NCBI GenBank assembly: GCA_022562855.1
Contig: JADFON010000097.1
Span: forward strand, 1 to 6,877
Reading direction: 5' to 3'
From: Candidatus Zhuqueibacterota bacterium
GTDB taxonomy: Bacteria > SM23-31
DNA: 6,877 nucleotides
Under the pieces are notes generated by a model. That model did not search any database. It saw only the letters and a program-made list of their open reading frames with translations, and was not told the DNA's origin. Positions 1 to 6,877 of the stretch are shown one piece after another. Within the stretch, counting starts at the first letter, position 1; every line of letters begins with the position of its first letter. Position numbers and translations under genes: made by a program.

Positions 1-1
1 C

Positions 2-346
2 GAGCGCAAAAATCTTGTCAGCGATATTCTCGACAAGTTTCAAATCGTAGCCAAAAAAGACCTCTTTCCCAGTCAGTTATCTGGCGGACAGCAGCAGTTA
101 ATAGGAGTAGCGCGCGCGTTGATCATCAGTCCTAAATTGATTCTTGCAGACGAGCCGACCGGAAACCTTAACTCCGCCCAGGGTGAGGAAATTATGAATG
201 TTTTCAAAGAATTAAATGAAAACGGAACTACCATTATTCAGGTGACGCACTCGGAAAAAAATGCAGCATATGGAAACAGGATTATCCACCTTCTCGATGG
301 AAGAGTCGAACGAAAAGAAGACAATAAAGCTTCCGTAAAAGGATAA
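2..346 (+). CDS. ABC transporter ATP-binding protein, MacB/LolD type (C-terminal part)
   Basis: This is the nucleotide-binding subunit of an ABC transporter. It hydrolyses ATP at the cytoplasmic face of the inner membrane to drive an FtsX/MacB-type permease. Only the last 114 residues are present; the Walker A half lies upstream of the window. Visible motifs are the ABC signature LSGGQQQ (77-97), Walker B LILADEP followed by TGNLNS as D-loop (from 137), and the H-loop histidine in QVTHSE (codon 248-250). The end, RIIHLLDGRVE, is typical of the MacB/LolD subfamily. Two small departures are visible: the residue after the signature glutamines is Leu (QQQLIGVARAL), where Arg is usual, and the D-loop has Asn instead of Asp. 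The stop TAA (344-346) lies 5 bases before the next start, so the gene is translationally close-packed with the permeases that follow. The substrate cannot be told. Family assignment is secure. Confidence 0.95.
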   Translation, partial: ERKNLVSDILDKFQIVAKKDLFPSQLSGGQQQLIGVARALIISPKLILADEPTGNLNSAQGEEIMNVFKELNENGTTIIQVTHSEKNAAYGNRIIHLLDGRVERKEDNKASVKG

Positions 347-351
347 ATAGT

Positions 352-519
352 TTGATTAGCAATTATTGTAAGATTGCCTTTAGAAATCTGCGCAAACACT
401 TAGGATATACTTTTATAAATATCTTTGGTCTTGCCGTAGGAATGACCGGATGCGGTCTTATATCCCTTTACGTTTTTGATAATTATGCAACGCTCTCCTA
501 TATAAGAAATCTTTCTTAA
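352..519 (+). pseudogene. Truncated FtsX/MacB-type ABC permease, N-terminal remnant
   Basis: This is a 55-codon reading frame starting at TTG 352. An AAAGGA Shine-Dalgarno lies about 8 bases upstream, inside the end of the ATPase gene. The first 43 residues (KIAFRNLRKH, then INIFGLAVGM) align without gaps to the N-terminus of the intact permease next door, sharing NY.KI..RN..K, INIFGL..GM and the Asp at position 43. They contain the amphipathic cytoplasmic helix and most of the first membrane segment. Family similarity stops at about base 480, where ELSYDRYH should follow. A 12-residue unrelated tail and TAA come next. The periplasmic domain and seven remaining membrane segments are gone, so it cannot act as a permease. 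I infer an old large deletion that left the start region. A functional single-pass mini-protein is possible but has no positive support. Confidence 0.8.
476..504 (+). promoter_or_regulatory. Possible sigma-70-type promoter for the intact permease
   Basis: TTGATA (476-481) and TATATA (499-504) are separated by exactly 17 bases. Transcription would start near 511, upstream of the permease ribosome-binding site AAAGGAA (532-538). The site lies at the breakpoint of the truncated permease, so it may have been created or exposed by the deletion. AT-rich sequence yields such matches by chance, and the operon may instead be read from further upstream. Confidence 0.35.
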
Positions 520-543
520 CTTAAACACTGAAAAGGAATTAAT

Positions 544-2964
544 ATGCTCAAGAACTATTTGAAAATTACGATACGAAATATATTGAAATTCAAAAGCTAC
601 TCGGCTATAAATATATTCGGACTGTCTATCGGGATGGCATGCTGTATCATGATTCTCGTTTTCGTAATGGATGAGCTTAGTTACGACAGATACCATGAAA
701 ACGCCGATAGAATTTACCGGGTGACTCGTGAATTTCTGAATGCCGACGGTACGACAAACCTGCATCTCGGACCCATAGCGCCTCCGTTTGGTCCCTTATT
801 GAAAAATGATTTCCCGGAAATTGAGCATCTTGTAAGATTTTATCCCTGGGATAGTCCTCTTATCAGTTTCGACGACAAAAACTTTGTCGAGGACAATTTC
901 TTTTACGCAGAGCCTTCTGTTTTCGATATTTTCACTTTTCCGCTGGTTCAGGGTGACCAAAAATCCGCTCTTGCAGAACCGAATTCGGTGGTAATTACTG
1001 AGGAAATTGCCGAAAAATACTTTGGTGAGGAAAATGCCATGGGAAAAATCCTGACCTACAAAAACAGAAACGGTGCAACAGCCCTATTTGAAGTCACAGG
1101 AATCCTCAAAAATATCCCCCGAAATTCCCATTTCAGATTCGATTTTCTTGTTTCGTTTGTTACGTATGAAAATGCTGTCGGTCAAAGTGAAATGGCAAGT
1201 TGGGGAAGCAATAATTACCCGACCTATTTTCTCCTTTCCGAAGGGGTCAATATCGATGACATTTCAAGGAGGTTTCCTGATTTCCTGGACAGCCATATGC
1301 CTGTATTCCAAGGCATGCAGCCTCACGAATGGACCCGGCTTGTCATTCAGAAACTAACCGATATTCATCTTTATTCTCATCTCGATTCGGAAATTGAAGC
1401 CAACGGCGACATCACAATAGTACAAATATATTCGGCGATTGCAGCCCTTGTCCTCTTAATCGCCTGTATAAACTTTATGAATCTTGCGACCGCCCGATCC
1501 GCAAGAAGGGCAAAAGAAGTTGGATTGAGAAAAGTGGTCGGCGCAACCAAGGTTCAGATAATGCGGCAGTTTTTCGGTGAATCGATTACCTTCGCATTTT
1601 TGTCAATGGGGCTTGCGATAATATTGGTTTTGATTTTTCTGCCCTACTTAAGCGACTTGGCGTCCCGGGAACTATCCTTATCGGGCATGTCAAGCTTTCG
1701 GCTGTTAGCCGGTTTGACCGGAATAATTGTTTTTGTCGGTATTGTTGCGGGCAGCTATCCCGCTTTATTCCTTTCCCGGTTTAAACCGATAACTGTGCTG
1801 CAGGGCGGCAAAAATATCCAGACTCAGGGGTCCTGGTTCCGGTCAGTCCTGGTCGTTTCACAATTTGTTATTTCAATTGGTCTCATTGTGAGCATGTCCA
1901 TAGTGAATGGACAGCTCGATTTCGTAAGAAATAAACAGCTTGGCTTTAACAAAGAGCGAGTTGTTGTACTTCCAACAAATGCGGACATCATAAGAGATCT
2001 CGGCTCTGTAAAGAATAGACTTACGCAAAATCCGGGTATAGTCAGTGTTTCCGCTGCGAAACGGGTGCCCTCCGGTAGGTTACTCGACCAAGACCGTACA
2101 ACAATATACCGGGACGGTCAGTTAGTTCCGGTTCAATTCAGTATTGCAATGCTAATGATCGATCACGATTACTTTGATACCTATGAAATGCCTATTGTGG
2201 CTGGCAGAAGTTTTTCTAAAGAGATAGACAGTGACTCAACAGAAGCTTTTGTGATCAACGAGATAGCGGTTAAAAGACTGGGTTGGGATTCGCCTCAGGA
2301 TGCTGTCGGCGAGCAATACGACTCTTTTGGCAGGAATGGCAGGATTATCGGTGTCGTTATAGATTTCCATTTCGAATCTATGCATAATGAAATAGCACCA
2401 ATGGTATTTTTCATTACATCCTTTAACTTGAATTCTTTATCAATTCGGTTAAGACCCGGCGATATTGCCGGAACTATGGATTTTCTGCAAGGTATCTGGC
2501 TTGAATATCGTCCGAACTATCCGTTTTCATATTATTTTATCGATGAAAGATTCGATGCACTCTATGCTAATGAGGAAAAATTGGGCAACATATTCGGTAT
2601 ATTTTCGGGTATAGCCGTATTTATAGCCTGTCTCGGTCTTTTAGGTCTGGTTGCGTTTACAACAGAGCAGAGAACAAAGGAAATTGGAATTCGTAAAGTG
2701 CTTGGAGCAAAAACTTCGGACATCGTTGTTCTTATCGCTAAAGAATTCGTAAGGCTTGTGATAGTGGCAAATATCGTGGCAGTTCCCATAATTTACTACT
2801 TAATGAACAGTTGGCTGCAAAATTTCGCTTATCGAATTGAAATAAGTTATCCAGTATTTATCATGGCTGCCTTTCTTACATTTTTAATAACGATAGTTAC
2901 GATTGGGTATCAGGCAATCAAAGCGTCTTTAACTAACCCCGTTGAGACGATCAGGTATCAATAA
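544..2964 (+). CDS. ABC transporter permease, MacB/FtsX type, two-repeat form (806 aa)
   Basis: This is the inner-membrane permease partner of the upstream ATPase. The ATG start is supported by AAAGGAA 5 bases upstream. Order of parts: cytoplasmic N-terminal helix; membrane segment 1 (about 18-40), ending in DELSYDRYHENADRIYR; first MacB-type periplasmic core domain (about 50-285); membrane segments at about 290-313, 347-369 and 389-411; a further segment at 434-454; a second periplasmic domain (about 460-675); then segments at about 683-705, 736-757 and 771-791. The two coupling motifs that contact the ATPase are both present: EVGLRKVVGA (325-334) and EIGIRKVLGA (713-722). The C-terminus NPVETIRYQ is the usual family ending. 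About 800 residues and eight membrane spans are normal for this duplicated-FtsX form. Such systems use ATP-driven movements of the periplasmic domains to export or extract substrates. The substrate is unknown. I see no frameshift or missing domain. Confidence 0.95.
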   Translation: MLKNYLKITIRNILKFKSYSAINIFGLSIGMACCIMILVFVMDELSYDRYHENADRIYRVTREFLNADGTTNLHLGPIAPPFGPLLKNDFPEIEHLVRFYPWDSPLISFDDKNFVEDNFFYAEPSVFDIFTFPLVQGDQKSALAEPNSVVITEEIAEKYFGEENAMGKILTYKNRNGATALFEVTGILKNIPRNSHFRFDFLVSFVTYENAVGQSEMASWGSNNYPTYFLLSEGVNIDDISRRFPDFLDSHMPVFQGMQPHEWTRLVIQKLTDIHLYSHLDSEIEANGDITIVQIYSAIAALVLLIACINFMNLATARSARRAKEVGLRKVVGATKVQIMRQFFGESITFAFLSMGLAIILVLIFLPYLSDLASRELSLSGMSSFRLLAGLTGIIVFVGIVAGSYPALFLSRFKPITVLQGGKNIQTQGSWFRSVLVVSQFVISIGLIVSMSIVNGQLDFVRNKQLGFNKERVVVLPTNADIIRDLGSVKNRLTQNPGIVSVSAAKRVPSGRLLDQDRTTIYRDGQLVPVQFSIAMLMIDHDYFDTYEMPIVAGRSFSKEIDSDSTEAFVINEIAVKRLGWDSPQDAVGEQYDSFGRNGRIIGVVIDFHFESMHNEIAPMVFFITSFNLNSLSIRLRPGDIAGTMDFLQGIWLEYRPNYPFSYYFIDERFDALYANEEKLGNIFGIFSGIAVFIACLGLLGLVAFTTEQRTKEIGIRKVLGAKTSDIVVLIAKEFVRLVIVANIVAVPIIYYLMNSWLQNFAYRIEISYPVFIMAAFLTFLITIVTIGYQAIKASLTNPVETIRYQ

Positions 2965-3257
2965 GGCGAATTTACATAACTGAACATTGGTAAAAACTTA
3001 TATTAAAGTTAAATTCAAATATTTTTTAGATATTAATTTGGAGATAATCACGTCGCTAAGCTCATCGTGGCGTGAGCCATCCCTATCGGGACAATGATAG
3101 AATGAGTATGTGGCACCCCCAAAACTTAGCCTGCCTGCCTGCCTGCCACTATGTGACCCCGTAACTGGGCCTGCACCTCTACGTGCCCCTTTTTTGGGGT
3201 TTGAGGGTGTGATTAACGCCTTAAATTCTAAAATTTACCAAAGTACTGTCAAATTAT
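2965..3257. other. Non-coding intergenic stretch with short inverted repeats
   Basis: I find no convincing gene on either strand. The first 80 bases are AT-rich. From about 3050 the sequence becomes GC-rich and carries several small inverted repeats: GCTCAT/GTGAGC around 3060-3077, TCCC/GGGA around 3080-3091, GTGGCA (3110-3115) with TGCCAC (3144-3149), and CCCC-T6-GGGG (3186-3199). CCCCAAAA near 3117-3124 could also pair with TTTTGGGG at 3192-3199. The stretch could be a decayed dispersed repeat or a structured untranslated region. No known RNA family was recognised. Confidence 0.5.
3129..3147. repeat. GCCT tetranucleotide tract (4.75 units)
   Basis: Four full GCCT units plus GCC run in tandem in the non-coding gap. 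A shorter GCCTGCCT copy lies at 3313-3320, just upstream of the promoter of the next gene. Tandem tetranucleotides can change length by slippage. The tract is outside any reading frame, so it would not switch a protein on or off directly. Confidence 0.85.
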
Positions 3258-3300
3258 AAAGGGGGCGCAGATCAACAAATTTTGTGTCCCCTTTTTATTT
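3258..3300 (+). terminator. Rho-independent terminator
   Basis: A 12-pair stem is formed by AAAGGGGGCGCA (3258-3269) and TGTGTCCCCTTT (3283-3294). It contains two G-T wobbles, encloses a 13-base loop and is followed by TTATTT, giving a run of five T ending the stem. It insulates the ABC module from the selenoprotein gene. It lies about 290 bases after the permease stop, so the transcript would carry a long 3' untranslated region. The A-rich left flank means it could also work, more weakly, on the other strand. Confidence 0.8.
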
Positions 3301-3340
3301 GAGGAATCCGGCGCCTGCCTGTCCCATGTTCGAAAACTCC

Positions 3341-3369
3341 TTGAAATTCATTCTATAATTTAGTACAAT
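3341..3369 (+). promoter_or_regulatory. Sigma-70-type promoter of the AhpD-like gene
   Basis: TTGAAA (3341-3346) and TACAAT (3364-3369) are spaced 17 bases apart. The pair lies right after the terminator and predicts a start near 3376 with a short leader. The ribosome-binding site GGAG (3385-3388) is 7 bases before ATG 3396. A TATAAT at 3354-3359 also exists but has no -35 at a proper distance. This is assigned by pattern only. Confidence 0.55.
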
Positions 3370-3395
3370 TATCATTCACAATCCGGAGATATTCA

Positions 3396-3965
3396 ATGAG
3401 GATACATTCTGTTTCTGTTGAGGAAGCGACAGGTCTGGTAAAAAAAGAATACGACGATGCCGTACGGCGTTCAGGGCGTGTATCGCCAATTGTACGATGT
3501 ATGAGTATAAATCCATCGACCCTCAGCGCAAGTATGAGGTTTTACAAAGCAGTCATGATGGGAAATTCACCGCTAAGCAGATTTCAACGCGAACTATTGG
3601 CAACGGTAGTATCGGTAGAACTCAACTGCCACTATTGAACGCAGGCGCACGCAAACGGTCTCCGTGATGAGATCGATAGTACATTTAAAACACCGGAAGA
3701 AGCTGATGAATTTGTGCATGCAGTGGTAAAGGACTGGCGCTCTGTTTCGCTTGACTCTGTCGACACAGCTCTCTGCGAATTCGCTGCATTGCTTACGCAT
3801 AATAACAGCAAAGTATCTGATTCAGACGTAAATACGCTGCGAAAACATGGTCTGGATGACAGAACAATCCACGACGCAATCCAGGTTATTGCCTATTTCA
3901 ATTATATTACACGCGTAGCTGATGCAACCGGGGTTATTGCAGATTACGACCGTGCATGGGGATGA
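3396..3965 (+). CDS. AhpD-like peroxidase-related selenoprotein with a CxxU motif (189 aa, TGA read as selenocysteine)
   Basis: This is a member of the AhpD/carboxymuconolactone decarboxylase superfamily (peroxidase-related subgroup), small helical cytoplasmic enzymes. Their CxxC cysteines reduce peroxides or relay electrons. The start ATG has GGAG 7 bases upstream. The first 80 codons carry the family pattern: EEATG near the start, SPLSRFQRELLATVVS, then NCHY. An in-frame TGA (3636-3638, residue 81) stands at the second cysteine of CxxC. The same frame then continues with TQAHANGLRDE and a normal C-terminal half (ADEFVHAVVKDWRS, DRTIHDAIQVIAYFNYITRVADATGV) to TGA at 3963. Cys78, Sec81 and His85 reproduce the family CxxCxxxH spacing. 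The full length of about 190 residues matches the family; neither half alone makes a complete domain. There is no frameshift or other decay. A SECIS-like hairpin follows the TGA. The alternative is a pseudogene or read error from TGT/TGC to TGA. I judge selenocysteine much more likely, pending proof of SelA/SelB/SelC/SelD in the genome. Confidence 0.85.
3636..3638 (+). other. In-frame TGA, predicted selenocysteine codon (U81)
   Basis: The codon sits in NCHY-TGA-TQAH, replacing the resolving or attacking cysteine of CxxC. TGA is one substitution from either cysteine codon. TGG is used for Trp in the window, and the same gene ends with a real TGA at 3963. A general reassignment of TGA is therefore unlikely, and recoding must be local. 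Confidence 0.82.
3639..3670 (+). promoter_or_regulatory. Bacterial SECIS-like hairpin downstream of the TGA
   Basis: The RNA just after the TGA can fold with apical stem ACGG (3655-3658)/CCGU (3662-3665). The helix extends imperfectly through C3652-G3666, G3651-U3668 and C3650-G3669, with bulged bases. An alternative pairing is CACG (3648-3651) with CGUG (3663-3666). The apex carries GGUCU at 3657-3661, preceded by 18 bases after the TGA. From memory this is the same motif and spacing as in the Escherichia coli fdhF SECIS loop, which SelB binds. The stem is short and bulged, so the fold itself is less certain than the codon assignment. Confidence 0.55.
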
Positions 3966-4030
3966 TTTCTGCCGGTAATGCCCTATATAACATTCAGACT
4001 TTTCATCTTTAATACTTATTATCAAGAAAA

Positions 4031-4043
4031 AGGAGAAACAGTG
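4031..4043 (+). promoter_or_regulatory. Ribosome-binding site deciding the GTG start of the acylase
   Basis: AGGAG (4031-4035), preceded by a run of A, lies 5 bases before GTG 4041. The in-frame ATG at 3978 has no Shine-Dalgarno and would put 21 residues in front of an otherwise well-formed signal peptide. Confidence 0.85.
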
Positions 4044-6443
4044 AGACATTCAAATTCGAATTACTCTCAATGGGTTTCAATTGTCCTTGCATTACTATTT
4101 ATGTGCCCTGCATTGTCGGCTCAAACACCTCAAGAAACACTTGATATATCAGGTTTAATTGAAAACGTTGAAATAGTTAAGGACATTTGGGGAATTTCTC
4201 ATATCTATGCCAAAAATCAAAAGGACTTATTCTTTGCCCAGGGTTTCAATGTTGCGCGGGACAGGTTATTCCAGCTTGAGATCTGGAGAAGAATGGCTAC
4301 CGGAACGATGTCCGGGATACTTGGCGAAAGGGCGGTTCAAAACGACACGGGCGCGCGCTTGTTTAAATTTCGCGGCGATATGATCCAGGAAATGAACCAC
4401 TATCATCCTGATGGAGAAGAAATTATTACCTCTTTTGTAAGCGGAATTAACGCTTATGTTGACCTTACATTAGAAAATCCGGACCTGCTTCCGGTTGAAT
4501 TCCGGTTGCTTGGAATAAAACCGGGTCATTGGACGCCGGAAGTCGTGGTATCCAGGCACAACGGTTTATACCGGAATGTTCGAAGTGAAATCTCCTTAGC
4601 ACAAAGAGTTCAGGAACTCGGTGGAAATTTGGTGAAACAGTTATCGAATTTTCAACCGGACAACCTTGAATTGAATCTTGACGACGCTATCGACGCTTCG
4701 ATAATCCCGGACAACGTGTTATCGTTATACAGATCGAGAAGCTCGCGCACCAGGTTTATTCCCGATGATATTATCGACCCGGCATACAAAGGCGAAAATA
4801 ACACCGGTGAGCTTTTTGACAGTTTTATGCTTGATCCTGTCAACTATCCTGACCAGGGCAGCAATAACTGGGTCGTAAGCGGAGACAAAACATATTCCCG
4901 GTACCCGATAATGGCGAACGATCCGCATAGATCACAGCAGATTCCGTCATTGCGCTATTTTGTCCATCTGAATGCGCCCGGCTGGAATGTCATCGGCGGT
5001 GGGGAGCCCGTTCTTCCGGGATTGTCTATCGGTCACAATGAACACGGAGCGTGGGGGCTGACTATTTTTTCCGTTGATCAGGAAGACTTGTATATATATG
5101 ACCTGAAGCCCGATAATCCCCACCAATATATGTACCGTGGCAACTGGGAGAACATGACTATAATTCATGAATCCATACCGGTCAAAGGTCAATCCTCTGT
5201 CCGGGTGGAGTTAAAATACACCCGGCACGGACCCGTTGTGTACATAGATAATGAAAATAACAAGGCTTACGCCGTCAGAGCCGCCTGGCTTGAAGTTGGT
5301 TCGGCTCCTTACCTTGCCAGTCTGCGGATGGACCAGGCTTCCACCTGGGAAGAATTCAGAGATGCATGCAGTTATTCAAGAACACCGTCTGAGAACATGG
5401 TTTGGGCTGATAAGTACGGCAATATTGGCTGGCAGGCGGTCGGCATTACCCCTATACGGAATAACTGGTACGGTGTCATGCCGGTTCCCGGCGACGGCAG
5501 GTATGAGTGGGACGGATACCTCCCGGTTTTGGAACTCCCGAACACATTTAACCCTCCCGAAGGATACCTTGTGACAGCGAACGAGTATAATGTCCCACAT
5601 GGCTACCCATACAGGCTTGGCTATTCATGGTCGAACCCGAACAGGGTAAACAGGATAAAGGAAGTGCTGGAGTCGGGAAGAAAATTCACTATTACCGATA
5701 TGATGAGGCTTCAGCATGATGAATTATCCGTCCCGGCGCGGACTTTGGTTCCATTTTTAAGTGGAATTTTACCGGATAATCCAATTACGCAGACCGCGCA
5801 TCAAATGCTGGTATCCTGGGATTATGTTCTCGATAAGAATTCTGTTTCTGCGGCTATCTATACGTACTGGGAGTCCCGCCTGAGATCAAACGTAAACGAG
5901 TTGACAAGGCGTGCATTCGGACCGAACACACCCCGTTCCGACCTGATTCAGTTGATTGCTGCCCCCGACGGAAGATTCGGCTCGAATCCTGCCGAAAGAA
6001 GAGATGAACTGCTAATCCGGAGCCTCGACGAGGCGGTTGATAACATGATCGAAGAACTCGGCTCCGGCATGGAAAACTGGCAGTATGGACAGGAAAAAAT
6101 TCACTACATCAAAATGAGCCATATGCTAAGCGGCGCTGTCAGTCAGGACTTGAGAGAAAGGCTCGACCTCGGTCCGCTTCCCCGCGGTGGCGGATCTACG
6201 GTAAACAGTACGGGAAGAGGAAATCAGCGGTCCGGAGCTTCTTTCAGGATCATTGCCGACACCGGTAACTGGGATAATTCCGTGGGAACCAATAATCCCG
6301 GACAATCGGGAGATCCTGATAATCCTCACTATTCCGACCTATTCAAAATGTGGGCAGAGGGCGATTATTTTCCCCTGTTGTTTACCAGGGCAAAAATCGA
6401 AATGTCCGGAGAAAGCATTACCATTCTCAGAAGCAAAAAATAA
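4041..6443 (+). CDS. Penicillin acylase family protein (peptidase family S45, Ntn hydrolase), secreted
   Basis: This is an amide hydrolase made as one precursor, exported, then self-cleaved into alpha and beta chains. Family members hydrolyse penicillins, cephalosporins, acyl-homoserine lactones or other acyl amides. With the GTG start it has 800 residues, normal for the family. Residues 1-27 form a signal peptide ending in PALSA before Gln. The alpha chain has the family pattern VARDRLFQLEIWRR (about 71-84) and GILGERAVQND. The nucleophile is Ser274 in QGSNNWVVSG, expected to become the beta-chain N-terminus. Beta23 is His296 (ANDPHR), as in acyl-homoserine-lactone and cephalosporin acylases, rather than the Gln of penicillin G acylase. 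The oxyanion Asn is Asn452 in PSENMVWADKYGNIGW. The C-terminal blocks GGGSTVNST (about 716-724) and PGQSGDPDNPHYSD (about 753-766) are intact. It follows the selenoprotein gene by 75 bases and may share its transcript. The substrate cannot be decided from sequence. Confidence 0.95.
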   Translation: MRHSNSNYSQWVSIVLALLFMCPALSAQTPQETLDISGLIENVEIVKDIWGISHIYAKNQKDLFFAQGFNVARDRLFQLEIWRRMATGTMSGILGERAVQNDTGARLFKFRGDMIQEMNHYHPDGEEIITSFVSGINAYVDLTLENPDLLPVEFRLLGIKPGHWTPEVVVSRHNGLYRNVRSEISLAQRVQELGGNLVKQLSNFQPDNLELNLDDAIDASIIPDNVLSLYRSRSSRTRFIPDDIIDPAYKGENNTGELFDSFMLDPVNYPDQGSNNWVVSGDKTYSRYPIMANDPHRSQQIPSLRYFVHLNAPGWNVIGGGEPVLPGLSIGHNEHGAWGLTIFSVDQEDLYIYDLKPDNPHQYMYRGNWENMTIIHESIPVKGQSSVRVELKYTRHGPVVYIDNENNKAYAVRAAWLEVGSAPYLASLRMDQASTWEEFRDACSYSRTPSENMVWADKYGNIGWQAVGITPIRNNWYGVMPVPGDGRYEWDGYLPVLELPNTFNPPEGYLVTANEYNVPHGYPYRLGYSWSNPNRVNRIKEVLESGRKFTITDMMRLQHDELSVPARTLVPFLSGILPDNPITQTAHQMLVSWDYVLDKNSVSAAIYTYWESRLRSNVNELTRRAFGPNTPRSDLIQLIAAPDGRFGSNPAERRDELLIRSLDEAVDNMIEELGSGMENWQYGQEKIHYIKMSHMLSGAVSQDLRERLDLGPLPRGGGSTVNSTGRGNQRSGASFRIIADTGNWDNSVGTNNPGQSGDPDNPHYSDLFKMWAEGDYFPLLFTRAKIEMSGESITILRSKK

Positions 6444-6458
6444 ATCAAGGTATAATTC

Positions 6459-6482
6459 GCAAAACATTAAGAAGATTTTTGC
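6459..6482 (+). terminator. Weak hairpin after the acylase gene
   Basis: GCAAAA (6459-6464) can pair with TTTTGC (6477-6482) around a 12-base loop, just after the acylase stop. The stem is mostly A-T and no T-run follows. It is a poor terminator candidate, listed only because it is the nearest hairpin to the gene end. Confidence 0.2.
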
Positions 6483-6508
6483 ATAAAAGAATACTCTATA
6501 AGTGTCAT

Positions 6509-6569
6509 GTCGGGTAAGGTCTCCGAAAAGCTGAGCAAACCGGGACGTCTTAAAAGGAGATTTCCCGAC
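6509..6569. repeat. Imperfect 61-base palindrome, possible dispersed intergenic repeat
   Basis: Outer arms GTCGGG (6509-6514) and CCCGAC (6564-6569) pair perfectly. Inner arms GGTCTCC (6518-6524) and GGAGATT (6556-6562) pair with one or two G-T wobbles. AAG/CTT can extend the stem further in. The element fills the gap between two genes and resembles the palindromic non-coding repeats scattered in many bacterial genomes. Only one copy is visible here, so its repeated nature is inferred. It may also serve as a transcript end or stabilising hairpin for the acylase message. Confidence 0.5.
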
Positions 6570-6667
6570 TCCACCCTGCGGACTTCACTCACCGCTTAGT
6601 GGACAAATTGGGAAATTGACAGATAAACACTTTATGCATCTCACACTTGTTTATGATAGGGGTTGCA

Positions 6668-6877
6668 ATGTTCGATAAACGATTAAGCGCTATTGGAATT
6701 TGTCTTTTCATTACCGCCTCTTGTTTTTTTACCTGTTCAGGTGAAATTCCTGTTTCGGCGGACCTGGTATTGTTAAATGGGAAGATCTGGACAGTGGACG
6801 AAAATAATCCCGAAGCGGAGGCTGTCGCTATTTGGAAAGACAGAATATTATCCGTTGGCAAGACAAATACCATAAAA
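6668..6877 (+). CDS. Amidohydrolase family protein, exported, N-terminal part
   Basis: These are the first 70 codons of a gene that continues past the window. The start ATG has AGGGG (6658-6662) 5 bases upstream. Residues 1-25 are a hydrophobic export signal. Cysteines at 19 (TASC) and 23 (FFTC, followed by SGE) suggest a lipoprotein, although neither matches the lipobox well. From residue 32, ADLVLLNGKIWTVDE, then EAVAIWKDRILSVG, is the N-terminal beta-sandwich signature of metal-dependent amidohydrolases of the YtcJ/amidohydrolase-3 kind, in which NGKI-TVD opens the domain. The metal-binding residues lie beyond the window. The enzyme would hydrolyse C-N bonds outside the cytoplasm, possibly complementing the acylase upstream, but that link is conjecture. 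Confidence 0.85.
   Translation, partial: MFDKRLSAIGICLFITASCFFTCSGEIPVSADLVLLNGKIWTVDENNPEAEAVAIWKDRILSVGKTNTIK

Follow-up and report, generated by a model that had tools for sequence, protein, structure and literature searches.

A probable Cys-x-x-Sec member of the AhpD-like selenoprotein family in Candidatus Zhuqueibacterota

Is a TGA codon that falls within an otherwise intact bacterial gene a stop, a damaged cysteine codon or a codon for selenocysteine (Sec)? The question is raised by the window, i.e. the whole stretch of 6,877 nucleotides analysed here, in which the frame at 3396-3965 of the forward strand contains a single internal TGA (3636-3638) and itself terminates with a TGA (3963-3965). 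The internal TGA is codon 81 and lies in the motif C78-H-Y-U81-T-Q-A-H85. The first-pass annotation of this DNA had placed one TGA on the second Cys of a CxxC motif in a frame of 189 residues, and had predicted that automatic annotation would break the gene into ORFs of 80 and 83 residues. Both statements were correct, since plain ORF calling returns two pieces of 80 aa (3396-3638) and 83 aa (3714-3965). The gene is thus a clean example of automatic annotation splitting or truncating a gene at its catalytic residue. The evidence that we set out below leads us to conclude, with a probability of around 96%, that the gene is a bacterial selenoprotein gene whose TGA at 3636-3638 is read as Sec. 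The features on which the argument turns are these:

3383-3386, forward strand: GGAG resembling a Shine-Dalgarno element, some 10 nt 5' of the ATG, read from the sequence.
3396-3965, forward strand: predicted coding sequence of an AhpD-like / peroxidase-related selenoprotein (TIGR01926) of 189 aa, from the profile match, the full-length alignment with 35 relatives and the AlphaFold2 model.
3591-3593, forward strand: codon of Glu66, the putative proton-relay Glu, 12 residues before Cys78; invariant in the alignment (PMC3141380).
3627-3629, forward strand: codon (TGC) of Cys78, the predicted partner of Sec81, equivalent to Cys130 of AhpD and Cys48 of PA0269 by alignment and published spacing (PMC3141380).
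3636-3638, forward strand: in-frame TGA, predicted Sec81, second position of C-x-x-C; TGA in 79 of 80 relatives.
3648-3650, forward strand: codon of His85, the putative proton-relay His, equivalent to His137 of AhpD and His55 of PA0269; invariant (PMC3141380).
3656-3675, forward strand: SECIS-type hairpin with a 7-bp stem (3656-3662 with 3669-3675) and the 6-nt loop CGUGAU (3663-3668).

The two sides of the TGA belong to one protein. The read-through product matches TIGR01926 (NCBIfam 'peroxidase-related enzyme') over its whole length, with an E-value of 8.4e-34 and 116.9 bits for a curated cut-off of 81.8, and the match to PF02627 (Pfam CMD) spans the TGA, in agreement with the earlier claim that family motifs continue in the same frame on both sides. 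In 189 codons, a random in-frame TGA would fall on either Cys of the CxxC about once in 95 times. Given these odds, and since 79 of 80 independent relatives share the position of the TGA, a chance placement on the CxxC is excluded.

These relatives come from a search of one genome per species in about 85,000 species, which gave 107 relatives, 80 of which were kept. The search used six peptide patterns, and the only one spanning the Sec codon was back-translated as Cys, so any bias was against TGA and not towards it. Homologues had been expected to align across the TGA with Cys or Sec at that column, and they do: the aligned codon is TGA in 79 of the 80 best relatives and TGC (Cys) in a single one, the distant Balneolaceae locus L099. 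Scattered stops in relatives, which the annotation had thought would count against it, did not appear, for there is no other in-frame stop in any of the 80. The Sec-form relatives span at least five phyla (Planctomycetota, Chloroflexota, Gemmatimonadota, Acidobacteriota and Actinomycetota). In the tree, the window gene and the 79 other Sec genes fall on a single branch (97/90), with the Cys forms L099 and L016 just outside, and we found no Cys form within this clade of 80 Sec-form genes. The window gene groups with sequences from Chloroflexota and Gemmatimonadota on a fairly long branch (0.59). Its closest relative, L025, has 64% identity, the maximum among the relatives found.

The search also returned some peculiar loci. 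One genome (G053) carries at least three TGA-containing AhpD-like paralogues (L017, L022 and L023). In L023 a Ser replaces the first Cys (S-x-x-U), and the motif would there offer Sec no Cys to resolve it. Another locus, L102, shows scattered N around the Sec codon near 4226-4255, an odd pattern for a published contig.

These data bear directly on the possibility that the TGA arose from a Cys codon by nonsense mutation, in a pseudogene, or by sequencing error, and that nothing is made downstream. A one-base change does suffice to turn TGC or TGT into TGA, the window copy stands on a longish branch, and it carries some uncommon residues where its relatives are conserved (D88 became G and A26 became S, at two well-conserved columns of the 36-row alignment). 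Yet, a TGA common to 79 of 80 relatives of several phyla contradicts this explanation, which we reject: the residues 3' of the TGA are conserved in the alignment, including the block QVIAYFNY at 163-170, the gene has no other stop or frameshift, and the hairpin described below is conserved at synonymous sites.

The region directly 3' of the TGA carries a signal of its own. The window hairpin reads CGGUCUC-CGUGAU-GAGAUCG, and its loop is separated from the TGA by 24 nt. We used the limits of bacterial SECIS elements, in which the loop lies 16-37 nt after the UGA, and the hairpin has the bacterial shape: it stands shortly 3' of the UGA and has a small apical loop with a G within its first two positions. 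Conserved guanosines in the apical loop have been mentioned for bacterial SECIS elements (PMC1088965). The 80 Sec genes, including that of the window, align gap-free across the 40 nt that follow the TGA, and most of them have the same 7-bp stem, 6-nt loop and interval of 24 nt. The best stem has a mean energy of -9.0 kcal/mol in the Sec genes, against -2.9 in codon shuffles (Mann-Whitney p ~6e-36) and -3.5 kcal/mol at other positions of the same genes, and 95% of the Sec genes reach -5 kcal/mol or lower. When the window sequence 3' of the TGA is folded alone it shows no unusual stability (z ~0), so the constraint on the hairpin is visible only by comparison across the 80 sequences.

Pairing was scored on 50 sequences, where 95.7% of the cells are paired against 22-44% in slid controls, a somewhat flattering figure because these sequences were chosen such that most have their hairpin at register +24. 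Over all 80 sequences, unselected, between 56 and 77 of the 80 are paired, depending on the position. The 50 sequences also show covariation: both sides are changed in 12 cells, and not one of 500 shuffles scores as high. An alignment of eight sequences is too uniform to reveal it. The codon usage is equally telling. Within the hairpin, Leu is encoded by CTC in 74 of 76 cases, against 457 of 1199 (38%) elsewhere; Arg by CGT or CGG in 74 of 75, against 395 of 1118 (35%); and Glu by GAG in 75 of 77, against 66%. We read this freezing of synonymous sites as selection on the RNA. The nearly invariant core of the element (CUCCG...GAG) is a possible motif for searches. At the gathering threshold Rfam gave no match within the window, and no tRNA was found within it.

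Does the organism have the means to insert Sec? The first-pass annotation had asked for selA, selB, selD and the gene for tRNA-Sec, and all four are present in the window's own genome (G000), an assembly that is 79.6% complete and in 491 contigs. There, selB (377 bits) and selA (530 bits) are adjacent on one contig (C464) and both score over the cut-off, tRNA-Sec is found with 69.3 bits and a UCA anticodon (ARAGORN), and selD carries one TGA itself, in the motif ECAGUASK. Among 28 further genomes that carry the Sec form, SelB is over the cut-off in 24. Three more (G064, G065 and G071) have fragments whose coordinates suggest a SelB broken up by the assembly, while G081 has EF-Tu-like matches only. 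No SelB was found in the genome of L099 (G087), the one Cys-form genome tested.

Some bacterial lineages reassign TGA generally, e.g. to Trp or Gly, and residue 81 might then not be Sec. But the selenoprotein gene uses TGA as its own terminal stop, and there is no in-frame TGA in the other genes of the window, in SelA or in SelB, on which grounds we reject a general reassignment; the alignment of the TGA with a redox Cys across phyla and the complete Sec system of the genome are also against it. Taken with the conserved TGA and the SECIS-type hairpin, this machinery strongly supports the original reading of the gene as a Cys-x-x-Sec AhpD-like selenoprotein. The distribution of the gene within the window's own phylum is another matter. 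It was found in none of five other genomes examined, of which four have SelB over the cut-off, a pattern that may reflect horizontal acquisition or repeated loss.

What might the protein do? The AlphaFold2 model (pLDDT 93.7, pTM 0.90) is all-helical, and the nearest solved structures are those of the peroxidase-related proteins 2pfx, 6k40, 3c1l, 2oyo and 2prr (TM 0.80-0.86). Residues E66, C78, Y80, Sec81 and H85 have exactly the spacing of the published proton relay of AhpD and of P. aeruginosa PA0269, which consists of Glu118, Cys130, His132, Cys133 and His137 in M. tuberculosis AhpD and of Glu36, Cys48, Tyr50, Cys51 and His55 in PA0269 (PMC3141380). Counted from the first Cys, Glu is at -12, His or Tyr at +2, Cys or Sec at +3 and His at +7. 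The 36-row alignment, where U was written as C, shows no variation at any of the five.

One may then propose that SelB and tRNA-Sec decode the UGA at 3636-3638 as Sec, aided by the hairpin directly 3' of it, and that the product is an all-helical AhpD-like protein of 189 residues. Its active site would be formed by the helix with Cys78-x-Tyr80-Sec81-x-x-x-His85 and by Glu66 on a neighbouring helix. The chemistry can be modelled on that of AhpD: the selenolate of Sec81 would reduce a hydroperoxide and become a selenenic acid, and Cys78 would resolve the oxidised Sec81 by forming a selenyl-sulphide, from which a cellular thiol donor would regenerate the enzyme. Sec81, rather than Cys78, most likely makes the first attack. 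The best reading of the enzyme, from the anatomy of its active site, is a thiol/selenol-dependent hydroperoxide reductase. Family and active site together suggest that hydroperoxide reduction is probably its main activity, and its substrates are probably organic hydroperoxides.

The alternative that survives best accepts Sec and places the main activity elsewhere: the protein would mainly be a thiol/selenol oxidoreductase or a nucleophile, for example in a Bmp8-like reductive dehalogenation. The CMD-fold debrominase Bmp8, which uses its CxxC pair for reductive debromination, is among the fold matches (6ohi and 6ohj, TM ~0.75). Moreover, the Cys-form PA0269 has only a weak activity, on H2O2 (PMC3141380), so that the physiological role of the enzyme may lie elsewhere, and we found in the literature no tested function for the AhpD-like selenoprotein family. 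But the peroxidase-related fold matches are far closer in E-value, with an identity of about 30% against 13% for Bmp8, and all the proton-relay residues of AhpD are present. In human Sestrin2, identical Cys-x-Tyr and His residues confer alkylhydroperoxidase activity, and the protein reduces cumene hydroperoxide (PMC4674687). We therefore regard a main role other than peroxidase as rather unlikely. One might also speculate that the Sec-only clade, which spans five phyla, needs Sec to carry out a reaction for which Cys is ill suited, e.g. attack on a halogenated or otherwise unusual electrophile, in place of ordinary peroxide reduction, but this seems improbable to us.

The surroundings of the gene do not indicate its function, since no neighbour recurs in more than five of the loci. 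In the window, an acylase of the penicillin-amidase family (PF01804, 9.4e-199) is encoded on the forward strand at 3978-6443, its ORF beginning 12 nt past the end of the selenoprotein gene. At L042, L080, L081 and L082 the Sec gene also has related acylase ORFs nearby, but these are too few loci for us to claim a functional link. Upstream, the intergenic stretch of 430 nt at 2965-3395 has a run of GCCTGCCTGCCTGCC near 3129-3147 and gives no Rfam match. Further upstream on the forward strand, the segment at 352-519 is a remnant of 55 residues ending in a stop, which resembles the N-terminus of the MacB/FtsX-type permease at 544-2964; with 48% identity to this permease over 52 residues, it is, by sequence comparison, a truncated tandem copy of it.

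Several known systems resemble this protein. The peroxidase-related Cys proteins (2pfx, 2oyo, 2prr, 3c1l and 6k40) share its fold at 20-30% identity, and where aligned they have a C-x-Y-C-x-x-x-H active site, with Cys where the window protein has Sec. Relative to M. tuberculosis AhpD, the window protein has Sec for the second Cys and Tyr for His132. The fold match to AhpD (1gu9) is weak (E 0.06), and with 20.9 bits for a curated cut-off of 191.95 (TIGR00777) the protein is not an AhpD proper. The Sesn-A domain of Sestrin (PA26, PF04636) matches in fold and has in common the Cys-x-Tyr and the following His; its profile match is weak (1.3e-05, under the cut-off), and Sestrin is a two-domain eukaryotic regulator with Leu at the position of Sec (PMC4674687). 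AhpD_rel_CFYUT (NF041238), the 'hypothetical protein 1' of the Sargasso Sea, has a related AhpD fold and a C-x-Y-U-T motif. The window protein matches it in part (profile positions 167-336, 70.5 bits for a cut-off of 175) and is about half its length, so we rejected membership.

The closest known system is the family of AhpD-like selenoproteins itself (AhpD-like 1, COG2128). CxxU proteins of this kind were described in 2005 from the Sargasso Sea, with 27 sequences (PMC1088965), they ranked fourth by number among the families tabulated in the 2008 GOS survey, with 299 sequences (PMC2398784), and a 2026 inventory lists an 'AhpD-like protein, TIGR01926, CxxU' (PMC13188914). The first-pass annotation was right that such proteins were known from metagenomic surveys, and overstated the novelty of the gene in calling it 'unannotated-type'. 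The window gene is a further member of a published family: it shares the CxxU motif, a TIGR01926 score over the cut-off and a bacterial-type SECIS 3' of the TGA with proteins that also come from environmental bacteria. Hence, it adds one sound case to a selenoprotein family that was already described in 2005; it is not a new kind of protein, and it leaves existing knowledge of selenoproteins unchanged. It differs from the other members not in kind but in its origin from a poorly sampled phylum and in an identity of at most 64%; the family gains this phylum, and a sub-clade in which Sec is fixed.
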